Of a stretch of 64,000 bases of DNA, positions 1-64,000 are shown piece after piece. Source of the DNA: Ardenticatenaceae bacterium (GTDB lineage Bacteria; Chloroflexota; Anaerolineae; Promineifilales; Promineifilaceae); assembly GCA_020634415.1 (NCBI GenBank), contig JACKBT010000003.1, positions 1 through 64,000 of the forward strand, given 5' to 3'. Each line of letters starts with the position of its first letter. The stretch's first letter is position 1. Both the position numbers and the translations under genes were made by a program. The notes under the pieces were generated by a model. It was not told the DNA's origin and did no database searches. It saw nothing but the letters and a program-made list of their open reading frames with translations.

Positions 1-2
1 CC

Positions 3-872
3 CTCATCCCCACCATCGTCGCCGCCCTCATCGCCGCCATCGTCCTGCTCGGCCTCCGCCACACCCCCATCTCCCAAACACTACCCATTTACAATCTTGG
101 GCTATCCCTTCTCCTTCTGCTCCTGCCACTCTACGGATTCGTAACCACGAAAACGGCCGTCTCCACCCCCGGCAGCGGCTTCCCCCTCCGCATCATGACC
201 TACAACATCCACAACGGCTTCCCCCCCTACGGCAACCTCAACCTCGAAGCCATCGCCCAAGTCATCGAAACCGAAAACCCCGACATCATCGCCCTCCAAG
301 AAGTCTCACGCGGTTGGGTCATCAACGGCTCCATAGACACCCTCACCTGGCTCTCCCAACGCCTCAACATGCCCTACATCTTCAACCCCACCGCCGACCC
401 ACTATGGGGCAATGCCCTCCTCAGCCGCTACCCCATCATCAACTACGAACTCATCCCCCTGCCGCCCGACAACCTCCCCCTTACACGCGGCTTCATCGCC
501 GCCACCATAGACATCGGCACCGGACAAACCCTCAACATCATCGCCACCCACCTCCACCACCCCTTCAACGGCAGCGACATTCGCCAACAGCAGGCGCAAG
601 TCATCCTCGATTACATCCAAAACCAACCCCACACCATCATCACCGGCGACTTCAACGCCGAACCCGATTCCCCCGAAGCAGCCCTCTTCCACAATGCGGG
701 TCTCACCGACATCCTGGCCGATATCCAGCCCAACACCACCTTCTACGCCCTCGGCCCCACTCGCCAAATTGACTACATCTGGCTCACCCCCGATCTAACC
801 GCCACAGCCATCATCATCCCCACCACCCCCGCCTCCGACCATCTCCCCATCGCCGCTACCCTCAACCCCTAG
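3..872 (+). CDS. Membrane-anchored endonuclease/exonuclease/phosphatase (EEP) family protein, 5' end missing
   Basis: The frame is open from the left edge, so the N-terminus lies outside the window. The visible part begins with two hydrophobic helices (about residues 1-18 and 27-48), followed by an EEP domain from the MTYNIHNGF strand onward. EEP motifs in order are LQEVSRG (metal-binding Glu), GDFNAEPDSP, RQIDYIW and the terminal SDHLPI. The family cleaves phosphodiester or phosphomonoester bonds with Mg2+ and includes DNase I-like and sphingomyelinase-like enzymes; the substrate here cannot be told. The catalytic domain probably sits next to the membrane, outside the cell. An internal ATG at 195 would drop the helices and lacks a clear ribosome site, so I treat the longer frame as real. 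Confidence 0.85.
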   Translation, partial: LIPTIVAALIAAIVLLGLRHTPISQTLPIYNLGLSLLLLLLPLYGFVTTKTAVSTPGSGFPLRIMTYNIHNGFPPYGNLNLEAIAQVIETENPDIIALQEVSRGWVINGSIDTLTWLSQRLNMPYIFNPTADPLWGNALLSRYPIINYELIPLPPDNLPLTRGFIAATIDIGTGQTLNIIATHLHHPFNGSDIRQQQAQVILDYIQNQPHTIITGDFNAEPDSPEAALFHNAGLTDILADIQPNTTFYALGPTRQIDYIWLTPDLTATAIIIPTTPASDHLPIAATLNP

Positions 873-910
873 CCAGACACACTAACAACTTATCCGGCCA
901 ACCTCTAAAC

Positions 911-959
911 TCACGCAAAGACGCCAAGGAAAACACAACACCTTCGCGCCTTTGCGTGA
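911..959. repeat. Intergenic inverted repeat with CGCAAAG arms
   Basis: The arms TCACGCAAAG (911-920) and CTTTGCGTGA (950-959) are perfect inverted repeats, and the inner parts (GACGCCAAGG / CCTTCGCGCC) pair imperfectly. It lies between two co-directional genes. A related CGCAAAG / CTTTGCG pair forms the outer arms of the element at 54151-54337. Confidence 0.75.
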
Positions 960-1025
960 CATCCCATATCCCCCACCCCTAACCCAATTTATCCTCTCTC
1001 TTCATTCGGTGATAAACTCAGCAAC

Positions 1026-2141
1026 ATGAAAAACCAGCTAAGCGAAACAACCCTCATTCCCATCATTAGCCGCGCTCTTCAGGCCGACCAGATTACCCTG
1101 CTGGATTGGGACATTCAATCGGCACATGGTGGCTACAGCCACGACCTGACAGGTGGCATTTACCGCCTTACGGGAACAGCGCAAAGGGGGAACGGCCGTT
1201 CCCCCTTCAGCCTCATCCTCAAAATTGTCCAGGCCCCCGCCAACCCCACCCCCGAAGACCACCCCCACTACTGGAAGCGCGAACTCCTCGCCTACCAATC
1301 CGGCCTCCTCAACAACCTCGCCCCCCACCTGCACGCCCCACACTGCTTCGCCGCCCAAGAAATAAACAACACCACCTACTGGCTCTGGCTCGAAGATGTA
1401 CAGGATGAACTGGGCGATGAATGGCCCCTAACCCATTTCCAGATTGCTTCACGACATTTAGGGCAATTTAACGGCCGTTACCTCCCCCCAAACACCCACC
1501 CCACCCACCCCTGGCTCAGCCACAACTGGCTTGCCACCTGGCTCCAAGACTACACCCACCTCCCCCACCTCCTCGCCGACGACACCACCTGGCAGCACCC
1601 CCTCGTCCACAACATCCTCCCCCGCAGTTGCCAAAATCGCCTCCTCCACCTATGGCACAACCGCCACCAACTCTTCCAAGCCCTCGCCCAACTCCCCCAA
1701 ACCTTCTGCCACATGGATGCCTTCCGCCCCAACCTCTTCGCCCAACAAAACAAAACCATCCTCATAGATTGGGACAAAACCGGCTTCGGCGCCATCGGCG
1801 AAGAACTAGGCGGCATGGTCGCCGCCAGCCTAATCTGGTTCCGCGTAGACGCAGCCGAAGCCCAAACCTTTGGCAACCTGGCCTTCCAAGGCTATCTACA
1901 AGGCCTGCGCGACACCGGCTGGCAAGGCGATCCCCAAGAAGTACGCCTTGGCTTCACCGCCGCCTCCGCCCTCCGCTGGGGCATACCCGGTGTCTTCTGG
2001 CTGCGCGGCATAACCGATGCAGAATACCCTTCACAATGGGTCCAGTGGTGGCAGCGGCCCATCCCCCAAATGCAGCACCAATGGGTACAAGTCACCAACT
2101 ACCTCCTCGACCTCGCCGACGAAGCCTTCCAACTACTTTAA
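1026..2141 (+). CDS. Aminoglycoside phosphotransferase (APH)-like kinase, substrate unknown
   Basis: This 371-residue soluble protein has the eukaryotic-like kinase fold of the APH/choline kinase family. The catalytic loop is visible as H229-x-D231 with N236 (CHMDAFRPNLF), and the metal-binding Asp is D248 in LIDWDKTGFG. A strand lysine, K66 in LILKIV, is the likely ATP-binding residue. The family phosphorylates hydroxyl groups of small molecules (aminoglycosides, choline, homoserine, fructosamine). Nothing here points to resistance, and the neighbouring dehydrogenases suggest sugar or inositol metabolism at most. Residues 52-60 are loosely conserved and contain the ACGGCCGT octamer (NGR). 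The ATG lies 150 bp after the upstream stop, beyond an inverted repeat. Confidence 0.7.
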   Translation: MKNQLSETTLIPIISRALQADQITLLDWDIQSAHGGYSHDLTGGIYRLTGTAQRGNGRSPFSLILKIVQAPANPTPEDHPHYWKRELLAYQSGLLNNLAPHLHAPHCFAAQEINNTTYWLWLEDVQDELGDEWPLTHFQIASRHLGQFNGRYLPPNTHPTHPWLSHNWLATWLQDYTHLPHLLADDTTWQHPLVHNILPRSCQNRLLHLWHNRHQLFQALAQLPQTFCHMDAFRPNLFAQQNKTILIDWDKTGFGAIGEELGGMVAASLIWFRVDAAEAQTFGNLAFQGYLQGLRDTGWQGDPQEVRLGFTAASALRWGIPGVFWLRGITDAEYPSQWVQWWQRPIPQMQHQWVQVTNYLLDLADEAFQLL

Positions 2142-2201
2142 TCATCATTCCGAGGTCCGCCGAGGAATCCCGACGAAATAACAAAACCAGGAGTAACAAC
2201 C

Positions 2202-3218
2202 ATGACCAACATCCGCTTTAGCGCCATCGGCCTCAATCACGGCCACATCTACGGGCAAGTCAACCTGCTCCTCCGAGCCGGAGCCGAACTCATCTCCTTC
2301 TACGCCCCCGAACCAGACCTCATCGCCCCCTTCCAAAAAGCCTTCCCCCAGGCCCAACTCGCCCACAGCACCACCGAGATATTAGAAGACGAATCCATCC
2401 AACTCATCGTCAGCGCCGGCATCCCCAACGAGCGTGCCCCCCTGGGCATCGCCGTCATGCAGCACGGCAAAGATTACATGAGCGACAAACCTGGCTTCAC
2501 CACCCTCGAACAACTAGCCGAAGCCCGCCGCGTCCAGGCCCAAACAGGGCGCATCTACTCCATCTGCTTTAGCGAACGGCTGGAAAATCGCGCCACCGTC
2601 AAAGCTGGCGAATTAGTACAGGCCGGAGCCATCGGTCAGGTAGTGCAAACCATTGGCCTCGGGCCGCACCAAACCCGCCTGCCCACCCGCCCCGACTGGT
2701 TCTTCCAACGCCAACGCTATGGCGGCATCCTCACCGACATCGCCTCCCATCAGGCCGACCAATTCCTCTTCTTCACCAACTCCACCAGCGCCAAAGTCGT
2801 CAACGCCACCGTTGCCAACTACAAACACCCTCAATATCCCGAACTAGAAGATTTTGGCGAAATAGTATTGCACGGCAATGGCGGGCATGGCTATGTGCGC
2901 GTAGATTGGTACACACCAGATGGATTGGGCGTATGGGGCGACGGCCGTTTAACCATCCTCGGCACCGAAGGCTACATCGAACTACGCAAATACACCGACC
3001 TCGCCGGACGACCCGGCGGCAACCACCTCTTCCTCGTTGACCAAAAAGGCACACAATACATAGATTGCAGCGAAGTAGAACTGCCCTACGGCCGTCAGCT
3101 CATCGCCGACATCCTCAATCGCACCGAAACCGCCCTTCCCCAGGCCCACACCTTCCTCGCCTCCGAACTCGTCCTCACCGCCCAGGCCCAAGCCAGCAAG
3201 TTAGGCCATTTAAGTTGA
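2202..3218 (+). CDS. Gfo/Idh/MocA family NAD(P)-dependent oxidoreductase
   Basis: The protein (338 residues) has an N-terminal Rossmann fold (RFSAIGLNHGHIYGQV; the glycine-rich loop is unusual in carrying His) and the family's substrate-binding C-terminal half. The catalytic-site motif EKP appears as D95-K96-P97. The family oxidises or reduces hydroxyl groups of sugars, inositols and related polyols with NAD(P); the exact substrate is not predictable. The start is supported by AGGAG about 9 bp upstream. It is followed after 73 bp by a second Gfo/Idh/MocA gene on the same strand, so the two probably act on related carbohydrate intermediates. Confidence 0.85.
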   Translation: MTNIRFSAIGLNHGHIYGQVNLLLRAGAELISFYAPEPDLIAPFQKAFPQAQLAHSTTEILEDESIQLIVSAGIPNERAPLGIAVMQHGKDYMSDKPGFTTLEQLAEARRVQAQTGRIYSICFSERLENRATVKAGELVQAGAIGQVVQTIGLGPHQTRLPTRPDWFFQRQRYGGILTDIASHQADQFLFFTNSTSAKVVNATVANYKHPQYPELEDFGEIVLHGNGGHGYVRVDWYTPDGLGVWGDGRLTILGTEGYIELRKYTDLAGRPGGNHLFLVDQKGTQYIDCSEVELPYGRQLIADILNRTETALPQAHTFLASELVLTAQAQASKLGHLS

Positions 3219-3223
3219 ACAAT

Positions 3224-3276
3224 GTAGCAGGTAGCAAGTGGCAAGTGGCAAGTACCTGCCACCTGCCACCTGCCAC
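3224..3276. repeat. Intergenic palindrome, word GGCAAGT / ACTTGCC type (family C)
   Basis: Several copies of a GTAGCAAGT/GGCAAGT word are followed by copies of its complement (CCTGCCA type), giving a long imperfect hairpin that ends directly before the AGGAG ribosome site of the next gene. Frame-open repeat sequence upstream of the true ATG could mislead gene finders into adding 18 residues. Confidence 0.85.
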
Positions 3277-3291
3277 ATACAGGAGTTACCC

Positions 3292-4500
3292 ATGAAGAAA
3301 AAAGTAGGCATCGGCATGATAGGCGGGGGCTTTTTAGCCGCCACCCGCGCCCGCTGCTACGCCAGCGTCAGCGGCTATGATGCCCAAATCGTGGCCGTCG
3401 CCGCCCGCACCGAAGCCAGCGCCGCCAGCTACCAGGCCCGTTACAACATCCCCAAAATGTTCACCGATTACCACAAACTGCTGGCCCTGCCCGAAGTAGA
3501 TGTGGTGGACTTGTGCGTTCCCAATCATCTGCATCGCCCTATGACCGAAGCCGCCGCCGCCGCTGGCAAACACGTCATCTGCACCAAACCCCTCACCGCC
3601 TACGTGGGGCAAGACTTGCCCGCCACCGCCAGCGATGCCGATATTTCGGCCGTTTCCCGGCAAAAAATGTTAGCCGTCGCCACCGCCGATGCCCAGGCAA
3701 TGGTAGAAGCCACTGAAAAAGCCAACGTTCACCTGATGTATGGCGAAAACTGGATTTATGCCCCCGCCATCACCCGCGCCGAAGGGCTTATCACCGCCAG
3801 CAAAGGCACAATCATGGAGATGCGCGGCGGGGAATGTCACAATGGTTCCCATTCGCCCTACTCCAAAATCTGGCGCTATACGGGCGGCGGCGCACTGCTG
3901 CGCCTGGGCGCACACCCCATCGGGGCCATGCTATATTTGAAGCAGCAGGAGGGCCTGGCACGAAACGGCCGTCCCCTCCGCCCCACCGCCGTCACCGCCG
4001 AAATCAGCGACCTCAGCCGCATCCCCTCCGTAACCGCTGAAGAGCAAGCCTGGATTGTGCGAGGCTGGCAAGATGTGGAAAATTGGGCCACCGTCATCAT
4101 CACCTTCGAGGATGGCTCACGCGCCGTAGTCTACGCCTCCGATGCCGTCTTGGGCGGCATGGAAAGCAAACTGGAAATCTTCCTCTCCAACAGCCATCTC
4201 CAATGCAACCTTAGCCCCAACAATTTGCTGCAAGCCTACACCCCCCACGCCGATGTCTTTGGCGATGCCTACATCATGGAAAAAGTAAGCACGAGCGCCG
4301 GTTGGACAACCCCCATTCCCGACGAGGATTGGAGTTCGGGACATCTGGCAATGTGCCAGGATTTTGTGGCGGCGGTGGCTGAGGGCAGAGGGGCTAGGGC
4401 CAACGGCCGTTTAGGGGTAGATGTCATTCGCGTCATCTACGCCGCCTACATCGCCGCCAGCACCGGCCAGCGAGTAGACAATCTCGCTACCTCCAGCTAG
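3292..4500 (+). CDS. Gfo/Idh/MocA family NAD(P)-dependent oxidoreductase
   Basis: The 402-residue protein starts MKKKVGIGMIGGGFLA, a canonical Rossmann GxGGG turn, and carries the catalytic C-T-K-P motif (K99), with the ketose or inositol-binding domain behind it. I chose the ATG at 3292 because AGGAG lies at 3281-3285; an in-frame upstream start at 3238 would translate the family C hairpin. It is longer than the preceding paralogue and shares little sequence with it, so this is a pair of different specificities, not a recent duplication. Both are probably cytoplasmic sugar or polyol dehydrogenases. Octamer copies at 3965 and 4402 are read as NGR. Confidence 0.87.
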   Translation: MKKKVGIGMIGGGFLAATRARCYASVSGYDAQIVAVAARTEASAASYQARYNIPKMFTDYHKLLALPEVDVVDLCVPNHLHRPMTEAAAAAGKHVICTKPLTAYVGQDLPATASDADISAVSRQKMLAVATADAQAMVEATEKANVHLMYGENWIYAPAITRAEGLITASKGTIMEMRGGECHNGSHSPYSKIWRYTGGGALLRLGAHPIGAMLYLKQQEGLARNGRPLRPTAVTAEISDLSRIPSVTAEEQAWIVRGWQDVENWATVIITFEDGSRAVVYASDAVLGGMESKLEIFLSNSHLQCNLSPNNLLQAYTPHADVFGDAYIMEKVSTSAGWTTPIPDEDWSSGHLAMCQDFVAAVAEGRGARANGRLGVDVIRVIYAAYIAASTGQRVDNLATSS

Positions 4501-4663
4501 CTCAACAAACTCATCCCTTGCCAAACGTTTCATGAATATAACGGCCGTTCGCGCCAGAGACACACAGACACCTGTTATAATTTCCCATTTGGCAGCTTGA
4601 CACTTTGGCAACAACTCTTCATAACAAGACAACTTGGGCATTGCCTGGAACGAGAGCAAGAAT

Positions 4664-7600
4664 ATGATGGTTAACAAGAAACACTCTGGTCATTCACGGT
4701 ACGGTATTTGGGCTTTTTCAGGGATGCTTTCCTTGTTAGCCATGTTGGGTCTGCTAGTCTGGCTTTTGGCGGCCCCTTCCCCCGCTCAGGCCAATGACAA
4801 AATAACGGCCGATTTGCAAACGGCCGTCGCCACCGCCAACCCCAACACCCCCCTGCGCTTCATCGTCCACTTCCAAGAAACGGCCGATTTCTCCCGCACC
4901 CCCCTGCCCACCGACGAGATAGAACGGCGCACCCTAATGGTGCAAACACTGCAAGAAACGGCCGTCACCAGCCAGGCTGCCCTCATCTCACAATTAGACG
5001 ATTGGCAGGCAAACGGCCGTATCCGCCACTACCGCCCCCTGTGGATCATCAACGCCATCGCCATCGTCGGCACAGCCGACACCATCCCCCAAATCGCCAC
5101 CCGCCCCGAAGTCAAACAGATCGAGCTAGACAACAGCTTCCCCCTCATACCCGCCTTCGCCGACCCCGATTACACCGCCCTCTTCCAATTCCTCCCCGCC
5201 AACCCACCCACCGAAACCTACAGTTGGGGCCTTGACCGCATCCGCGCCCCCCACGTCTGGCACGGCCTGGGCTACGATGGCAGCGATGTCACCATCGCCA
5301 TCATGGACAGCGGCGTAGATTGGCAGCATCCTGATTTGCTGCCCAACTATCGCGGCAACCTGGGCGGTGGCAGCTATCAACACGCGGGCAACTGGTATCA
5401 GGCCACCTATCCCACCCTGACTGTGCCTGTGGATTGGGTAGGGCATGGCACGCATGTGGCCGGAACGGCCGTTGGGCAAAACGGCATCGGCGTCGCCCCC
5501 GGGGCCAACTGGATCGCCACCGCCATCGTAGACCAATATGGCAACATCTACACCAGCAGCGCCCATGCCGCCTTCCAATGGCTGCTGGCCCCCAACAACA
5601 ACCCCGCCCTCGCCCCCGACATCGTCAACGCTTCCTGGGGCGGCTCCCCCATTGCCACCGCTTTCCTAGACGATGTGGAAATACTCTACCAGGCCGGGAT
5701 CATCGCCGTTTTCGCCGCAGGCAACTCCGGCCCCTTTGCCCAAACCATTGGCACCCCAGCCGCCTACACCCATACCCTGGCTATTGGGGCCAGCGACGAA
5801 TTCAACACAGTCGCCTGGTTCTCCTCCCGTGGGCCATCCACCTTCACCAGCGAACCCCGCCCTCACCTCATCGCCCCCGGCACCAACATCGTCTCTGCCT
5901 ACCTCAATAACCAATACGCCCTCTCCCATGGCACCTCCATGGCCGCCCCCCACGCCGCCGGGGCCGCCGCCCTCTTGTTATCACAAAACCCCGCCCTCAC
6001 CATTGAAGATGTCAAACAACGCTTGCTCGCCTCCGCCCTACCCGTCGCCGCCAACCATCCCAACAACGAAAGTGGCTGGGGGCAGTTGGACATCTACAAC
6101 ACCCTGCTCCAAGAAGTGGCTACCGGCCGCATCACCGGCCAACTGCAAGGGGATGGTGTACCTTTGCCGCACACCCTTATGACTATCACCACGCCCTCTG
6201 GGGCCAAATTACCTTACACCACCGACGATAATGGGCAGTTTGAGATGAAATTACAGCCCGGCACTTATAGTCTGCAAGCGGCCGCCTTTGGTTTTGCCAG
6301 CCAAACAAAAACCAATCTCACCATCTTTAATATCAACCACACCGTTATCACCAATTTCGATCTCTCGCCTTTGCCCGCTGGCATCATCACCGGCCAAGTC
6401 AGAGAAGCAGGCACAAACAACCCCATTGCCAATGCAGAAGTTCGTGTTGAGGGCGCACCCGTCACCGCCCAGACAGATGCCAACGGCCAGTACACCCTCA
6501 ACCTGCCAGCCAACCAATACACCATCAGCGTTCATGCCCATGGCTATCGGCTCGGCCAAACGGCCGTTACCCTCACCGCCAACCAAACCATCATCCGCCA
6601 CTTCACCCTCGCCCCCGGCCCCGCCATCATACTAGTAGACAGCGGCACCTGGTATTACGATTCACAAATTCACTTCTACGAAAACAGCCTCACCAGCCTG
6701 GCCTACAACTACGATGTCTGGTCCATTCGCCACCCCTATCAAGATGTTCCCGAATACGACGACCTCGCTGACTACGATACCCTTATCTGGTCAGCCCCCT
6801 TTGACTCCCCCGGTGCGGTACAGGCAGGGCAAGCCATCACCCGCTTCCTCAAAACAGGCGGAAACTTTTTAGTCAGTGGGCAAAACGTAGGCGCATACGA
6901 CAGCATCGTCGTCAATCCCCAAGTCTGGTGGTATCGGGATTTAGAAGCACGATACGCCGGCAACGTAACCCATACCGAAACGATTATGGGCGCCGCCGGC
7001 ACGGTTTTCGCCGGCCTGTCCCTCACCCTCAATGGGGCCGAAAGTGCCCACAACCAATTCGACCCCGATAAATCTCTCAGCAACAGCATCCTGACAGACC
7101 CCATTTTCCACTATGGCAGTGGGCCAACGGCCGCTTTGCAAACCGGCCACTGCAAACCCTTCAACATCGTCTACCTCGGCTTCGGCCTGGAAGGGGTTTC
7201 TACCGAAGCCAACCGCCAACAGATTCTGGAACGAACATTCGACTACTTCGACAGACCCCTCATAACATCCGGTGTGCGCTGGGAAACGGCCGATATTGAT
7301 GAATTCGCCCTCCCCACCCAACAACTCGTCTACACCATCACCGTCCGCAACATGAGCGAAACCCTCACCGACACCTTCCACATCCAAACCAGCGGCAGCC
7401 AATGGCCCACAGACCTCATGACCACCACCGTCACCCTCGGGCCATGCGCCGTCGGGCATACCGTCCTCACCCTAAACGTCCCCGCCGACGTGCCCCCCGA
7501 CACCCAGCACACCATGTCCATCCTCGTCGCCGCCAACAGCAACCCCGCCCTCACCGACCAGTTCTACCTGCATCACAAAATTCCCGGCCAAATCCTCTTT

Positions 7601-8977
7601 ATAGACGATGACCGCTGGTATGATCGGCAAGGCACCATGCTCGATGCCCTCGACCAAATGGGATTGTCCTACGACATTTGGGAAACAGGCTGGGCCTCCC
7701 AGGTGGGCCGAGGCAGTCCGCCCGCCGACCTGCTTCTGGCCTACGACTACATCATCTGGTATACCGGCTATGACTGGTTTCAGCCCCTCACCAATGAGGA
7801 AAACGCCGCCCTTACCAACTTTTTAGCCCAGGGCGGACGGCTGTTTTTGACCAGCCAGGACTATCTCTACTACCATGCCCATCAGCCTTTGGTTAAAAAC
7901 TATTTTGGCCTGCTAACCTACCAGGAATCCATCACCCCCACCCAAGTCTATGCCGGTCACTCACCTGTTGTGCCCAACGAGTTGGCTGGCCCCATCCCCC
8001 TCAGCTATCGGCCGTATCTCAATTTTAGTGATGGTGTGCTGCCCCTCGAGATGGAACGGGCGGTTTTATGGGGCGATCAGGGTATGCCCGCTGGGCTTAT
8101 CAACAGTGGCTTCACCGCTGATAACGAAGATTGGCGGCTTGTTTTTTGGAGCATTCCCTTTGAAACCATGACCCATACGGCCTATTTGCCAGCCATGAAC
8201 GGCATCATGGGCTGGCTGGGCGACCTGGGCGATTCAACATTTGCGACGGGCCAACGGGTTGTGCCTGCTGGTGCTGCCCAAACCTACACCCTCACCCTCA
8301 AAAACTTGCCCCACGCTCCCGCCAACTATGTTTACATAACCAACACGCTGCCCGTGGGGCTGGATTTTGTGGCCGGATCGTTGAGCGGTGGGGCAAGCTA
8401 CAATGCGGCCACACGCCAGCTCACCTGGCAGGGCGATCTGCCCCCAGGCGGCCAGCGGCTCATTCGCTATCAGGCTGTGCCCACCGGCGGGCCACGCCTG
8501 GACAACCGTGTCACCATTGCCTATGAACGGCACAAGATCGCCTTTAACCAGACAGCCACAGTGTGGGTAGATGCCCCCGATTTGAGTGGATCGCAGTTAA
8601 CGGCCGTCTCCAACACCCCCGCCACCTCACCCCACATCACCTACAGCCTGCGCCTGCAAAATGATGGCCTGCTGGCCACCGATGGTATATCGGCCGTTGT
8701 GCGCCTGCCCAATGCCTTCTACCCCCTCACCGACACCCTTGCCTATGCCACTGGCACAGGCTTTCTAGCCAACCAGCGCATCCACTGGCGCGGCGACCTG
8801 CTGCCCGGTGAGGCCGTCACCATCACCTTCCAAATGACGGGCACATTAGCCGCCAAAGTGACCTGGCACTCGGCAACGGCCGTCATCCACGACGGCCACA
8901 CCGATACCCAACTCTTTTATCACGTGCTGCCCATACGGCCGTTTACCTACTATTGGCCTTTCGTTGCGAAACAATAA
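4664..8977 (+). CDS. Giant secreted subtilisin-like serine protease (S8) with carboxypeptidase-regulatory-like repeats
   Basis: The product is 1437 residues. A signal peptide (basic start, hydrophobic 17-36, cleavage probably after PAQA about 43) precedes an inhibitor-like prodomain and an S8 domain with catalytic D215 (IMDSGVD), H261 (GHGTHVAG), oxyanion N354 (AAGNSG) and S425 (HGTSMAAPHA). Two CarboxypepD-regulatory-like beta-sandwiches follow (GRITGQL and GIITGQV, about 495-655). Next come a large region with two similar ThuA-like segments (RxDSGTWYYDSQ and LFIDDDRWYDRQ) and a C-terminal DUF11-type repeat region. The tail ends FTYYWPFVAKQ, similar to another secreted protein of this window. 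The ATG at 4664 (or 4667) has GAGAG about 7 bp upstream and is preferred to the TTG at 4634. A TATAAT lies at 4576-4581 without a clear -35. Confidence 0.92.
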   Translation: MMVNKKHSGHSRYGIWAFSGMLSLLAMLGLLVWLLAAPSPAQANDKITADLQTAVATANPNTPLRFIVHFQETADFSRTPLPTDEIERRTLMVQTLQETAVTSQAALISQLDDWQANGRIRHYRPLWIINAIAIVGTADTIPQIATRPEVKQIELDNSFPLIPAFADPDYTALFQFLPANPPTETYSWGLDRIRAPHVWHGLGYDGSDVTIAIMDSGVDWQHPDLLPNYRGNLGGGSYQHAGNWYQATYPTLTVPVDWVGHGTHVAGTAVGQNGIGVAPGANWIATAIVDQYGNIYTSSAHAAFQWLLAPNNNPALAPDIVNASWGGSPIATAFLDDVEILYQAGIIAVFAAGNSGPFAQTIGTPAAYTHTLAIGASDEFNTVAWFSSRGPSTFTSEPRPHLIAPGTNIVSAYLNNQYALSHGTSMAAPHAAGAAALLLSQNPALTIEDVKQRLLASALPVAANHPNNESGWGQLDIYNTLLQEVATGRITGQLQGDGVPLPHTLMTITTPSGAKLPYTTDDNGQFEMKLQPGTYSLQAAAFGFASQTKTNLTIFNINHTVITNFDLSPLPAGIITGQVREAGTNNPIANAEVRVEGAPVTAQTDANGQYTLNLPANQYTISVHAHGYRLGQTAVTLTANQTIIRHFTLAPGPAIILVDSGTWYYDSQIHFYENSLTSLAYNYDVWSIRHPYQDVPEYDDLADYDTLIWSAPFDSPGAVQAGQAITRFLKTGGNFLVSGQNVGAYDSIVVNPQVWWYRDLEARYAGNVTHTETIMGAAGTVFAGLSLTLNGAESAHNQFDPDKSLSNSILTDPIFHYGSGPTAALQTGHCKPFNIVYLGFGLEGVSTEANRQQILERTFDYFDRPLITSGVRWETADIDEFALPTQQLVYTITVRNMSETLTDTFHIQTSGSQWPTDLMTTTVTLGPCAVGHTVLTLNVPADVPPDTQHTMSILVAANSNPALTDQFYLHHKIPGQILFIDDDRWYDRQGTMLDALDQMGLSYDIWETGWASQVGRGSPPADLLLAYDYIIWYTGYDWFQPLTNEENAALTNFLAQGGRLFLTSQDYLYYHAHQPLVKNYFGLLTYQESITPTQVYAGHSPVVPNELAGPIPLSYRPYLNFSDGVLPLEMERAVLWGDQGMPAGLINSGFTADNEDWRLVFWSIPFETMTHTAYLPAMNGIMGWLGDLGDSTFATGQRVVPAGAAQTYTLTLKNLPHAPANYVYITNTLPVGLDFVAGSLSGGASYNAATRQLTWQGDLPPGGQRLIRYQAVPTGGPRLDNRVTIAYERHKIAFNQTATVWVDAPDLSGSQLTAVSNTPATSPHITYSLRLQNDGLLATDGISAVVRLPNAFYPLTDTLAYATGTGFLANQRIHWRGDLLPGEAVTITFQMTGTLAAKVTWHSATAVIHDGHTDTQLFYHVLPIRPFTYYWPFVAKQ

Positions 8978-9013
8978 CCACACCAGTAAAATAAGGCGCA
9001 CAAGGAGAAAAGG

Positions 9014-9391
9014 ATGACCCAAGAAATTAACGTCGTTTATGTTGAAGACGAACCAAACATCGCCGAACTCCTCACCGATGGCCTCAAACTATTTGGCATC
9101 AACGTCCACCCCGTCTACGGCAGTGCCGAAGAGCTGCTGGATCACTGCGCCACCCCCGCTTTGGCTCATGCCGATATGTTCTTTTTCGACATCCGGCTGC
9201 CGCGCATGACGGGGTTGGAACTGGCGGCTCGTTTGCGCGAACTGGGGGAAAAACGGCCGTTCATCATGGTCAGCGCCTGGCCCCCACCCACCAAAAAGAC
9301 CCTACAAGACATAGATGCCCTCTTCCTGCCCAAACCCTTCTCCTTCCCCGACATGGTACAAACCATCCAACACCTGGCCCAGAATCGGTAA
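9014..9391 (+). CDS. Stand-alone response regulator receiver domain protein (CheY-like)
   Basis: The 125-residue protein is a single receiver domain with no output domain. The acidic pocket is E11-D12, the phosphoacceptor D59 (FFFDIRLPRMTG), the switch residue S87 and the conserved lysine K107 (LPKPF). Such proteins relay phosphate or bind partner proteins. The start has AAGGAG about 6 bp upstream. It begins 36 bp after the subtilase gene, but no kinase is adjacent; the large histidine kinase at 59-63 kb is a possible, unproven partner. Its TAA stop lies inside the palindromic element at 9387-9441. Confidence 0.9.
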   Translation: MTQEINVVYVEDEPNIAELLTDGLKLFGINVHPVYGSAEELLDHCATPALAHADMFFFDIRLPRMTGLELAARLRELGEKRPFIMVSAWPPPTKKTLQDIDALFLPKPFSFPDMVQTIQHLAQNR

Positions 9392-9441
9392 TCCGTAATC
9401 GGTGAACGGTAATCGGATTACCGATTACCGATTACCGTTCA
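9387..9441. repeat. Intergenic palindrome, word GGTAATCCGTAATC (family D), supplying both stop codons
   Basis: Copies of GGTAATC-type words are followed by their complements (GATTACC). GTGAACGGTAATCGG and CCGATTACCGTTCAC are exact reverse complements. The element lies between convergent genes and contains the TAA of the response regulator (9389-9391) and the TAA of the YbaK gene (9432-9434, minus strand). A related copy lies at 42738-42793. Confidence 0.9.
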
Positions 9442-9902
9442 CTATCTCCCACCCACCGCGCCCCCGTCACCTTCACCAAATCCTTTACCCCCACCTTCAA
9501 ATTAATCCCCCGCTTCCCCGCACTGATGTAAATCTGCTCATACTCGCGTGCTGCTGAATCAATATAAACGACAAACGGCCGATTCCCCACCGCCAGCGCC
9601 GAAATCCCCCCCACCTGCAGCCCCGTCAACGCCTCCGCCTCCTGATGCGTCGCCATCTTCAACTTCTTCTCCCCCACCGCCGCCGCCACCTGCTTCAAAT
9701 CAAGCTGACGATCCGCCGGAATCATCACCAAAAGCGGTTTACCCGCTGGCCTCGTCACCACCAACGTCTTAAACACCTGCCCCGGCGGCACCCCCAACGC
9801 CCCCGCCACCTGCACCGCATCCCGCTCCGTACTGGGATACTCAACCGCCTCAAAAGCCACCTTCTTCCCCTCCAACACCTTCATCGCCAACGTCTTTTCC
9901 AT
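9432..9902 (-). CDS. ybaK: YbaK/EbsC-family Cys-tRNA(Pro)/aminoacyl-tRNA deacylase
   Basis: The 156-residue protein matches the YbaK/ProX fold: N-terminal AMKVLEGKKVAFEAVEYP, then LGVPPGQVFKTLVV, the substrate-loop lysine region and VGGISALAVG. Members hydrolyse mischarged aminoacyl-tRNAs, typically Cys-tRNA(Pro), in the cytoplasm. I place the start at the ATG at 9902, where GGGAG lies about 10 bp upstream; a longer frame to 9950 would add 16 residues without a ribosome site. The last residues (SER) and the stop come from the intergenic palindrome, so the tail is probably not conserved. The gene converges on the response regulator gene. Confidence 0.88.
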   Translation of the reverse strand: MEKTLAMKVLEGKKVAFEAVEYPSTERDAVQVAGALGVPPGQVFKTLVVTRPAGKPLLVMIPADRQLDLKQVAAAVGEKKLKMATHQEAEALTGLQVGGISALAVGNRPFVVYIDSAAREYEQIYISAGKRGINLKVGVKDLVKVTGARWVGDSER

Positions 9903-9965
9903 AAAACATCTTCTCCCAAAAATCTGGTTTATAATACCGTCAAGCACCAAACCCTATCAAGTAGA

Positions 9966-10206
9966 ATGGTATATTGGTATAGTGGTGTATTGGTGTAACT
10001 ACCCTGCTCTGGCCGGTGTCCCACCGAGCCAGTTTTATTCAGTCAGGAGACCAACAACAATCTATAGAGCTTAATACACCACCACCAGTAGATCGAAATC
10101 TTTGTAGAGCGATTTTGCAAATCGCTCAGACGATTTACAAAATCGCCCCACAGCACACTCGTAATCTGTTTCGATCTACTGACTATACCAATACACTCAT
10201 ACACCA
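9966..10206. repeat. Composite intergenic element: family B arms enclosing family J and family G repeats
   Basis: This gap of about 315 bp between divergent genes holds no gene. The outer arms are family B words (GTGTATTGGTGTA type at 9966-9998, complement ACCAATACAC type at 10183-10206). Inside are a GGCCGGTGTCCCACCG word (family J, 10011-10027), arms GTAGATCGAAA (10088-10098) and TTTCGATCTAC (10169-10179), and between these the family G block at 10103-10152 with two small hairpins (GAGCGATTT/AAATCGCTC and CGATTT/AAATCG). It is a nested palindrome. The last part ends just before the AAGGAG of the next gene. Confidence 0.85.
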
Positions 10207-10217
10207 AAGGAGTCCCC

Positions 10218-10871
10218 ATGAACCAACTCATAGACGTCAGTCACACCATCGAACACGAAATGATCACCTACAGAGGTCTGCCCGCCCCCATCATCTGCGA
10301 CTACCTCACCCGCGAACGCTCCCGCCAACTCTACGCCCCCGGCACCGAATTCCACATCGGCAAAATCGAAATGATCGCCAACACCGGCACCTACGTAGAT
10401 TCCCCCTTCCATCGCTATAAAAACGGCAAAGACCTCTCCGAACTCCCCCTCACCTCCCTGGCCGACCTCGATGCCCTCGTCATCCGCACCAGAGAGCGTG
10501 TGGTGGATATAGACCTGCTGCAAGGGCGCAATGTGCGCGGCAAAGCTGTGTTGATTGATACCGGCTGGTCACAGCACTGGCGCACCGACCAATACTTTGA
10601 AAACAACCCCTACCTCACCGCTGCCGCCGCCACCTACCTCCGCGATGAAGGTGCGATCATGGTAGGAATAGACTCTCTAAACATAGACAATACGGCCGAT
10701 CCCACGCGCCCCGCCCACACCATCCTCCTCGGTGCCGACATCCCCATCGTCGAACACCTCACCCACCTCCACGCCCTTCCCGATGCCAACTTCCGCTTCT
10801 TTGCCGTCCCCGTCAAAGTCAAAGCTTTCGGCACCTTCCCCGTTCGCGCCTTCGGCCTAATTGGAGACTAG
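10218..10871 (+). CDS. Cyclase-family (kynurenine formamidase-like) metal-dependent hydrolase
   Basis: The 217-residue protein begins LIDVSHTIEHEM, typical of the cyclase/KynB family. The metal-site motif, normally HxGTHxDxPxH, appears as NTGTYVDSPFHR, so the first His is Asn and the second is Tyr; the last His and the Asp are kept. Later motifs VLIDTGWS, GIDSLNID and HTILL are also conserved. The family hydrolyses amide or lactam bonds (N-formylkynurenine, isatin). Because two metal ligands differ, the substrate may be unusual or activity altered. An AAAGGAG about 7 bp upstream supports the start. The stop TAG lies in the flanking palindrome. Confidence 0.8.
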   Translation: MNQLIDVSHTIEHEMITYRGLPAPIICDYLTRERSRQLYAPGTEFHIGKIEMIANTGTYVDSPFHRYKNGKDLSELPLTSLADLDALVIRTRERVVDIDLLQGRNVRGKAVLIDTGWSQHWRTDQYFENNPYLTAAAATYLRDEGAIMVGIDSLNIDNTADPTRPAHTILLGADIPIVEHLTHLHALPDANFRFFAVPVKVKAFGTFPVRAFGLIGD

Positions 10872-10928
10872 AGATTGGAGACTGGAGACTGGAACTGTAC
10901 AGTCTCCAGTCTCTAGTCCCCAGTCTCC
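10863..10928. repeat. Intergenic palindrome, word GGAGACT / AGTCTCC (family A), supplying both stop codons
   Basis: Words such as GAGACTAGAGATTGGAGACT run to the centre at about 10896 and then return as AGTCTCCAGTCTCTAGTCCC. Both convergent neighbours end in Gly-Asp followed by TAG within the element (10869-10871 on plus, 10913-10915 on minus). Other copies of this family lie at 15567, 24377, 25045, 30244, 31264 and 34249, and a translated relative at 16744. Confidence 0.92.
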
Positions 10929-12142
10929 TCTGCCACTACCGTCGCCGTTGGTTCTGGTGCAGGTGTTGGCGTTTTATAGGGTTCCGTAATGATCTCGACC
11001 GTGCTAATCTCTCCCGCTGTGACAGTGACGGAAGCACGATACTCTACACCCTGCAATTTGGTATAAACATCATACTCACCAGGGCGCACATCAGAAAAGA
11101 CAAAGTTCTCGGCCCAACCCTCATCGGGGTTAATAAGGTTTTGTGGATCGCCCAAATAGCTCCAGGTGTTGCGGTTTTCCAACTCTTCATCACCACCAAT
11201 AAGGCTCAAACCCACTCCTTGCCAGGGTCGTCCTTCGGGGTCTAACAAACGGCCGATTATCACCCCCCGCGTCTCCCCCGGCTCAATCCACAACATCGGG
11301 TTACGCGTCGAGCCAAACTCATTCGTCCCCACCCGCACCTCCAAATGCAGATGCGGCACAGTAGCCGCGCCACCAAAGCCAATCTCCGCCACCTGCTCAC
11401 CACGCTTCACCGCCTGCCCCACCTCCACACTAATATTCAGCACATGCCCATACAGCACATACACCGGCTGTCCCCGCCACTGCTGGTCTAATTCCAACAC
11501 CACCAAATGCCCGTACCAGTCGCAGCGCCAACCATATAGTTCGCTAAAATCAGCCTGCGCCACCACAATCGTGCCATCAGCCACCGCCAGCACCGGCATC
11601 CCCAACGTCTGCGCCGCATCCACGCCATTGTGCAGCAGCAAACGGCCGCCTGCATCATAACCATAAGGAAACGTCTGATTAATCAAATACCGCCCCCCGC
11701 CCGGAATCGGTTTCGACAGCCAGAAATGGGGTTCCGCGATGGTCAAATCCGGCTGCGGCCAGAACGCAGGTGGCAAATAATAGCGATCATACTCCGGCTT
11801 AAGGGGTGCCGGATCAGGGCAAGTACGATCAACTTGAGGTAGGGCCGTCGCAGTGGCCGTAGCGGTAGGAACCACAGTAGGCGTATTAGTGGTGGTAGCA
11901 GTAGCAGTAGCAGTAGCTGTGTGTGATGGGAGGGGGGTTGTGGTGGCCGTATTAGCAGCGGTGGGCGGAACGGCCGTTGCCGTACTCGTCATCGTCGGTT
12001 CCACCGTACTCGTCGCCGCCAAAGTCGCCACTGCCACAAAAGCCGTCGGTGTCACCTCCGGCCCCGCCACCTCATGCACCTGCCAGGCCAACAAACTCAA
12101 CGGAATCAAAATCGTCAGAAAAAAACCAATACGCCCACGCAT
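10913..12142 (-). CDS. Secreted M23 (LytM-type) zinc metallopeptidase with Thr-rich stalk
   Basis: The 409-residue protein has an N-terminal signal anchor (residues 5-20), a Thr/Ala/Pro-rich low-complexity stalk (about 30-102) and an M23 peptidase core. Zinc-site residues are H171 and D175 (HNGVDAA) and the HLH pair H264/H266 (VPHLHLEVR), with H233 (LYGHV) also conserved. A small beta-sandwich (VIIGRLLDPEGRP, about 285-380) and a second Thr/Pro tail follow. M23 enzymes cut peptidoglycan cross-bridges or serve as scaffolds; this one probably acts on the cell wall. A hairpin element separates it from the upstream folA gene on the same strand. The C-terminal GD and stop lie in the family A palindrome. 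Confidence 0.88.
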   Translation of the reverse strand: MRGRIGFFLTILIPLSLLAWQVHEVAGPEVTPTAFVAVATLAATSTVEPTMTSTATAVPPTAANTATTTPLPSHTATATATATTTNTPTVVPTATATATALPQVDRTCPDPAPLKPEYDRYYLPPAFWPQPDLTIAEPHFWLSKPIPGGGRYLINQTFPYGYDAGGRLLLHNGVDAAQTLGMPVLAVADGTIVVAQADFSELYGWRCDWYGHLVVLELDQQWRGQPVYVLYGHVLNISVEVGQAVKRGEQVAEIGFGGAATVPHLHLEVRVGTNEFGSTRNPMLWIEPGETRGVIIGRLLDPEGRPWQGVGLSLIGGDEELENRNTWSYLGDPQNLINPDEGWAENFVFSDVRPGEYDVYTKLQGVEYRASVTVTAGEISTVEIITEPYKTPTPAPEPTATVVAEETGD

Positions 12143-12161
12143 AAAACAGCCTCTTCATCAA

Positions 12162-12226
12162 AAGTGGCAAGTAGCAAGTGACAGGTTACAGACTTGCCCT
12201 TTGCCACCTGCTACCCGCCACCTACT
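12162..12226. repeat. Intergenic palindrome, word GGCAAGT (family C)
   Basis: AAGTGGCAAGTAGCAAGTG words are followed by complementary CTTGCC and GCCACCTGC words, between folA and the M23 gene (both minus strand). The folA stop (TAG at 12222-12224 on the minus strand) is inside the element. Confidence 0.85.
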
Positions 12227-12707
12227 CCCTCTCCAAAATCAAAAATCGGTACCGATGAGCATTCTTCTCATCCGGTTCATGAACCTCACTCAACATCGTT
12301 TGCCACGCCGTCTCATCAAGTTCAGGAAAATAAACATCCCCCGCAAAACTCTCCTCCAAAACGGTGAGGTAAATACGGCCGCATTGTGGCAAAAAATAGT
12401 CATACAAATACGCCCCGCCGATGACCACCACCTCCGCCACCTCACCTGCTGCCGCCAAAGCCGCCTCCGGCGAATGCACCACCGTGCAGCCCACCGCCTC
12501 ATAACCCCGGTTTTGCGTCACCACAATATTGTGTCTGCCGGGTAACGGCCGTCCCATAGACTCATACGTCCTCCGCCCCATCAGCACCGGCTTCCCCATC
12601 GTAATCGCCTTAAACCGCTGCTGATCCCGCGGCAGCCGCCAGGGAATCTTATTATCCGCCCCAATCACCCGGTTCGCCGCCATCGCCACAATCATCGAAA
12701 TTAACAT
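12222..12707 (-). CDS. folA: Dihydrofolate reductase
   Basis: The 161-residue length equals the usual bacterial DHFR. Motifs are the N-terminal IVAMAANRVIGADNKIPW (substrate loop with the Trp), GKPVLMGRRTYES (NADPH-binding helix), GRPLPGRHNIVVTQN and VIGGAYLY. It reduces dihydrofolate to tetrahydrofolate with NADPH, regenerating the folate consumed by thymidylate synthase, whose gene lies immediately upstream on the same strand about 70 bp away. The pair is probably co-transcribed through the family B palindrome. Octamer copies at about 12375 (variant) and 12546 are read in frame. Confidence 0.96.
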   Translation of the reverse strand: MLISMIVAMAANRVIGADNKIPWRLPRDQQRFKAITMGKPVLMGRRTYESMGRPLPGRHNIVVTQNRGYEAVGCTVVHSPEAALAAAGEVAEVVVIGGAYLYDYFLPQCGRIYLTVLEESFAGDVYFPELDETAWQTMLSEVHEPDEKNAHRYRFLILERE

Positions 12708-12718
12708 TGACTCGTTTA

Positions 12719-12781
12719 TGGGTGTATTGGTGTAACAGTGTATTGGCTTAATATACTATTACACCCATACACCCAATCCTA
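12719..12781. repeat. Intergenic palindrome, word GGTGTATTGGTGTA (family B)
   Basis: TGGGTGTATTGGTGTA words on the left are mirrored by TACACCCATACACCCA on the right, between thyA and folA. The element provides the TAG stop of thyA (12779-12781, minus strand). Confidence 0.88.
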
Positions 12782-13573
12782 CACCGCAATCGGCGCCTTT
12801 ATCGTCGGATGCGCCTGATAATCCACCAACTCAAAATCCTCATAACAGAAATCAAACAGCGAAGTCACCGCCGCATTCAGCCGCATTTGCGGCAGTAGAT
12901 AGGGTTGGCGGGAAAGCTGAAGCTCCGCCTGCTGCAAATGATTCAAATACAGATGAGCATCGCCAAAAGTATGCACAAACTCACCCGGTTCATAGCCCGT
13001 CACCTGCGCCATCATCAGCGTCAGCAAGGCATAAGAGGCAATGTTAAAAGGCACACCCAAAAAAATGTCCGCACTGCGTTGGTACAGTTGACAAGACAAC
13101 TTGCCTTCCGCCACAAAAAACTGAAACAGGCAGTGGCAAGGCGGCAAGGCCATGCTGTCTACATCAGCCACATTCCAGGCACTCACGATGTGGCGGCGCG
13201 AATTGGGGTTATGCTGTAGGCTGTGCACAACCTGGCTGATCTGGTCGAGAGAACGGCCGTCTGCCGTCGGCCAGGATCGCCACTGATAGCCATACACCGG
13301 CCCCAAATCCCCCTTCTCATCCGCCCACTCATCCCAAATCGTCACCCCATTCGCCCGCAAATAATTAATATTCGTATCCCCCTGCAAAAACCAAAGCAGC
13401 TCATGAATAATCGAGCGCAAATGCAGCTTCTTCGTCGTCACCACCGGAAAACCCGCCGCCAAATCAAAACGCATCTGATAACCAAACACACCCAGCGTCC
13501 CCACACCCGTGCGATCCTCCCGCCTCACCCCATTTACCAATACATGCCGCATCAAATCCAAATATTGTTGCAT
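12779..13573 (-). CDS. thyA: Thymidylate synthase
   Basis: The 264-residue product has exactly the length of E. coli ThyA and starts [12 protein letters not shown], matching the family N-terminus. Catalytic Cys lies in [10 protein letters not shown]. Other family signatures are [18 protein letters not shown], the [10 protein letters not shown] helix, [21 protein letters not shown] (split here across the substrate site), [17 protein letters not shown] and the C-terminal AP(I/V)AV. The enzyme methylates dUMP to dTMP using methylenetetrahydrofolate. I chose the ATG at 13573 since GGAG lies 6 bp before it; the ATG at 13588 has no ribosome site and would add five residues. It heads the thyA-folA pair. 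Confidence 0.97.
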
Positions 13574-13593
13574 CCCACGCTCCTGCATAAATA

Positions 13594-13656
13594 GTAGTCG
13601 AGGATTCCAATCCTCGTCCGTAGCTTACCCGAACGCGCTATGGAAAGCGCGGCTAC
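13594..13656. repeat. REP-like double hairpin in divergent thyA/sufE gap
   Basis: Two small stems, CGAGGATT-CC-AATCCTCG (13599-13616) and GCGCT-ATGGAA-AGCGC (13635-13650), sit inside imperfect arms (GTAGC 13620-13624 and GCTAC 13652-13656). It resembles chromosomal REP-type elements. No IS is nearby. Confidence 0.7.
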
Positions 13657-13735
13657 TGCCATTTGAGCGATTATAAACCCGTTGCCCCCAAAACCAACAA
13701 TTGTGGTAGGATAACCATCAGGAGAATCAAAAAAA

Positions 13736-14155
13736 ATGAGTGATTTACCCACGAGACTACAAGAAATTGTAGACGACTTCAGCGTCATCGAAGGACAAGA
13801 AAAATTGGAGTATCTCCTCCAATTTGCCGAGAGTTTGCCCCCCCTGCCCGACTGGCTGCAAGGCAAACAGAACGAGATGGATCACGTCCACGAATGTATG
13901 ACCCCCGTATTCGTTTTTGCCCAAAAACACAAAGATGGCACACTCGCCTTCCACTTCGACATCCCCCCCGAAGCCCCCACCGTGCGCGGCTACGCCGCCA
14001 TCATGCAGCAAGGGCTGGCCGGCACAACCCCCGCCCAGGTGCAAGCCATTCCCAACGAGTTTTATCTGCAAATGGGGCTGCAAAAAGTCATCACCGGCCA
14101 ACGGCTCAACGGCTTGTCCGCCATGCTCTCCCATATGAAAGCGTTGGCTCAATAG
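13736..14155 (+). CDS. sufE: SufE family sulfur acceptor protein
   Basis: The 139-residue protein is colinear with SufE: LPTRLQEIVDDFSVIEGQEKLEYLLQFAESLPPLP, then the active cysteine C54 in VHECMTPVFV (usually V.GCxSxVW), and a C-terminal helix LNGLSAMLSHMKALA. SufE accepts persulfide from a cysteine desulfurase (SufS) and feeds the SUF scaffold for Fe-S cluster assembly. No other suf genes are in the window, so it is detached from its partners. CAGGAG about 9 bp upstream supports the ATG at 13736. It is divergent from thyA. Confidence 0.9.
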   Translation: MSDLPTRLQEIVDDFSVIEGQEKLEYLLQFAESLPPLPDWLQGKQNEMDHVHECMTPVFVFAQKHKDGTLAFHFDIPPEAPTVRGYAAIMQQGLAGTTPAQVQAIPNEFYLQMGLQKVITGQRLNGLSAMLSHMKALAQ

Positions 14156-14159
14156 CCTA

Positions 14160-14366
14160 CGAGATTGGTTCAATCTCGTTGGAGATTAAAAAATTACATC
14201 GTAATAAATTCCGGCGGTTGAAACCGCAGCAACGACTCCCAAGTCGGCCTACGCCGACTGAGACCCAGCCCGCGTAGGCGGGCTTCGTAGTCGTTGCTGC
14301 GAATTCATTCGCCCAGTTTTATTGCCGGATTATTTTCTTAAAGACCAAGAAGATTGAACCAATCTT
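14160..14366. repeat. Large nested palindromic element (MITE/REP-like)
   Basis: The outer arms GATTGGTTCAATC (14163-14175) and GATTGAACCAATC (14352-14364) are exact reverse complements. Inside lie GCAGCAACGACT (14226-14237) and AGTCGTTGCTGC (14289-14300), also exact. Within those are two further hairpins, AGTCGGC-CTAC-GCCGACT (14242-14259) and GCCCGC-GTA-GGCGGGC (about 14268-14283), and a small GCGGT/ACCGC stem (14214-14227). The folded strand would look like a cloverleaf. It lies between convergent genes and carries no ORF. Confidence 0.85.
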
Positions 14367-14371
14367 AGCCA

Positions 14372-14803
14372 TTACAAAACTGGCACAAACGTCATGGTGG
14401 CGGCTAATTTTGCAACCAACTTACTTTCGTCATTGTCGCTGGCATAAACGGCCGCTTCCACAAACGAAATCCGCTTCCCCGCCTTCACCACCTCCGCCCG
14501 GCAGCGCAACTGCTCCCCCACCGCCGGACGCAGCAAATTAATCTTAAACTCCACCGTCAACACCATTTGCCCTGCCGCCATCAGCGTCGCCGCCGCCGCC
14601 CCCGCCGTATGATCGGCCATCGTCGCCTGCACCCCCGCATGAATAAAACCATTCTGCTGCCAATGACGCGGCGCAACCGCCAACGCCGTCTCACACCACC
14701 CCGGCCCCACCTCGCGCAGTTCAACACCCAATTCGCTGATAAAACCAGCCTCGGCAAAAATCCCACGAATAACGGATTGATAGTTGGGGTTTTGAGGGGT
14801 CAT
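14372..14803 (-). CDS. PaaI-family hotdog thioesterase
   Basis: The 143-residue protein has a hotdog fold with the family signature QQNGFIHAGVQATMADHTAG (His-Ala-Gly-Val followed by the catalytic Asp in ADHTAG). Later come TVEFKINLLRP and GKRISFVEAAVYA, both typical of PaaI/YbgC-like acyl-CoA thioesterases. It probably hydrolyses short or aromatic acyl-CoA esters in the cytoplasm; the neighbours give no substrate. It starts directly after a family B palindrome (on its upstream side) and ends beside the nested element at 14160-14366. Confidence 0.85.
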   Translation of the reverse strand: MTPQNPNYQSVIRGIFAEAGFISELGVELREVGPGWCETALAVAPRHWQQNGFIHAGVQATMADHTAGAAAATLMAAGQMVLTVEFKINLLRPAVGEQLRCRAEVVKAGKRISFVEAAVYASDNDESKLVAKLAATMTFVPVL

Positions 14804-14882
14804 AGGGTGTAATGGGGTAATGGTGTATTAGTGTATTGGGTGAATTCTGTACACCACTACACCACTATACCAATATACCAAT
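14804..14882. repeat. Intergenic palindrome, word GTGTATTAGTGTATTGG (family B)
   Basis: Left words GGTGTAATGGGGTAATGGTG are mirrored by CACCACTACACCACTATACC words on the right. It fills the gap between two minus-strand genes (NarL-type regulator upstream, thioesterase downstream). Confidence 0.88.
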
Positions 14883-14885
14883 TCA

Positions 14886-15527
14886 TCACATGCTAATCAG
14901 GCCGCGCTGCACCGCAATCGCCACCGCCTCCGTGCGATTACCCGCTTCCAGCTTACCCAAAATGGCACTCACATGAAACTTCACCGTGCGTTCGCTGATA
15001 ATCAATCGCTGGGCAATTTCCTTATTTTGCAAGCCCTGCGCCAGCAGTTCCAGCACCTCTTCCTCACGTGGAGTCAGCGGCTCGGCCGGGGGATCCGATT
15101 CCTGGCTAACACGCTGCAACAGCTTGGAGGCCACAATAGGCTGCAGCAGCGAGCCACCCTGGTGCACCACCCGAATGGCGTTAAAAAGCTCCTGGCGCGG
15201 CACACCTTTGAGCAGATAGCCTTGGGCGCCAGCTTGAACGGCCGTTAAAATCCGCTCATCCGTATCAAAAGCCGTAAACACAATCGTCCGCACCACCATG
15301 CCCTGCTGCCGCAACTGCCGCAGCACCGCCACCCCATCCATCTCCGGCATCTCCAAATCCAGCAGCAGCACATCAGGCCGCAAAGCCATCACCTGCGCCA
15401 CCGCCTCCGCACCATCATTGGCCTCACCAACCACCGCAAAATCCGGCTGCGTACTCAAAATCGCCATCAACCCATCCCGCACCACCGGATGATCATCTGC
15501 CAAAAGAATTGAGATTGTTTCTGCCAT
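14886..15527 (-). CDS. NarL/FixJ (LuxR-type) two-component response regulator
   Basis: The 213-residue protein has a receiver domain (LLADDHPVVRDGL acidic pocket; phosphoacceptor Asp in VLLLDLEMPEMDG; switch Thr in IVFTAFD; Lys in LLKGV) followed by a LuxR helix-turn-helix (LTPREEEVLELLAQG, NKEIAQRLIISERTVKFH). It binds DNA when phosphorylated. I prefer the ATG at 15527 (MAETISILLADDHP) because family proteins begin just before the acidic pocket; frames from 15536 or 15563 are possible and no strong ribosome site decides. It is divergent from the ABC exporter operon, and so may control it; no adjacent kinase is seen. Confidence 0.93.
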   Translation of the reverse strand: MAETISILLADDHPVVRDGLMAILSTQPDFAVVGEANDGAEAVAQVMALRPDVLLLDLEMPEMDGVAVLRQLRQQGMVVRTIVFTAFDTDERILTAVQAGAQGYLLKGVPRQELFNAIRVVHQGGSLLQPIVASKLLQRVSQESDPPAEPLTPREEEVLELLAQGLQNKEIAQRLIISERTVKFHVSAILGKLEAGNRTEAVAIAVQRGLISM

Positions 15528-15566
15528 GCGAAGCATGATACAGAGTTCATGACACTTGGGCAAATC

Positions 15567-15739
15567 GGAGATGAGGGACTGGAGATTGGTACTTGGTCTT
15601 TAAATAATTGCTCGGGTAATAAATGTAGAGCGATTTTGTAATTCGCTCGGACGATTTATAAAATCGTCCCACACTCATTACCCGATTTATTTCTTAAACT
15701 GCAACAACCAATCTCCAGTCCCCAGTCTCCATCCCTCAT
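15567..15739. repeat. Nested intergenic element: family A arms around a family G core, in a divergent promoter gap
   Basis: The outer arms are family A words (GAGGGACTGGAGATTGG at 15573-15589; complement CCAATCTCCAGTCC at 15707-15720). The next pair is CGGGTAAT (15613-15620) and ATTACCCG (15677-15684). The core (15625-15673) is a family G block related to those at 10103 and 20624. Since both flanking genes point away from it, it cannot be a terminator for either. Promoters for both must lie in or beside it. Confidence 0.85.
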
Positions 15740-15776
15740 TGGCAAATTCCCGCCGCTCGCGTAGACTTCCCCTTTG

Positions 15777-16739
15777 ATGAACGCCATCGAAACAACACAA
15801 CTCTCCAAGGTATACGAACGGCCGTCTCGCTGGCAGCGATTTATGGCAGCCAAACCTGTAACGGCCGTTGCCGACATCACCCTCACCATCCCGCACGGCG
15901 AACTATTCGGCCTGCTCGGCCCCAACGGTGCCGGCAAAACCACCCTCGTTAAAATGCTCTGCACCCTCATCCTCCCCAGCAGCGGCTCCGCCACCGTCGC
16001 CGGGCACAGCCTGACCGCCGCAGGCAAAATCCGCGCCGCCGTCGGCCTCGTCGTCTCCGACGAACGCAGCTTCTACTGGCGGCTCTCCGCCCGGCGCAAC
16101 CTGGACTTTTTCGCCGCCATGTACGGCCTGCAAGGCACAGCCGCCCGCAGCCGCATCGAAACAGTGCTGGCCCAAGTCAACCTAAGCCACGTCGCCGACC
16201 GCCGCTTTAGCAACTTCTCCAGCGGCATGAGGCAGCGCTTAGCCATCGCCCGCAGCCTGCTGCACCAGCCCCGCCTCCTCTTCCTCGACGAACCCACCCG
16301 CAGCCTCGACCCCAACGCCACCCAAAGCCTGCACGACCTGCTCTTCCAGCTCCGCGCCGAGCAAAATTTGACCATTTTCCTGGTAACGCACGATTTAGCC
16401 GAAGCCGAAAAGCTGTGTGATCGTGTAGGGTTGATGCACAACGGCCGTCTGCAAACCATCGGCCACCCCGCCAGCCTGCGCCAACAGCTGCGCCCCCAAC
16501 GCCACTACAGCCTGCACCTCGGCCCACACACCAACGATATTCTGCCCGATCTACAACAAATAAACCCCAACTGCCAGCTAACCAACGGCCGTCTCACCTT
16601 CTACGCCACCGAGGAAGATGGGGTCTTAACGGCCGTTCTCCGCCACCTCCACCAACACCACATCCCCATCCACACCATCGAAGCCACCACCCCCACCCTT
16701 GAAGAAGTCTTCACCTACTTTACACAGGAGCATGTGTGA
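15777..16739 (+). CDS. ABC transporter ATP-binding protein (ABC-2 type exporter)
   Basis: The 320-residue protein has Walker A GPNGAGKTT, signature FSSGMRQRLAIARSLL, Walker B LLFLDEPTRSLD and the H-loop VTHD, followed by the C-terminal extension common in DrrA/CcmA-type exporter ATPases (LEEVFTYF at the end). It drives export of an unknown substrate together with the permease encoded next. The start is the ATG at 15777; a TTG directly before it is less likely. Its TGA overlaps the ATG of the permease by one base. The long N-terminal segment RPSRWQRFMAAKPVTAVADI is seen in ATPases of the NatA/Nod type. Confidence 0.94.
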   Translation: MNAIETTQLSKVYERPSRWQRFMAAKPVTAVADITLTIPHGELFGLLGPNGAGKTTLVKMLCTLILPSSGSATVAGHSLTAAGKIRAAVGLVVSDERSFYWRLSARRNLDFFAAMYGLQGTAARSRIETVLAQVNLSHVADRRFSNFSSGMRQRLAIARSLLHQPRLLFLDEPTRSLDPNATQSLHDLLFQLRAEQNLTIFLVTHDLAEAEKLCDRVGLMHNGRLQTIGHPASLRQQLRPQRHYSLHLGPHTNDILPDLQQINPNCQLTNGRLTFYATEEDGVLTAVLRHLHQHHIPIHTIEATTPTLEEVFTYFTQEHV

Positions 16740-17638
16740 TGAATGGGGAGAAGAGAGTGGAGAGGAGAGAGTGGAGAGGAGAGAGTGGAGAGGGAAGTCA
16801 CTCCCCACTTCCCACTCCCCACTCCCCATCCCTCCTTCCCCTCCTCCGCGCCTTCCTCCTGCGCGACTTCCACACCGAAATCAGCTACCGTCTCGGCTGC
16901 CTCATGAGCGTCGGCGGCATCTTCTTCCGCGCCATCCTCTTCTACTTCCTGGCCGTCTTCATCGGCGATGCCGCCGCCCCCCTGCTGCACGACTACAACG
17001 GCGATTACTTCGCCTTCGTCCTCATTGGCGTGGCCTTTGGCAGCTACTTTGGCACGGGCTTGAGCGGTTTCGCCAGTGCCCTGCGCCAGGCCCAAACCAC
17101 CGGCACATTGGAAGCCATGATGATGACCCCCACGCCCGTCTCCCTCATCATTGTGGGATCGGCCGTTTGGAGCTACACCTTCACCACCTTCCGCGTCCTC
17201 GTCTACTTGTTGATTGGCACACTGCTGCTGGGCGTAAACCTGAGCCACGCCAACTACGGGGGCGCACTCGTCAGCCTTGTCCTCTCCATCATCGCCTTCG
17301 CCAGCATCGGCATCATCACCGCCAGCGTCATCATGGTGATTAAACGCGGCGACCCGATAACGGCCGTCTTCGGCAACCTCGCCAACATTATTGGGGGTGT
17401 CTTCTATCCCGTAGACATCCTGCCCCACTGGCTGCAAATCATCGCCAACCTCCTGCCCATCACCTACGCCCTCCGCGCCATGCGCCTCGCCCTCCTCACC
17501 GGCGCCTCCTGGGCCGAACTCACCCCCGACCTACTCGCCCTCACCCTCTTCTGCGTCATCCTCTTTCCCCTCTCCCTCCTCATCTTCCGCTTCGCCGTCA
17601 ACCGCGCCCGGCAAGATGGCAGTCTGGCGCATTATTGA
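16739..17638 (+). CDS. ABC-2 type transporter permease with repeat-derived N-terminus
   Basis: This 299-residue membrane protein has six predicted helices and the ABC-2 permease signature near the end (VFYPVDILPHWLQIIANLLPITYALRAMR, shown in pieces: FYPVDILP, LPITYALRA). It pairs with the ATPase just upstream; TGATG overlap and AGGAG at 16726-16730 indicate translational coupling. Residues 2-32 (EKRVERREW, SGEGSHSPLPT) have no counterpart in the family: they are the in-frame translation of a purine-rich family A-like palindrome. The conserved protein begins near LLPLLRAFLLRDF. The extension is polar, charged and predicted to be cytoplasmic. Confidence 0.9.
   Translation: MNGEKRVERREWRGESGEGSHSPLPTPHSPSLLPLLRAFLLRDFHTEISYRLGCLMSVGGIFFRAILFYFLAVFIGDAAAPLLHDYNGDYFAFVLIGVAFGSYFGTGLSGFASALRQAQTTGTLEAMMMTPTPVSLIIVGSAVWSYTFTTFRVLVYLLIGTLLLGVNLSHANYGGALVSLVLSIIAFASIGIITASVIMVIKRGDPITAVFGNLANIIGGVFYPVDILPHWLQIIANLLPITYALRAMRLALLTGASWAELTPDLLALTLFCVILFPLSLLIFRFAVNRARQDGSLAHY
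16744..16834. repeat. Family A-like palindrome located inside a coding region
   Basis: The words GGAGAGGAGAGAGT / AGAGTGGAGAGG are followed by complementary CTCCCCACTTCCCACTCCCC words. The architecture is that of the intergenic palindromes, but it begins just after the ATG of the permease, length-compatible with an open frame, and encodes its first about 31 residues. Confidence 0.85.
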
Positions 17639-17641
17639 GAC

Positions 17642-17669
17642 TTGACGGCCGTTCACCAAAATATATACT
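17642..17669 (+). promoter_or_regulatory. Probable sigma-70 promoter of the toxin-antitoxin operon
   Basis: TTGACG (17642-17647) and TATACT (17664-17669) are separated by 16 bp, about 33 bp upstream of the antitoxin ATG. Seen in sequence; transcription start not known. Confidence 0.5.
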
Positions 17670-17674
17670 CTTAG

Positions 17675-17691
17675 TTATACCGACAGTATAA
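17675..17691. promoter_or_regulatory. Candidate antitoxin operator
   Basis: TTATAC-N5-GTATAA is a perfect inverted repeat just downstream of the -10 box, placed where RHH antitoxins usually bind to repress their own operon. A wider pair TTCACC (17652-17657) / GGTGAA (17694-17699) surrounds it. Confidence 0.45.
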
Positions 17692-17701
17692 AAGGTGAAA
17701 A

Positions 17702-17956
17702 ATGTCAACCATAAAAACGGCTATTTCCCTCGAGGCATCCTTATTTGAACAAGTTGAAACAGTTGCCCAAGAGATGCAAATCTCACGCAGTCGCTTCTTT
17801 GTTCTCGCGGCCCAAGCCTTCATTCGCCAGCACGAAAACCAGCAAATGCTAGCCGATCTAAACCGCGCTTACAGCGATCAGCCAGACGAAGAAGAAGCGG
17901 CCTTACTCCATCAAATGCGAGCCAAGCAGTTCCAACTGGTTGCCGACGAATGGTGA
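17702..17956 (+). CDS. Ribbon-helix-helix antitoxin (MazE/CopG type)
   Basis: The 84-residue protein starts with an RHH motif: strand TIKTAISLEASLF, then helix A (EQVETVAQEM) and helix B (SRSRFFVLAAQAFI). The acidic C-terminal half (NRAYSDQPDEEEAALL and the end) is the likely toxin-neutralising region. It overlaps the downstream MazF-like toxin gene by seven bases (ATGGTGA), the usual antitoxin-first order. The RHH end should bind the inverted repeat upstream and autorepress. Weak GGTG ribosome site 6 bp before ATG. Confidence 0.88.
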   Translation: MSTIKTAISLEASLFEQVETVAQEMQISRSRFFVLAAQAFIRQHENQQMLADLNRAYSDQPDEEEAALLHQMRAKQFQLVADEW

Positions 17957-18306
17957 TCAAACAAGGAGATGTTTTTTGGGTGGATATGGGGGAACCATCG
18001 GGATCAGCACCGGGTTATATACGGCCGTTTGTCGTCATCCAAAACAACATCTTCAACACCAGCCGCATCAACACTGTCGTCATCTGCGCCCTCACCACTA
18101 ACCTGTTTCGGGCTGAAGCCCCTGGCAATGTGCTGCTAAACGAAAACGAAGCCAATCTGCCCAAACAAAGCGTCGTCAATATTTCTCAGATTTTTACAGT
18201 AGACAAACGAGATTTAGTCGAGAAGATTGGCACACTCTCCCCCAGACGTGTAAATCAAATTCTGGCAGGCATCCAACTGTTATTAGAGCCACGCGATTTA
18301 GATTAA
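17950..18306 (+). CDS. MazF/PemK-family endoribonuclease toxin
   Basis: The 118-residue protein begins IKQGDVFWVDMGEPSGSAPGYIRPFVVIQNN, the MazF/PemK signature, with later VICALTTN, LPKQSVVNISQIFTVDK and a terminal helix QILAGIQLLL. MazF toxins cleave single-stranded mRNA at short sequences and are held in check by the antitoxin encoded just upstream. Length and all core motifs are intact, so the toxin is probably functional. A palindromic word does not follow this operon; the next gene is on the other strand 26 bp away. Confidence 0.93.
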   Translation: MVIKQGDVFWVDMGEPSGSAPGYIRPFVVIQNNIFNTSRINTVVICALTTNLFRAEAPGNVLLNENEANLPKQSVVNISQIFTVDKRDLVEKIGTLSPRRVNQILAGIQLLLEPRDLD

Positions 18307-18332
18307 CCCTTGTGCAGGCTGGAATCGAGGCT

Positions 18333-18797
18333 TTAGCCGAAAACAGAGGGCCAATATTGCTGGTGAATTTGCACACCTTCTGCTTCCAAAATTGGCCCAA
18401 TCACCGCAGTCGGCCGTTTGCCCCGCGCCAAAATCTCGGCACACGGCATGGCTAACGAACCACCCGCAATCTCCCCCAACGCCGCCGCCGAACAACCAAA
18501 AACAACCATCGCAATCCCCGCCCAATAAATCGCCCCCGTACACATGGCACACGGCTCGGTACTGGTATACAGCGTGCATTGCGCCAATGTCTCGGCTTCA
18601 AACCGCTGCGCTGCCGCACTCACCAGGTTCAGTTCGGCGTGGCGCGTCACATCATGGTCGGTGTAGATGCTGTTTTCGGCCGTTAAAATCACCGCCCCAT
18701 CCTTCACCAGCAGCGCCCCAAAAGGATGATTGCCATGTGCCACTGCCTCTCGCGCTAATTGATAAGCTTGTTTGATAAATATTTCGTGTTGGTTCAT
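18333..18797 (-). CDS. Nucleoside/guanine deaminase (CDA superfamily)
   Basis: The 154-residue protein carries the zinc deaminase motifs H53-A-E55 (TRHAELN) and EPCAMCTGAIYW (C83, C86). The N-terminus with AREAVAHGNHPFGALLVKDG and the GCSAAALGEIAGG region fit the guanine deaminase/TadA-like branch; the segment between the second zinc motif and the C-terminus is closer to GuaD-type enzymes than to TadA. It probably deaminates a free purine base in the cytoplasm, but tRNA adenosine deamination cannot be ruled out. It converges on the MazEF operon. A family B palindrome sits at its start. Confidence 0.87.
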   Translation of the reverse strand: MNQHEIFIKQAYQLAREAVAHGNHPFGALLVKDGAVILTAENSIYTDHDVTRHAELNLVSAAAQRFEAETLAQCTLYTSTEPCAMCTGAIYWAGIAMVVFGCSAAALGEIAGGSLAMPCAEILARGKRPTAVIGPILEAEGVQIHQQYWPSVFG

Positions 18798-18862
18798 GGT
18801 GTATGGGTATATGGGTATAGTGGTGTAGTAGGTAAATACACCAATATACCCATATACCCCTC
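18796..18862. repeat. Intergenic palindrome, word GGTGTATGGGTATA (family B)
   Basis: ATGGTGTATGGGTATATGGG words are mirrored by TACACCAATATACCCATATACC words. Located between two minus-strand genes, directly before the start codon of the deaminase gene. Confidence 0.88.
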
Positions 18863-18866
18863 TCCC

Positions 18867-20576
18867 TTATCGTTGTATAAAGGGCAAATAAATCATCGGC
18901 ATCTCCTCTGGTTCGGCCACAATGTCGGTAGTAACAGGGTCGCCCCAAACGGCCGTTTCCACCTCATCACTCCTCACTCCATACACCAGATTCTCCACCA
19001 TCGTGGCCGTTGGCGTCAGCGGCACTTGCACCACCAACTGCACCTGCCACGTCTCACTGCTGCCCAACGCCGGCCGCGTCCAAAAGCCCGTCACCCCATC
19101 ATCCGTATAAGCCCCCGTCGCCGTAATAAACGTCGTCCCCAGCGGCAGTACATCCGTCAGCACCAGGTTATAAGTGCTGCTGGTTACATGGAAATGCTCA
19201 ACCGTCAGCGTGTAAGTGAGCAGCCCGCCGGGGGCGACAGTGGCAGCGGCCGTTTTCGCCACCGTCAGCACATGCTCATCAGCCGGAAAAGTCTCCTCCG
19301 TTGCCTCCGCTTGCAGCGGATTATCATACCACTGCTTCACCATACTCCCCTGGCTGCCCTGCCCCGGCGACACAATATAAATCGCCTGCGCCACCGTAAT
19401 CACGCCCCCCGGATCAGCAATAGTCACCCCCGAATCCGCAAAAGAAAGCTGATCGCCCGTATCATCACCATCCGGCGTATCATCATCCAGATAATAGTTA
19501 CTCACCGTACCCTCAGTCACATCCACACCCAAAATCGTCACCATGCCCCCCGCCGCCCCCGAAATTTCCGACCACGCCAACAAAGGCGCAGTTGGCACCG
19601 CATCCGGCGTGCCATCAACCGCCACCCCAGCCAGTGTATTGCTGTCATAATAAGTCGCCGGCCCCATATTCGTTGTCGTGGGGTCATTCAAATCCAAAGA
19701 AGTACGCAACCCCGCAATGGTTGAACCAGGGATGGGATTCGGTAAGCTGTCTAAATCCAGCCCCACATTGATGTCGCTGCGACGGCCGTAAAAAGCAAAG
19801 CTATTCGTCTCACCACCGCCTACCGCTCGCACCTGTCCCACAATCGGCAGTGTCACCGTCGCCGGAATATTCAACAAACCAACCACATCCTCCTCATTCA
19901 ACGTCACATCAGGCAGCGGGAAAGGATTATCCACATCCACCCGAATCTTCTGCCGATCCAAAATATCCTGCGGATTGCCATTAATCCGCAAATTAGCCAC
20001 ACCCACAAAATTATCGGGGTCAAACGACAGCGTATACGAAAGAGCCGTCAGCGTTTGCCCCGACTGCCCCCAGGCCACATAACTAGTCACACTGCCCACC
20101 AACGAATCTGAGCGATAGAGATAAGCATAACCCATATCACTGGGCTGCAAGGGGTCTGTCACCGCCACGGCATATCGGGCGTTGCTCTGCGCCGCCGCAT
20201 CATTTACCCAATTAACAATGGAAGCCTCCAGCCCCGCATCATGCCCCATAAACACCAGTTCATCATTAGCATCCAGCAGACCATCTTCAAACGAAGTGTA
20301 AACGGCCGTTCCCGTCACCACCACCCGCTCATCAATCTGCATCGGAATCGGCAGCCAATCCGCCCCATCAAAAATATACAAACGCAGCTCATCAATCGGC
20401 ACCTGGTCAAACCCCGGCAAATCCGCCCCCGACACAATCACCGGGTCATGGGTACGATGAATAGTCGTCGGCACAACGGCCGTTGCCACCCCCACCGCCG
20501 TCATCCCCAACACCAACACCCCCAACAACACCAACCCCACCACACCCGCACACATCACCGCCTTCACTCGTCTCAT
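18867..20576 (-). CDS. Secreted protein with C-terminal DUF11-type beta repeat and YLPF tail
   Basis: The 569-residue protein has a signal peptide (MRRVKAV, hydrophobic core to about residue 35). The middle (about 40-420) is rich in Asp, Gly and Asn, with DxNDELVFMGHD and SFDPDNFVG segments, and looks like a beta-rich surface domain of unknown function. A DUF11/conserved-repeat sandwich follows (LTVAKTAAATVAPGGLLTYT, then NLVLTDVLPLGTTF). The tail is EEMPMIYLPFIQR, like that of the subtilase. I place the start at the ATG at 20576, with AAGGAG 5-6 bp upstream; a TTG at 20594 would include that ribosome site. Probably cell-surface or secreted. Confidence 0.75.
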   Translation of the reverse strand: MRRVKAVMCAGVVGLVLLGVLVLGMTAVGVATAVVPTTIHRTHDPVIVSGADLPGFDQVPIDELRLYIFDGADWLPIPMQIDERVVVTGTAVYTSFEDGLLDANDELVFMGHDAGLEASIVNWVNDAAAQSNARYAVAVTDPLQPSDMGYAYLYRSDSLVGSVTSYVAWGQSGQTLTALSYTLSFDPDNFVGVANLRINGNPQDILDRQKIRVDVDNPFPLPDVTLNEEDVVGLLNIPATVTLPIVGQVRAVGGGETNSFAFYGRRSDINVGLDLDSLPNPIPGSTIAGLRTSLDLNDPTTTNMGPATYYDSNTLAGVAVDGTPDAVPTAPLLAWSEISGAAGGMVTILGVDVTEGTVSNYYLDDDTPDGDDTGDQLSFADSGVTIADPGGVITVAQAIYIVSPGQGSQGSMVKQWYDNPLQAEATEETFPADEHVLTVAKTAAATVAPGGLLTYTLTVEHFHVTSSTYNLVLTDVLPLGTTFITATGAYTDDGVTGFWTRPALGSSETWQVQLVVQVPLTPTATMVENLVYGVRSDEVETAVWGDPVTTDIVAEPEEMPMIYLPFIQR

Positions 20577-20610
20577 CACAATCTCCTTAAGCAAAAGTCA
20601 TCCATTATCA

Positions 20611-20675
20611 GCAGATCGAAACCTTTGTAGAGCGATTTTGCAAATCGCTCAAACGATTTACAAAATCGCCCCACA
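20611..20675. repeat. Family G repeat (GCAGATCGAAA ... GTAGAGCGATTTTGC)
   Basis: Nearly identical over about 50 bp to the core at 10103-10152 and related to 15625-15673. It forms GAGCGATTT-TGC-AAATCGCTC and CGATTT-AC-AAAATCG stems, ending GCCCCACA. It lies between two minus-strand genes. Confidence 0.85.
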
Positions 20676-20701
20676 CCACCTACCATTTGCCCCCTGCCCC
20701 C

Positions 20702-21595
20702 TCACCCCTCCTCCGCCTCCCGCGCCACCCGCTCAATCTCCGCCAACGAAGCCCCCCGCGCCCGCTCCAAACGCTCAATCCGCTTCTCAAACTGCCCCAT
20801 CGCAAAATCCACAAAATCCGCCTCCACCAGCCCAAACGGAGCCACCTCATACCGACCAAACACATCCCCAATCACCGCAATCGCCGGCATCAACAGCTCA
20901 TTCATCGTCTCCTCCACCACCTGCCACAACCCCGCATCCACCGCCACCAACCGCGACAACAAATAAATGCCATAAGCAATATGCCGCGACTCATCCTGCT
21001 TCAACAAATAAATCCCCTGCCGCGTACCCGGCAAAATACCATTCTCCTCCAGCACCTTAAAATAAGCCTCATAACCCGTCTCCGCCAGCATCCCCTCCAC
21101 AATCATGTTATACGTCACCGAAGCCCGCACCTGCGCCGCTGGCGACGGATCATGCCGCAGCCCTTGCAGCGCCTGCGGCAGCGCCTCATAAAACAGCGCC
21201 CGATAATTCTCCAGGTGATAATGACTCAAATCAAAAGACGCAAGCTGCGCCACCTCCGTCAAAAAACGGTGGAAAAAATCCGTATGTTTGGCCTCCTCAA
21301 ATAAAAAAGTGGTGAGAAAAAGCTCCTCCTCCAAACGCCCCTCCGCCGCCACCGTCATAATCAGCGGCAGCAAATCCAGCGTCACCGCCTCCTCCCCCGC
21401 CTGAAACAGCGCCGTCAGGTTCAGCAAAATATCCTGCTCCTCGGCCGTCAACCCCTGCCAATCAGCCATATCCTGACTCAGATCAATATCACTAGGATTC
21501 CAAACACCCAGCCGCTTCGCCTTCTCAAATAAACGCATCGGCGGTGCATCCCGCCGCAAACCCCGACTCGTCGTAACAAAAGATTGATGTATCAT
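20702..21595 (-). CDS. R2-like ligand-binding oxidase (R2lox), Mn/Fe ferritin-like protein
   Basis: The 297-residue protein is a ferritin-like four-helix enzyme of the R2lox group, not a class I NrdB. Predicted metal ligands are E68, E101, H104 (FEEAKHTDFF), E167, E202 and H205 (DESRH), matching known R2lox positions within one residue. V71 and Y162 are in the places that form the Tyr-Val ether cross-link of R2lox. R2lox proteins assemble a Mn/Fe centre, bind a fatty acid and activate oxygen; their physiological substrate is unknown. No nrdA is nearby. The start (MIHQSF) has no strong ribosome site visible. Confidence 0.9.
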   Translation of the reverse strand: MIHQSFVTTSRGLRRDAPPMRLFEKAKRLGVWNPSDIDLSQDMADWQGLTAEEQDILLNLTALFQAGEEAVTLDLLPLIMTVAAEGRLEEELFLTTFLFEEAKHTDFFHRFLTEVAQLASFDLSHYHLENYRALFYEALPQALQGLRHDPSPAAQVRASVTYNMIVEGMLAETGYEAYFKVLEENGILPGTRQGIYLLKQDESRHIAYGIYLLSRLVAVDAGLWQVVEETMNELLMPAIAVIGDVFGRYEVAPFGLVEADFVDFAMGQFEKRIERLERARGASLAEIERVAREAEEG

Positions 21596-21721
21596 GCACC
21601 CCTTTTTACCACATTTGCCTGTTCAATCCAGCAAGATAGAATAAAATGAAAAGCATAAAACGTAAGATTCACTTCATTACGTTTTATCACCAAGTTCATC
21701 ACGAACTATTGGAGGCATCAA

Positions 21722-22727
21722 ATGACTTTCCTTCGTCGAGGCGCAATCTGCGTCTCAATTTGTTTATTCACCTGGTGGCTTGTGGCCTGCAACAACGAAC
21801 CCGAAGTGCTGCCCACCGTGGCCGTCGTAGCCGAGATCACCGAATCAGCGCAGCCGGAGGCCACAGCCACAGTTCCCGCCGCCACCAACACCGCCGCCCC
21901 CACCTTCACCGAAACGGCCGTTCCCGCCACCATCGCCCCCCCCGCCACCTTCACCCCCCTCCCCACCAACACCCCCTTACCCCCCACCAACACCCCGCCC
22001 CCACCCACCGAAACCACCACACCCACCGCCACCGCCACCATTCCCACCAGCACCCCTCGCCCCACCGCCACCAACACCCCGCCCCCACCCACCGCCCTGC
22101 CACCCACCCTACCACCCCCCACTGTCCCCCAAAACCCCACCCTCGGCGGCAACATCCTCCCCAACGGCTCCTTTGAAGGCGGCTGGTACCACACCAACGG
22201 CATCGGCGAACTACAAACCCCCGACAACTGGGTCTTTGAATGGGACGAAGGCCAACCGGCTACGGCGGCCAGCCCTGGGATGTATGGGTACGGCCCGAAA
22301 TGCGCGTCCTATCCACCGCCTTCCTCCCCCGAACGAACACGCCCTCTTCATCTTCGACGGCCAACAGACCGTCAAAGTCTTCAAAGGCAACGGAGCCATC
22401 AGCTACCGCATCTACACCGATGTCCCCCTACAGCCCGGTGCATACGTCTTTGAAGTCAACGTCTTCACCGACCTTTATATTGACTTCCAAAACAACCAAA
22501 AAATCTGGGCCGACGATCCCTTCGCTGGCGAACTACGCTTCATCACCCCCGACGGCGGCACTGGCTGGTTCGGCCCCGCCTACGGCCAAAAGAACACCTT
22601 CACCCACACCTTCGTCCTCACCGAAGCCCAAACCGTGCGCATCGGCATGGGCATTCGCGGCCGCTACGCCATCGCCAACAACGGCTGGTTCCTAGATGAT
22701 TGGTCGCTGCGCCAAGTACAAAACTAG
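21722..22727 (+). pseudogene. Lipoprotein gene with Thr/Pro stalk, disrupted by two single-base deletions
   Basis: The gene starts with a lipoprotein signal (MTFLRRG, lipobox LVAC) and a long Thr/Pro linker (about residues 35-140). A jelly-roll-like C-terminal domain begins near NILPNGSFEGG. The frame moves from the first to a second frame near 22252 (GGCC run) and to a third near 22327 (CCCCC run). Each shift equals loss of one C; restoring both gives one continuous protein of about 335 residues reading EWDEG-PTGYGGQPWDVW-RPEMRVLSTAFLP-PNEHALFIF. Both sites are C runs, so sequencing error is as likely as real decay. It ends KRxxDDWSLRQVQN. A trial repair is inference. Confidence 0.75.
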
Positions 22728-22776
22728 GTGCAACTTTGCCTCCACCAAGACGTAGAGAATACAGTTAGCCAAACCA

Positions 22777-22811
22777 ACTGGCTCCGGTCGGTATCCCACC
22801 GCACCGGTTTA
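22777..22811. repeat. Family J word (GGTCGGTATCCCACCG, then ACCGGTTTA)
   Basis: Related to GGCCGGTGTCCCACCG plus GCCAGTTTTA at 10011-10037. Occurs in the leader of the gene at 22862. Two copies only were noticed in the window. Confidence 0.6.
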
Positions 22812-22861
22812 AGTACAACAAGAGAGTAAAACCAACATTTTTACAAGGAGTAGCCCCAACC

Positions 22862-23317
22862 ATGAGTGACGAACAAGCCCCTGATGTCAAAGTCATCAAA
22901 GAACAAGAACGATTAAAGATTGATATTCCTGTTGAAGAAGAAATTTCCAAAGCCGACGTGCAGGATGCAGATGTCGTAACTGAATTGAAGGATTTAGGCC
23001 GTCAATTCGCCGACACCCTGCGCACCGCCTGGAACAGCCAGGAACGGCAGCGCATTGAAGCCGAAATCCGCGAAGGAATGAAATCTTTTGCCGACGAAGT
23101 AGACAAAGTGCTTACTGAAGTGAAAGAAAGCCAAGCTGCCGCTCGCGTCCGCGAAGAAGCCGGGCAAGTTGCCAGCAAAGTAGAATCCAGCGATGTCGGC
23201 CGCAAAGCCCGCACCGGTCTGGCGCAAGGCTTGCAATGGCTCAGCGAAGAACTCGGCAAACTTGCTGGCAAATTCACCCCCACTGAAACCAACAACACTG
23301 ACAACACCGAAGCGTAA
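22862..23317 (+). CDS. Small acidic helical protein, function unknown
   Basis: The 151-residue protein has no membrane segment or recognised catalytic motif. After an acidic N-terminal third (VKVIKEQERLKIDIPVEEE), it is predicted to be almost entirely amphipathic helix, with heptad-like segments (FADTLRTAWNSQERQRI and SFADEVDKVLTEVKESQ) and a Gly/Leu-rich LAQGLQWLSEEL segment. Such proteins in Chloroflexota are usually annotated as hypothetical; it may be a stress or membrane-associated helical protein. A clear terminator follows. AAGGAG about 11 bp upstream supports the start. Confidence 0.75.
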   Translation: MSDEQAPDVKVIKEQERLKIDIPVEEEISKADVQDADVVTELKDLGRQFADTLRTAWNSQERQRIEAEIREGMKSFADEVDKVLTEVKESQAAARVREEAGQVASKVESSDVGRKARTGLAQGLQWLSEELGKLAGKFTPTETNNTDNTEA

Positions 23318-23348
23318 TTTTTATTAAGCCGCATACCTAATGCTAGGG

Positions 23349-23386
23349 AACACGGCCGTTTGTGATGCATGCAAACGGCCGTGTTT
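23349..23386 (+). terminator. Rho-independent terminator whose stem is the octamer
   Basis: Arms AACACGGCCGTTTG (23349-23362) and CAAACGGCCGTGTT (23372-23385) form a near perfect 14-bp stem followed by TTTTT. Each arm contains ACGGCCGT. Confidence 0.9.
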
Positions 23387-23528
23387 TTATTTACCCTCCC
23401 TCGCGCCCCAAGTAGCCTATTCCACCATTTTGTGCCATGATTTAAGGAGACAAGACGAAGGTGATCATCCCCACATCCCACCCCTCACCTTTGCCCATAC
23501 CCCAAACCCTTTCTTGTAGGAGGCCCAT

Positions 23529-24383
23529 TTGTCCACTCAGTCACCCAATCAACCGGCTGTTCCCCCAGATGTCACCGTCCACTACGATCTAGCCTACGTC
23601 CCTGACGGCCACGAACGCCAAAAGCTAGACCTCTATCTGCCCGCGCAAGGCAAGAAGTTGCCCCTCATCATCTGGATTCACGGCGGCGCCTTCCGCGTGG
23701 GCAGCAAAGAAGGCAGCAGCTTCGACCCCCTACCCTTTGCCTACCTGGCCGAAGGATTTGCCTTAGCCTCCATCAACTACCGCCTCAGCCAACACGCCAT
23801 CTTCCCCGCCCAAATTGAAGACTGCAAAACGGCCGTTCGCTACCTCCGCGCCCATGCTCACCAATACAACCTCGATCCCACCCGCTTTGCCGCCTGGGGG
23901 CCATCGGCCGGCGGCCACCTGGCCGCCATGTTAGGCACAGCCGGGCATGTAACCGAGTTTGACATAGGCGCAAACCTGCATGTTTCCAGCCAGGTGCAGG
24001 CCGTAGTAGACCACTTTGGCCCCACCGACTTTCTACAAATGGATACCCAGCGTCTGCCCGATGGCATGAGGCACGACCCAGCCGATTCGCCCGAATCACA
24101 ACTCGTCGGCGGCGCGATTCAAGAACATCCCCAACAGGTCGCCAAAGCCAATCCCATCACCTACATCACTCCCCACGTGCCACCCTTCTTGGTTGTTCAC
24201 GGCGACAGCGATCCGCTCGTCCCCTACCAGCAAAGCGTGATTCTAGTCGAAGCCCTACAGAAGGTGGGGGCCGATGTGACCTTTTACACGGTAGCTGGTG
24301 GCGGACACGGCCGTTTCACCGACCCCCACGTCCCCGAACTCACCCGAACCTTTTTAGTAAAACATATCGGCAACGAAGACTAG
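23529..24383 (+). CDS. Alpha/beta hydrolase, HSL/esterase-type carboxylesterase
   Basis: The 284-residue enzyme shows the oxyanion HGGAF motif (residues 51-55), nucleophile S126 in GPSAGGH, acid D228 in HGDSDPLVP and H260 in GGGHGRF. It belongs to the HSL-like/BD-FAE esterase branch. It starts with TTG at 23529, since TAGGAGG lies at 23516-23523, 5 bp upstream; no in-frame ATG lies near. It is the first gene of the plus-strand run containing aromatic-degradation genes and could hydrolyse an ester or ring-cleavage product; this link is inference. The stop TAG is inside the following palindrome. Confidence 0.88.
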   Translation: MSTQSPNQPAVPPDVTVHYDLAYVPDGHERQKLDLYLPAQGKKLPLIIWIHGGAFRVGSKEGSSFDPLPFAYLAEGFALASINYRLSQHAIFPAQIEDCKTAVRYLRAHAHQYNLDPTRFAAWGPSAGGHLAAMLGTAGHVTEFDIGANLHVSSQVQAVVDHFGPTDFLQMDTQRLPDGMRHDPADSPESQLVGGAIQEHPQQVAKANPITYITPHVPPFLVVHGDSDPLVPYQQSVILVEALQKVGADVTFYTVAGGGHGRFTDPHVPELTRTFLVKHIGNED

Positions 24384-24427
24384 AGATTAGAGACTGATTA
24401 GTCTCCAGTCTCTAATCTCCAGTCTCC
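24377..24427. repeat. Intergenic palindrome, family A
   Basis: GACTAGAGATTAGAGACT words are mirrored by AGTCTCCAGTCTCTAATC. It lies between two genes in the same direction, supplies the TAG of the upstream hydrolase, and ends about 10 bp before the next ATG. Confidence 0.9.
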
Positions 24428-24437
24428 CCTAAACCAC

Positions 24438-25043
24438 ATGAACGAACTCATCCAACAACTCGCCGCCTTTCCCACCGCCACCCTACACGAAGCGATGGGC
24501 AAATATGGCGCACTTCCCTCTGGCATAAAGCCCCTTAGCCCCGCGATGAAAGTGTGCGGAACGGCCGTTACCGTCCACACCATGCCCCGCGACAACATGA
24601 TGCTCCACCACGCCATCGCCCAGGCCACCCCCGGCGACGTCATCATCGCCCACTGCTCCGACTTCTGGGAAGCCGGCTACTGGGGCGAAATCATGGCCGT
24701 TGGTGCCCAGGCACGCGGCCTCGCCGGCCTCATCATAGACGGCTGCGTCCGCGACGCCGACCCCATCATCACCCTCGGTTTTCCCGTCTTTGCACGTGGC
24801 CTCTGCATTCACGGCACCACCAAATTCGGCAGCGGCACCCTCAACCAACCCATCACCATCGGCCCAATCACCATCAACCCCGGCGATGTCGTCGTCGGCG
24901 ACCGCGACGGCGTGGTCATCGTCCCCGCCGACCACCTCGTCAACACCATCAACAAAGCCACCGCCCGCGAAGCCAAAGAAGCCCAGGTAATGGAACGCCT
25001 GCGGAACGGCGAAACAACTTTAGAGATTTATGGCTGGCAATAA
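24438..25043 (+). CDS. RraA-family protein, probable 4-carboxy-4-hydroxy-2-oxoadipate aldolase
   Basis: The 201-residue protein has the family fold with GYWGEIMAVGAQARGLAGLI, IDGCVRD and GDRDGVVIVP, where the metal-binding and substrate-binding residues (Arg and Asp of DGCVRD) sit. Members with this pattern include CHA/HMG aldolases of aromatic meta-cleavage routes (LigK/GalC/ProA) and the RNase E regulator RraA. An RNase E regulator is unlikely in this phylum. The following genes encode a dioxygenase, a hydratase-like protein and an isomerase, which supports a ring-cleavage aldolase. It has no strong ribosome site; the palindrome ends just upstream. Confidence 0.83.
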   Translation: MNELIQQLAAFPTATLHEAMGKYGALPSGIKPLSPAMKVCGTAVTVHTMPRDNMMLHHAIAQATPGDVIIAHCSDFWEAGYWGEIMAVGAQARGLAGLIIDGCVRDADPIITLGFPVFARGLCIHGTTKFGSGTLNQPITIGPITINPGDVVVGDRDGVVIVPADHLVNTINKATAREAKEAQVMERLRNGETTLEIYGWQ

Positions 25044-25044
25044 A

Positions 25045-25107
25045 AGAGACTGGAGACTAGAGACTGGGGACTCACCAGTCTCCAGTCTCTAGTCTCCAAT
25101 CCCCAAT
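25045..25107. repeat. Intergenic palindrome, family A
   Basis: AAGAGACTGGAGACTAGAGA words are mirrored by CCAGTCTCCAGTCTCTAG words. It separates the aldolase gene and the dioxygenase gene and ends 4 bp before the AAGGAG of the latter. Confidence 0.9.
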
Positions 25108-25118
25108 AAGGAGCAACT

Positions 25119-26075
25119 ATGAACGAACCCATCTGGGACATCGCCCATCTCGCCCACGTCGAACTGCTCACCCCCAAACCCCAAGAAAGCCTCCAATTCT
25201 TCACCGACATCATGGGCATGTCCATCAGCGGGCAGCAGGGCGATTCCGTCTACCTCCGCGCTTACGATGACTACGAACAGCACACCCTCAAACTAACAGC
25301 CCATTCCCAACCGGGCATCGGCCACTTCGCGTGGCGCACGCGCAGCCCCCAAGCCCTGGCACGGCGCATCGCCGCCATCGAACAAACAGGATTAGGCCAG
25401 GGCTGGACAGATGGCGATCTGGGTCACGGCCCCGCCTACGCCTTCCAAACACCCGACGGCCACAACGTAGAAATCTACTACGAAACCCAGTGGTATCAGG
25501 CCAGCGCAGACGATAAACCCGCCCTCAAAAACCAGGCTTCGCGCTTCCCTGGTCGCGGCGTGAATTTGCGCCGCCTCGACCACCTCAACCTGCTCGCCAG
25601 CGACATTCCCGCCATGCGCGTCTTCCATGCCGATGTGTTAGGCGCACGGCTCACAGAAACCATCATCTTTGACGATGGCTCCGAAAAAGCTGTCTGGTTC
25701 TCCGTCAACAACAAATCCTACGACCTGGCCATCGCCGAAGACCACACAGGCCGTCGCGGGCGGCTGCATCACGTCACCTACGCCGTCAACAGCCGCGAAG
25801 AGGTGCTGCTGGCGGCCGACATCTGCCTGGAAAATAATGTCTTTATTGAGACCGGGCCGCACAAACACGCTATCCAACAAACCTTCTTCCTCTATGTCTA
25901 TGAACCGGGCGGCAACCGCTTCGAGATTGCCCACGCCAATGCCCGCCTGATTTTGGCCCCCGATTGGCAGACAATTGTTTGGAGTGAGGCCGAGCGTAAA
26001 AAGGGGCAAGCCTGGGGACTGCAAACTGTTGCCAGCTTCCACACACACGGCACACCCCCAGTGGAGGAAAAATAA
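25119..26075 (+). CDS. Extradiol ring-cleavage dioxygenase (catechol 2,3-dioxygenase type, VOC fold)
   Basis: The 318-residue protein consists of two VOC repeats. The metal-site residues of type I extradiol dioxygenases are in the C-terminal repeat: H155 (LRRLDHLNLL), H218 (RGRLHHVTYA) and E269 (GNRFEIA). A catalytic His candidate lies near H207-H218. It would cleave a catecholic ring next to the two hydroxyls using Fe(II) and O2. Preceding AAGGAG supports the ATG at 25119. Its TAA overlaps the ATG of the GalB-like gene by one base, so they are translationally coupled. The substrate could be a carboxylated catechol, given the neighbours. Confidence 0.9.
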   Translation: MNEPIWDIAHLAHVELLTPKPQESLQFFTDIMGMSISGQQGDSVYLRAYDDYEQHTLKLTAHSQPGIGHFAWRTRSPQALARRIAAIEQTGLGQGWTDGDLGHGPAYAFQTPDGHNVEIYYETQWYQASADDKPALKNQASRFPGRGVNLRRLDHLNLLASDIPAMRVFHADVLGARLTETIIFDDGSEKAVWFSVNNKSYDLAIAEDHTGRRGRLHHVTYAVNSREEVLLAADICLENNVFIETGPHKHAIQQTFFLYVYEPGGNRFEIAHANARLILAPDWQTIVWSEAERKKGQAWGLQTVASFHTHGTPPVEEK

Positions 26076-26788
26076 TGGCGAAAAAACTATTGGTAATTGG
26101 GGCGCATTCGGCCGATTTTGTCTGGCGCTCGGCGGGAGCCATTGCCGTTACGACCACGGGCGGCGGCACGTCGCTGGTGGTAGCCTTGTCTTATGGCGAA
26201 CGGGGCGAATCGGGCAATTTATGGCAAGAGCCGAATCAGACGGTTGAGAATGTGAAGCGGATTCGGCATGAGCAGGCAGAGGCGGCAGCAACGGCCGTTG
26301 GCGCAACCTTCCTCTGCCTCGATTTAGGCGACTATCCTTTAACCATCACCAATGAAGCCATGACACGCTTGGTGACGTTGTTCCAAGACGAAGCACCCGA
26401 TGTCCTCATCACCCACACCCCCGACGATCCCTTCAACCCCGATCATCCGGTGGCCTACCAAATGGTGGAAAAGGCGCGATTATTGGCGACAGGCGCCGGG
26501 GTCGCCAGCGCCTTCAAGCGCATTCAGCCGCCAGAGTGGTATCTATTTGAGCCGCATCAGCCTGAGTTGTCGGGGTTTATGCCCAATACGTTTGTGGATA
26601 TTACGGCCGTTTTCCCCCAAAAACTCGCCGCCATGAACGCCATGGGTGCCCAAAGCTACCTCAAAGAATACTACACCGAACTGGCCGCCCGTCGCGGCAA
26701 CCACGCCCGGCGCATTTCCGGCAATTCGGCCGTTAAATACGCCGAAGCCTTCCAGCGCATGGTTCCCTGGGTGGTAAACAGCCTATAA
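26075..26788 (+). CDS. PIG-L/LmbE-family protein, probable 4-oxalomesaconate hydratase (GalB-like)
   Basis: The 237-residue protein has the PIG-L fold, but the usual AHPDDxE is AHSADFVWRSAG, the form seen in the GalB group. Other marks are SYGERGESGNLW, ADxLITHTPDDPFNPDHP (zinc His) and a C-terminal AARRGNHARR. GalB of Pseudomonas hydrates 4-oxalomesaconate in gallate and protocatechuate breakdown; the aldolase encoded two genes upstream would act on the product. Deacetylases of the same fold are the alternative. It follows the dioxygenase with a one-base overlap. Confidence 0.8.
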   Translation: MAKKLLVIGAHSADFVWRSAGAIAVTTTGGGTSLVVALSYGERGESGNLWQEPNQTVENVKRIRHEQAEAAATAVGATFLCLDLGDYPLTITNEAMTRLVTLFQDEAPDVLITHTPDDPFNPDHPVAYQMVEKARLLATGAGVASAFKRIQPPEWYLFEPHQPELSGFMPNTFVDITAVFPQKLAAMNAMGAQSYLKEYYTELAARRGNHARRISGNSAVKYAEAFQRMVPWVVNSL

Positions 26789-26796
26789 CAGAAGTT

Positions 26797-26859
26797 GCCC
26801 TCAGTTCCCCCAAGTTCCTCCCAGTTCCCCAAAGGAACTGAGGAGAACCGGGGGGAGCT
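26797..26859. repeat. Intergenic palindrome, word AGTTCCCCCAAGTTCC (family H)
   Basis: CAGTTCCCCCAAGTTCCTCC words are followed by GGAACTGAGGAGAACCGGGG words. It forms a hairpin between two co-directional genes of the aromatic cluster. A second copy is at 50437-50498. Confidence 0.85.
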
Positions 26860-26875
26860 TTTCTGGAGAATCACA

Positions 26876-27262
26876 ATGCCCCACTTAATTTTAGAATACA
26901 CAGACAATATTGAGCCGTTTGCCGTGCAGCCCTTACTGGCAAAGCTGCACGAAGAGATGGTAGCCACAGGCGCGGTAAACTTGAAAGGGCTAAAAAGCCG
27001 CGCCATCTGCCATGCTGATTATCACATTGGGGATGGCGATGAGAGTTATGCCTTTGTGCATGTGCAGATGTGGATTCGAGACGGCCGTTCCCACAAAACC
27101 AAACAAGAAATGGCCCAACGCGCCATGACCATCCTCGAACAAACCTTCGGCCACCGCCGCCAAAACGGCTATCTTTCCCTTTCCGTAGACATTCAAGAAC
27201 TAGCCAAAGGCATCGCCCTCACCCACCACAACATTCCAGAAAACGCAAAACGTAAAACGTAA
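26876..27262 (+). CDS. 5-carboxymethyl-2-hydroxymuconate isomerase (CHMI/HpaF) family protein
   Basis: The 128-residue protein starts MPHLILEYTDNI, with the N-terminal proline that is the catalytic base of the tautomerase superfamily (after Met removal). The pattern ARAxxH (here KSRAICHADYHIGD) and the FVHVQMWIRDGRSHKTKQ block match CHMI/HpaF. The enzyme isomerises a ring-cleavage product in homoprotocatechuate breakdown. I chose the ATG at 26876 (GGAGA 7 bp upstream), not an in-frame start at 26795 inside the palindrome. It closes the aromatic cluster. Its last residues and stop lie in the following palindrome. Confidence 0.85.
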   Translation: MPHLILEYTDNIEPFAVQPLLAKLHEEMVATGAVNLKGLKSRAICHADYHIGDGDESYAFVHVQMWIRDGRSHKTKQEMAQRAMTILEQTFGHRRQNGYLSLSVDIQELAKGIALTHHNIPENAKRKT

Positions 27263-27297
27263 GGGAATTACGTTTTACGTTTTACATTTTACCCTTA
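27241..27297. repeat. Intergenic palindrome, word CGTAAAACGTAA (family E), supplying both stop codons
   Basis: AACGTAAAACGTAA words are mirrored by TTACGTTTTACG words between convergent genes. The plus-strand TAA (27260-27262) and the minus-strand TAA (27295-27297) are at its ends. Confidence 0.9.
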
Positions 27298-28224
27298 CTC
27301 CACCTGCGGCAGCACACTCTGCGCCATCGCTTCCAGCCCATCCAAATCATCCAAATCCATCCATTGCAGCATCACCCGGTAGATGCCAGCCTCAGCCCAA
27401 CGACCCAACTGCTCCACAATCTGATTACCCGTACCCACGGCAATATTGCCACGCTGGCGCAGTTCATCATAGGTCACATTGCGCGGGGCTAATTTCGCCG
27501 CCACCTCCGCTTCATCACGGCCAAAAATGCAACCCGTCATCAACGAGCGGCGCACATCACCCGGTTGACGGTCGTTTGCCGCCAACAACTCATCCAACAA
27601 AGCATTGCGCTCCTTCACCGCCTCCGGCGCAATATAAACCGCGTTCCACTCCTGCGCATACCGCGCCACCAACGGCAGCGTGCGCTGCGTCCCATTACCG
27701 CCAATCAAAATCGGCGGCCCGCCCGGACGCTGCGGGCGCGGCAGCAAAATCGCCTCCTGAATCTGGTAATACTCCCCCGTAAAATCCACCGGCTCATCAC
27801 TGTGCAGCAGCCGCGTCATCACCTCCAACGCCTCCTCAAAGCGATCCATACGCGGCTTCACATCCAGCAAATCCCAGCCATAGTTGGTATGCTCCCGCAC
27901 CTGCCAGCCCGCACCCACACCCAGATGCAGACGGCCGTTCGACAAATCATCCACCGCACTCGCCATCCGCACCGTCATCGTCGGCTGGCGAAACGACACC
28001 GGCGACACCATCGGCCCAAACTCAATCCGCCGCGTATGGCTCGCCAGCCACGTCAGCGACACCCACAACTCCAGCGAATCCATATCCGGCGGCTGGGCAT
28101 TGGTGTAATGATCCGAGCGAAACAACCCCACAAAGCCCAAATCCTCCACCGCCTGCGCTATCCGCTGAAAACGCGGCCACGTCAGCCCATGCTGACCTTC
28201 CAACATAATGGCAACTTCAATCAT
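27295..28224 (-). CDS. LLM-class F420-dependent oxidoreductase
   Basis: The 309-residue protein is a luciferase-like TIM barrel: IEVAIMLEGQHGLTW, VEDLGFVGLFRSDHY, ASHTRRIEFGPMVSPVSFR and PAIL-type GGNGTQRTLPLVARYA, with LHLGVGAGWQVREH. These mark LLM enzymes that usually use coenzyme F420 (some use FMN). It probably catalyses hydride transfer to an unknown substrate. The start at 28224 has GAGGAG about 8 bp upstream; the ATG at 28239 lacks one. It is convergent with the aromatic cluster and shares the family E hairpin with it. Confidence 0.85.
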   Translation of the reverse strand: MIEVAIMLEGQHGLTWPRFQRIAQAVEDLGFVGLFRSDHYTNAQPPDMDSLELWVSLTWLASHTRRIEFGPMVSPVSFRQPTMTVRMASAVDDLSNGRLHLGVGAGWQVREHTNYGWDLLDVKPRMDRFEEALEVMTRLLHSDEPVDFTGEYYQIQEAILLPRPQRPGGPPILIGGNGTQRTLPLVARYAQEWNAVYIAPEAVKERNALLDELLAANDRQPGDVRRSLMTGCIFGRDEAEVAAKLAPRNVTYDELRQRGNIAVGTGNQIVEQLGRWAEAGIYRVMLQWMDLDDLDGLEAMAQSVLPQVE

Positions 28225-28291
28225 TTTTTCTCTCCTCATAGCCGCGATTTCTTATCGCGCTCTTCGCGGTAAAGATGCCGCGCCTACAAAC

Positions 28292-28327
28292 AAAAACGCC
28301 CATCTTGCGTCAGTGCAAGATGGGCGT
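28292..28327 (-). terminator. Rho-independent terminator of the thioredoxin gene
   Basis: Arms ACGCCCATCTTGC (28296-28308) and GCAAGATGGGCGT (28315-28327) are exact reverse complements with a 6-nt loop. On the minus strand the hairpin is followed by TTTTT, 32 bp after trxA. Confidence 0.92.
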
Positions 28328-28358
28328 AAAGTTTAACGCAAATCAGCCCACAGGCCGA

Positions 28359-28697
28359 TTACGCAGCCACAGGCTCCAAATGCGGCTCAATTTGAGCCAC
28401 AATGCGCGGCTTGGGCAGCGCCCCTGTGACACGTTCCACAACCTCGCCACCCTTAAACAGCATCAAAGTGGGAATACCCACGATGCCATAACGGCCAGGT
28501 ACGGCTGGATTCTCATCCACATCCATTTTAGCTACGCGCAAACGGCCGTTATACTCCGCCGCCATCTCCTTCACCGAAGGCGCAATCATGCGGCAAGGCC
28601 CACACCAATCGGCCCAAAAATCTACCAAAACCGGCAATTCGGATTCCAATACTTCAGTCTGAAAACTTTCGTCAGTTACTTCAAATGGTTGTGCCAT
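28359..28697 (-). CDS. trxA: Thioredoxin
   Basis: The 112-residue protein has the thioredoxin fold with the redox motif WCGPC (FWADWCGPCRMIAP) and the cis-Pro in GIVGIPTLMLFKGG. It reduces disulfides in cytoplasmic proteins, using NADPH via thioredoxin reductase. AAAGGAG 6-7 bp upstream decides the ATG at 28697; a longer frame to 28724 would read through the ribosome site. A strong terminator follows, so it is probably a single-gene transcript. A thioredoxin-like reductant would also fit the redox-active CxxU protein encoded 4.6 kb away, as speculation. Confidence 0.96.
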   Translation of the reverse strand: MAQPFEVTDESFQTEVLESELPVLVDFWADWCGPCRMIAPSVKEMAAEYNGRLRVAKMDVDENPAVPGRYGIVGIPTLMLFKGGEVVERVTGALPKPRIVAQIEPHLEPVAA

Positions 28698-28812
28698 TTT
28701 TATCTCCTTTGGTTTGTCCTTCATCTGTCAGACAAAGGTTAAAGTGTCAATCTCATTGTATAGATGATCATAGATATGATATTCTTACTCACCAATTTTT
28801 ACAACTTTTGGT

Positions 28813-28872
28813 TTGGTGGGTAATGGTAAGTAGCAGCTTAACTATACCCCATATACCAATACACCATACACC
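28813..28872. repeat. Intergenic palindrome, family B (left half degenerate)
   Basis: GGTGGGTAATGGTAAG on the left and ACTATACCCCATATACCAATACACC on the right (shown in pieces) form a weak hairpin before the amidohydrolase gene. The right half is a good match to other family B copies. Confidence 0.6.
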
Positions 28873-28889
28873 TTATTCAGGAGGTTATC

Positions 28890-30242
28890 ATGTCCCCAAC
28901 CCTCATCACCAACGGCCGTCTCGTTACCTGGAACAATCCTAACGAGATCATCGAAAATGGTGGGCTGCTGCTGGAAAACGGCCGTATCACCGCCATCGGC
29001 AGCAGCCAGGAACTGGCCGCCCAATACCCCCGCGCCGACCAACTCGACGCACGTGGGCAGCTCGTCATGCCCGGCAGCATCTGCGCCCACACCCACTTCT
29101 ACGGTGCCTTCGCCCGAGGCATGGCCATTCCCGGCCCCGCCCCCAAAGATTTCCCCGACATTTTAGAACGGCTTTGGTGGCGGCTGGATCGCGCCCTCAG
29201 TGAAGAAGATGTCAAATACAGTGCCCTCGTCTGCCTGGTAGATGCCATCAAACATGGCACTACCACCCTCATAGACCACCACGCCAGCCCCAACGCCCTG
29301 CCCGGCTCCCTCGACCAGATCGCCGCTGCCGCCGAGATGGCTGGTGTGCGCGTCGCCACCTGCTACGAAGTCACTGACCGCAACGGCGCGGCCGAAGCGC
29401 AAGCGGGCATCGCCGAAAACATACGCTTCCTCAAAGCCGCCCCACAGCGCCAAAGCGGCCTGTTAGCCGCCACCTTCGGCCTCCACGCCTCCCTCTCCAT
29501 CTCCGACGAAACCCTGGCCGACTGCGTAGCCGCCGCCAAAGAAGTCAAATCCGGCTTCCACATTCACGTCGCCGAACACGAAGCCGATGAGTACGACTCG
29601 CTAGAAAAATATGGCAAGCGCGTCGTCGCCCGCCTCACCGATGCCGGGCTGCTCGGCTCCAAAACCATTTTGGCCCACTGCGTCCACGTTGACCCCACCG
29701 AAATGGCCCTCATCCGCGCCACCGGCACCTGGGTCACACACCAGCCGCGCAGCAACATGAACAACGCCGTCGGCGCGGCCGATATTGAGGGGATGCTGCG
29801 TCTGGGCATTCCAGTTTGCCTGGGCAATGATGGTTTTAGCAACAATATGTGGGCTGAATGGAAGATGACTTATCTCATGCACAAACAGGCTCACCGCGAC
29901 CCGCGCCGCGCTAATGGCATGGACATTGTGCAGATGGCGATTCACAATAATGCTGCGCTCGCCGGCATCTTTTGGCCGCAACTGCCCATTGGCAAATTGG
30001 CCGTTGGCGCCGCCGCCGATGTGATTTTTGTGGATTACCATGCCACCACGCCGCTGACCGCAGGCAATTTACCCTGGCACATCATTTTTGGTTTTGAGAG
30101 CAGTCTGGTCACGACTACAATTGTGGCCGGACAGGTGCTCATGCGTGACCGCGAACTGCTGACGCTGGATGAGGCGGAAATCACCGCCCGCAGCCGAGAG
30201 TTGGCGCAGGGTGTGTGGGCGCGGTTTGAAGAATTATGTTAA
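28890..30242 (+). CDS. Metal-dependent amidohydrolase, SsnA/chlorohydrolase-like
   Basis: The 450-residue protein is a TIM-barrel amidohydrolase. Metal ligands are H67 and H69 (CAHTHFYGAFARGM), a His in HIHVAEHE, a His in ILAHCVHVD and the Asp in GNDGFSNN. SsnA proteins and 8-oxoguanine/atrazine-type deaminases share these motifs, and the LITNGRLVTWN start and ARGM segment resemble SsnA, which is linked to selenium-dependent molybdenum hydroxylases elsewhere. No such hydroxylase is here. CAGGAGG 6-7 bp upstream supports the start. It probably deaminates or dechlorinates a purine-like or triazine-like ring. Confidence 0.88.
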   Translation: MSPTLITNGRLVTWNNPNEIIENGGLLLENGRITAIGSSQELAAQYPRADQLDARGQLVMPGSICAHTHFYGAFARGMAIPGPAPKDFPDILERLWWRLDRALSEEDVKYSALVCLVDAIKHGTTTLIDHHASPNALPGSLDQIAAAAEMAGVRVATCYEVTDRNGAAEAQAGIAENIRFLKAAPQRQSGLLAATFGLHASLSISDETLADCVAAAKEVKSGFHIHVAEHEADEYDSLEKYGKRVVARLTDAGLLGSKTILAHCVHVDPTEMALIRATGTWVTHQPRSNMNNAVGAADIEGMLRLGIPVCLGNDGFSNNMWAEWKMTYLMHKQAHRDPRRANGMDIVQMAIHNNAALAGIFWPQLPIGKLAVGAAADVIFVDYHATTPLTAGNLPWHIIFGFESSLVTTTIVAGQVLMRDRELLTLDEAEITARSRELAQGVWARFEELC

Positions 30243-30243
30243 T

Positions 30244-30308
30244 CGAGACTGGAAACTGGAGATTGGGGATTAGTAATTGAGTCTCTAGTCTCCAATCTCC
30301 AATCTCCC
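30244..30308. repeat. Intergenic palindrome, family A
   Basis: CGAGACTGGAAACTGGAGATTGG words are mirrored as CCAATCTCCAATCTCC words on the right. It lies between two co-directional genes, ending about 20 bp before the ATG at 30329. Confidence 0.9.
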
Positions 30309-30328
30309 CAACAAAAAGGTGTAAAAAT

Positions 30329-31273
30329 ATGATAGTTGTGGCAAGTGCAAACGGCCGTGTGGGCATACAGGCCGCCGTGAATGTTCTCAAATCGGGTGGA
30401 ACGGCCGTTGATGCCGTTGAAGCTGGAATTCGGCTGGTGGAAGCCAACCCGGAGGATCACTCCGTTGGCTACAACAGTTGGCCCAACATTTTGGGTGAAT
30501 TAGAGCTAGATGCCAGCATCATGGACGGCCGTTCCCTGATGACCGGTGCTGTCGGGGCCATGAAAGGCCACCCCTACGCCATCTCCGTAGCCCGCAAAGT
30601 CATGGAAACCCTGCCCCACGTGCTGCTCGTCGGCGCTGGCGCATCCCACTTTGCCGCCGAAATGGGCTGCGAGTCATGGGACGAGATGTTGACCGACGAA
30701 GTTAAAGCGGTGTGGGAGCGCGGCCTGCGCAAAGCCATCGGCAGCGATGATATTTCCCAAGTCGCCCAACGCACCGATCTGCACCGACTGGTGCAAATGG
30801 CTACCGACCCAGAATACACCTGGGGCACAGTCAACTTCATCGCCCAGGATGGCCGCGGCGATATTTGCTGCGGCGTGAGTACCAGCGGTTGGTCGTGGAA
30901 ATACCCAGGCCGTTTGGGCGATTCGCCCATTATCGGCGCGGGCAACTATGCCGATAACCGCTATGGCGCGGCGGCCTGCACGGGCATGGGCGAGATGGCG
31001 ATTCGTGCCAGCACGGCCCACAGCCTGGTCTTTTACATGAAGATGGGTTTGAGTGTGGCCGAGGCAGGCAAACGGGCGATGGAAGATTTGAATGATTTAG
31101 GCGGCCGTTATCTCAGCACCATGAATTTGATTGCGATGGATAAGGATGGCAACCCGGCAGGCTACACCAACATTGCCGGACGGACGTACATTTACCAAAC
31201 GGCCGATATGGCCGAATACACTGAATTAGAAAGAACTGTCGTGCCCATTCAGACACGGTGGCAAAGAGATTGA
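30329..31273 (+). CDS. Ntn-type N4-(beta-N-acetylglucosaminyl)-L-asparaginase / isoaspartyl peptidase
   Basis: The 314-residue protein belongs to the Ntn asparaginase-2 family. The expected autocleavage site is before T167 in WGTVNF (family HDTxGM type), after which CGVSTSGWSWKYPGRLGDSPIIGAG and GMGEM follow, the oxyanion and substrate region. It should split into alpha and beta chains and hydrolyse glycoasparagine or isoaspartyl bonds. The normal GGRA..HA N-terminal start is shortened (MIVVASANGRVGIQA). A ribosome site is weak: AAAGGTG about 9 bp upstream. Confidence 0.88.
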   Translation: MIVVASANGRVGIQAAVNVLKSGGTAVDAVEAGIRLVEANPEDHSVGYNSWPNILGELELDASIMDGRSLMTGAVGAMKGHPYAISVARKVMETLPHVLLVGAGASHFAAEMGCESWDEMLTDEVKAVWERGLRKAIGSDDISQVAQRTDLHRLVQMATDPEYTWGTVNFIAQDGRGDICCGVSTSGWSWKYPGRLGDSPIIGAGNYADNRYGAAACTGMGEMAIRASTAHSLVFYMKMGLSVAEAGKRAMEDLNDLGGRYLSTMNLIAMDKDGNPAGYTNIAGRTYIYQTADMAEYTELERTVVPIQTRWQRD

Positions 31274-31331
31274 GAGATTAAGAGATGGAGAGATTGGGAG
31301 GTTCAATCTCTCCATCTCTCCATCTCCATCC
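31264..31331. repeat. Intergenic palindrome, family A (GAGAGATT words)
   Basis: AGAGATTGAGAGATTAAGAGATGG words are mirrored by CCATCTCTCCATCTCC words, between convergent genes. The asparaginase stop TGA (31271-31273) is in the element. Confidence 0.9.
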
Positions 31332-32963
31332 TCACGGCATTACCTCATAAATCTGAATATCATCCTGGTCGTAAACCCGTTCGCCAGGGGGAATTACCTC
31401 ACTCTGCATCAACTGCCGCTCATACTGCCCCACATAGATATGGGTGATTTGCCACTCCTCTATAAACGCTTCCCGCCAGGCCCGGCTCGTCTGGCTCTGC
31501 CAAAACTGCTCCACCATCTCGGCTTTTTCAGGGAAATTAATGGTGAAACCAAAATGCCCCATAAACACGCGCACATTCCCCAAACCGGGTAAATAGTTGC
31601 CAACGGGATAGTAAGCCAGCACGATGGCCTGTTCATCCACCTGCTCCGCTAACCACAGCATCGCCGTCCGTTCGTGGGCGGGCATGTAGTAGGGAAAATC
31701 ATCTTGGGTGGCTGTGTTTTTGATGAGGAATAAGATAACCAGGAGGGTGGAGGGGGTGGCAAAGAGCAAGGCAAGGCGGCGCGTAGTGTCGTAGGGGGTG
31801 GGTGTGTAGCGGGCGAGGCGGGTGAAAAAGCGCGTGGTTTGCAGATAGGGTAGAACGCTCTCTTCTAAACCGTAGGCGGCCAGGGTGGCGACGGGAATGA
31901 TAAGCCCCATCGTAAAACGGCCGGAATATTGGACAATGGGCAGATACATGACCAACAAATTGCCCATGACCCAGGCGGGCAGGAGCCAGTCGCGTTTTTG
32001 CTGCCACCAGCGGCGGCTGCCAATAACAGCCAATATGCCCAACAGCCCAAAGCCGAGGAGCAGCCCTAACACCGGGGGCGGCGGAATGTGGTTCAGTTCG
32101 CCAGCGACGTAGGTGGCCCAGGCTTCGTCGCGGTTCACCCAGTAGCCGTAGTAGAAGAGCAGGGGCAGGAGGGGCAGCACAATCATCACGCCCTGCCACC
32201 AGTGCCGCCAGGGTATCTGTTTTTGTTGGTAGGCCAACAGCAAGAGGTAGAGGCCGATGATGGCGGCAGTGACGGCGAGGTGGTACACATAAACTATACC
32301 GAGAATGAGGGCGAGAACGGCCGTTAATCCCGCCCATCGCCAACTATTCTCCCGCCGTATCATCCGCAAAACAGAGCCAAATAACAGTGCCTCCAAGGCC
32401 ATGCCCCAAATGTAGTGGGGTGGATTGATAGCAATCAGGGTGGTACTCCATTCAGGCATAGCCACATCGGGGAAGTAGCGCAGAGGCACATTGAAGGGGG
32501 TGGTAAGCGGCCACAAGAGCCAGCCTAACCCGCCACCAAAAACGGTGAACAGCCAGGCGGTCAACTGCTGGCGGCGCTGGCCGGGCAAGGCTTCGCGCAG
32601 CCAAAAGTGAATGCCCCATAGTGCGCCCAACAGCCCCAGCCCACGCAGAACATTGGCCCAAAGAGCATAGTTGTCGGAAAACGGCCGTATCACTTTCCCC
32701 ATCAAAATATAAAAGAAAAGCACAAACTGCGGTTGCCAACTCTCTGGCGAAAAGTAAAAATGGAGCAGCCACTCCCCCTCTGCCCCCTGGCGCATGGCAG
32801 TGGTATAACCCGAAAAATCATTGTGGTTCGCCAGGACACCCATAAAAAATTTGTCTGCGGGTGTCATAAGCCAGGCCAAAACAAAGGGTAACATCATCCA
32901 GAAAAGGGCAATCCCCACCCACAGCCACAGGTCGCGGAAACGCAAATTTTCTTTACCGTCCAT
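31332..32963 (-). CDS. Polytopic membrane protein, probable glycosyltransferase-like (GT-C type)
   Basis: The 543-residue protein has about 11-13 hydrophobic helices and a soluble C-terminal segment of about 110 residues. An extracellular loop after the first helix contains HNDFSGYTTAM and later YHLAVTAAIIG, LPIVQYSGRFTMG. This is reminiscent of GT-C or DUF2298-like membrane transferases, but no family motif is decisive. It begins 4 bp after the stop of the AhpD-like gene, so it is the third gene of that operon. I use the ATG at 32963; an upstream frame to 33044 would overlap the AhpD-like gene by 77 bp. Confidence 0.7.
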   Translation of the reverse strand: MDGKENLRFRDLWLWVGIALFWMMLPFVLAWLMTPADKFFMGVLANHNDFSGYTTAMRQGAEGEWLLHFYFSPESWQPQFVLFFYILMGKVIRPFSDNYALWANVLRGLGLLGALWGIHFWLREALPGQRRQQLTAWLFTVFGGGLGWLLWPLTTPFNVPLRYFPDVAMPEWSTTLIAINPPHYIWGMALEALLFGSVLRMIRRENSWRWAGLTAVLALILGIVYVYHLAVTAAIIGLYLLLLAYQQKQIPWRHWWQGVMIVLPLLPLLFYYGYWVNRDEAWATYVAGELNHIPPPPVLGLLLGFGLLGILAVIGSRRWWQQKRDWLLPAWVMGNLLVMYLPIVQYSGRFTMGLIIPVATLAAYGLEESVLPYLQTTRFFTRLARYTPTPYDTTRRLALLFATPSTLLVILFLIKNTATQDDFPYYMPAHERTAMLWLAEQVDEQAIVLAYYPVGNYLPGLGNVRVFMGHFGFTINFPEKAEMVEQFWQSQTSRAWREAFIEEWQITHIYVGQYERQLMQSEVIPPGERVYDQDDIQIYEVMP

Positions 32964-32967
32964 AGAA

Positions 32968-33567
32968 TCAGGCAGCCCGTGATAAAGCCTGGCCTGTCTC
33001 GGCGGCCGCTTGGGTTTGGGCATCAAGCTGCAAACCGAGGCCATCAGCCAGGCGAGTGAGATAGTTGAAAATGCCTACGATGTGCGCCACTTCCAGGCAA
33101 GCTTCATCGTCAAACCCCAAATCGCGCAGGGGCTGCCAGTCGGCTTCGACCATGCGCGTGGGGGTGGCACTTAATTTTTCGGCCAGGGCACAAAGGGCAA
33201 ATTCGCGGGCGGATAGGGTGCTCAGGCTGCGCCAGCGTCTTTCTTTGATGGCGGTGACCAGTTCGTGGTTGTTGTCCTCGACCCGGAGGAACTCTGTGTG
33301 GGATTGGGTTCAGTAGTGGCAGTCTTGGGCGGCGGCGGCGACGGCGGCGACCATTTCCCGCTCGGTGCGGCTGAGGTGGCCGGGGGCAAACATGATTTGC
33401 CCGAAGAGGCGCAGGAAGGCACGGCCGATTGTCCCATGCGCCAGCAGCAACCGTTCCATGCCGGTGAGAAAACCAAAGTCGTAGGGGTTGTGGAGGGTAG
33501 ACGGCCGTTCCGCCCGCAGCTCCGCTTCACGGGGCATCTGCACCCAGGCTTCTGGCAACTCTGTCAT
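32968..33567 (-). CDS. AhpD-like (carboxymuconolactone decarboxylase family) selenoprotein with in-frame UGA (CxxU)
   Basis: Reading through one TGA (33310-33312, minus strand) gives a 199-residue protein with unbroken frame on both sides. The family active site CxxCxxxH appears as C83-H-Y-U86-T-Q-S-H90 (DCHY-U-TQSH), so UGA stands exactly at the second redox cysteine. The rest, MVAAVAAAAQ before and LVTAIKERRWRSL, REFALCALAEKLS and HIVGIFNYLTRLADG after, is typical of AhpD-like peroxidase-related proteins. A 16-nt hairpin with GGU in its loop follows the UGA. The ATG overlaps the stop of the upstream HD gene (ATGA), and the membrane gene begins 4 bp later. AhpD-like selenoproteins are known from marine metagenomes. 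A nonsense mutation is the alternative. Confidence 0.85.
33275..33290 (-). promoter_or_regulatory. Candidate bacterial SECIS element
   Basis: On the mRNA strand UCCUC-CGGGUC-GAGGA forms a 5-bp stem with a 6-nt loop holding GGU. The GU begins 27 nt after the UGA, within the 16-37 nt range known for bacterial SECIS elements. It is inside the coding region, as SelB-dependent elements in bacteria must be. Confidence 0.7.
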
Positions 33568-34232
33568 GGTTCACTTCCAGCCAACAATTGTTTCATTTCG
33601 CGCTGGATATTTTGGCGGGCGGCCTCTTCGCATTGAGCGTACATGACATCCGTGCGGAAAATTCGCTCCCGATCCAGAAAGCTTTGCAACACTTGGGCAC
33701 GGCCGTTGCGATACGCCTCATCTGGCACAAACCCATACTCCTGGCGGATAGCCCCGGCATATTGATCATACACCGCTTCAGCCGCAGCCAGCGTCGCCAA
33801 ATCCGCATCGAGCAGCACATGAAAATTGGGATCATCGGGGGCGACCGCATTCAACTGTGTGGCACATATTAGCTGCTGAACCAGGTCAATGGCCGCTGCA
33901 GGCACATGTAGGGTGGCTAATGTTTGCGCGGCATAAGCGGCACTTTGTTGTTCGTTGCTGGGCTGGCCTGCGCCTAACTGCATGTGGTAAACGACATCAT
34001 GAAACCAGGCTGCCAGTTGCACGGCCGTATAATCCCCCACACACGCCTGTAAACTGTCTACTACCTGCAAAACATTCTGGATGTGTGAGAGGTTGTGGTA
34101 AAAACGGCCGTCCTCCCCATAACACAGCACCAAATCGGCAAACACCCGCTCAGCCACCGCATCCTCCACCGCAAATGGCCCTAAAACCTGCCGCCACTTA
34201 GCCCACAACCCGTTCATATTAACATTCATCAT
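33564..34232 (-). CDS. HD-superfamily metal-dependent phosphohydrolase
   Basis: The 222-residue protein has the HD pattern YHNLSHIQNVL (first His), AAWFHDVVYH (HD pair) and LLDADLATL (last Asp), as in COG4339-type predicted phosphohydrolases. These usually act on nucleotides or related phosphates in the cytoplasm; the substrate is unknown. It is the first gene of an operon with the AhpD-like selenoprotein, sharing an ATGA overlap with it. The start ATG at 34232 is followed by a second ATG one codon later; no strong ribosome site is evident. Confidence 0.85.
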   Translation of the reverse strand: MMNVNMNGLWAKWRQVLGPFAVEDAVAERVFADLVLCYGEDGRFYHNLSHIQNVLQVVDSLQACVGDYTAVQLAAWFHDVVYHMQLGAGQPSNEQQSAAYAAQTLATLHVPAAAIDLVQQLICATQLNAVAPDDPNFHVLLDADLATLAAAEAVYDQYAGAIRQEYGFVPDEAYRNGRAQVLQSFLDRERIFRTDVMYAQCEEAARQNIQREMKQLLAGSEP

Positions 34233-34248
34233 TAGAACCCAAATAGAG

Positions 34249-34307
34249 GGGATTGGAGGCTAGAGACTAGAGACTAACCAGTCTCCAGTCTCCAATCTCT
34301 AGTCTCA
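34249..34307. repeat. Intergenic palindrome, family A
   Basis: GATTGGAGGCTAGAGACTAG words are mirrored as CCAGTCTCCAGTCTCCAATC words, between two minus-strand genes (kinase upstream, HD phosphohydrolase operon downstream). Confidence 0.9.
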
Positions 34308-34335
34308 GTTCCGTAGATTATCTAATCTTCATACC

Positions 34336-37300
34336 TTAAGGCGAACAGTTAATATTACTCACATCGCCCCACGTGTTGGCGTTGATAGAATCGGCCGCCT
34401 CCGGCCAGGTAGCCAGGGAGCCGGTAAACAAAACCTGCACCATCATGCCAAAAGAAATCGGCGATAAGGCTCCCATCTCCGCGCCATTGATTTGCATTTC
34501 GATCACCCATTGGGTATTCGATTCACTTAGAACGGCCGTCCAGTTGCCGCTGCTATAACTCCCATCCCAATTTTGCGAATCTGTGTTGCTGCCAATGCCG
34601 GCCCAGACTTCCTGTGTGCCATCACGCCCCACCTGGAAAAAGCGATCGGCCGTATCAGGATCACCGCCATTATTGGTCGTATCAAAATACAGCCGCAAAG
34701 AATCACCCACATCCTGCGTGTCATCATTAATCAAAAACGCCAGATACAGATTGTCCACATCCCGTGTAAAGTAAACCTCCACGCGATCCGCCGGATCATC
34801 CGGCGAAGCAAACTGCACCAACGTCACCGGCCACTCGGTCAATTGGAAAATGCCGTCAATAGTGGGCGGGATGGTGACACAGCTAATGGGAATGGGTGTG
34901 CTGGTTGCCGTCGGTTCGGGGGTGAAGGTGGCGGTGGGCAGCGGCGTTTCGGTGGGTGTGGGTGTGTCGGTGGGAACGGCCGTAAACGTGGCCGTAGCCG
35001 ATGGCGGCGGCGTAGTCGTCACCGTCGGCGTGTCGCTGGGCGGCGGTGTTTGCGTGGGCGTAGCTGTGGGGCCGGGCGTGTCGGTGGGCGCGGTGGTCGC
35101 CGTCGGGCCGGGTGTATCTGTGGGCGCGGTAGTGGCCGTGGGGCCAGCCGTAGGCACAGGCGTTGCGCGTGGGTCACTGCCTGTGGTCACTTCCACACCA
35201 TCCGGTATACCATCACCATCTGTGTCGGCCTTCGTCGGGTCTGTGCCATACAGATTAACTTCCTCACCATCGCTCAAGAAATCGCCATCTGTATCGCGGT
35301 TCGTGGGATTGGTTCCCAAATCTAAGGCTTCCTGACCATCCAGCAAGCCATCGCCATCGCTGTCGGGGTTATTGGGGTCGGTGCGAGTCACAACTTCCTG
35401 ATCGTTACTCAAGCCATCATTGTCCGTGTCATCGGCACTAACGGCGGGCGTGGCGGTGATGGTAGCAGCGGTAATGGTTTGGTCCACAGCGATAACGGCC
35501 GTTTGCGTCGCCGCCACCGCCAACAAATCAGGCGTAGCCGTACTGCCCCCACCAAAAAACCGATCCCGATTCATGATCAAAGCAAACAACAACATCACAC
35601 AGGCAAAAGTTGCCACACCCACACCACCATACAGCGCCCACAACGGAATCGCTGCCCCGGCACGGGCTTCACCAGTCAGCGTTTGCCGTCCCCCCGCCGA
35701 AGAAAGAACCTCCACTTCAAACGGATACACCTCACCACTGCCGCCAAACAGAGTCGGGTTACGAGCCTCCAAACCCAACTCCACCTGGCTAATCTGCCCC
35801 GACTCCAACCGAATGCGCCCCTTTTCCCCCTGAAAACGAATCGCATTCAGCCGCTCACGAGCCACCAAGCTAAATTCAGCGGCAACATTACCCGTATTTT
35901 GAATCGTCACCAGCACATTACCCGGCATCCGCACCTGCTCCCCATCCAGACGAGCCTCAAAGGCCACAAATGAGCCAATCTCCAGTGTGGCTGTTGCCCC
36001 CACCTTCATCTCTGGTTGGTGCTGTGCCACCAGTTGCAGCCGAAACCGCTGGCGGCCCGTAGGCGTGCTGCGATGGCGGGTGGGACGAACAATCACACTC
36101 AACTGCACCGTCTCACCAGCCGGCAAATCCACAAAATCTGGTGTCGTCACCCAGCCCGCTGGTAAACCTTGCACCCGAATACTCACCCTATCATCATGCG
36201 TTCCCCGATTCACAACCTCGGCCCGAACTTCCACCCGCTGGCCTGGCTCAACTGGAATATGTTCGTCTATCAAGAACATAGCCATTGTCTCTTCAGGCGG
36301 CGGTGTGTGCTGGGCCGTAATTTCTTGCGAAGGCTGCGAGGGTGGCGGCGGGGGCGGCGAAGTGGGGCCAACCGAAGCGGGGGTGGGATCATCAAATTGG
36401 TTGGTGGCAATTTCTGGCCCGATTAAGGTTAATTCATATGGCCCAATGCGGATGCGTGAGCCGGGTAAAACCGGTGTGGCGCTTTCAATGCGTAAGCGGT
36501 GTTCGTTCAGCCAGGTGCCATTCACGCCGCCTAAATCCACAATTTCCCAGCCCAGCAGGGTGGCCTGCAAGCGGGCATGTAGGCGGGATACGCCCTCTGT
36601 AGGCAGCACAATGTCATTTTCGGCGTTGCGCCCGATGGTGATGACGGAGCGCGACAGCGGCACGGAGATGGCGGGATGACCGGGCGTTTCAATCTGTAGT
36701 TCATAACCAGGCGGTGGTTCGCTCACCTGCTGCAAAATGTCCATTTCCTGGCGTGTTAGCACACGGGTCGGTGCGCCTTCTAGGGCGACAATGGCACTGC
36801 GTAAGGCGGTGGCGAGTTCGTTGCCATCGGCGTACCGCTCTTCGGGGGCTTTGGCCAGGGTTTTGTTGAGGATATTGTCAATGATGGGCGGCACATCACC
36901 GCGCAGTTCGCGGGCGGATTGGGGCATTAGCTCTTTGCGGTGGGCGGCGATGGCTTCGGAGAGGGAGTGGAAGGTGAAGGGAAGTTGGTTGGTGACGAGT
37001 TCGTAGAGAACCACGCCGAGGCCGTAGAGGTCGGAACGGCCGTCTATATTGCGTCCCTCACACTGTTCCGGCGACATATAGGTGGGTGTGCCCAACGTTG
37101 TGCCGCTGCGCGTCATTTGTGTACCCTCTTGCAGCTTCACCAGACCAAAATCTGTGAGTAACGCCCGAATAGGAACTTCGTTGCTTTGCGCGGGGGAACT
37201 GAGCCGCTTGAGGATGATGTTGCCTGGTTTAATATCGCGGTGGACGATGCCGCGCTGATGGGCATAGTGCAGGGCTTCGGCGATCTGGGCCGCAATTTGC

Positions 37301-37653
37301 AAACTTTGGCTAAGGGGGAGGAACTTCTGCATTTTTTGCAGACGGCGTAAATGTTCGCGCAAACTACCGCCGTCAACATACTCCATCGCAATGAATAAAC
37401 CTTGTTCGGAGTTGCCAAAGTCGTAGATTTTGACGACAGAGGGGTGATCGAGTTGAGCGGCCGTTTTGGCTTCCTGAATCAATCGCTGCTGAAATTCTGG
37501 CTGGCGGGCGAAATGGGCGTGCATCAGCTTGATGGCCACAGGTCTATCCAAGTTCAGGTCGTGCGCCCGATAGACAGTCCCCATGCCACCATCACCCAAC
37601 AAAGACTCAAGCCGATACCGATTATTAATGGTGTGACCGACGAGCGTGGTCAT
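34336..37653 (-). CDS. Ser/Thr protein kinase with FHA, Ig-like, TM, TSP3 and CBM9-like domains
   Basis: The 1105-residue protein is a transmembrane kinase. Kinase core 13-285: GDGGMG loop 20-25, K42, HRD 138-140 with N145, DFG 168-170. FHA domain 320-412: GR 341-342, S356, H359 and NGT 378-380. Two Ig/CARDB-like beta domains (455-665) follow, then one helix (about 670-693). The outer part holds four TSP3-like calcium repeats (DTDNDG, DSDGDG, DTDGD, DTDGDG; 741-828), a Thr/Pro stalk (830-925) and a CBM9/DOMON-like end (IPPTIDGIFQLTEWP). Orientation inside-out is inferred from kinase location. It could couple surface polysaccharide or Ca2+ sensing to cytoplasmic phosphorylation. Confidence 0.93.
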   Translation of the reverse strand: MTTLVGHTINNRYRLESLLGDGGMGTVYRAHDLNLDRPVAIKLMHAHFARQPEFQQRLIQEAKTAAQLDHPSVVKIYDFGNSEQGLFIAMEYVDGGSLREHLRRLQKMQKFLPLSQSLQIAAQIAEALHYAHQRGIVHRDIKPGNIILKRLSSPAQSNEVPIRALLTDFGLVKLQEGTQMTRSGTTLGTPTYMSPEQCEGRNIDGRSDLYGLGVVLYELVTNQLPFTFHSLSEAIAAHRKELMPQSARELRGDVPPIIDNILNKTLAKAPEERYADGNELATALRSAIVALEGAPTRVLTRQEMDILQQVSEPPPGYELQIETPGHPAISVPLSRSVITIGRNAENDIVLPTEGVSRLHARLQATLLGWEIVDLGGVNGTWLNEHRLRIESATPVLPGSRIRIGPYELTLIGPEIATNQFDDPTPASVGPTSPPPPPPSQPSQEITAQHTPPPEETMAMFLIDEHIPVEPGQRVEVRAEVVNRGTHDDRVSIRVQGLPAGWVTTPDFVDLPAGETVQLSVIVRPTRHRSTPTGRQRFRLQLVAQHQPEMKVGATATLEIGSFVAFEARLDGEQVRMPGNVLVTIQNTGNVAAEFSLVARERLNAIRFQGEKGRIRLESGQISQVELGLEARNPTLFGGSGEVYPFEVEVLSSAGGRQTLTGEARAGAAIPLWALYGGVGVATFACVMLLFALIMNRDRFFGGGSTATPDLLAVAATQTAVIAVDQTITAATITATPAVSADDTDNDGLSNDQEVVTRTDPNNPDSDGDGLLDGQEALDLGTNPTNRDTDGDFLSDGEEVNLYGTDPTKADTDGDGIPDGVEVTTGSDPRATPVPTAGPTATTAPTDTPGPTATTAPTDTPGPTATPTQTPPPSDTPTVTTTPPPSATATFTAVPTDTPTPTETPLPTATFTPEPTATSTPIPISCVTIPPTIDGIFQLTEWPVTLVQFASPDDPADRVEVYFTRDVDNLYLAFLINDDTQDVGDSLRLYFDTTNNGGDPDTADRFFQVGRDGTQEVWAGIGSNTDSQNWDGSYSSGNWTAVLSESNTQWVIEMQINGAEMGALSPISFGMMVQVLFTGSLATWPEAADSINANTWGDVSNINCSP

Positions 37654-37715
37654 AGCCTACCTCCACTACAAAACATAATGTTAAATTATACCTGTCATTT
37701 GCTAAACTCCAATCT

Positions 37716-38765
37716 CTACAATTTCGATGGCATCTTGCTTAATCCGCGCAAAATCCGCCCTGGCAACTGTGGGCCTTCATAGATAAGGCTAGTGTAGAGT
37801 TGAACGAGGGAGGCCCCGGCATCGAGTTTGGCTTGAACATCATCGGCCGTTTGCACCCCGCCCACGCCAATGATGGGTAAACGGCCGTTCATCTGCCGCT
37901 GAATGTAGGCAATAATCTCTGTGCTGCGCTGGCGCAACGGCCGTCCACTCAACCCACCTGGCTGGTCTCGATTGCCATCCACCAACCCATCGCGGCTGAG
38001 GGTGGTATTGGTGGCAATGATGCCGCTGATCTGGTTATCTTGAACGGCCGTTAAGATTTCATCCAGTTCCGGCCAGGTAAGATCAGGAGCGATTTTGACC
38101 AGTAACGGCCGTTGCCACACCGCTTGTGCCTGCGCCAACCGCCCATTCTCCTGCCGCAGCACTGCCAACAAATGGCCCAAATAGTTACCCCCCTGCAATT
38201 CCCGCAAACCCGGCGTATTAGGCGAACTGATGTTAACGGCCAAATAGTCAGCATAAGGATACACAGCCTGCATCACCGTCACATAATCCTGAGCAGCCTC
38301 CACCAAAGGTGTTTCTTTCTGTTTGCCCAGACTCACACCCAATACAAAGTCTCGGTTCTGTAACTGTTGCAGGCAGGAAACGGCCGTTGTCACCCCGCCA
38401 TTCGGGAAACCCATACGATTGATCAGAGCTTCGTCCGCCTTCAGCCGAAAAATGCGCGGGTGAGGGTTGCCCATTTGCGGGCGAGGTGTCAGCGTCCCTA
38501 CCTCCACATGCCCAAACCCCAGCAAAGCCAGCCCTGCGGCCACCCGCACATCCTTATCAAACCCAGCCGCCATCCCCAGCACATGGGGAAAGCGCAAGCC
38601 AAACAGTGCCACCGGCTGGGGGGGCAATGGCCCGGCCAGCAGCCGCAGCCCCGCCCGCCCCACCGCCGACTGCTGCGCCCAGGCTAACAGCGATAAAGTA
38701 CGCTCATGTACCCCCTCCGCCTCCATTCGACTTAACCAAGGAAAAACCAATTTCTTATACATCAT
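37716..38765 (-). CDS. pyrD: Dihydroorotate dehydrogenase (quinone), class 2
   Basis: The 349-residue protein is a class 2 DHODH: N-terminal membrane-binding helices, then FGLRFPHVLGMAAGFDKD, VEVGTLTPRPQMGNPHPR, NRMGFPNGG, NISSPNTPGLRELQ with the catalytic Ser, and the FMN-phosphate loop PIIGVGGVQTADDV. It oxidises dihydroorotate to orotate in pyrimidine synthesis, passing electrons to the quinone pool at the membrane. Other pyr genes are absent here. It is divergent from ruvB and convergent with nothing on its downstream side; the kinase gene follows it in the same direction after 60 bp. Confidence 0.95.
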   Translation of the reverse strand: MMYKKLVFPWLSRMEAEGVHERTLSLLAWAQQSAVGRAGLRLLAGPLPPQPVALFGLRFPHVLGMAAGFDKDVRVAAGLALLGFGHVEVGTLTPRPQMGNPHPRIFRLKADEALINRMGFPNGGVTTAVSCLQQLQNRDFVLGVSLGKQKETPLVEAAQDYVTVMQAVYPYADYLAVNISSPNTPGLRELQGGNYLGHLLAVLRQENGRLAQAQAVWQRPLLVKIAPDLTWPELDEILTAVQDNQISGIIATNTTLSRDGLVDGNRDQPGGLSGRPLRQRSTEIIAYIQRQMNGRLPIIGVGGVQTADDVQAKLDAGASLVQLYTSLIYEGPQLPGRILRGLSKMPSKL

Positions 38766-38861
38766 TCACTCCATACATAACCTGCCACCTGCCCCAATTA
38801 CGCATCATCCCTCACTTGTCGTATAATCCCGTATAACTACGTTACAGGCAACGAATAATTT

Positions 38862-39896
38862 ATGAGTGATGAATCTACCCGACCTATTTCGCCACAGCGG
38901 CAAACGGCCGATAAAGGGCTAGACGGTCTCATCCGACCCCAACAGTTGGCGGAATTCACGGGACAAGAAAAGCTAAAAACCAATCTCGCCATCCTCATTG
39001 AGGCCGCCAAAGCCCGGCAAGAGCCGTTGGATCATGTTTTGTTTCACGGCCCGCCTGGGTTGGGCAAAACCACCCTGGCCCATGTCGTCGCCAACGAGAT
39101 GAACGTCAACATCCGCATTACCGCTGGCCCCGCCATTGAACGCGCTGGCGATTTAGCCGCCATCCTCACCAATCTGCGAGCCGGCGATATTTTGTTTATT
39201 GATGAAATTCACCGTCTGGGCCGGGCTGTCGAGGAAATTTTGTATCCTGCGATGGAGGATTTTGTCCTGGACATTGTGGTAGGTAAAGGGCCGGGGGCCA
39301 AAAATGTGCGCCTCAAGCTGCCCAAATTCACAGTTGTAGGAGCCACCACACGGCTGGCCCTCATCACTGCGCCGCTCCGTGCCCGCTTTGGCGCGTCGTA
39401 CCGCATGGATTTTTACGAGTTGGAAGCAGTGGAATCTATTGTGACGCGAGGGGCCAAGATTTTGCAGGTACCGATTGAGTCAGCCGGAGCCACAGAGATT
39501 GCGCGGCGGTCACGGGGCACGCCTCGTGTGGCCCTGCGCCTGCTGCGTCGGGTTCGAGATTATGCTCAGGTGCGGGCTGAGGGGGAGATTACGAAGGAAA
39601 CGGCCGTTGAAGCCCTCAACCTGCTGGAGATAGATTCACTTGGTCTGGATGACCTGGATCGGCGCGTGCTGCTGGCCATCATCGAAAAATTTGGCGGCGG
39701 GCCAGTCGGCCTAGACACCATCGCCGCCTCCATCAGCGAAGAGGCCGACACCATCATGGATGTGGTCGAACCATACCTGCTGCAACTCGGCTTTTTGGAG
39801 CGCACCCCGCGTGGCCGGGCAGCCACGCCCCACGCCTACAAACACCTCAATTTTGCCCCGCCAGCTCCCCCCGCAGCCCAACCAAGATTGCTCTAA
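38862..39896 (+). CDS. ruvB: Holliday junction branch migration helicase RuvB
   Basis: The 344-residue protein has the RuvB N-terminus ([18 protein letters not shown]), Walker [14 protein letters not shown], Walker [12 protein letters not shown], sensor 1 [15 protein letters not shown] with the arginine finger, and the C-terminal winged helix ([17 protein letters not shown] and [16 protein letters not shown]). RuvB hexamers drive branch migration with RuvA and RuvC. No ruvA or ruvC is next to it. A TATAAT lies at 38822-38827, 34 bp upstream of the ATG, without a convincing -35. Octamer variant at 38904 encodes TAD. Confidence 0.96.
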
Positions 39897-40002
39897 TCTT
39901 GGTCATGAAAGATTTCTTAAAAACAGCCTACGACTCCCCTACGGAATTTGAACAAGGACTAATGTAACTGGTTTGGTAAGGATTTTGGGTTAATTTAGAG
40001 GC

Positions 40003-40215
40003 ATGACCACAAAAACCCACACCTACTTAGTCAACGGTTCGTATCAAGTAAAACATGTCAATGGATTAGAGAGTACAAAGGAAAACGGCCGTCATCTGGT
40101 GCAGGCCGATTCCGAATTAAAAGCCATCATGGCGGCAGCCCGCGAATTCACCGCAGGTCAAAACCTAGCCATGTTTACCTGGCTAAAAGTCAAAGCAGAA
40201 CGCATAGATAATTGA
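40003..40215 (+). CDS. Small conserved-looking protein, function unknown
   Basis: The 70-residue soluble protein (MTTKTHTYLVNGSY) has no recognised domain. Its start has only a weak GAGG 4 bp upstream, but a strong terminator 8 bp after the stop supports a real gene. The first half is beta-like and the second half predicted helix (ELKAIMAAAREFTAGQ). It carries an ACGGCCGT copy read as NGR. It lies between ruvB and a lipoprotein gene. Confidence 0.6.
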   Translation: MTTKTHTYLVNGSYQVKHVNGLESTKENGRHLVQADSELKAIMAAAREFTAGQNLAMFTWLKVKAERIDN

Positions 40216-40222
40216 TAAAATG

Positions 40223-40260
40223 TAAAACGGCAAACGTCCTGAAGGACGTTTGCCGTTTTA
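40223..40260 (+). terminator. Rho-independent terminator
   Basis: Arms AAAACGGCAAACGTCC (40224-40239) and GGACGTTTGCCGTTTT (40244-40259) are exact reverse complements with a TGAA loop, followed by T-rich sequence. It ends the small gene at 40003-40215. Confidence 0.9.
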
Positions 40261-40280
40261 TGAATCTTTCCCCACCCAAT

Positions 40281-40310
40281 TTGTCCCCCATACAACCATC
40301 CTAGTATAAT
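40281..40310 (+). promoter_or_regulatory. Probable sigma-70 promoter
   Basis: TTGTCC (40281-40286) and TATAAT (40305-40310) are 18 bp apart, 77 bp before the lipoprotein ATG. It follows directly after a terminator, so a new transcript starts here. Confidence 0.55.
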
Positions 40311-40386
40311 GCTGCCATCATCAGTTGCGTCTAGTGCGGATCTATCTGCATTAGTCGCATGTCCCCTTACAGGAGTGAGAAGAACG

Positions 40387-42180
40387 ATGAAGAAACGCCT
40401 TATACTTTTTGTGATGATGGTTGGCCTGATGGTCGCCTGTAGCGGCAACAATGTTGAGCCTACACCCACCAGTGCCCCCGCCCCAACAGACATCCCGGCC
40501 ACGCCGACAACCGCGCTCTCAACGCCGACAGGAGAGACGGTGCGTGGCCAAGCGCGGGTAGATAGCATTCAGATTCTGATGCAGGAATCATTTCCAGTGC
40601 AGGTGAATGTGCGCGTGCGGGGGGAATTACCCGATGGCTGCACGGTGGTTGACGAGGTTATTACCCAGCATACAGGCACAACTTTCCAGTCAGTTGTGGG
40701 TACCATTCGCCCTGGCGATGCAGTTTGCACCACAGAGGTTGTTGGTTTTGAAGAAGTTGTGCCCCTGGATGTGTTGGGCTTAGATGCTGGCACCTACACG
40801 GTTACAGTCAATGGTATTAGCGGCTCGTTTACGTTGGATGTAGACAACCGGATTGGGGAAGAAGCAACGCCCACACCAGAACCAACGATTACCCCCACCC
40901 CCCCACCGCCGGATACGGCCGTTATCACTGGCCGCGTCTGGCATGATCTGTGCGCTGTTGTGGGTGGCGAAGGCGAGGAAGAGGCCCAAGCCTCAGAGGG
41001 CTGTATTGCCCTGGCCGATGGCGGCTTCCAGGCCAATGGCCTTTTGGATGACGACGAACCCGGCATTGAGGGCTTAGAAGTCTCCTTAGGTGAAGGCGAA
41101 TGTCCGGCCGATGGCCTGGCAGTGACCACGACCGACAGCGATGGCAATTACACCTTCGGCGACTTGGCCTCTGGCACATTTTGTGTTTCTGTGGATGCCT
41201 TAGCGGAGGCTAACAGTGAAATTTTACTGCCTGGCGGTTTTACCTTCCCCGATACAGACATTAATGCAGAAACGGTTGCCGTAGAGGCGGGTGAAGTGGC
41301 AACGGCCGTTAACTTTGGCTGGGACTATGAATTCTTGCCACTACCCGAAGTAGACCCCGCAACCTGCACCAACAGCGTCCAATTCGTAGACGACATCACC
41401 GTCCCTGACGACACCGTCATTGCCCCTGGCAATGAATTTGTGAAAACATGGCGGCTGCGCAACAATGGCACTTGCCCCTGGATTGAGGGGTACAAAATCG
41501 TGGCTGTAGACGATGAGCCACTAGGAGGCGACACGGAAATGGCGATTGAAGCTCCTGTGGCCCCCGGTCAAACAACCGAAGTATCCGTCACCCTCATCGC
41601 ACCTGAAGAGCCAGGCACATACCGCAGTAATTGGCAAATGGACGATGCGGAAGGTGTCCGCTTTGGGGTGAATGGTTTCTTGGAAGATGCTTTCTGGCTG
41701 CAAATTGTGGTGTCGGAGGTGGAAGCAACGGCCGTTCCCAATTCCGCCTCGATTAGTGGGGTGGTGTGGAGCGACTTCTGTTCCATTCAAGCCAATGGCA
41801 ACCCGACTGCCAACTGTCTGGAAACGGCCGATGGCAGCGGCTTTTACATAGGTAATGGCACATTCAATGGCAACGAAGTTGGGTTGGCTAATATTACCAT
41901 CGAATTGGGCGACGGTGCTTGCCCCGAAGATGGCATCATCCCCGCCAGCGACCTCGTCGCCACCACAACGACAGATGAAAACGGCCAATACGCCTTCACG
42001 GACTTAGAGGGCGGCACATACTGCATCTCCATTGATGCCTTCGCTGCCGCCAACCTGGACTTACTCATTCCTGGCGACTGGACATACCCGGCACGAGGCA
42101 CGGGCCGCCTGGGTGTCATTCTGGGCGCGGGCGAAGAGCGCACCGATGTAGACTTCGGCTGGGACCATGCTGACGATTAA
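40387..42180 (+). CDS. Surface lipoprotein with SdrD-like repeats and NBR1-type Ig-like domain
   Basis: The 597-residue lipoprotein starts MKKRLILF and has the lipobox GLMVACSG. After a Thr/Pro linker, an unknown domain (GQARVDSIQILMQ) is followed by two SdrD-B/Cna-B-like repeats (VITGRVWHDLC and SISGVVWSDFC, each ending in a NFGWDYE / DFGWDHAD strand), which enclose an NBR1-like Ig domain (FVKTWRLRNNGTCPW). The repeats each start with V.W.D.C and look like internal duplicates. It should be anchored outside the membrane and have a binding or structural role. I use the ATG at 40387 (AGGAG upstream); frames before it lack a ribosome site. Confidence 0.83.
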   Translation: MKKRLILFVMMVGLMVACSGNNVEPTPTSAPAPTDIPATPTTALSTPTGETVRGQARVDSIQILMQESFPVQVNVRVRGELPDGCTVVDEVITQHTGTTFQSVVGTIRPGDAVCTTEVVGFEEVVPLDVLGLDAGTYTVTVNGISGSFTLDVDNRIGEEATPTPEPTITPTPPPPDTAVITGRVWHDLCAVVGGEGEEEAQASEGCIALADGGFQANGLLDDDEPGIEGLEVSLGEGECPADGLAVTTTDSDGNYTFGDLASGTFCVSVDALAEANSEILLPGGFTFPDTDINAETVAVEAGEVATAVNFGWDYEFLPLPEVDPATCTNSVQFVDDITVPDDTVIAPGNEFVKTWRLRNNGTCPWIEGYKIVAVDDEPLGGDTEMAIEAPVAPGQTTEVSVTLIAPEEPGTYRSNWQMDDAEGVRFGVNGFLEDAFWLQIVVSEVEATAVPNSASISGVVWSDFCSIQANGNPTANCLETADGSGFYIGNGTFNGNEVGLANITIELGDGACPEDGIIPASDLVATTTTDENGQYAFTDLEGGTYCISIDAFAAANLDLLIPGDWTYPARGTGRLGVILGAGEERTDVDFGWDHADD

Positions 42181-42182
42181 TT

Positions 42183-42211
42183 TTGGCAAAGTTGGGCGGC
42201 AAGGTTATAAT
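42183..42211 (+). promoter_or_regulatory. Strong sigma-70 promoter of rpsO
   Basis: TTGGCA (42183-42188), 17-bp spacer, TATAAT (42206-42211). It begins two bases after the stop of the lipoprotein gene and would give an about 75-nt rpsO leader. Confidence 0.8.
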
Positions 42212-42214
42212 GCT

Positions 42215-42292
42215 TAGTCGGCTGGGTGATACGATGTTTTCGGCGCGACGGTCACCCGGCTAGAACACTATTTAATTTTAGGAGAATAAGAC
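42215..42292 (+). promoter_or_regulatory. rpsO leader with a hairpin, candidate S15 autoregulatory site
   Basis: The leader has CTGGGTGA (about 42223-42230) pairing with TCACCCGG (42252-42259), with a 21-nt loop. S15 is known to repress its own mRNA through leader structures that differ between phyla. AGGAG precedes the ATG. The pairing is seen; regulation is inferred. Confidence 0.5.
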
Positions 42293-42562
42293 ATGCCTTT
42301 ATCATTGGCAGAAAAGACCGAAATTATTGAAGAGTTTGCTCAACACCCTGGTGACACAGGTTCACCAGAGGTGCAGATCGCCATTTTCGACCGGCGCATA
42401 AAGCAGTTGCAAGAGCACCTGAACATTCACACGCATGACGAAGGTTCACGGCGCGGCTTGTTGAAACTGGTTGGTAAACGCCGTCGCTTTTTAGCCTACT
42501 TGCGTAAGAAAGACCCAGAACGGTATCTGGCAATCATCAAGCGGTTGGGCTTACGCCGGTAA
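42293..42562 (+). CDS. rpsO: 30S ribosomal protein S15
   Basis: The 89-residue protein has the S15 family length and signature: [54 protein letters not shown], shown in parts, then [18 protein letters not shown]15 binds the central domain of 16S rRNA early in 30S assembly. The gene has its own promoter, leader hairpin and terminator, and lies upstream of pnp, the common bacterial rpsO-pnp order. TAGGAG 9 bp upstream supports the start. Confidence 0.98.
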
Positions 42563-42576
42563 ATCTTTGTAATAAG

Positions 42577-42606
42577 GCGAGTAGGCTTGTAGCCTACTCG
42601 CTTTTT
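42577..42606 (+). terminator. Rho-independent terminator of rpsO
   Basis: GCGAGTAGGCT (42577-42587), loop TGT, AGCCTACTCGC (42591-42601), then TTTTT. It separates rpsO from pnp. Confidence 0.93.
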
Positions 42607-42627
42607 ATTAATTAACTTGTTGGGTCA

Positions 42628-42793
42628 GCGCGTCGCGGTTTAGGAATTGGGCATTGTCTCATACTGGGAGTATGTGCCAATCCCCAGTCCCTAACCATCC
42701 TGTCCCAACCTATTACGGCCCACAACAAGATTTTGGTCATCAGTAATCCGTGATCAGTAATCGGCAATTAGATTACAGTTCACAGATTACTAA
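42628..42793. repeat. Two adjacent intergenic palindromes before pnp
   Basis: The first (42628-42702) has imperfect arms GGTTTAGGAATTGGG / CCAATCCCCAGTCCCTAACC around a perfect CATACT-GGG-AGTATG hairpin (42659-42673). The second (42738-42793) is family D (GTAATCCGTGATCAGTAATCGG, then GATTACAGTTCACAGATTAC, given in pieces). Both lie in the about 290-bp gap between rpsO and pnp, which otherwise holds only the terminator and the pnp start. Confidence 0.8.
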
Positions 42794-42853
42794 TAATGGT
42801 TTACGGATGATTGCAAGGTTGTTGTCGGTCACAAATCTGTCGGAGGACATGAT

Positions 42854-45064
42854 ATGTTAAACCAATCTACTTTTTCCACTGTTGTGGGCAACACAACCAT
42901 AACGGCCGCTACAGGTGCGCTGGCTATGCAAGCCGGTGGGGCTGTAACGCTGCAAGTCGGTGATAGCATGGTGCTGGCGACGGCTACCATGTCGAAAACG
43001 ATTCGTGAAGGACTGGACTTTTTCCCGCTGAGCGTGGAGTTTGAAGAGAAGATGTATGCGGCTGGGCGTATTCCTGGCAGCTTTTTCCGGCGTGAGGGTC
43101 GGCCCACGACGGAGGCTATTTTGACGGCACGGTTGGCGGATCGGCCGTTACGCCCCCTCTTCCCCGATGGCATGAGAAATGAAGTGCAGGTCATCATTAC
43201 CACCCTATCATCCGATGATGTGCATTTCTTGGACATTCCAGCTGTCAATGCCGCCAGTATAGCTCTCACCATTTCTGATGTTCCCTGGAATGGCCCCATT
43301 GGAGCCGTTCGTGTAGGTTTAATTGAGGGCGAATTGGTCGCCAATCCCACAATTGAGCAGATGGAAAGCAGCACACTAGACCTGCGTATTGCGGGCACGA
43401 AAGATGCCATCATCATGGTAGAAGCCGGTGCAAATGAAGTGCCGGAAGCGGAGTTGATTCGGGCGTTGGCCTTTGGGCATGAAGCCTTGCAACCGATTAT
43501 CACCATGCAAGAGGAAATGAGAACGGCCGTTGGCAAAGCCAAATGGGACATCGAAATCGAACAAACCGATGCCTCTCTCGTCGAAGCCGTCCACGCCAAG
43601 CTCAACAATCGTCTGTCCGAGGTGGTGGTGGATTACACCGACCGCAACGAGCGGAACGATGCCGTTAGCGAACTGCGTGAAGAGGTGGTAGACAGCTTTT
43701 TGGCTGAAGATGAAGCAGCCGATGCCAAAGCCATCCGGGGCGTTATCAGTGATGAGTTGAAGAAAGCAATCCGCCATCGGATTTTGTATGAAGGGGTGCG
43801 TCCAGACGGCCGTAATTACACCACCATCCGCCCCCTCCTGTGCGCCACCGGCCTCAGCCCACGTGCACATGGCTCCGGCATGTTCCAACGTGGTGAAACA
43901 CAGGTGCTGTCCATCGTCACCCTGGGCACACCCCGCGAAGCGCAGAAGTTAGACGGCCTCGCCCCTGGCGAGAGCCGCCGCTACATGCACCATTACAACT
44001 TCCCCCCCTTCTCCACTGGCGAAACCTGGCCCATGCGCGGGCCGCGCCGCCGCGAGATTGGGCACGGCGCTCTGGCCGAAACTGCCTTGCGCCCAATGAT
44101 TCCCAGCGAAGAGGAATTTCCCTACACCATTCGCGTGGTTTCCGAAGTGCTTTCCTCCAATGGCAGCACCAGTCAGGCCAGCGTGTGCGCCTCCACCCTT
44201 TCCCTCATGGATTGTGGTGTCCCGCTTAAAAAACCAGTGGCTGGCATTGCCATGGGCCTCATCAGCGACGGACAAAAGTATGCCGTGCTGACAGACATTC
44301 AGGGTTTGGAAGATCATCTCGGCGATATGGACTTCAAAGTGGCCGGCACAAAAGAGGGTGTGACCGCTCTGCAAATGGACATCAAAATCTCAGGGCTGTC
44401 CCAAGAAATTATGGTGCAGGCTTTAGAGCAGGCCCGCACTGCCCGACTGGAAATTTTGGATGCAATGCTGGCAACCATTGCCGAACCCCGTGCTCAACTG
44501 AATCAGTTTGCGCCTCGTATGCTCACCGTCAATGTTGACCCCGAAAAGATTGGGGCGATTATTGGTAAGGGTGGCGAGACGATTCGCAGTCTGGAGAAGG
44601 ATTATGAGGTCTCCATTGACATTCAAGAGGATGGCACGGTGTTTGTGGCGGGTGTGGATGGGCCTAAGGCAGAAGCGGCCGTTGCCGCCATCGAAACTCT
44701 GGCTGTGGGGCCGCAGTTGGGCCGCACCTATCTGGGCAAGGTGGTACGCATCACTGACTTTGGCGCGTTCATCGAGATTTTGCCCGGTGTGGATGGCATG
44801 GTTCACATCTCCCAGATTTCCTCCGACCATCTTAAGCGTGTAGAGGATGCACTGCAAATGGGTGACGAGGTGCTGACGATGGTGACGGATGTGACCGGTG
44901 AAGGCAAGGTACGTCTTTCCCGACGAGCGGTTTTGGAAGGCTGGACGTTGGAAGAAGCTTTAGCCAATGACCGACCCAGTGGTGGCAGCAGCGGTGGCCG
45001 CAGTGGCGGTCGCGGCGGTGATCGCGGTGGTCGTGGCGGTCGTGGCGGTCGTGACCGCCGTTAA
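42854..45064 (+). CDS. pnp: Polyribonucleotide nucleotidyltransferase (PNPase)
   Basis: The 736-residue protein has two RNase PH domains joined by the helical linker (first: [23 protein letters not shown]; second: [38 protein letters not shown]), a KH domain ([18 protein letters not shown]), an S1 domain ([21 protein letters not shown]) and a Gly/Arg-rich tail (about 712-736). It degrades RNA 3' to 5' phosphorolytically. The RGG-like tail ([12 protein letters not shown]) is an extra RNA-binding extension not found in E. coli PNPase. The usual location after rpsO supports the call. Start TATG at 42854 with GGAGG upstream. Confidence 0.97.
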
Positions 45065-45096
45065 ATCTTGAAGAGTTTGTCAATGAATTAATCAGG

Positions 45097-45156
45097 TGCG
45101 TGATGCGTGATACGGGGGTAGTGATTGAATTGCAGTTCTCGTATCACGCATCATGG
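45097..45156. repeat. Intergenic palindrome, word TGATGCGTGATACG (family I)
   Basis: TGATGCGTGATACG (45101-45114) and CGTATCACGCATCA (45140-45153) are exact reverse complements. The element lies 8 bp before the ATG of the AI-2E gene. Confidence 0.88.
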
Positions 45157-45163
45157 TAAAACC

Positions 45164-46360
45164 ATGTCAACCCAATCTGCACCTGAGCCTGAAAATGTGG
45201 AGGAAACGGCCGTTTCCTCCACCAACTCTCCCAATTCCCCCCCCTGGAGTTCAACCAGCAAACGCATTGTCTGGCTGATACTTTTTGTTTTAGCCTGTCT
45301 GGCCATCTACCGCATTCGCAGCATCCTATTACCCGTCATCATGGCCCTAGTTCTGGCCTACTTGCTTGAGCCATTGGTCGCCCTCCTCACACGGCGCACC
45401 ACCCTACCCCGCATCATCTCCATAGCCATTATCTACCTCCTCCTGATCGCAATGCTCGTCTCCATACCTGTAGGCACCATCACCCCTATTGTGGGGCAGG
45501 CCAACAGCCTTATCAACAACACCCCCACCTACTTACACCAACTCGGCGAATTTCTACAGCACCCCATTGTCATTGCTGGCTTTGAAATCCCACTTGATCA
45601 ACTGCCCATTGATCAACTGTACACCACCTTAACCACCAATTTTGTCTCCATTTTGCAAACAATTGGCTCACGGTCACTCTCTTTGTTCGGCAGCGTGGCC
45701 AGCGCTACCATTTCTACAGTCGGTTGGACAATCTTGGTTCTATTCTTGTCCTTTTATCTCGTAAAAGATCATGAGCAGTTTTTCCAATTTGCTATGGAAA
45801 ACATCCCGCCTTCCTACCAAAAGGATATGCTGCGTTTAAGCGAAGAAATTAGCCGCATCTGGAATGCTTTTTTGCGCGGGCAGCTTATTCTGTGCGGTGT
45901 CGTTGGGCTGATTGTGTTCATCATGGCCCTGGTGATTGGGCTGCCCAATGCCTTGATATTGGGGTTGATTGCCGCTTTGATGGAGCTGATTCCCACGTTT
46001 GGCCCCATTTTGGCAGCAATTCCGGCGGGGTTAATTGGCTTGTTTCAAAGCCAGTCGAGTTGGCTGGGCAGCCTCATGTCGCCCTTCTGGTTTTTTGTGG
46101 TGATTGCTGTGTTGTACACTGTGATTTACCAGATGGAAAACTATTATTTGGTGCCGCGCATCATCGGCCATCATCTAAAATTGCATCCGCTGGTGGTGAT
46201 ATTGGGTGTCTTGGCAGGGGCCAGTGTGGCTGGCGTATTGGGCATTATTTTGGCAGCACCTACGTTGGCAACGGCGCGGCTGGTTTTTATTTACATCTAT
46301 CGCAAGCTGACGGATCAGCCACCGTTTCCCGATGTGGCACATGTTAAACAGACAGGATAA
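45164..46360 (+). CDS. AI-2E family transporter (PerM-like)
   Basis: The 398-residue membrane protein has about eight hydrophobic segments with the family pattern: ILLPVIMALVLAYLLEPLV, an amphipathic outer segment, FLSFYLVKDHEQF, RGQLILCGVVGLIVF, ELIPTFGPILAAIPAGL, YYLVPRIIGHHLKLHPLVV and GVLGIILAAPTLA. The family exports small molecules or ions (AI-2, Na+/H+), and the substrate is unclear. The first about 30 residues are a charged, Pro/Ser-rich cytoplasmic tail. I use the ATG at 45164; a TTG at 45125 would translate the palindrome. A following palindrome separates it from the next small gene. Confidence 0.93.
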   Translation: MSTQSAPEPENVEETAVSSTNSPNSPPWSSTSKRIVWLILFVLACLAIYRIRSILLPVIMALVLAYLLEPLVALLTRRTTLPRIISIAIIYLLLIAMLVSIPVGTITPIVGQANSLINNTPTYLHQLGEFLQHPIVIAGFEIPLDQLPIDQLYTTLTTNFVSILQTIGSRSLSLFGSVASATISTVGWTILVLFLSFYLVKDHEQFFQFAMENIPPSYQKDMLRLSEEISRIWNAFLRGQLILCGVVGLIVFIMALVIGLPNALILGLIAALMELIPTFGPILAAIPAGLIGLFQSQSSWLGSLMSPFWFFVVIAVLYTVIYQMENYYLVPRIIGHHLKLHPLVVILGVLAGASVAGVLGIILAAPTLATARLVFIYIYRKLTDQPPFPDVAHVKQTG

Positions 46361-46371
46361 ATTTGTAGATT

Positions 46372-46416
46372 GTAAAATGCGTAAAACGTAAGGGGAGTGT
46401 TCTTACGTTTTACGAA
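46372..46416. repeat. Intergenic palindrome, family E
   Basis: TGCGTAAAACGTAAGG words are mirrored by CTTACGTTTTACG. It lies between the transporter and the small acidic gene and ends 14 bp before the latter's TAGGAG. Confidence 0.88.
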
Positions 46417-46436
46417 ATAAATTTTAGGAGTAAAAA

Positions 46437-46616
46437 ATGAACAACGGTTACGAAGATGATGATACTTTGTATGAGACTGAGAATTATATTGTTTGGCGCA
46501 GTGAAGAGGAAGAAGGCACCCTCTATCACATTGAGTTGGGTGGTGTGACGCTGCATCTGGCTTCGGAGGAGTGGGAAGAGTTGGTGCTGTTGGTGAAGGG
46601 GGCTGATTCGGCATAA
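46437..46616 (+). CDS. Small acidic protein (59 residues), function unknown
   Basis: The 59-codon frame starts MNNGYEDDDTLYETENY and is strongly acidic (about 17 Asp/Glu). It has TAGGAG 6 bp before the ATG, ending in a TAA and flanked by palindromic elements on both sides, as typical real genes here are. The second half LYHIELGGVTLHLASEEWEELVLL is a beta-hairpin plus helix, like small YdhR- or AbrB-sized scaffolds, without a recognised family. It precedes radC on the same strand. Confidence 0.7.
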   Translation: MNNGYEDDDTLYETENYIVWRSEEEEGTLYHIELGGVTLHLASEEWEELVLLVKGADSA

Positions 46617-46623
46617 ATGTTTT

Positions 46624-46682
46624 GTGGCAGGTGGCAAGTGGCAGGTTTCTTACTTGCCACCTGCGACTTGCCATTTGCTACT
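46624..46682. repeat. Intergenic palindrome, family C
   Basis: GTGGCAGGTGGCAAGTGGC words are mirrored by CTTGCCACCTGCGACTTGCC words. It ends 8 bp before the TAGGAGG ribosome site of radC. Confidence 0.9.
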
Positions 46683-46699
46683 TTTTGTAGGAGGGAAAA

Positions 46700-47413
46700 A
46701 TGAATGAGAAGCATCCAGTCGAATATGTGCCGATGATTCGGGATATGGATTTGCAGGATCGGCCCAGGGAGCGGCTGATTCAGGTGGGGGAGCGGGCGGT
46801 GTCAACGGCCGAATTATTAGCCATTATTTTGCGAACAGGCGGGGCGGGGGAAAATGTGTTACGGTTGGCCGAGCGGATTTTGGCCCGCTTTGGCAATCTG
46901 ACGGGCGTGGCGCGGGCTTCCATAGCCGAATTGACGGAAGTGAAGGGTGTGGGACCGGCCAAAGCGGTGGAGATTAAGGCGGCGTTGGAAATCGGCCGTC
47001 GCTTGATGGCGGCTTCGCCTGAGGAGAAGCCGCGTGTGACATCGCCGGGGGATGCGGCTAATTTGCTCATGTCGGAGATGATGTTTTTGGAACAGGAGCA
47101 TTTGCGGCTGATTTTGCTGGATACGCGCAATCGGGTGATTAGCACGCCGACGATTTATGTGGGCAGTTTGAATACCTCGGTGGTGCGGATTGGGGAGCTG
47201 TTTCGGGCGGCGATTCGGGAGAATGCGGCGGCGTTTATTGTGGTGCATAATCACCCCTCTGGCGACCCCTCACCCTCGCCGGAGGATGTGAATGTGACGC
47301 GGCAAATTGGGCAAGCGGGGCGGCTGTTGGATATTGATTTGTTGGATCATGTGATAATCGGCCGTCAAAAGTATGTTTCATTGAAAGAAAGAGGTTTAGG
47401 TTTTGATCAGTAA
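46700..47413 (+). CDS. radC: RadC family JAMM-domain protein (DNA repair annotation)
   Basis: The 237-residue protein has an N-terminal helix-hairpin-helix-like region ([28 protein letters not shown], then [20 protein letters not shown]) and a JAMM metalloprotease-like domain: [17 protein letters not shown] supplies the HxH and D zinc ligands, and [15 protein letters not shown] closes the fold. RadC was named from a mutant but no biochemical role in repair is proven. TAGGAGG 7 bp upstream supports the ATG. It is the second gene of a small plus-strand run and its TAA is in the following palindrome. Confidence 0.94.
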
Positions 47414-47465
47414 TTGGGTAATTAGGTAATTGAGTAATTACGTAATTACGTCATTACGTAATTAT
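47409..47465. repeat. Intergenic palindrome, word TAATTACGTAATTACG (family F)
   Basis: GTAATTGGGTAATTAGGTAATTG words pass into TTACGTAATTACG words; the word itself is nearly self-complementary. Contains the TAA of radC (47411-47413) and ends 5 bp before the next ATG. Confidence 0.85.
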
Positions 47466-47469
47466 TCTT

Positions 47470-48666
47470 ATGGCACAATTTGTATTGCTTTTGAATGGGG
47501 CGTTGGATGGGGAGTTTCGGCCGTTTCGTGATGACAAAAATTTAGTGGTGTGTGCTGGGTGGACACCCTGGTGGCAAGAAGCCGGGGCTGAGGATGCGAA
47601 TTGGAAGAATCGCCAGCCCGCGTTTAGCAGTTTTGCCTTGGACAATCGGCAGGTGCAGCAGGTGAGCACGCCCTGGGGGACGCATGTGGCCGGGCTGTGG
47701 CAGCAAGTGCCGGCCGCTGCCGAAAATCGGTATGAGTTCACGGTGGAAGGGCAGGCGTGGTCGAGTGAAGACCCATCACCCGCGACGCAGTTGGAAGCCA
47801 GTGATGTCAATTTGCAAATTGGCGTTGATCCCACGGGGGGGACTGATCCGGAGAGTCCGTTGATTATTTGGAGTGAGAGGGCGCAGCCGTTGTGCCAGTG
47901 GGAGTCGCTGCATTTGACGGTGGAGGCGGAGGCTTCGATTTTGACGGTCTTTTTGCGCTCGTCGCCGTCGCTGCCCAAGCGGCAGCAATCTATTTTTTGG
48001 CGTAATGCGTTTTTGCGGCCAATCGGCCGTTACAAACGGGCCATCAACATTGTGGGGGCGGGGGACACGCACATCAATGTAACGCCGGAGCAGCCCGCGC
48101 CGGGAGCTGAGGTGAAGGTGGAGGTGTCATCAACGCGGCTGCACAAGCAGGTGGGGTTGATGGTGTTGAAGCCGGATCATGGGACAACGGCCGTTCTCAC
48201 TCGCGCCAAAAAACAAGAAGATGAACGCCACATCTGGTCTTACGCCTTTCGCGCCGATATGGATGGGCTGTATGAACTGCGCTTTGTGGGCGATGAGGGG
48301 GCGCGGCTTTTGGCCTTGCGCCTGCTGCGCGTAGCGCGAGATGTGCAAATTGTGCCCAGCCAGTCGCCGCTGGAATATTACAAGCGGATTTATGTGCTGC
48401 TGCCGCCTACGGCGGACCGCAAATGGTTTGAGGCGGCGGCGCGGGGGAGTTTTGACGGCCGTTACACCATTGGTTTCTCGGCTGATGACGCAGGCATGGG
48501 GGATTTTGAGAACCGGCAGGTGCTGGCGGTGAATCCGCATCATTGGCCGGAGGTGCTAACTTCGACCTGGTTTGAGCAGCATTATCCAGGGGTTGTGTTT
48601 ACGGCCGTTGTTGCTAACACTCCCCAAGATTTGGAAAACTGGTTGAAGAATTGGATGAGTGGGTAG
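47470..48666 (+). CDS. Soluble protein of unknown function with octamer-rich sequence
   Basis: The 398-residue protein has no signal peptide or membrane segment. Its N-terminal half (LLLNGALDGEFRPF, then NRYEFTVEGQAWSSEDPSPATQLE) is beta-rich, like a carbohydrate-binding or Ig module. The C-terminal half (YKRIYVLLPPTADRKWFEAAARGSFDGRYTIGFSADDAG, given in pieces) resembles a helix-strand domain. No family could be named. Its start is an ATG five bases after the palindrome with a weak upstream site. Five ACGGCCGT or TCGGCCGT copies lie inside, an unusually high density. Confidence 0.6.
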   Translation: MAQFVLLLNGALDGEFRPFRDDKNLVVCAGWTPWWQEAGAEDANWKNRQPAFSSFALDNRQVQQVSTPWGTHVAGLWQQVPAAAENRYEFTVEGQAWSSEDPSPATQLEASDVNLQIGVDPTGGTDPESPLIIWSERAQPLCQWESLHLTVEAEASILTVFLRSSPSLPKRQQSIFWRNAFLRPIGRYKRAINIVGAGDTHINVTPEQPAPGAEVKVEVSSTRLHKQVGLMVLKPDHGTTAVLTRAKKQEDERHIWSYAFRADMDGLYELRFVGDEGARLLALRLLRVARDVQIVPSQSPLEYYKRIYVLLPPTADRKWFEAAARGSFDGRYTIGFSADDAGMGDFENRQVLAVNPHHWPEVLTSTWFEQHYPGVVFTAVVANTPQDLENWLKNWMSG

Positions 48667-48746
48667 GGGAAACGGCCGTAAAACCACACAACCAATATTT
48701 GCCATAGGCAGCCCAAACACCCGCCTGTCATCATAAAAAGTGCCGA

Positions 48747-48775
48747 TTGACAAGCGGGTATTTTTCTTGTACTAT
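48747..48775 (+). promoter_or_regulatory. Strong sigma-70 promoter of the GbsR-type regulator gene
   Basis: TTGACA (48747-48752), spacer of exactly 17 bp, TACTAT (48770-48775), about 45 bp before the ATG at 48819. Confidence 0.8.
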
Positions 48776-48776
48776 T

Positions 48777-48796
48777 CGTTTAGTTCGTACTAAACG
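48777..48796. promoter_or_regulatory. Candidate operator overlapping the transcription start
   Basis: CGTTTAGT-TCGT-ACTAAACG is an inverted repeat with perfect 8-bp arms placed just after the -10 box, as expected of an autorepressor site. It also overlaps a GTTTA-rich run. Confidence 0.65.
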
Positions 48797-48818
48797 TTTA
48801 TTTCGATTAGCACATATT

Positions 48819-49364
48819 ATGGAAAACGATTTACAAACCGCACGAGAAAATTTTATTCAGGGCATGAGCCGCATCAGCAGTTTTTGGGGCTTTCCCCGTG
48901 CTATGGGCGCGATTTATGGCGCGATTTATCTATCGCCGGAGCCAGTGACACTGGATGAACTGGTGACGTTGGCGAATGTGAGCAAAGGGGCTGTCAGCAC
49001 CAATGTGCGGCTGCTGGAGCGGCTGGGCATGGTGCACAGGCAGCTAAAGATTGGCGACCGCAAGGATTATTATGTGGCGGAGGCTGATTTTTGGAAGATT
49101 GTGCGCGGGGTGCTGCGCGAACGAGAAAAAAGTGAATTTGCCCTGGCTTTGGACACAGTAAGTGAAAGTTTGGTGATGGTGCAGGGTGAGGGGGCAACGG
49201 CCGTTAACCCCGACCTCGCCACCTTTTACCAGCAACGCCTACAAGCCATGCAAAGCTTCTTCAGCACCCTCGACAATCTCGTCGCCACCTTCGTCGCATT
49301 GGATAACTTGCGTATGGGGTCGCTCTCTAGCCTGTTCACCAAAGCCGCAGGAGAGGGATCATAA
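48819..49364 (+). CDS. GbsR/MarR-family transcriptional regulator
   Basis: The 181-residue protein has a winged helix at residues about 25-95: WGFPRAMGAIYGAIYLSPEPVTLDELVTLANVSKGAVSTNVRLLERLGMV (given in pieces: GFPRAMGAIYGAIYL, VSKGAVSTNVRLL), then a helical dimer segment. GbsR proteins regulate osmoprotectant or related genes by ligand-dependent repression. The ATG at 48819 is used because a frame from 48747 would run through the promoter. The gene has a strong promoter and a perfect inverted repeat directly downstream, so it likely represses itself; the NmrA-like gene 110 bp downstream may be a second target. Confidence 0.88.
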   Translation: MENDLQTARENFIQGMSRISSFWGFPRAMGAIYGAIYLSPEPVTLDELVTLANVSKGAVSTNVRLLERLGMVHRQLKIGDRKDYYVAEADFWKIVRGVLREREKSEFALALDTVSESLVMVQGEGATAVNPDLATFYQQRLQAMQSFFSTLDNLVATFVALDNLRMGSLSSLFTKAAGEGS

Positions 49365-49385
49365 CAACTAGAATGCTTTTTGAGG

Positions 49386-49454
49386 GCATATTGGTGTAAT
49401 TGTGTCTTAAGCAGTACACCCATACACCACTATACCCATACACCCATACACCCC
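49386..49454. repeat. Intergenic palindrome, family B
   Basis: GGCATATTGGTGTAATTGTG words are mirrored by ACACCCATACACCACTATACCC words. It lies between the regulator and the NmrA-like gene, ending about 20 bp before the latter's ATG. Confidence 0.88.
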
Positions 49455-49475
49455 TTAACCCAAACGAGGTAAAAC

Positions 49476-50417
49476 ATGTCCACACCACAACACCACATCG
49501 TCACCGGAGCCTTTGGTTATTCGGGCAAATACATTGCCCAACGATTGTTAGCCAAAGGGCATCAAGTTAGTACCATCACCAATTCAGTGAAACGGGAGAA
49601 TGTGTTTAACGGCCGTATTCCCGCCCACCCCTTCCACTTCGACCAGCCCGATAAATTAGTAGAGTCATTACGCGGGGCCAAAGTTCTCTACAACACCTAC
49701 TGGGTGCGCTTCAACCATAAAACCTTCGCCCACGCCGATGCCGTCGCCAATACCCTGACCCTATTTGAAGCCGCCCAAAAAGCTGACGTAGAGCGCATCG
49801 TCCACATCAGCATCACCAACCCCTCTCTCGACTCGCCCTTAGAATATTTCAACGGCAAAGCCCGCCTCGAAGAAGCCCTCAAAGCCTCCGGCATCTCTTA
49901 CGCCATCCTGCGGCCAACTGTATTATTTGGCAAAGAAGACATCCTGATCAACAACATCGCCTGGATGCTGCGCAAACTGCCCATCTTTGGTGTTTTTGGC
50001 AATGGGCAATATCGTGTTCAGCCTATTTACGTGGATGATTTGGCCCAATTGGCCGTTGAGCAAGGCGAAAACAGCGAAAACACCACGCTCAACGCCATTG
50101 GCCCCGAAACCTTCACTTACAAAGAATTGGTGCAAACCATTGGTAAGATCATCGGCTGCCAGCGCCCCATCCTGCCTACGCCACCAGCGTTGGGCTATCT
50201 GGTGGGCAAAATTGCCGGCCAACTGGTGAATGATGTGGTGGTTACACGAGAGGAGATTGAAGGACTGATGGCCGATCTGCTGCATGTGGACACACCGCCC
50301 ACCGGCACAACCCGCCTGACAGAGTGGGCCGCCCGCCATGCCGATACTTTGGGCCAGCAGTACACCAGTGAACTGGCCCGCCGCCGTAATCGGCAGATGG
50401 CGTATGCTTCAAATTAG
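49476..50417 (+). CDS. NmrA-like NAD(P)-binding protein (atypical SDR)
   Basis: The 313-residue protein starts with a Rossmann turn GAFGYSGKYIAQRLLAKGHQV, followed by NTYWVRFNHKTF, ISITNPSLDSPLEYFNGKARLEEAL (a Y-x-x-x-K-like pair in EYFNGK) and AILRPTVLFG. This is the extended/atypical SDR group with NmrA- or NDUFA9-like members, which act as epimerase-like enzymes or redox sensors. The C-terminal third (KELVQTIGKIIG, RLTEWAARHADTLG) is helical. ACGAGG 7-8 bp upstream supports the ATG. Confidence 0.82.
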   Translation: MSTPQHHIVTGAFGYSGKYIAQRLLAKGHQVSTITNSVKRENVFNGRIPAHPFHFDQPDKLVESLRGAKVLYNTYWVRFNHKTFAHADAVANTLTLFEAAQKADVERIVHISITNPSLDSPLEYFNGKARLEEALKASGISYAILRPTVLFGKEDILINNIAWMLRKLPIFGVFGNGQYRVQPIYVDDLAQLAVEQGENSENTTLNAIGPETFTYKELVQTIGKIIGCQRPILPTPPALGYLVGKIAGQLVNDVVVTREEIEGLMADLLHVDTPPTGTTRLTEWAARHADTLGQQYTSELARRRNRQMAYASN

Positions 50418-50436
50418 AACCTGCAAAAGGGCTGTG

Positions 50437-50498
50437 AAATTCCCCAGAGTTCCCCCAAGTTCCTCATGCAAAAGGGAACTGAGGGGAACTCAGAAGAG
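50437..50498. repeat. Intergenic palindrome, family H
   Basis: TTCCCCAGAGTTCCCCCAAGTTCC words are followed by GGGAACTGAGGGGAACTC words. Related to 26797-26859. Located between convergent genes. Confidence 0.85.
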
Positions 50499-50532
50499 CT
50501 TCAAAAAACTGATGCTAATTACGGACCTAGCG

Positions 50533-51822
50533 TTACTCAACGGCCGTTGCAAACAAAGCCACATCCAAAATCTCCACATCAAAACTGTGCCCAGAAGCAA
50601 CCAGGCTGATCCGGCTAAGATGCTGGGGGATGGGGCCTAAACGGCCGATTTCCGCCATATTAATCTCATACACCGCCACCTCATCCGCCACCACCTGCTC
50701 ATGGCCGCTTTGCACCACAGCACAGGAAAAACACGCATACGGCGACGTATTATTCATGCTGCCTAAAATATAAAAGCCCTGCTGCCACGTGTAGGGATTG
50801 CCATCCTCATCTTCATAAGCCAACTGCACAAACAAGGGACATTCACTGCCCTGAAAGCCACATACTTCCAGGCTTTGGCCGACTATGCGGAACTTGAGTT
50901 GCAGCCAAAGCGAGGCAGCACTTTCCGTAACAGGTACATCCAGCGGCTGTTCAAAGTGAATGTCAGCATGACCAGACCCATCACGGGACAGGCGCAGGCT
51001 GGATTGGTTGATGGATTGTGTCTGGCGGATTTCGCCTTTGGGCTGGTCAGGCAGCTCAATGTTCCAGTCCGTTTTTTGCCAGCCAGCTTCCGGCGACAGC
51101 AAAGGCTGGCGGAAGTTGCCATTGGCGATGAGATTCTCTTGAGGCACGAGGGGGCCAACGGGAGCCTGCAAAGCATACAGTTCGGCCCGCTGGTTGGGCA
51201 GCAGGGTGATGGTCCCACCAACGGCCGTTACCGCCACCTGCCCCGCCTGCACCTTCACCTGCGTCTCCTCATCATTTACATCTAAAGTGTACTCGCCCGC
51301 ATCCACAATCAAGAGCTGACCATGCGGTGTGGTGAGAGTGATGAAGAACGGCCGTTCCGCCTCTGGCAGCACCTTAAGTTGCAGACGGCCGTTTTCCAGA
51401 TTCAGCCCCACCACATACGCTTCATCACTGGCCGCAAAACGTGGACTGTCCGCCTGCACCACTGCCAACGTCGTATTAGCAAACATCTGAATCCGCGCCA
51501 GCAGTTGGCCCGAATCTGGCGGCACAAGCGACACAAACCCATTCGCCGGAAAACCCGTGCGAATGCTGGCCTGAGCCGCAAACGTTTGCGGCTCATCCCC
51601 TGGCAAAATAGCTCGCTGCACCCCATTATCATCATGAATGCTAACTGTGCCTTGCTGGGCCTCAAAAGCCACTGTAAACGATTCTGTCGCCTGTTGAATA
51701 TATAGATTAATCAACACAGGAATAGCGATGATCAACCCCAAAAACACAATAGAGCCAGCCAAAACAAACGCCCAGGCCAAACGTTCACGGCTGTGCAATT
51801 GAACGGCCGTACCACTACCCAT
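50533..51822 (-). CDS. FecR-like single-pass membrane protein, function unknown
   Basis: The 429-residue protein has one N-terminal hydrophobic helix (about residues 15-40) and an extracytoplasmic beta-rich region that resembles FecR-type repeats (residues about 60-200, with [25 protein letters not shown]). The C-terminal part ([26 protein letters not shown]) looks like a carbohydrate-binding jelly roll with a lone pair of cysteines. No sigma factor gene is next to it. The ATG at 51822 overlaps the acylphosphatase gene by 8 bp, so the two are probably coupled. It ends in a copy-rich octamer region. Confidence 0.65.
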
Positions 51823-52093
51823 ACCACCGCACCTCAAACCTTGTAAAATCGGCCGTAGCCTCACCCCACTTCACATCCACCTTATCCACTCGACCGTAGG
51901 GCGAACCAATATGCAGCCACTCTGCCAGCTTTTGTAAAGCAGATTCGTCACCTTCAGCCACCACCCGCACCGTGCGGTCTGGTTCATTCCTCACCCAGCC
52001 CACCAGCCCAAGCTGGCGCGCCTCGTGCTGCGTATACTGGCGAAAAGAAACACCCTGGACGAGTCCGTGTACTATCGCTTCAATTCGTTTCAT
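51815..52093 (-). CDS. acyP: Acylphosphatase
   Basis: The 92-residue length and [36 protein letters not shown] (given here in segments [11 protein letters not shown] and GLVGWVRN) match the acylphosphatase family; the catalytic Arg (GVSFRQ) and Asn (VRNEPD) are present. It hydrolyses acyl phosphates such as carbamoyl phosphate. Its stop overlaps the start of the FecR-like gene. It follows the threonine aldolase gene and begins just before a palindrome. Confidence 0.95.
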
Positions 52094-52095
52094 CG

Positions 52096-52140
52096 TGGAA
52101 AATAATTACGCAATTACGCAGTTACGTAATTACCATAATT
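52096..52140. repeat. Intergenic palindrome, family F
   Basis: GAAAATAATTACGCAATTACGC is followed by GTTACGTAATTACC. The TAA of the aldolase gene (52122-52124 on the minus strand) lies inside. It is shorter than the copy at 47409. Confidence 0.75.
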
Positions 52141-53168
52141 TCTCGCAGCGTCTTCACCAACAGATTTACTTCCGCCTCACCAATCCAATAATGGGTGACA
52201 GCACGGAAATGGTTAGTATAGCGGCGACCCACCCAAATATTGGCCTTATCGCGCAGCATTTGAGTTATTTCATCGACCGTAAAAGGTGAATCCGCACTCG
52301 GATTGAAGTAGACCATGTTGGTATTAACCAGTTCCATGTCCACCTCAATGCCGGGGATTTGCGACAGACCTTCGGCCAACAAGCGGGCATGGTGATGGTC
52401 ATCCGCGAGCCGCTCAATCATCTCGTGGAGGGCGACAATGCCCGCCGCCGCCATCATGCCCGCCTGCCGCATCCCCCCACCCACCATTTTACGCACCCGG
52501 CGAGCGTTGTAGATGAACTCTTCAGAGCCGCAGACAACAGAGCCAACGGGAGCGCACAACCCTTTGCTTAGACAAAACGTGAGGCTGTCCACATGATCAG
52601 TAATCTGGCGCACGTCTACGTTAAGGGCAACGGCCGCATTAAAGACCCGCGCCCCATCCATATGCACTTGCAGATTATGGCGGTCAGCAATCTGGCGGAT
52701 GCTGGCAAAATAGTCTGGCTCAAGAGGATAACCAGCGGCGTTGCCGTAGCTGTTTTCCACGCAGATAAGGCGGCTGCGGGGATAATGGGGATCGTCGGCG
52801 CGAACGGCCGATTCCACCGCCGCCAAATCCATCCGCCCAAACTTATCCGTCGGCAAAGCACGGGGCGTAACACTGCCCAACACGGCCATGCCACCCGCTT
52901 CACTGCTGGCAACATGGCTGTTATACCCAACAATAGCCTCATCACCGCGCTGAGCATGGGCCAGAACCGAGGTTAAATTGCCCATCGTGCCGCTGGTGAC
53001 AAACATGCCCGCTTCTTTGCCCACCTTCGCCGCCGCCAACCGCTCCAGTTCGTTGATGGAGGGGTCTTCACCATATACATCATCCCCAATCGGGGCCTTT
53101 GCCATCGCCTCGCGCATGGCGGGCGTGGGCCAACTTACAGTATCAGAACGGAAATCTATCTTGTCCAT
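52122..53168 (-). CDS. ltaE: Low-specificity L-threonine aldolase (PLP)
   Basis: The 348-residue protein matches LtaE: DFRSDTVSWPTPAMREAM, DDVYGEDPSINELER, FVTSGTMGNLTSVLAHAQRGDE (in pieces), VHMDGARVFNAA and the PLP-binding lysine in LTFCLSKGLCAPVGSV. It splits L-threonine (and allo-threonine) into glycine and acetaldehyde. TTGAGGAGG-like sequence just upstream of the ATG (here GAGGAGG about 8 bp before) supports the start. The gene is divergent from the RlmA-like gene. Confidence 0.96.
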   Translation of the reverse strand: MDKIDFRSDTVSWPTPAMREAMAKAPIGDDVYGEDPSINELERLAAAKVGKEAGMFVTSGTMGNLTSVLAHAQRGDEAIVGYNSHVASSEAGGMAVLGSVTPRALPTDKFGRMDLAAVESAVRADDPHYPRSRLICVENSYGNAAGYPLEPDYFASIRQIADRHNLQVHMDGARVFNAAVALNVDVRQITDHVDSLTFCLSKGLCAPVGSVVCGSEEFIYNARRVRKMVGGGMRQAGMMAAAGIVALHEMIERLADDHHHARLLAEGLSQIPGIEVDMELVNTNMVYFNPSADSPFTVDEITQMLRDKANIWVGRRYTNHFRAVTHYWIGEAEVNLLVKTLREIMVIT

Positions 53169-53186
53169 AGAGGAGGAAGTGTACGT

Positions 53187-53248
53187 GATAAAGCGTAAAA
53201 CGTAAAACGTAATTCGTCCTCTTCCGTTTTACGTTTTGCGTTTTACGG
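53187..53248. repeat. Intergenic palindrome, family E, between divergent genes
   Basis: GCGTAAAACGTAAAACGTAA words are mirrored by TTTTACGTTTTGCGTTTTACG words. Flanking genes point away from it, so it cannot be a terminator. Confidence 0.88.
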
Positions 53249-53263
53249 TTCATAATGAGGCAT

Positions 53264-54115
53264 ATGGATAGAAGGGATTGCATTCGGCCGTTGGCCTGCC
53301 CGGTGTGTGGTGAGGGTTTGGCGTTGGTGGAGCGGACTGTTGTCTGTGGGCGGCGCCATTCGTTTGATGTGGCGCGGGAGGGGTATGTGAATTTGCTGTT
53401 GGACGGGGGCAAACGGCCGAAAATCCAGGGCGACAGCAAGGAGATGCTGCAAGCGCGGCGGCGCTTTTTGGAGGCCGGGCATTATATGCCGTTGGCGCGG
53501 CGTGTGGGTGAATTGGTGGCAGAAAAGGTGGGGGGACTAACGGCCGTTCCCCCCATTGCCGATATTGGCTGTGGCGAGGGCTGGTACATGGGCCAATTGT
53601 TGGCCCTGTTGGCCGATACGCCAGCCTGTTTCTTGGGTGTGGATGTGGCCAAAACGGCCGTGCAGTTGGCCGCCAAACGCTGCCCCGCGGCTCAATTCAT
53701 CGTCGCCGATGCCTGGCGCAAACTACCCCTTGTAGATGGCTCGATCTCTGTGCTGCTTAACCTGTTTGCGCCGCGTAATCCGGCTGAATTTGCCCGCGTA
53801 TTGGCGCACAACGGGCTGCTGCTCATCGTCATTCCCCAGCCCCAACACCTGCACCAACTGCGCCATAAGTTAGGACTGCTGGACATTGAGGCGGAAAAGC
53901 AGCAAAAAGTGGTGGCGCAGTTGGCGGATAACTTCAGGTTGCAGGCCATCGAGCCGCTGGAGATTGAGATGGATTTAGACCGCACAGCCTTAACCAATCT
54001 GGCGCAGATGACCCCCAGTTATTGGCATTGGACAACGGCCGTTCAGGATAAGTTGAGTGCATTAAACTTGGAGAGAGTAACGGCCGTTTTTGAGATTCTG
54101 ACCTTTACACACTAA
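53264..54115 (+). CDS. RlmA-like 23S rRNA (guanine) methyltransferase
   Basis: The 283-residue protein has an N-terminal zinc-ribbon (LACPVCGEGLALVERTVVCGRRHSFDVA), residues of which match the RlmA/RrmA C-x2-C...C-x3-H site, then a SAM-dependent methyltransferase fold (IADIGCGEGWYMGQLL; acidic D in LGVDVAKTAV) and the late AQMTPSYWHW stretch (RlmA MTPxxW). RlmA methylates G745 of 23S rRNA in E. coli; some homologues (TlrB) give tylosin resistance. I place the start at the ATG at 53264, but one at 53255 is also possible. It is divergent from ltaE. Confidence 0.83.
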   Translation: MDRRDCIRPLACPVCGEGLALVERTVVCGRRHSFDVAREGYVNLLLDGGKRPKIQGDSKEMLQARRRFLEAGHYMPLARRVGELVAEKVGGLTAVPPIADIGCGEGWYMGQLLALLADTPACFLGVDVAKTAVQLAAKRCPAAQFIVADAWRKLPLVDGSISVLLNLFAPRNPAEFARVLAHNGLLLIVIPQPQHLHQLRHKLGLLDIEAEKQQKVVAQLADNFRLQAIEPLEIEMDLDRTALTNLAQMTPSYWHWTTAVQDKLSALNLERVTAVFEILTFTH

Positions 54116-54150
54116 TCGTCAGACTCAGTAGTTAAAAAACAGATGATTTT

Positions 54151-54337
54151 GACACAAAGAACGCAAAGAATAAAAGAAACGCAAAGGATTTCAGGCTTTT
54201 CCTCTCAATACTTGTAACCGTTCACCCTCCCGGAGGTTTTTCCTCGAGAGAGCCTTCGTAAAAGAAGCCTCCGGGAGGATTTTTCGCTCGAGGAACTGAA
54301 CGATTACCAATACTTTGCGCCCTTGCGCCTTTGCGTC
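54151..54337. repeat. Large nested palindromic element
   Basis: Four nested pairs are seen: GACACAAAGAACGCAAAG (54151-54168) with CCTTTGCGTC (54328-54337, partial); CTTGTAACCGTTCA (54211-54224) with TGAACGATTACCAATA (54297-54312, imperfect); TCCTCGAG (54241-54248) with CTCGAGGA (54288-54295); and CTCCCGGAGG (54227-54236) with CCTCCGGGAG (54268-54277). The order of arms is properly nested only in part. It fills most of the 260-bp gap between convergent genes and holds no ORF. Compare 14160-14366. Confidence 0.75.
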
Positions 54338-54375
54338 AAGATTTTTCGCTCTACTAAGACTGACAAAACCCACAA

Positions 54376-55335
54376 CTACCTCAAGGCTTCGCCAGGTTTG
54401 CCAAACAAATCTGGAGGAGCGGTGTCGGGGACGAGGAGGCGGAGGGCGCAGGGTTTGATTTCGCAGCGGAGGGGGGTGTGTCCGGCTTTGTCGCCGTCGG
54501 TTTGGCAGGGGAAGATGGGGTCGGTGTAGATGGTGATGTAACGGCCGTTTACCATCTCCGCATCAGGGAACCGATCCAACTTGGCCTGCACCATCTGCTT
54601 CATCACCTGGGCTGGCCCTTTTCCCTTAAACAGCCACACCTCAAACAAGCCATCATCAAGCTGCGCTTGGGGGCTTAGCACAACTTCGCCACCGCCATAT
54701 AGACGACAGTTGCTCACCAAAATCAAGGTGTAAAAATCTTCAAAAGAAACTCCATCTATGGTGACGGTAGCTTGCATGGATGGGAAACCGGAAGCAACAC
54801 TAAGGCCCTGAATGAAGTAGCCGAAGATGCCCAGGGCTTTTGACCATTTGGGGCGCGGTTCAAGTTGGTCTACCAGATAGCCATCGGCACCTGTGCCGGC
54901 CCACAGCAGCCAATAACGGCCGTCTCCACCCGGATGATAGGTGTAGCCCAAATCCATGTGGTGAATACGGCCGTTGGCCAGGGAATCGGCCGTTTCCAAC
55001 AACTTGTTGCGATTCAACCAATTGGGCAGGGGCATTTGCAGCTCTTTAGCAAAAGAATTGGCCGTCCCCGCTGGCAGCGGAGCCATCGCCGACCGTGTTC
55101 CTACCAGGCCATTGGCAACCTCGCCCAACGTGCCATCGCCACCAATGGCAAAAACAACCTCATGCCCAGCGGCCGCCGCCTGACGTGCCAATTCAGTGGC
55201 ATGTCCACGTGCCTGCGTAGGGCGAATGACCGTTTGCCAGCCACGTGCCTGCCAGGTGTCGGCAACTAATTTAATCGTTGAAACTAAGTTTGCTGGCCCA
55301 GCGAGGGGATTGTAGATCAGGGTTGTTTTGGGCAT
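54376..55335 (-). CDS. Diacylglycerol kinase-family lipid kinase (YegS/BmrU)
   Basis: The 319-residue protein has the DAGK catalytic motif: LIYNPLAGPANLVSTIKLVADTW (N-terminal strand), VFAIGGDGTLGEVANGLVG (ATP-binding GGDGT), PLPAGTANSFAKEL and the C-terminal beta domain ending in KPCALRLLVPD. It phosphorylates a lipid (diacylglycerol or sphingosine-like) using ATP at the membrane. I take the ATG at 55335; the frame overlaps the 3' end of the P-loop gene by about 65 bp, which is unusually long and implies coupling. Confidence 0.9.
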   Translation of the reverse strand: MPKTTLIYNPLAGPANLVSTIKLVADTWQARGWQTVIRPTQARGHATELARQAAAAGHEVVFAIGGDGTLGEVANGLVGTRSAMAPLPAGTANSFAKELQMPLPNWLNRNKLLETADSLANGRIHHMDLGYTYHPGGDGRYWLLWAGTGADGYLVDQLEPRPKWSKALGIFGYFIQGLSVASGFPSMQATVTIDGVSFEDFYTLILVSNCRLYGGGEVVLSPQAQLDDGLFEVWLFKGKGPAQVMKQMVQAKLDRFPDAEMVNGRYITIYTDPIFPCQTDGDKAGHTPLRCEIKPCALRLLVPDTAPPDLFGKPGEALR

Positions 55336-55948
55336 TGGCTTCACTTTCCAGCCAGTAATGATACAGCCTTTTTGCCAAAACGTCAGGGGGAGTAGAGGTG
55401 GTATCTACAATGAGATGCGGCCCGACAACCGGTTCTTGCGTCTCCACCATCCACTTATAAACCGTCCAATCTGCATCAGACATATCTGTTTTACGGCGAC
55501 CACCGTTAATGCGCTGGTAAAGCCGCTGCTGGATAACGTCTTGGGAAGCCTGAACCGAGCAGGTTGTCACCGGCGCACCACACCGTTCGGCCAATCTTGC
55601 CAGATAGTCGCGCCGTGCCTGTAAATTGTTGGAGGCATCGAAGATAACGCGCTGCCCTTGGCGCAGCCGCCGCTCGATGAGGGAGTAACATACTTCGTAG
55701 ACAAGGGCCATTTCGGCGGCGGTGTAGACGGGGCTTTGGCGCACATAGGTACGCACACCATCGGTGCTAATGACGATGATGGGCATAAATTTCTTTAGAC
55801 TCTCGACAACCGATGATTTGCCCACACCAGGTAGGCCCACCATTATCAGCAGGCTGCCGCCAGGCCGTGCACTTGGCGAGTAGCCGAGGTCTATATCTAT
55901 ATCATCAACGATTTGTTCTGCATACATAGCCATCTCAGCTAGGCTCAT
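55271..55948 (-). CDS. P-loop kinase-like ATPase (zeta-toxin/tRNA-modification kinase type)
   Basis: The 225-residue protein has Walker A GLPGVGKSS at residues about 38-46, then IVISTDGVRTYVRQ, a FDASNNL segment and an Arg-rich lid (RRLRQGQRV, QRLYQRINGGRRK). This is the P-loop kinase group with zeta-toxin and YGGT-type ATPases; no family motif fixes the substrate. It is transcribed with the lipid kinase gene. Start at 55948 has an AGG-type upstream but no clear ribosome site. Confidence 0.72.
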   Translation of the reverse strand: MSLAEMAMYAEQIVDDIDIDLGYSPSARPGGSLLIMVGLPGVGKSSVVESLKKFMPIIVISTDGVRTYVRQSPVYTAAEMALVYEVCYSLIERRLRQGQRVIFDASNNLQARRDYLARLAERCGAPVTTCSVQASQDVIQQRLYQRINGGRRKTDMSDADWTVYKWMVETQEPVVGPHLIVDTTSTPPDVLAKRLYHYWLESEANAQNNPDLQSPRWASKLSFND

Positions 55949-56070
55949 GGTTGTCTGGTCAAGCCTCCAATAATTACCAGAGTTTTTGTTACTACATCAG
56001 GAGTTCACCAGATTATAGCCTCCACTACACAGGGGTGACAAGGGGTAGTATAGGCTGCCACGCTTAACGT

Positions 56071-56703
56071 TTATCTTACAAGGCCCCCTTTTTGGGCGAT
56101 TTGTTGGCCGATGTGATGGGCTGTTTCCTCGACGGACAGATGGATGTAGTGCTGGGGGTGGATGTCTAAACGGCCGTCTACACAAAACAGGGCCAGCGGA
56201 ACTTCATACACCACACCCGGCTCCTCCACCCGGTATTGCCGTTCGGCCTGGATGCCCCGATCTTTCAGAGTGGCGTAAAGACGATCCACATATTCACCAC
56301 CTTCTACAAACAAATCATTGATTTCCGTCGCATCCAAAAAGCGGTCCCAGGTGGTATGAATGAAGGTAATCCGCCGCCAGCGCAGGCTGATGATCGGCCG
56401 TTCTAGGCGCTGCAAGGGGCCAAGCTGCACTTTGTAATACAGATCATCGGCTCGCGGATGCTCCGGTTCATGAGGCATAAGAGTGCGCCGGGTTGTTAAC
56501 TCATGACCCAAGCGCGGAGCGTAATAGTGGATGGCCCATTTTTCACCATCAAAGTGGCGGCCAAAATAGAAGGCAATGTACTCAGCATAAAGCCCTTTGG
56601 GAACGTGCTTTTGCGGAATACGATACCAGTTTTCAGTTTGGACAAGGGCGAAATCGGCCAGACGGGGAACATAGGCTACCAGGACGCGGTCTTCAGGGTA
56701 CAT
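56071..56703 (-). CDS. Protein of unknown function, aromatic-rich
   Basis: The 210-residue protein (MYPEDRVLVAYVPRLADFALVQ) has many Tyr, Arg and His residues and no signal peptide or membrane helix. No catalytic motif is recognised. RVLVAYVPRLADF and LTTRRTLMPHEPEHPRADDLYY may form a beta-barrel scaffold. Similar proteins in this phylum are hypothetical. It is separated from mutM by about 180 bp with no repeat noticed. Confidence 0.6.
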   Translation of the reverse strand: MYPEDRVLVAYVPRLADFALVQTENWYRIPQKHVPKGLYAEYIAFYFGRHFDGEKWAIHYYAPRLGHELTTRRTLMPHEPEHPRADDLYYKVQLGPLQRLERPIISLRWRRITFIHTTWDRFLDATEINDLFVEGGEYVDRLYATLKDRGIQAERQYRVEEPGVVYEVPLALFCVDGRLDIHPQHYIHLSVEETAHHIGQQIAQKGGLVR

Positions 56704-56884
56704 AGTTTTGCGGCAAGCAGTTGGTGATTATTTGCACGTAAAGATTTGAAAGCTGTGAAAGCTCCGAGAATAATACCAATTGCCTAATCGTCCATTCGGA
56801 CATCCTTTTAATTCCAGGTATAATCGGCGGCGATCATAACATGTTTATTTGGAGACCCCAAGCACTTAGACGAGATGTACCAAG

Positions 56885-57697
56885 ATGCCTGAATTACCAG
56901 AAGTAGAGACAACGGTGCGAGCGTTGCGACGGCCGTTAGTGGGGCAAACGATAACGGCCGTACACAACACCTGGCCGCGCCACATCGTCACCCCCAGCCT
57001 GCCCGAAATGCAAATGCGAATCAGCAACCAGCGCATCGAGGCCATTACCCGCCGCGCCAAATACCTCGTCTTCCATTTGCATGATGGTGAAACATTAGTC
57101 ATTCACCTCAAAATGACCGGACATCTCTTCGTCACGTCTGGCACAACGGCGTTGGATAAACACACACATACAGTATTCACCCTGGCTAACGGACAAGAAC
57201 TGCGTTTTAGAGATACGCGCAAATTTGGGCGGGTTTACCTGGTGCATGATCCGCAAGAGCTGTTTGGCGCGTTGGGGCCAGAGCCGCTTGAGGATGCGTT
57301 TACAGTAGACATGTTACGGGAGAGGCTAGACGGCCGTTCACGCACCCTCAAACCCCTTTTACTCGACCAAACCTTTATCGCCGGTGTGGGCAACATCTAT
57401 GCCGATGAGGCCCTTTTCTACGCCGGTTTGCACCCCGAACGCAAGGCCGACTCGTTAACAGCCGCGCAAACTGCTGCGCTGCACACAGCCATTCAAAAAG
57501 TGCTGCAATTAGGCATAGACCGCGAGGGAGCCAGTATCAGTGATTATATAAAGCCGGATGGCAGCAAGGGCGATATGCAAAACGCAGTTGCCGTCTTCCG
57601 CCGCACGGGGATGCCCTGCCATGAATGTGGCACACCCATTCGTCGCATCGTTTTAGGGGGCCGCAGCACCCACTTTTGCCCCAATTGTCAAAGCTGA
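56885..57697 (+). CDS. mutM: Formamidopyrimidine-DNA glycosylase
   Basis: The 270-residue protein begins MPELPEVETTVRALRRPL, where the N-terminal proline (after Met removal) and PELPEVE are the catalytic site; the helix-two-turn-helix and the zinc finger CHECGTPIRRIVLGGRSTHFCPNCQS (four Cys, in pieces) close the chain. MutM excises 8-oxoguanine and formamidopyrimidines and cleaves at abasic sites. The length is typical. The start is the ATG; several octamer copies occur near the N-terminus. Confidence 0.97.
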   Translation: MPELPEVETTVRALRRPLVGQTITAVHNTWPRHIVTPSLPEMQMRISNQRIEAITRRAKYLVFHLHDGETLVIHLKMTGHLFVTSGTTALDKHTHTVFTLANGQELRFRDTRKFGRVYLVHDPQELFGALGPEPLEDAFTVDMLRERLDGRSRTLKPLLLDQTFIAGVGNIYADEALFYAGLHPERKADSLTAAQTAALHTAIQKVLQLGIDREGASISDYIKPDGSKGDMQNAVAVFRRTGMPCHECGTPIRRIVLGGRSTHFCPNCQS

Positions 57698-57748
57698 CGA
57701 TTCAATCCCACATTTCATTGAATCGTTAGCCCTGATCGGAGGTATATC

Positions 57749-58336
57749 ATGCAAAATCCTGTTGTTGTCATGCGCGTCTTACGAATGCCCCCTATGGGCA
57801 AATTGGTGGTTGAAGTCAACAAAAACCGCTATGAAAAATGGGACGATATAAGTGATGAGAATGTAAAGCGGCTGCTGTTAGCCGCCTTTGGCGAGTTAAT
57901 TGTGTTTGCCAATGGGTATGAGAATTTGGTGGAAGCCGGATTTGCGCCGCCCATTGTTTCTGAACCTGCTCCAGAACGGCCGTTAGCCGACCGCCAGGCC
58001 GCCTTTTTATCCTCACTCGAATCAGAGAAAAGCGCAGCCCAAAACGCCAAAACCGTCCCCCCCACATTTGCCACCCTGGCCCCGCGTAAACCAGGCAGCA
58101 AACCAGCCACCCCCGCAGCCCCAACCACCATCGTCGAACAGATTGATGCCATCGTCCAAAAACATCTGGTCGCTAACCCAGAATTAGCCCAACATGAAAT
58201 CCATTTACGCCAGGATGGTTCTGGCGGCTTACGCATCGTCGTAGATGGCACAGCCTACTCCTCCCCCAAAGAAATAGAAAACCCAGACATTCAAGCGGTC
58301 ATCAAACGCGCCTTACTAGAGTGGGAACGCTCCTAA
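57749..58336 (+). CDS. Protein of unknown function, two domains joined by a linker
   Basis: The 195-residue soluble protein begins with a helix-strand domain (MPPMGKLVVEVNKNRYEKWDDI, ENVKRLLLAAFGELIVFANG) and ends in a beta-rich domain (LRQDGSGGLRIVVDGTAYSSPKEI, then IKRALLEWE). An Ala/Pro-rich linker (about residues 75-125) joins them. No family is recognised. It lies 52 bp downstream of mutM on the same strand, with GGAGG 7-8 bp upstream, so co-expression is likely. Confidence 0.65.
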   Translation: MQNPVVVMRVLRMPPMGKLVVEVNKNRYEKWDDISDENVKRLLLAAFGELIVFANGYENLVEAGFAPPIVSEPAPERPLADRQAAFLSSLESEKSAAQNAKTVPPTFATLAPRKPGSKPATPAAPTTIVEQIDAIVQKHLVANPELAQHEIHLRQDGSGGLRIVVDGTAYSSPKEIENPDIQAVIKRALLEWERS

Positions 58337-58345
58337 CACCCAGCC

Positions 58346-59386
58346 CTAAAGAGGCAGAGTTTTTTCAAAATGGGCAACAAGTCGTTTACGGCCGTCTTCC
58401 GGCAAAAACGTCGCCCTGGCCGCATTCAAAATAAATTGGCGCAGTTCACCATAGGTAACACCCAACACCGATGTAGCCACCTCATACTCATCCGTCAACG
58501 TGAGATTACTCACCGTGGGATCATCCGTATTTAGCGTTACCTGCACCCCTAAATCACACAAATCCATCAAAGGATGATGCGCCATCTCATAAACCACACC
58601 CGTCTGCAAATTACTCGTCAGGCACACTTCCAACGCCACATCCCGATCCCGCACCAGCTTCAACACCCGCGAATCTTCAATCGCCCGAATACCATGCCCA
58701 ATGCGATCCGCATAAAGGTCTTCAATGGCCTGCCCCACACCCGCCGCACTAGCCCACTCCCCTGCGTGAACCGTCACCCCCAGCCCAACTTGCTTGGCTT
58801 CTTTGAACAATGGTTGAAACGGCCGTGCATTATACTTCGCCTCATCACCCGCCAGATCAAACCCCACAATCCCCTTATCCACCCGGTCAAAGGCCACCTC
58901 CGCCACCTGCCGCGCCTGCGCCACCGGATCATGCCGGACTAGCGTAATAATCAGCCCCACCTCAATGTTATGATCCTGACTGGCCTGCTGCGTCGCCGCA
59001 ATCACCCAATCCGTCACATCGGCTAAGGCAAAGCCACGCACCCGCGCCAACGCCTGCGGACTAAAACGCAGTTCCATGTAATGAATATTATCGGCAGCCG
59101 CATCCGCCACCGCCTCATACACCAAACGGTTAATGGCCTCTGGGCTGCGATAAAAATGGCGCAAAACCTCAAACTTGCTCAAAAACACATTATGATCTGG
59201 GGGATCATCTGTAACCTGAACATACGGCCGTAAGGCTTCCGCATCCTCTTTAGGCAAGTCCAAATCATATTTGCGGGCAATTTCCAGCAGCGTATCTAGC
59301 CGCAGAGAGCCTTCCAGATGACGATGCAATTCAATCTTTGGCATTGCTGCCAGCGCTTCACGAAACAGGCGTTTATCCTTCGTCAA
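58346..59386 (-). CDS. add: Adenosine deaminase
   Basis: The protein (346 residues from this start) has IELHRHLEGSLRLDTL (first metal-binding HxH), an HAGEWASAAGVG block (the next His and catalytic Glu), a His in RIGHGIRA and the DDP loop (LNTDDPTVS). It deaminates adenosine to inosine in purine salvage, using zinc. I place the start at TTG 59386 because AGAGGAAG lies 5 bp upstream; an in-frame longer frame reaches 59425 (MMFKIV...), only 7 bp from the histidine kinase stop, and cannot be excluded. The gene likely shares a transcript with the kinase gene upstream. Confidence 0.93.
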   Translation of the reverse strand: MTKDKRLFREALAAMPKIELHRHLEGSLRLDTLLEIARKYDLDLPKEDAEALRPYVQVTDDPPDHNVFLSKFEVLRHFYRSPEAINRLVYEAVADAAADNIHYMELRFSPQALARVRGFALADVTDWVIAATQQASQDHNIEVGLIITLVRHDPVAQARQVAEVAFDRVDKGIVGFDLAGDEAKYNARPFQPLFKEAKQVGLGVTVHAGEWASAAGVGQAIEDLYADRIGHGIRAIEDSRVLKLVRDRDVALEVCLTSNLQTGVVYEMAHHPLMDLCDLGVQVTLNTDDPTVSNLTLTDEYEVATSVLGVTYGELRQFILNAARATFLPEDGRKRLVAHFEKTLPL

Positions 59387-59432
59387 GGTACTTCCTCTTG
59401 TTGTTGTCACAATTTTAAACATCACGTAATGG

Positions 59433-62400
59433 CTAAACTACAGGTGCGGATTCAAAGCGTGCTTTCGGCAGAGTAAAATAAAATGTACTGCCCTTATTCA
59501 GTTCACTTTCAACCCATACCCGGCCATGATGCGCATCAACAATACGCTTCACAATGGCCAGGCCCAAGCCAGTTCCCCCAAAGCGGCGAATGGCCGATCC
59601 ATCAACCTGATAAAAACGATCAAAAATTCGTTCCCGTTGATCCTCAGCCAGACCAATGCCCTCATCTGAAACTGTGACACATACTTCACTTTCCCTTTCT
59701 TCAAGCGATACCATAATTGTACCGCCGTCGGGGCTAAATTTTACGGCATTACCAATGAGGTTGTCTAATACCTGATTAATTCGCCCTCTGTCAATAACCA
59801 CAATACCTTTCTCCCCAGTCAGGTTATGGGCAACTTCTATCCCTTTATCACTAGCAACAAGGCGGTGCCCCGCAACGGCCGTTTCAATCAAATCAGCCAT
59901 GGCCACCTCCTCCATCTGCAAATTCCCCGAATCAATCCGCTGCAAAGCCATTATATCCTGGATCAGGCGCGTAATAACATCCGTCTTTTCCGACACAATC
60001 TTCAACGCCTCAACCTGCTCCGGGGTCATCACCCCCATCTCCCCATCCATCAACAAATCCACATACCCCTTCACAAACGTCAGCGGCGTGCGTAATTCAT
60101 GCGAGACATTCTGCACCAACTCATCCTTCAAGCGGTCACTCTCTTTCAGCTCCTCATAAGCTCGGCTCAATTCGGCCGTATGCCGTTCCAACTCCTCAAA
60201 CAGCCGCGCATTGGCAATGGCAATGCCCACCTGCGCCGCCGCCACCGTCATCAACTGAATATCCGACTCCGTAAACGCCTCTGGCCTGTCACTATCAACC
60301 GTCAACGTACCAATCGCCTCATTCCGCGCAATCAACGGAAAGACCAGCAAACTACGCACCACCTTGTCAAAAAACAAGAAACCCGTATGGTCATACGTAT
60401 CAGGAATGTAAATCATCTGGCCCTGCTTCACAACCTCGCCAGAAATCGTATCATTCAACTTCATACGCAGCTCACTCATATACTGCTTCTTCACACCCGT
60501 AGCCGCCGCCAAAATCAGCTCCGTGCCATCTTCCGACAACATAGTAATGGTGCTGGCCCGCGCATTCAACAGCCGTTGGATAATCTGAACGGCCGTATCC
60601 AACACCGACGTCAGCTTCAAATTGCGCGTCACCTGCTTCGCCATATCCACCAACGCTTCCGTATCACGCGCCCGGCGTTCAATCTGAGCAAACAAACGCG
60701 CATTCTTCACCGCCACCGCCGACTGATCCGCAAACAAATGCAGCAGCAAAATCTCATCATCCGTAAACTTATGCGTATACAGATAGGTAATCGTAAACGC
60801 CCCAATCACCTCATCCCCCTGCTTCAGAGGAAACCCAGCAATGGCATGAATCCCCCACGCCTGCGCCTTTTCCGATTGGAACAGGTGATGTTTGCTGGCA
60901 TCATTAATGATAATAGGCTCCGCATGGCGAACAACCGTCGCCGTTAAACCCTCGCGGCGCAAAGACGTCACCGCCGGCTCTCGACGGCCGTCACTCCACA
61001 AAGCCGCCCCCGTCGTAAACTGCTGCGTCTTCATGTCATACATATAAATATGTAAATTACTGGCCGGAATCAGCTTCAACGCCGACTCCGCAATCGCATC
61101 CAACACCGAACGCACATTCAACGGCGTATTCAGCTTCAAAACAATCTCATGAAACGTAGACAGCTCATTAATCCGCCGCTGCGCCTGACCAAACAGATGA
61201 GCGTGTTCAATCGCTACCGCCGCCTGACTGGCCAGATTACGGGCCAGCCGCATCTGCCGCTCACTATACGGCCGTTGCGAAATCTGCCCCAACGCCAACA
61301 GCCCCAAAACCTGCTGCCGCTGCGTCAGCGGCACAAACAACAGCGAATCAAACTGCACCGCATCCAACAACGCCAGCTCATCCACATCCTGCGTAGCCGC
61401 CCGATTCAAATGATAAATCTCTTGCGACGAAAAAATACGGCGCACAACCGGATGCTGCTCCAACTGATCCACCGTACTCAACCCCATCGCCGCCTCCCCC
61501 GGATCATCCTCCATATAAAGCAAATTCTCATGAGCCGCCGGATACAACGTCTCCTGCTCCTGATCCCACACCAGAATCGTACAGCTATCCACCCGAATCG
61601 CCCGCACCATTTCCGTCACCACCGCCTGCAAAACAGCATCCTGGTCCAAATCGGCCGTCATCGTGGCACTGGCCTCATACAAAGTACCCAACTCCGCCAA
61701 ACGCTGTTCCGTCCGTTGGTGCAGGCGGGCATTTTGCATGGTTACAGCCGCATGGTTCGCCAACGTCACCACTAGCCACTCCTGCTGCTCCCCAAAATGA
61801 TTCACCTCATGACTGTGCAGCATCAACGCGCCCAACACCTCATCTCGAATAAGCAGCGGCACACCCAACCAAGAGCGAATCTGTTCCCCCCCCGCAAACG
61901 GCCGCCAACGCTCATCCTGAGTCACATCAGGCAAATACAAAGGCTTCTTCTTATCCTGAATCTCTTGCAGCAAAAGGCTGCCGTGCCAACCCGCCTCCAC
62001 ATCATCCCCCGTAAAAGCCGGCGGATCACCCTTAAATTCACGACTGGCAGCAAAATGCAGCTCACCAAATTCATTAAGCAGCACAAAAGCATTATCACAA
62101 TCCACAATATTGCCAATCGCCATGAGAAAGTTATGAAGAACGGCCGTCTGCTCCAACTGCGACGTGCTAATCGTCGTAATCGCCTGACGCAACGCCACCG
62201 CCGTCATATAATCCTGCGTCCCCTTATCCACCATCTCCTTCGTGGTAGTAAAGCGGCGGGCATTTTGCACAATCACCCCCACATGGTTGGCAACGGCCGT
62301 TAACAACTGAAAATCCGACGCATCAAACGCATGTTTCGCATCACTCTGAATCGAAATCGCCCCCAACACCTGCCCATCCGCCCGCATCGGCACACAAATC

Positions 62401-63506
62401 ACCGAAGTCGGCGCCTCAAAATGCACCAACCCCATCACCGGCCGATTATCCGCCGCCCAATCATCCGTCACATACGGCTGATTATGCGTAATCACCCAGG
62501 CCGCCAGACTATTCTCATCAGCAATAGACACACCCGCCATCGCCACCGGCTGCCCATTATTCACCGCAAAAGGAAAAGAAATAAGCTGCAGCTCAGGCTC
62601 ATACAAAGCAATAAAACTCGTTGGCGCTTCAAACGTCGTCAGCAGCTTTTGATGAATTTCAGCCAGCGTCGGCCCCAACGGCTTCAACTCCCGCGCCGAC
62701 TCCGTTACCTTATAAATCGTCTCCAACTCATTAGCCCGCTGCCACGTCTGCTTCATCAACTTACGATTACTCAAAGAAATCGCCAAAGCCCCCGCCAGCA
62801 GCGTAAACGCCGTCACATCCCCCGCATCAATCAGCGCACCCTCCGGGTAAATGCCCTGCAAAACAGCCTCCATTACATTCTCAATCTTAATCGGCACCAG
62901 AACTTCGTGCGCCAAAACGGCCGTCTCCCCCCCACCAATCAACGCCGCCAACCCCTCATCAATCGGCAAAGACATTTTGTCAACGGCCGTCGTCACCCCC
63001 CCAAACACCGCCTGCACCATCAACTTACGCGCCTTCCCATTCACCGCCAACAAACGGCCTCGCACACCCGGAAAAGCCGCCGCAAACCCCAAAGCCACCA
63101 CCTCCACCACCTCCACAAACCGCCTCTGATCCACAATCGCCTGATTCACCGCCTGCACCAACTTAAGCTGCCCCGGCAGCGGCTCACCATGAGCCGGAAT
63201 ATGCGGCGAAGTCGCCAAAAAACCAGCCACCACCTCCACCAGCCCCATCTCATCCCCCTCAAACGGGTCAGGGCGTTCCAATCGCAAATAATAATTCGTC
63301 CGGCCTATAGGCAATTGCAAAACCAACGCAGGCGCAACCGCTGGCTTCAAATGTTCAATCGTATAGAAGATCTCTACAGTTTCAGGAGACAACAACTCCT
63401 GCAAAAAAGAAGCCGTCAACTCCTCCAATTCAGAAAAAGAATCAGCTTGCTTCAACAACGCAGGCAAAGACTTCAAAGTATAAAATGGTGATTGTGTTTG
63501 CAACAT
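59433..63506 (-). CDS. Multi-GAF hybrid-free sensor histidine kinase
   Basis: The 1357-residue protein has no membrane helix and appears cytoplasmic. The N-terminal region contains at least five GAF domains in tandem (about 240-430, 440-610, 620-790, 795-960, 965-1095) plus one degenerate module at 1-230. Each ends in a LxxQVGIAIANAR-like helix. The kinase core follows: H-box H1136 in VSHELRTPLTF, N-box LIGNAVKFSPDGG, and G-boxes DEGIGL and GGTGLGLAIV. GAF domains bind small molecules or photochromes; here none has the Cys typical of bilin. No receiver domain is fused. The start is the ATG after a short upstream region; the ADA gene follows after 7-46 bp. Confidence 0.93.
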   Translation of the reverse strand: MLQTQSPFYTLKSLPALLKQADSFSELEELTASFLQELLSPETVEIFYTIEHLKPAVAPALVLQLPIGRTNYYLRLERPDPFEGDEMGLVEVVAGFLATSPHIPAHGEPLPGQLKLVQAVNQAIVDQRRFVEVVEVVALGFAAAFPGVRGRLLAVNGKARKLMVQAVFGGVTTAVDKMSLPIDEGLAALIGGGETAVLAHEVLVPIKIENVMEAVLQGIYPEGALIDAGDVTAFTLLAGALAISLSNRKLMKQTWQRANELETIYKVTESARELKPLGPTLAEIHQKLLTTFEAPTSFIALYEPELQLISFPFAVNNGQPVAMAGVSIADENSLAAWVITHNQPYVTDDWAADNRPVMGLVHFEAPTSVICVPMRADGQVLGAISIQSDAKHAFDASDFQLLTAVANHVGVIVQNARRFTTTKEMVDKGTQDYMTAVALRQAITTISTSQLEQTAVLHNFLMAIGNIVDCDNAFVLLNEFGELHFAASREFKGDPPAFTGDDVEAGWHGSLLLQEIQDKKKPLYLPDVTQDERWRPFAGGEQIRSWLGVPLLIRDEVLGALMLHSHEVNHFGEQQEWLVVTLANHAAVTMQNARLHQRTEQRLAELGTLYEASATMTADLDQDAVLQAVVTEMVRAIRVDSCTILVWDQEQETLYPAAHENLLYMEDDPGEAAMGLSTVDQLEQHPVVRRIFSSQEIYHLNRAATQDVDELALLDAVQFDSLLFVPLTQRQQVLGLLALGQISQRPYSERQMRLARNLASQAAVAIEHAHLFGQAQRRINELSTFHEIVLKLNTPLNVRSVLDAIAESALKLIPASNLHIYMYDMKTQQFTTGAALWSDGRREPAVTSLRREGLTATVVRHAEPIIINDASKHHLFQSEKAQAWGIHAIAGFPLKQGDEVIGAFTITYLYTHKFTDDEILLLHLFADQSAVAVKNARLFAQIERRARDTEALVDMAKQVTRNLKLTSVLDTAVQIIQRLLNARASTITMLSEDGTELILAAATGVKKQYMSELRMKLNDTISGEVVKQGQMIYIPDTYDHTGFLFFDKVVRSLLVFPLIARNEAIGTLTVDSDRPEAFTESDIQLMTVAAAQVGIAIANARLFEELERHTAELSRAYEELKESDRLKDELVQNVSHELRTPLTFVKGYVDLLMDGEMGVMTPEQVEALKIVSEKTDVITRLIQDIMALQRIDSGNLQMEEVAMADLIETAVAGHRLVASDKGIEVAHNLTGEKGIVVIDRGRINQVLDNLIGNAVKFSPDGGTIMVSLEERESEVCVTVSDEGIGLAEDQRERIFDRFYQVDGSAIRRFGGTGLGLAIVKRIVDAHHGRVWVESELNKGSTFYFTLPKARFESAPVV

Positions 63507-63699
63507 GGTACTCTCATTATCTTTCCAATACAGGTTTTGTCGAATAGGACTTTACGTACACTGCTGTAAAGATCTGCGACACACATTTTGCTTAGTTAAA
63601 GTGCAACGCACCTATCTAATCACTGCCTAACATAAAACCACTTTTTCCCCCCAACGTCAATTACAACCGGTGAATTCGTGGTAAAAAGTTAACCTCACT

Positions 63700-64000
63700 C
63701 TACAAAAGCATCGCTCGCCTTCCATTTGCGGCCCCACCCCCCATCAACACCATTCCTTCCGGCAAAATCAACTGCGTCCGCCAGCCCAAATAAACAGCCT
63801 CAACCAATGCCGCCACATTCAAAGCCACCGCCGCCGTCGGCAGCCCCGCCCACCGCTGCCAGAGACCAACCCCCAAAATCGCCACCGTCACCCCCAAATT
63901 CACCATCATCCCCACATTCACCGCCTGCGTCGCCCGCCGCACAATCAACAAACCCCGCAGCCAAGATGTTACCGCCGCCATCGCCGGAAACAACAAAAAC
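63700..64000 (-). CDS. Polytopic membrane protein, 5' end beyond the window
   Basis: The frame is open to the right edge; only the C-terminal 100 residues are visible. Three hydrophobic segments occur (LFPAMAAVTSWLRGLLIV, MMVNLGVTVAILGVGLW, PTAAVALNVAALVEAVYLGW). The arrangement and the VNVGMMVNLGV helix resemble C-terminal parts of MATE/flippase-like transporters, but this is a weak impression. The 193-bp gap to the kinase gene shows no repeat or gene. Confidence 0.55.
   Translation of the reverse strand, partial: FLLFPAMAAVTSWLRGLLIVRRATQAVNVGMMVNLGVTVAILGVGLWQRWAGLPTAAVALNVAALVEAVYLGWRTQLILPEGMVLMGGGAANGRRAMLL

Follow-up and report, generated by a model that had tools for sequence, protein, structure and literature searches.

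A probable AhpD-like selenoprotein gene in a 64-kb stretch of DNA, and the hairpins downstream of its in-frame UGA

In AhpD proteins, a CxxC pair with a nearby histidine makes up a peroxidase-type or disulfide-exchange centre, in which it is the second of the two residues that attacks the peroxide. Selenoproteins with the corresponding CxxU motif have been on record since 2005, when 27 AhpD-like sequences of COG2128 from the Sargasso Sea were described (PMC1088965). AhpD-like COG2128 is also listed in a survey of genomes (PMC1794560), an account of the GOS set from 2008 gives 299 sequences under 'AhpD-like 1' (PMC2398784), and a 2026 review has an entry 'AhpD-like protein, TIGR01926, CxxU', with MCB9421940.1 as its example (PMC13188914). 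According to the same review, the Sargasso 'hypothetical protein 1' corresponds to NF041238, AhpD_rel_CFYUT (PMC13188914).

Here we analysed a gene of this kind in a 64-kb stretch of DNA, the whole of which we refer to as the window. The original prediction had proposed that the gene encodes a new AhpD-like selenoprotein. The word 'new' did not hold, AhpD-like (COG2128/TIGR01926) CxxU selenoproteins being described in sources that reach back to 2005 (PMC1088965, PMC13188914). The window protein belongs to this already described family and has every feature of it that can be tested, save the energy limit set for the hairpin. Compared by protein model and published description, the two have in common TIGR01926, the CxxU motif, homologues with Cys and a hairpin after the UGA, but most of the relatives found have a stronger hairpin, in a register other than the window's. 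NF041238 (alkylhydroperoxidase-related (seleno)protein) has a related C-terminal domain and the same Sec position; however, its model is 357 positions long and the window protein, at 63.9 bits over residues 63-189 against a cut-off of 175, falls far below it. What the window adds is a very probable selenoprotein gene that comes from a probable Chloroflexota lineage and is cut in two by standard gene callers. As for the family itself, its 41 genomic relatives display a UGA kept at one site across several phyla and an mRNA hairpin under strong selection.

An AhpD-like reading frame with one internal TGA

The frame (Table 1) runs on the minus strand from an ATG at 33567-33565 to a terminal TGA at 32970-32968, and the TGA at 33312-33310, i.e., codon 86, is the sole internal stop in its 199 codons. 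With the UGA read as selenocysteine (Sec), the motif is C83-H-Y-U86-T-Q-S-H90, the UGA taking the place of the second Cys of CxxC; coordinates, frame and motif had all been predicted correctly. We also scanned the six frames of the window for TGA codons that have, on either side, a minimum of 40 open codons and a coding-like codon usage, using a training set from which the selenoprotein gene itself was left out. The TGA at 33312-33310 was the only site returned for the whole 64 kb.

Table 1. Positions of the features discussed, numbered along the window
Feature	Position	Strand	Basis or remark
AhpD-like (TIGR01926), very probable selenoprotein gene, 199 codons, UGA read as Sec	32968..33567	-	one-TGA frame, TIGR01926 score, AhpD-like model
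In-frame TGA, very probably Sec86 of C83-H-Y-U86	33310..33312	-	TGA in 41/41 genome relatives; Cys in other homologues
Putative SECIS hairpin UCCUC-CGGGUC-GAGGA	33275..33290; arms 33290-33286 and 33279-33275; loop 33285-33280	-	comparative
Upstream gene, HD-superfamily-phosphohydrolase-like by homologue names	33564..34232	-	stop overlaps selenoprotein start (ATGA)
Thioredoxin with WCGPC	28359-28724	-	TIGR01068 over cut-off; ~4 kb from selenoprotein gene
SsnA, 'putative selenium metabolism protein'	28890-30242	+	TIGR03314, 532.8 bits vs 455.5; ~2.7 kb from selenoprotein gene

The window protein matches Pfam CMD and scores 119.2 bits for TIGR01926 ('peroxidase-related enzyme', NCBIfam; cut-off 81.8). 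Its AlphaFold model, calculated with Cys in place of Sec from an alignment of 13 rows, has a mean pLDDT of 94, and the best structural match of this model is 6k40, AhpD of D. radiodurans (TM 0.78). The fold is common to 6k40, 2oyo and the debrominase Bmp8 (6ohi), with TM scores by query of 0.78, 0.79 and 0.69 and identities of 31, 28 and 23%, respectively. When the sequence is aligned to those of 6k40 and 2oyo, the TGA lines up with the second Cys of CxxC, these AhpD/peroxidase-related proteins having Cys where the window protein has Sec. The predicted fold is all-helical, with residue 86 inside helix 84-98.

The residue at the Sec column and the Sec machinery

A protein search gave 138 matches, and among the 25 that we examined, several were halves of such a gene, some ending at DCHY and others starting just after the site, as expected of gene callers that stop at UGA. 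In the alignment with 12 other database proteins, conservation extends across the TGA, and the residue at this column is Cys in six of them, Trp in four, Gly in one and Phe in one. Trp and Gly at the column may be UGA translated by other codes, and these five proteins would fit a window organism that reads UGA as Trp or Gly genome-wide (code 4 or 25). Against such a reading, both the selenoprotein gene and the gene upstream of it terminate in TGA, and the scan gave a single internal TGA in 64 kb, where a reassigned codon would be expected in many genes; we regard genome-wide reassignment as extremely improbable.

Genome contigs were scanned with a search pattern that also permitted Cys, Trp or Gly at the column. 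The scan gave 41 relative loci, whose titles name Binatota/Binatia, Chloroflexi, Dehalococcoidia, SAR324, Delta-, Alpha- and Gammaproteobacteria, Actinobacteria, Acidobacteria and others, and the column holds TGA in every one of them. This excludes a sequencing error for the family and makes one unlikely for the window; since none of these 41 close relatives has Cys at the column, TGA is what members of the family normally carry there. In the order nearest to the window organism (see below), a second AhpD-like subfamily (L062-L081), with 33-43% identity to the window protein, occurs in 21 of 56 genomes, and the 20 loci taken from it all have TGA at the same column. Cysteine, which the original prediction expected at this position in aligned homologues, was found there in five distant loci, in addition to the database proteins and the two structures already mentioned. 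One scan of a viral collection found no relative.

These data also bear on whether the TGA is a nonsense change or a sequencing error in an otherwise Cys-encoding gene, i.e., whether the gene is a pseudogene or an artefact. The window's hairpin is weak and the family's conserved hairpin is missing, which would fit a loss of Sec insertion here. However, the same TGA stands in all of the independent relatives, none of which has Cys, and the downstream half of the gene retains its frame, coding-like codon usage (by the scan) and conserved residues (by the alignment), making a pseudogene or artefact very unlikely.

Paired sites were seen as well. Three loci (L046, L055 and L057) each have two adjacent AhpD-like TGA sites, ~0.6-1.1 kb apart, as tandem or fused selenoprotein domains. 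Two database entries (P0022 and P0026) consist of the second half of one AhpD-like domain followed by a second domain ending at DCHY; they are probably fragments of a protein with two such domains and two Sec codons.

As for the machinery that inserts Sec, SelB scored over its cut-off in 34 of the 41 relatives' genomes, compared to two of 14 controls, and tRNA-Sec passed its gathering score in 35 of the 41 by the tool's tally. Since five of the 14 controls passed the gathering score too, we counted tRNA-Sec at 62 bits or more only, which left 33 of the 41 genomes; SelB or a tRNA-Sec of this score was present in 38. Neither was found in the remaining three (G015, G022 and G033), genomes whose completeness is not known. 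To place the window organism we used its RuvB, which, among 400 genomes of the phylum, is nearest to that of G478 (79%) and G272 (78%) and indicates Chloroflexota. Both of these genomes are positive for tRNA-Sec and SelB, and in the order of G478 tRNA-Sec was found in 44 of 56 genomes and SelB over its cut-off in 46 of 56. The 64-kb window itself holds no tRNA and no Rfam match; judging from its relatives, the window organism would have a Sec machinery. A mild hint of selenium use comes from SsnA in the window (Table 1), a protein listed among those whose genes track selD (PMC2276186), and the window organism may have selenium-dependent molybdenum hydroxylases.

That the machinery is deduced from relatives leaves some room for the UGA being a true stop, with an 85-residue product ending in DCHY and the rest of the gene silent or re-initiated, and database gene calls do split the family at DCHY or just after the site. 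Yet such a split would cut one all-helical fold between its two catalytic residues, conservation continues past the TGA, and SelB or tRNA-Sec is present in nearly all host genomes (38 of 41), so that we hold termination at this codon to be highly improbable.

Taken together, the TGA in 41 of 41 relatives, Cys in other homologues and structures, Sec machinery in most relatives' genomes and an RNA hairpin selected in 37 of the 41 (see below) bear out the central claim of the original prediction, namely that the gene encodes an AhpD-like selenoprotein whose Sec takes the position of the second CxxC cysteine. We are highly confident that the gene at 33567-32968 encodes a selenoprotein and that its internal UGA is a selenocysteine codon.

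Hairpins downstream of the UGA

In 37 of the 41 relatives, the TGA is followed by the hairpin CACGCAGA-GUU-UCUGCGUG or a close variant of it (class I), which starts 9 nt after the UGA. Each of its eight pairs is formed in 31 to 37 of these 37 sequences and the loop, GUU, does not vary (n=37); a double change from C-G to U-A occurs in one sequence, and at another pair A-U is replaced by G-U in seven. When we compared the uniformity of codons with pooled usage over 106 amino-acid columns of the 37 relatives, the seven largest excesses were all located at +1 to +9 after the TGA, and the mean excess was 0.38 at the nine columns from +1 to +10, compared to 0.04 at the other 97. Class I is under selection as RNA within the coding region. 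Moreover, the fold of one member (L001) lies 3.5 standard deviations below its shuffles. The window is able to form only four of the eight class I pairs.

The window's own hairpin (class II; Table 1) starts 19 nt after the UGA, with GU 27-28 nt after it, and lies 7-10 nt further downstream than the family hairpin. The same stem is possible in L010, L026 and L032, and L038 has a related stem with a one-base shift. Among the 20 loci of the second subfamily, six (L064, L067, L069, L071, L074 and L080) share the window's register, with the loops CGGGCU, CGUGCU or CGUGCA; eleven of the rest have a third register (mostly with the loop CGGGCU), one resembles the usual type, and two belong to none of these. 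The five inner pairs are formed in all ten sequences that share the window's register (L038 not counted); four of them are invariant, and the outermost is U-A, U-G or A-U as the encoded residues change. This amounts to modest apparent covariation, as one pair varies and several of the ten are closely related to each other.

The energy of the fold tells less. The published bSECIS model has a loop of 3-9 nt, a stem of 4-16 bp, a G in the first two loop positions, 16-37 nt from UGA to loop and an energy of -7.5 kcal/mol or lower, as given in the 2026 review (PMC13188914). The window hairpin, with a loop of 6 nt, 5 bp, G as the second loop position and 24 nt from UGA to loop, lies within the geometric limits, but its energy of -6.1 kcal/mol does not reach the energy limit and is attained by 174 of 200 shuffles. 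For L010 and L032, too, the difference from shuffles is not significant (z -0.37 and -0.52), and the fold of lowest energy is a different structure in each. In 20,000 random synonymous recodings, some hairpin of at least 5 bp with G[GT] in its loop arose in 63%, a stem in the same register in 9.8%, and the same register together with the loop type in 4.7%. Of the SECIS-like hairpin originally described, then, stem, loop and spacing stand as written, and the register is shared with some relatives; significance by folding energy is what failed. Comparison between loci, and not energy, weakly suggests that the hairpin is a SECIS element, and the Sec codon is far better supported than the element that would decode it in the window.

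The two classes raise the possibility that, within one selenoprotein family, one recoding hairpin gave way to a second that occupies the same coding stretch in another register. We put this forward tentatively, as a proposal that could well prove wrong. The hexaloop register would be used by the window, L010, L026, L032 (L038 with its shift of one base) and part of the second AhpD-like subfamily. Masking the hairpin-encoded residues, we built a tree of 41 proteins, in which class II does not form one clade, and a constraint to one clade is not rejected (p-AU 0.129); L020 and L024, both of class I, are absent from the protein trees and included in the codon-uniformity and pair counts. If replacement did occur, SECIS elements would turn over as the Sec codon stays, and the family would offer natural variants on which the least that SelB needs for recognition could be tested.

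We also considered whether hairpin type follows the SelB of the host, an idea that was not supported. In a SelB tree, the class II hosts G010, G026 and G032 form one clade and the window's nearest order another, with the fourth class II host, G038, present as a partial row on a long branch. A GG[GU]CU loop can be read in the Sec-FdhA genes of G523, G518 and G478, from the nearest order, and of the class I hosts G014 and G011 (for G523 and G014 it is part of the lowest-energy fold, whereas for G518, G478 and G011 it was read by eye); a sixth Sec-FdhA locus, that of G542, differs. Given its presence in both groups of hosts, the loop type is not host-specific.

Proposed chemistry and gene neighbourhood

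What follows is our inference on Sec insertion in the window organism, on how its hairpin works, and on the substrate and reductant of the enzyme. SelB, with GTP and Sec-tRNA-Sec and held by the hairpin just downstream in the mRNA, would decode the internal UGA as selenocysteine, giving an AhpD-like thiol/selenol oxidoreductase of the TIGR01926 peroxidase-related family. In this enzyme, the Cys83-Sec86 pair with His90 nearby would form a redox centre that reduces a hydroperoxide or similar electrophile via a selenenyl-sulfide intermediate, Sec in place of the second Cys speeding the attack on the peroxide. The selenenyl-sulfide would then be re-reduced by a thiol donor, possibly the thioredoxin encoded ~4 kb away.

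The overlap between the stop of the upstream gene and the start of the selenoprotein gene (Table 1) suggests possible co-translation of the two. Named homologues of the upstream gene come from a Chloroflexi bacterium (47%) and Candidatus Leptofilum (48%), and also from cyanobacteria; the gene has no Pfam or NCBIfam match, and no HD-phosphohydrolase-like neighbour was found beside the relatives' genes at 61 loci.

By identity, the nearest relative of the selenoprotein gene is L005, a Chloroflexi locus (74-75%). At E values of 1e-35 or lower, no relative was found in 396 genomes of the class of G478; with the same query, three of 100 genomes of another class had relatives at ~1e-80 or better, and G010 itself was recovered too. 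Since no close relative was found in this class and the nearest order has a different subfamily, the window gene may have been acquired by transfer.

When 13 window ORFs were compared with the stretches around RuvB in G478 and G272, RuvB and a weak kinase-like match were all that was shared, and against the 61 relative-bearing loci the thioredoxin alone was matched (in L018). Elsewhere in the window, the minus strand encodes an R2-like ligand-binding oxidase at 20702-21595 (NF006202, 490.6 bits against 315).
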